Origin: Deltaproteobacteria bacterium
Lineage (GTDB): Bacteria > Desulfobacterota > Dissulfuribacteria > Dissulfuribacterales > UBA3076
Length of the DNA: 5,077 bases
Assembly: GCA_030618205.1 (NCBI GenBank)
Contig: JAUXDR010000097.1
Span: 1-5,077 of the forward strand
Reading direction: 5' to 3'
The notes under the pieces are model-generated. The model saw nothing but the letters and a program-made list of their open reading frames with translations, ran no database searches and was not told the origin of the DNA. The translations under genes and the position numbers were made by a program. Positions 1-5,077 of the stretch are shown piece after piece. Position 1 is the first letter of the stretch. Every line of letters begins with the position of its first letter.

Positions 1-1
1 A

Positions 2-1942
2 CCGGCCCTGGATGCCGGGATGGCTACTTTTTTTGCAGAGGAAATGCATGAGGCTATGCGTTACGTTGAGGAACCCGGCTTTTATGCAAAGACCGAGGAC
101 CCCACAGATGATTGCCTGTGGCTTGGGGCAGCAGATGATGTAATTTTCCGTAAACGCGGCGTAGAGTTTGTCGATGGTACTGCCCCGGGATTTGCGGCAA
201 TACTTGGCACCCCCTCGGATCCGGAGGTGGCTGAAAAAATTGCTTTGGAATTGCAGCAAAAAAACCTCTATATATTCATGCATGATCAGACCGATGGGAT
301 ATCCATGCCGGATCAACTGGCAAAGCAGAACGTACAGATCGGTTGGTCCACACGCCTTGTGCCCTTTGGGCCCACATATACCTCTGCAGTGTTTGCCATG
401 GGCTTTGCCTGCCGCGTTGCCCTTGCCTTTGGCGGCATAAAGCCTGGTGATTTCAAGGGGAACCTGATCTACAACAAGGATCGGACATTTGCCTTTGTTA
501 TTGCATTTGGTCCGGTCTCGGATGAATGGTATGCCAATGCGGCCGGGGCAATAAACTGGGGTTTTCCAACCATATCCGACTGGGATATACCGCAGGTACT
601 ACCTACTGGTATCTGTACTTACGAGCATGTGGTCAGCCAGGTCCCGCACGATGAGATTGTCCAGAAGGCCATAGAGGTAAGGGGACTCAAGGTCACTGTC
701 TCCAAGATCGACATTCCAATGGCTTACGGTCCTGCCTTTGAAGGGGAGCGTGTACGGAAAGACGACCTGTATCTTGAGTGCGGCGGTGGAAGGAGCCTGG
801 GAGTGGAACTTCTGGTCTCCAAAGAAATGGATGAGGTGCAGGACGGGCTGGTCACCGTAGAAGGACCGGAGATGACAGACGTGAAAGAGGGCGCAAAGCT
901 CCCGCTTGCCATACTGGCCGAGGTGGCAGGCCGGCAGATGCAATCTGACTTCGAGCCCATCCTCGAGCGGCAGTTCCACCACCTGATCAATTATGCCCAG
1001 GGGATCATGCACATCGGGCAGCGGAACATAATGTGGCTTAGGGTCAGTAAGGCGGCCATAGAAAAGGGCTTCAAGTTTGAGCATATCGGCCGTATCCTTC
1101 ACGGAAAGATCCATCAGGATTTTGGTGCCATTGTGGATAAGGTACAGGTGAAGATCTATACTGAGGAGGCTCGAGTAAAAGAGGTCATCGATATGGCGAA
1201 GGATGTCTATATCGCCAGGGATGAGCGCCTGGGCTCCATGACGGACGAGAGTGAAGAGATCTTTTATTCCTGTACTCTCTGCCAGTCCTTTGCCCCGAGC
1301 CACGTATGTGTGATTACCCCTGAGCGAGTAGGCATGTGCGGTGCGTATAACTGGCTGGATGGTAAGGCCTCCTTTGAAATCAATCCCACGGGTCCGAATC
1401 AGCCCATACCCAAGGGAGACCTTATCGATGCCAACCTCGGTCAGTGGATTGGTATAAATGATTTTGTTAATAAGGCTTCCAGGGGTAAAGTTGAGCGTGT
1501 CAGTGCCTATAGCCTGATGATAGATCCAATGACCGCCTGCGGCTGCTTTGAATGTATCGCCAGCATGCTTCCCATGTGTAACGGCATAATGATTGTAAAC
1601 AGGGATTACATGGGTATGACCCCGAGCGGAATGAAATTTACCACTCTGGCTGGAATGGTTGGCGGAGGACAGGTTACTCCCGGCTTTCTCGGTGTTTCCA
1701 AGCATTATATCTGTAGCCGGCAGTTTATGAAGGCTGAAGGCGGGCTCAAGCGTGTAGTGTGGATGCCCAAAATACTGAAAGAGGAAATCAGGGATCGCCT
1801 CCAGGAAAGGGCTGAGGAAGAAAATGCCCCCGATCTGGTTGATATGATAGCGGATGATGAAGTGGGTATCACAGAAGACGAAGTGCTCCGTTATATTAAG
1901 GAGAAGGAGCACCCGGCGCTGAGCATGGAAAAAGTGATGTAA
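2..1942 (+). CDS. acsB: Acetyl-CoA synthase (CODH/ACS beta subunit, bacterial type), 5'-truncated by the window edge
   Basis: The enzyme condenses a corrinoid-bound methyl group, CO and CoA to acetyl-CoA at the nickel-iron-sulfur A-cluster, in a cytoplasmic complex with CO dehydrogenase. Numbering from the Met at nt 20, the cluster-binding cysteines are C418, C421, C430 and C440 (FYSCTLCQSFAP...VGMCG) and the distal-nickel CGC motif is C507-G508-C509. These match Moorella AcsB C506, C509, C518, C528, C595 and C597 at a constant offset, from remembered sequence. F424 matches Moorella F512 beside the A-cluster. The region before residue 300 is the N-terminal CODH-docking and CO-tunnel domain, absent from archaeal CdhC. 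The Met at nt 20 is not the true start: the frame is open to the window edge, no ribosome binding site precedes it, and the upstream codons (PALDAG) continue the homology. About 100 N-terminal residues are missing. The stop lies 15 nt before acsC. Confidence 0.96.
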   Translation, partial: PALDAGMATFFAEEMHEAMRYVEEPGFYAKTEDPTDDCLWLGAADDVIFRKRGVEFVDGTAPGFAAILGTPSDPEVAEKIALELQQKNLYIFMHDQTDGISMPDQLAKQNVQIGWSTRLVPFGPTYTSAVFAMGFACRVALAFGGIKPGDFKGNLIYNKDRTFAFVIAFGPVSDEWYANAAGAINWGFPTISDWDIPQVLPTGICTYEHVVSQVPHDEIVQKAIEVRGLKVTVSKIDIPMAYGPAFEGERVRKDDLYLECGGGRSLGVELLVSKEMDEVQDGLVTVEGPEMTDVKEGAKLPLAILAEVAGRQMQSDFEPILERQFHHLINYAQGIMHIGQRNIMWLRVSKAAIEKGFKFEHIGRILHGKIHQDFGAIVDKVQVKIYTEEARVKEVIDMAKDVYIARDERLGSMTDESEEIFYSCTLCQSFAPSHVCVITPERVGMCGAYNWLDGKASFEINPTGPNQPIPKGDLIDANLGQWIGINDFVNKASRGKVERVSAYSLMIDPMTACGCFECIASMLPMCNGIMIVNRDYMGMTPSGMKFTTLAGMVGGGQVTPGFLGVSKHYICSRQFMKAEGGLKRVVWMPKILKEEIRDRLQERAEEENAPDLVDMIADDEVGITEDEVLRYIKEKEHPALSMEKVM

Positions 1943-1950
1943 GGAGAAGG
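1941..1950 (+). promoter_or_regulatory. Ribosome binding site of acsC
   Basis: AAGGAGAAGG overlaps the acsB stop codon and lies 7 to 11 nt before the ATG at 1958, depending on which purine block pairs with 16S rRNA. It supports that start and suggests translation of acsC linked to acsB on one transcript. Confidence 0.75.
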
Positions 1951-1957
1951 ATAACTA

Positions 1958-3313
1958 ATGGCACTCACTGGGATAGGAATCCTGAAGATGCTTCCCAAGA
2001 CGAACTGCGGGGAGTGTGGTGTGCCCACCTGTCTGGCCTTTGCCATGAAGGTGGCAGCCGGTCAGGTAGATATAGGCGCATGCCCGCATGTCTCTGATGA
2101 GGTAAAGGAAAAGGTGGGAGAGGCGTCTGCTCCGCCCATCCGGCCTATCACCCTTGGCAGTGGTGATAACATCTTTGAGATGGGAGGAGAGACCTGCCTG
2201 TACCGGCATGAAAAAAGGTTTGAACACCAAACAGGTATTGCAGTCCTGGTCAGGACCGATATGGACGAGGATAATATCGCAGGGCGTTTACAGCGTTTTA
2301 ATAATCTGCGCTATGATCGTGTAGGATTGGAGCTCAAGGCCGACCTGATAGCTATAAGTGATTCCTCCGGGGATGAAGGGGCATTTACTTCTCTGGTGGA
2401 ACGTGTCCGGAACGAGTGCCCTGATGCCGCTCTTATCCTCATGAGCGATCAGGCCGGCTGCCTTGCAGCAGGCGCCAAGGTCTGCGGAGACCACAAGCCC
2501 CTTCTTTACAGTGCTACAAAGAAAAATTCAGAGACTATTGCAGAGACAGCCAGGGAGGCTGGTTGCCCCTTGGCAGTGAAGGGTAAGACCCTGGGAGAGG
2601 CTGCGGAGATCTCAGAGCAGTTACAAAAGGCAGGGATTAAAGACCTTGTCCTGGATACAGGTGCCAGGACTGTAAGGGCTGCATTTGAAGATCAGGTGGC
2701 CATACGCAGGGCTTCTACAAAACACAAGTACAAGGCTCTTGGTTTTCCCACCATCTCTTTCACGTGTGAAATGACCCGGGACCCTCTTCTTGAGACAATG
2801 ATTGCATCGGTTCTGGTGGCCAAGTACGCCGGCATCATAGTTATGTCTGACCTGCAGGGAGATACCCTGTTCCCGCTCCTGCTTGAGCGACTTAATATCT
2901 TTACTGATCCTCAGAGGCCCATGGTGGTAGAGGAGGACATTTATCCAATAAACGGGCCGGACGAGAACTCTCCTGTACTTATTACATGCAACTTCTCCCT
3001 GACTTACTTTATCGTCTCAGGAGAAGTCGAGGGCAGCAAAATCCCATCCTGGCTCCTAATCAAAGATACAGAGGGCCTTTCAGTGCTTACCGCCTGGGCC
3101 GCAGGTAAATTCAGTGCGGATCTAATAGGTGTGTTTGTCAAAAAATCAAACATAGAAGACAGGATCAAACACAGGAACCTGATTATCCCAGGATACCTGG
3201 CCTCTATAAAAGGTGAGCTGGAGGAGGAACTTCCGGATTGGAAGATCCAGATCGGCCCCAGAGAGGCAAGCCATATACCTCCCTTTCTGAGGGACTGGCA
3301 GGCTGAGGTGTAA
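1958..3313 (+). CDS. acsC: Corrinoid iron-sulfur protein large subunit (CFeSP gamma; CODH/ACS complex subunit gamma)
   Basis: AcsC pairs with the small subunit AcsD to form the corrinoid iron-sulfur protein, which carries the methyl group on cobalt from the methyltransferase to acetyl-CoA synthase. The N-terminal domain (about residues 1-60) holds the low-potential [4Fe-4S] cluster motif with C17, C20, C25 and C42 (NCGECGVPTC, then GACP); this cluster reductively reactivates Co(II). A TIM-barrel domain follows at about residues 90-315. The last 120 or so residues form the corrinoid-binding domain, with family-typical stretches such as SKIPSWLLIKDTEG, LTAWAAGKF, LIIPGYLA and IGPREASHIP. At 451 residues it matches the roughly 446 of Moorella AcsC, so it is full length. 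The ATG at 1958 has a strong ribosome binding site and gives the usual N-terminus. Only 2 nt separate it from acsE. It could be labelled cdhE by archaeal nomenclature. Confidence 0.96.
   Translation: MALTGIGILKMLPKTNCGECGVPTCLAFAMKVAAGQVDIGACPHVSDEVKEKVGEASAPPIRPITLGSGDNIFEMGGETCLYRHEKRFEHQTGIAVLVRTDMDEDNIAGRLQRFNNLRYDRVGLELKADLIAISDSSGDEGAFTSLVERVRNECPDAALILMSDQAGCLAAGAKVCGDHKPLLYSATKKNSETIAETAREAGCPLAVKGKTLGEAAEISEQLQKAGIKDLVLDTGARTVRAAFEDQVAIRRASTKHKYKALGFPTISFTCEMTRDPLLETMIASVLVAKYAGIIVMSDLQGDTLFPLLLERLNIFTDPQRPMVVEEDIYPINGPDENSPVLITCNFSLTYFIVSGEVEGSKIPSWLLIKDTEGLSVLTAWAAGKFSADLIGVFVKKSNIEDRIKHRNLIIPGYLASIKGELEEELPDWKIQIGPREASHIPPFLRDWQAEV
3305..3310 (+). promoter_or_regulatory. Ribosome binding site of acsE inside the end of acsC
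   Basis: GAGGTG lies 5 nt before the ATG at 3316 and sits in the last codons of acsC. With only 2 nt between stop and start, it points to translational coupling and to the ATG at 3316 as the real start. Confidence 0.6.
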
Positions 3314-3315
3314 TC

Positions 3316-4206
3316 ATGTATGTCCAATGCATAGCTGAAAGCATAAATATCATGGGTACCCGGATTGGGAAGGCCATGAAGGAGCGCGATCTTGGGCCGA
3401 TTCAGTTGATGGCCAATGAAGAAGTGGCGGACGGGGCGGATTTTCTGGATCTGAACATCGGGCCTGCCAGAAAGGAAGGGCCTAAGTTAATGCCCTGGAT
3501 AGTCAATGTTACAGAGGAAATAACCGATTGCCCTCTGTCACTTGACACCACAAATGCAGATGCATTGATTGCCGGCATGAAGGCAGCCGGGAATCCCCGG
3601 ATCCACGTAATGAATTCTATTTCGCTACAGCCTGAGAGAATGGAAAAGCTTATACCTGTAGCTGCTGAGACAGGCTGTAACGTTGTAGGCCTGCTCTGGG
3701 GAGTGGACGGTATGCCCAGGGATTCTAACGAGAGGGCAGCCATGACTGTAGACCTCTCCATGGCCATGAACGAGGCCGGGATCCCAAACGAGAAGATTCT
3801 GATAGATCCAATTGCCACCCCGATAACCTTGGGATCAGATCAGGTATTGAGCGGATTGGAGTTCATGGGCATGTTGCCTGAGATCGCTCCGGGCGTAAAG
3901 TCCATAATAGGCCTCTCAAATGTCTCAAACGGTGTTTCTGCTGAGAAACGTCCATATCTCAACCGGGCGTTTCTGGCCATGTTAATGAAACATGGATTAT
4001 GGTCGGCCATTGTCGATACATATGATCATGAGTTAATTAAACTGGCCCACGGGCAAATGCCTGAGCTGCTGAAGCTGGTTCACGATATTATGGACGAAAA
4101 CGAACCTGACCCCGGTGAGCTTTCTCCCAAGGAAATGGAATACTACAAGACGACCAGAGTCCTGATGGGAAAGACCATATTCTCCGAGTCCTGGCTGGAA
4201 CTATAA
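3316..4206 (+). CDS. acsE: Methyltetrahydrofolate:corrinoid/iron-sulfur protein methyltransferase (MeTr), pterin-binding TIM barrel
   Basis: Likely transfers the methyl group of 5-methyl-tetrahydrofolate to Co(I) of the corrinoid protein made from acsC and acsD, linking the folate branch to acetyl-CoA synthase. It is one pterin-binding TIM-barrel domain of the dihydropteroate synthase superfamily. Against Moorella AcsE the pterin-site residues are present: D77 (LSLDTTN; D75), N100 (MNS; N96), D164 (LIDP; D160) and N202 (GLSNVS; N199). Further matches are FLDLNIGPA at 43-51 and RPYLNRAFLAM at 212-222. Two differences stand out. The usual N-terminal IGERIN reads IAESIN, and the protein has 296 residues instead of about 262, because of roughly 30 extra residues at about 245-280 (rich in Asp, Glu and Pro). 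Automated tools may call it dihydropteroate synthase; its place behind acsB-acsC argues for methyl transfer. Confidence 0.9.
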   Translation: MYVQCIAESINIMGTRIGKAMKERDLGPIQLMANEEVADGADFLDLNIGPARKEGPKLMPWIVNVTEEITDCPLSLDTTNADALIAGMKAAGNPRIHVMNSISLQPERMEKLIPVAAETGCNVVGLLWGVDGMPRDSNERAAMTVDLSMAMNEAGIPNEKILIDPIATPITLGSDQVLSGLEFMGMLPEIAPGVKSIIGLSNVSNGVSAEKRPYLNRAFLAMLMKHGLWSAIVDTYDHELIKLAHGQMPELLKLVHDIMDENEPDPGELSPKEMEYYKTTRVLMGKTIFSESWLEL

Positions 4207-4207
4207 T
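4202..4207 (+). promoter_or_regulatory. Possible -10 hexamer for a separate promoter of the FBPase-like gene
   Basis: A perfect TATAAT overlaps the acsE stop codon, 37 nt before the next start, in the only AT-rich gap of the window. The -35 region is poor (TTCTCC at 4180-4185, 16 nt upstream), so this may be chance in AT-rich sequence. If real, transcription would begin near 4214 with a leader of about 30 nt. Confidence 0.22.
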
Positions 4208-4230
4208 TGAAAATAATGAAATACACAAAA

Positions 4231-4235
4231 GAGGT
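4231..4235 (+). promoter_or_regulatory. Ribosome binding site of the FBPase-like gene
   Basis: GAGGT with a 9-nt spacer to the ATG at 4245, inside a 38-nt AT-rich intergenic gap. It supports that ATG, which also gives the family-typical N-terminus. I see no hairpin followed by a T-run in the gap, hence no terminator separating this gene from acsE. Confidence 0.6.
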
Positions 4236-4244
4236 AAATTTTAA

Positions 4245-5077
4245 ATGGCTAAAGGGATAACTGTTACTGAGTTCATCTTGTCCGAACAAAAAGGTCGGCC
4301 GGAGGCAACGGGTGCCTTTACATCCATTCTGTCAGAATTGACAGTGGCAGCCAAGATCATCGCGCAAAAAGTGGACAAGGCAAACTTATCCGATGCACTT
4401 GATACTATTGAGTCAGTAAGTGGTGACGAAGGAGTCGTACAAAAGTTACACGAATTTGCCAACTCTACAATTGTGAACCGCCTCAGTCACGTGGGATGCT
4501 TGAGTTGCATGGCCTCCAAGATGAATACGGATTTGATACCTATCCCCAAAAAGTATGCCAAGGGTAACTACATATTGATCTTTGATCCCCTGGGGGGTGT
4601 TACCAATATTGATGTACCTGTTGCAATCGGCTCAATTTTCTCAATCTTCAAGAAACGAGGCCTTGGAGAATTCGGCATGATGGCGGACGCCTTGCAGCCC
4701 GGTTGTGAGCAGGTGGGAGCAGGTTATTGTATTTATGGATCAAGCACTATGATGGTCTACACAACAGGAGATGGGGTTCATGGGTTTACGCTGCAACCAA
4801 GTATCGGCGAGTTTCTTCTTTCCCATGAGAACATTCGCATACCCAAAAAAGGCAAGACTTACAGCGTCAATGAGGGGAACTATTATTTCTGGGAGGAGAA
4901 TATCCAGGACGCGATCGAGTACTTTAAGACGCCTGACTTAAAAACAGGCCGTCCTTACACAGCGCGTTATACAGGCTCTTTTGTAACGGATTGTCACCGG
5001 AATCTCCTGAAAGGTGGAATATACATGTATCCGGAGAGCTCAAAGGATCCTTCAAAGCCCCATGGAAAACTGATGCT
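4245..5077 (+). CDS. Class I fructose-1,6-bisphosphatase homologue lacking most catalytic metal-site residues (probable pseudoenzyme), 3'-truncated by the window edge
   Basis: The 277 visible codons align along their length with E. coli Fbp and pig FBPase (from memory), with few gaps. Kept: ATG.FTSILSE at 21-31, DPL at 114-116, NIDV at 121-124, LQPG at 150-153, YGSSTMMVYTTGDGVH at 164-179, GKTYSVNEGN at 203-212, and HRNLLKGGIYMYP at 251-263. Sugar-phosphate contacts N209, R241, Y242, Y262 and K275 (pig N212, R243, Y244, Y264, K274) are present. The catalytic side is not: pig D74 is H69, E97 is K92, E98 is M93, D121 is G117, S123 is V119 and R276 is M277; only D118 (D114) remains. Family knowledge says these residues bind the metals, activate water and hold the 1-phosphate, so I infer that it lacks ordinary FBPase activity. 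The frame is unbroken, which argues against a decaying gene. It may bind sugar phosphates as a sensor or regulator, or have another activity. The last 55 or so residues lie outside the window. Confidence 0.9.
   Translation, partial: MAKGITVTEFILSEQKGRPEATGAFTSILSELTVAAKIIAQKVDKANLSDALDTIESVSGDEGVVQKLHEFANSTIVNRLSHVGCLSCMASKMNTDLIPIPKKYAKGNYILIFDPLGGVTNIDVPVAIGSIFSIFKKRGLGEFGMMADALQPGCEQVGAGYCIYGSSTMMVYTTGDGVHGFTLQPSIGEFLLSHENIRIPKKGKTYSVNEGNYYFWEENIQDAIEYFKTPDLKTGRPYTARYTGSFVTDCHRNLLKGGIYMYPESSKDPSKPHGKLM

Follow-up and report, generated by a model that had tools for sequence, protein, structure and literature searches.

The window, that is, the whole 5,077-nucleotide stretch of DNA analysed here, ends in a gene for a homologue of class I fructose-1,6-bisphosphatase (FBPase), which we call pFBP. 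We hold this protein, with a probability of roughly 0.6, to be a catalytically dead FBPase paralogue that serves as a dedicated partner of an NAD-linked selenocysteine formate dehydrogenase (FDH) made of NuoE, a HydB-like NuoF and FdhA. At this FDH, pFBP is probably a ligand-sensing or structural partner. The window is a piece of a Wood-Ljungdahl operon in which acsB, acsC, an acsE-like gene and the FBPase homologue follow one another on the forward strand, with intergenic gaps of 15, 2 and 38 bases:

2-1942, forward strand: AcsB, acetyl-CoA synthase (alpha/beta), 5' end cut (Pfam/NCBIfam profiles).
1958-3313, forward strand: AcsC, large (gamma) subunit of the corrinoid iron-sulfur protein, CFeSP (Pfam/NCBIfam profiles).
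3316-4206, forward strand: AcsE-like methyl-H4folate:CFeSP methyltransferase (reading frame and Pfam/NCBIfam profiles).
4245-5077, forward strand: pseudo-FBPase (pFBP), first 277 codons of about 336, the 3' part lying beyond the window (reading frame, Pfam and homologues).

The pFBP reading frame (4245-5075, forward strand) encodes 277 amino acids and is still open where the window stops. Most full-length relatives have 336 residues, as does the complete protein on the nearest genome contig (L001), which is 97% identical over the 277 residues. The AcsE-like methyltransferase (3316-4206) scores under the NCBIfam cut-offs, with 195 of 259 and 159 of 370 bits. An Rfam scan of the window and of loci L003 and L007 returned no match over the gathering scores.

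A reading made from the sequence alone had called the protein an FBPase homologue, and a profile search that included the C-terminus bears this out: pFBP passes the Pfam models FBPase (PF00316, 171.4 bits) and FBPase_C (PF18913, 68.9 bits), whose curated cut-offs are 34.8 and 27, respectively. NCBIfam class 1 FBPase gave nine matches to the truncated query protein, all under cut-off (best 325.5 versus 368). The AlphaFold model of pFBP has a pLDDT of 79.3 and a pTM of 0.84, with low confidence at residues 119 to 126, beside the altered site, and Foldseek found it to resemble FBPase structures from the PDB, with query TM-scores of 0.82-0.86 among the 50 matches listed. These comparisons confirm that pFBP keeps the FBPase fold, as predicted by a model of moderate confidence that comprises a single chain without complexes. 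The protein can be aligned end to end with class I FBPases (PF00316/PF18913) and keeps their 6-phosphate contacts, whereas its clade differs from them by E97K, R276M, the change of D121 to G or A, and the loss of D74, E98, S123 and N64. In the list below H69, K92, M277, N209 and the like follow the numbering of the window protein, and D74, E97, N212 and the like that of the pig enzyme:

4449-4451, forward strand: H69 (CAC) replacing the catalytic D74 (codon; the position drifts in the clade).
4518-4523, forward strand: K92-M93 (AAG, ATG) replacing the metal ligand E97 and E98 (codons and clade alignment).
4584-4601, forward strand: DPLGGV replacing DPLDGS, with D118 kept, D121 changed to G117 (GGG) and S123 to V119 (GTT) (codons and clade alignment).
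4869-5069, forward strand: 6-phosphate and sugar contacts N209, R241, Y242, Y262 and K275 retained (codons; 111-114 of 114 in the clade).
5073-5075, forward strand: M277 (ATG) replacing the 1-phosphate ligand R276 (codon; M in 114 of 114).

The six substitutions that the sequence-only reading had described (D74, E97, E98, D121, S123 and R276 to H, K, M, G, V and M) are exact by codon, and the five contacts that it gave as retained are present in the window and in 111-114 of the 114 clade members. Its residue numbering is also right, and the pig sequence used here for the pig numbering equals PDB 1cnq_A over 337 of 337 residues. According to PMC3785478, the metal ligands of class I FBPase are E97, D118, D121 and E280, and the phosphate is contacted by the G122/S123 backbone and R276.

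The replacements had been held not to be random, and they are indeed common to 114 of the best 120 homologues (out of 7999 matches), all 114 of which carry K97; the remaining 6 are canonical at these sites. None of the 114 has D74, E98, D121 or S123 and, with E97 and R276 absent throughout as well, six of the residues that mark a class I FBPase enzyme are missing from every listed pFBP. Position 74 is occupied by V, T, R, Q, I, M, L and others, position 98 by K, M, T, R, I and others but never by E, position 123 by I, V or L in 110 of 114, and position 121 by G in 111 and by A in 3. M276 is fixed (114/114), as is T100 among the 114 listed members; locus L132 has A at position 100. The catalytic dynamic loop, whose alignment is less sure, has N64 in 40 of 40 canonical sequences, and at least 112 of the 114 clade members carry S, G, T, D or A there. 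The earlier description of the metal site as dismantled holds for E97 and D121, which are gone in all 114 proteins, and overstates the case for D118 and E280, which are kept in 113 and 114, respectively. The metal site is therefore not wholly stripped, and some cation binding is possible. With E97, E98, D121 and R276 missing, pFBP is, judged from the residues, very unlikely to catalyse the metal-dependent phosphoryl transfer of canonical FBPase.

The drift of D74 and E98, set beside the fixation of K97, T100 and M276 and the near fixation of G121, suggests that the old metal site was rebuilt rather than simply decayed. This pattern, K97, T100 and M276 being found in 114 of the 114 listed proteins and G121 in 111, together with the retained D118 and E280, could also be that of a neofunctionalised enzyme, in which K97, T100, M276, G121, D118 and E280 would support another, perhaps metal-free, chemistry on a phosphorylated substrate near formate/C1 metabolism. 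We regard such an enzyme as unlikely, as the dynamic-loop residue N64 is lost as well and no FBPase-fold chemistry is known to us that uses K97/T100/M276/G121 together with D118/E280.

The sugar-phosphate pocket of pFBP is nearly invariant. In pig numbering, N212, R243 and Y244 are present in all 114 listed clade members, Y264 in 113 and K274 in 111, and the 6-phosphate pocket has a mean entropy of 0.06 bits, whereas the other columns average 0.58 bits with a median of 0.33. In canonical FBPase, R243 reaches the pocket of the neighbouring subunit. The retention of this pocket, R243 included, suggests that pFBP may dimerise like FBPase and still bind a 6-phosphate sugar. The AMP effector site is roughly that of the canonical relatives: in an alignment of 138 rows, near-duplicates included, the pig residues K112 and E29 are missing in the pFBP clade and often missing in the canonical relatives too, and K42 and E192 are retained in pFBP.

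A tree was built from 36 pseudo and 40 canonical rows, and in it a single branch separates all pseudo rows from the others. A clade produced by the catalytic residues alone was rejected as an explanation, since a tree rebuilt after removal of 21 catalytic columns had the same outcome, with a support of 100/100. Locus L106 was left out of both trees, and L038, L039 and L106, for which no FBPase frame was picked, were left out of the canonical-residue check. The stem of the pseudo clade is long (0.41 changes per column) and, when the tree is rooted on the gammaproteobacterial rows, it sits among canonical FBPases, including those of the same host genomes. Thirteen chosen pFBP pairs gave dN/dS values of 0.057-0.157. 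The values for nine canonical pairs were 0.020-0.301, eight of them at or below 0.073, a tenth pair being saturated. pFBP is thus under strong constraint, slightly weaker than that on the working enzyme.

A one-off mutant or a sequencing error was discarded, as relatives at 97-64% identity carry the same losses. It is hardly conceivable that pFBP is a decaying pseudogene or an assembly error, which the lost catalytic residues might indicate: no pFBP match of two class-wide surveys has an internal stop, the protein is found across many assemblies and several source databases, and dN/dS is low, on which evidence the pseudogene reading was dropped. The sequence-only reading had asked whether the substituted variants form a clade under selection, and had named their occurrence in this one sequence only as the case against itself. 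They are shared clade-wide, they group as one clade with the same losses at 100/100, and their dN/dS (0.057-0.157) indicates purifying selection. Together with a pocket that is more conserved than other columns, these observations support, at the sequence level, the view of pFBP as a pseudoenzyme. That reading, made on the protein only, missed both the FDH pairing described below and the fact that many of the genomes also encode a canonical FBPase.

The surroundings of pFBP were compared by tblastn in 27 loci (the window, L001-L007 and L151-L169). The nuoE gene lies directly downstream of pFBP on the same strand in 25 of them, the window and L169 ending before it, and the gap between the two is estimated at 8 or 9 bases in 13 of the 25 loci and at 4 to 225 bases in the others. 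Wherever the contig reaches, nuoF and fdhA come next. The best PDB matches of the neighbouring NuoF are HydB-type subunits (7t2r, 7q4v, 8a6t), a likeness to the NAD modules (HydB/NuoF) of electron-bifurcating hydrogenases and FDHs. The fdhA gene of L003 contains an in-frame UGA (L003:14598-14600, in RLUHAPTVAGL) that was read as selenocysteine, at the place expected for this residue. In simple calls of open reading frames the UGA splits fdhA in two; L156 has instead one frame of 934 aa. To our knowledge, no FDH complex has an FBPase-like subunit.

The pairing is also seen across genomes. In the class of genome G003, pFBP is present in 10 of 46 genomes and a matching NuoF (at least 77% identity to that of L003) in 9, all of them pFBP carriers. 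In a draw of 389 genomes from the class of G007, pFBP was found in 15, including G302, where it is an 87-residue fragment that still has M276 and was read separately from the site table. A matching NuoF (at least 70% identity to that of L007, the next best being at most 60%) occurs in the same 15 genomes, three candidates per genome having been scored and very strong matches only being listed. Thus, pFBP is present in 24 of the 24 genomes with this NuoF type in the two classes (46 and 389 genomes), a count over related genomes: in one class the carriers are G302 and members of a single family (14 of its 22 genomes), and in the other they belong to a single lineage. G001, the sole pFBP genome without this NuoF, has a contig that ends inside nuoE. 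Eight contexts of distant NuoF paralogues at 50-60% identity (L232-L239) were inspected, and pFBP occurs in none. G320 has two pFBP copies, each with NuoE-NuoF-FdhA. The gene order with nuoE and the co-occurrence suggest that pFBP is a subunit or regulator of the FDH, and the linkage could also reflect hitchhiking.

AcsE lies upstream of pFBP in 19 of the 27 loci, the window included, and pFBP might accordingly sense sugar phosphates for, or scaffold, the whole Wood-Ljungdahl operon (the CODH/ACS side) rather than the FDH in particular. Such a role is improbable and was dropped as the main reading: AcsB is present in 41 of the 46 genomes of the G003 class versus 10 for pFBP, and two genomes keep pFBP with FDH away from acsB or without it. 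In G044 the acs operon is on contig C7 without pFBP, while contig C3 ends with pFBP-NuoEF-FdhA; in G046, where AcsB has no match, pFBP-NuoEF-FdhA is kept all the same. In G046, pFBP is preceded by the C-terminal 31 residues of AcsE (L165:10352-10444, reverse strand, 94% identical), which sit behind a gene with an HdrC-like match and a MetF match. Read from the sequence, this remnant appears to be the trace of a lost or rearranged acs operon.

Upstream of acsB, L003 has a single frame of about 1000 aa (L003:2336-5344) in which a methylenetetrahydrofolate reductase domain is fused to TPR-like repeats and a CdhD/AcsD domain. The fused MetF/AcsD frame is also present in L002, L004, L168 and L240, its domains having been read in L003; the other class has one gene for MetF and another for AcsD.

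Conservation between the two classes was compared for the proteins of the locus. The mean between-class identity (3-5 by 5-9 genomes) is 72.6% for pFBP, 69.1% for NuoE, 70.1% for NuoF and 71.0 and 68.3% for FdhA, and 65.0% for AcsB, 57.8% for AcsC and 45.6% for AcsE. AcsE is thus only 46% identical between classes, though its neighbours are at 58-73%. Over the same 4 by 7 genomes, pFBP is 73.0% identical between classes versus 62.2% for canonical FBPase, whereas within classes canonical FBPase is higher, with 87.9 and 88.0% versus 83.4 and 87.3% for pFBP. The high between-class identity of pFBP could have arisen if a pFBP-FDH module had moved laterally from one class to the other.

pFBP is a restricted trait. 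The source names of the listed homologues are those of Deltaproteobacteria, Desulfobacterales, Desulfobacteria and Thermodesulfobacteriota metagenome-assembled genomes. In the family of G007, 14 of 22 genomes carry pFBP. The phyla of G003 and G007 were taken as one, the listed genomes being shared, and in the phylum draws of 395 genomes pFBP was found only in G003 and G007 themselves; active-site residues were read in 10 of 11 loci, all canonical, with L225 left out, and the remaining matches were judged by their identity of at most 62%.

Many carriers also have a canonical enzyme. A second class I FBPase gene, of 52-63% identity, is present in 15 of 25 pFBP genomes; its residues are canonical in the 12 that were checked, and those of G043, G044 and G046 were assigned by their 52-55% identity only. 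In G002-G005, pFBP and the canonical gene lie on separate contigs. GlpX (PF03320) was found in 0 of the 25 pFBP genomes, and an FBPase of the PF01950 type is over cut-off in 9, two of the nine being partial matches. In the other 10 carriers, whose assemblies may be incomplete, the thresholds used revealed no second class I FBPase; three of these (G007, G201 and G418) have the PF01950 type, which is unrelated to class I, so that 7 of 25 carriers show no other FBPase. The second gene in 15 genomes, R243 in 114 of the 114 listed proteins and the kept K42 and E192 would fit a pFBP that joins the intact FBPase tetramer of its host, the mixed oligomers tuning the canonical enzyme. We give this little credence, as pFBP shares only 51-63% identity with the canonical protein of the same genome (11 genomes), 10 of 25 carriers lack a second class I FBPase at these thresholds, and the FDH pairing is left unexplained.

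For a pFBP dedicated to the FDH, the following course of events may be proposed. A single duplication of an FBPase gene would have given rise to pFBP, which, judging from its residues, would no longer hydrolyse fructose-1,6-bisphosphate. An FBPase-like oligomer of pFBP would contact the FDH/NuoEF complex, and the activity or assembly of the FDH would change when the residual pocket takes up a sugar phosphate or the effector site takes up AMP. The formate/CO2 flux of the Wood-Ljungdahl pathway would in this way be tied to the state of gluconeogenesis. A ligand that modulates the activity or assembly of the FDH offers the most economical mechanism; with a pure scaffold, the nearly invariant pocket would be left unexplained. 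A more specific version, in which pFBP is a metabolite-sensing FDH subunit that reads fructose-6-phosphate (or AMP) and gates the conversion of CO2 to formate at the entry of the methyl branch, is tentative and somewhat doubtful. If true, it would couple gluconeogenesis directly and allosterically to CO2 fixation.

Metabolic pseudoenzymes that regulate another enzyme resemble pFBP in having lost catalytic residues while keeping a ligand pocket, and pFBP shares their strong conservation; it differs in that its likely partner is an unrelated redox complex and not a paralogous enzyme. A literature search, with most subscription papers and bioRxiv preprints beyond its scope, returned no paper that describes a pseudo-FBPase or this FDH pairing and no FBPase example among metabolic pseudoenzymes, and the word 'bisphosphatase' is absent from the accessible text of PMC10553843.

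The named homologues among those listed are annotated as 'class 1 fructose-bisphosphatase' or 'fructose-1,6-bisphosphatase I' in their source databases. When the metabolism of uncultured carbon-fixing bacteria is reconstructed from such annotations, a protein that is probably inactive may be taken for their gluconeogenic enzyme. pFBP and the FDH are a definite pair of proteins that can be put to the test. Should they indeed be partners, pFBP would be a new formate dehydrogenase component, and a metabolic pseudoenzyme would point to hidden regulation that links sugar synthesis with CO2 fixation.
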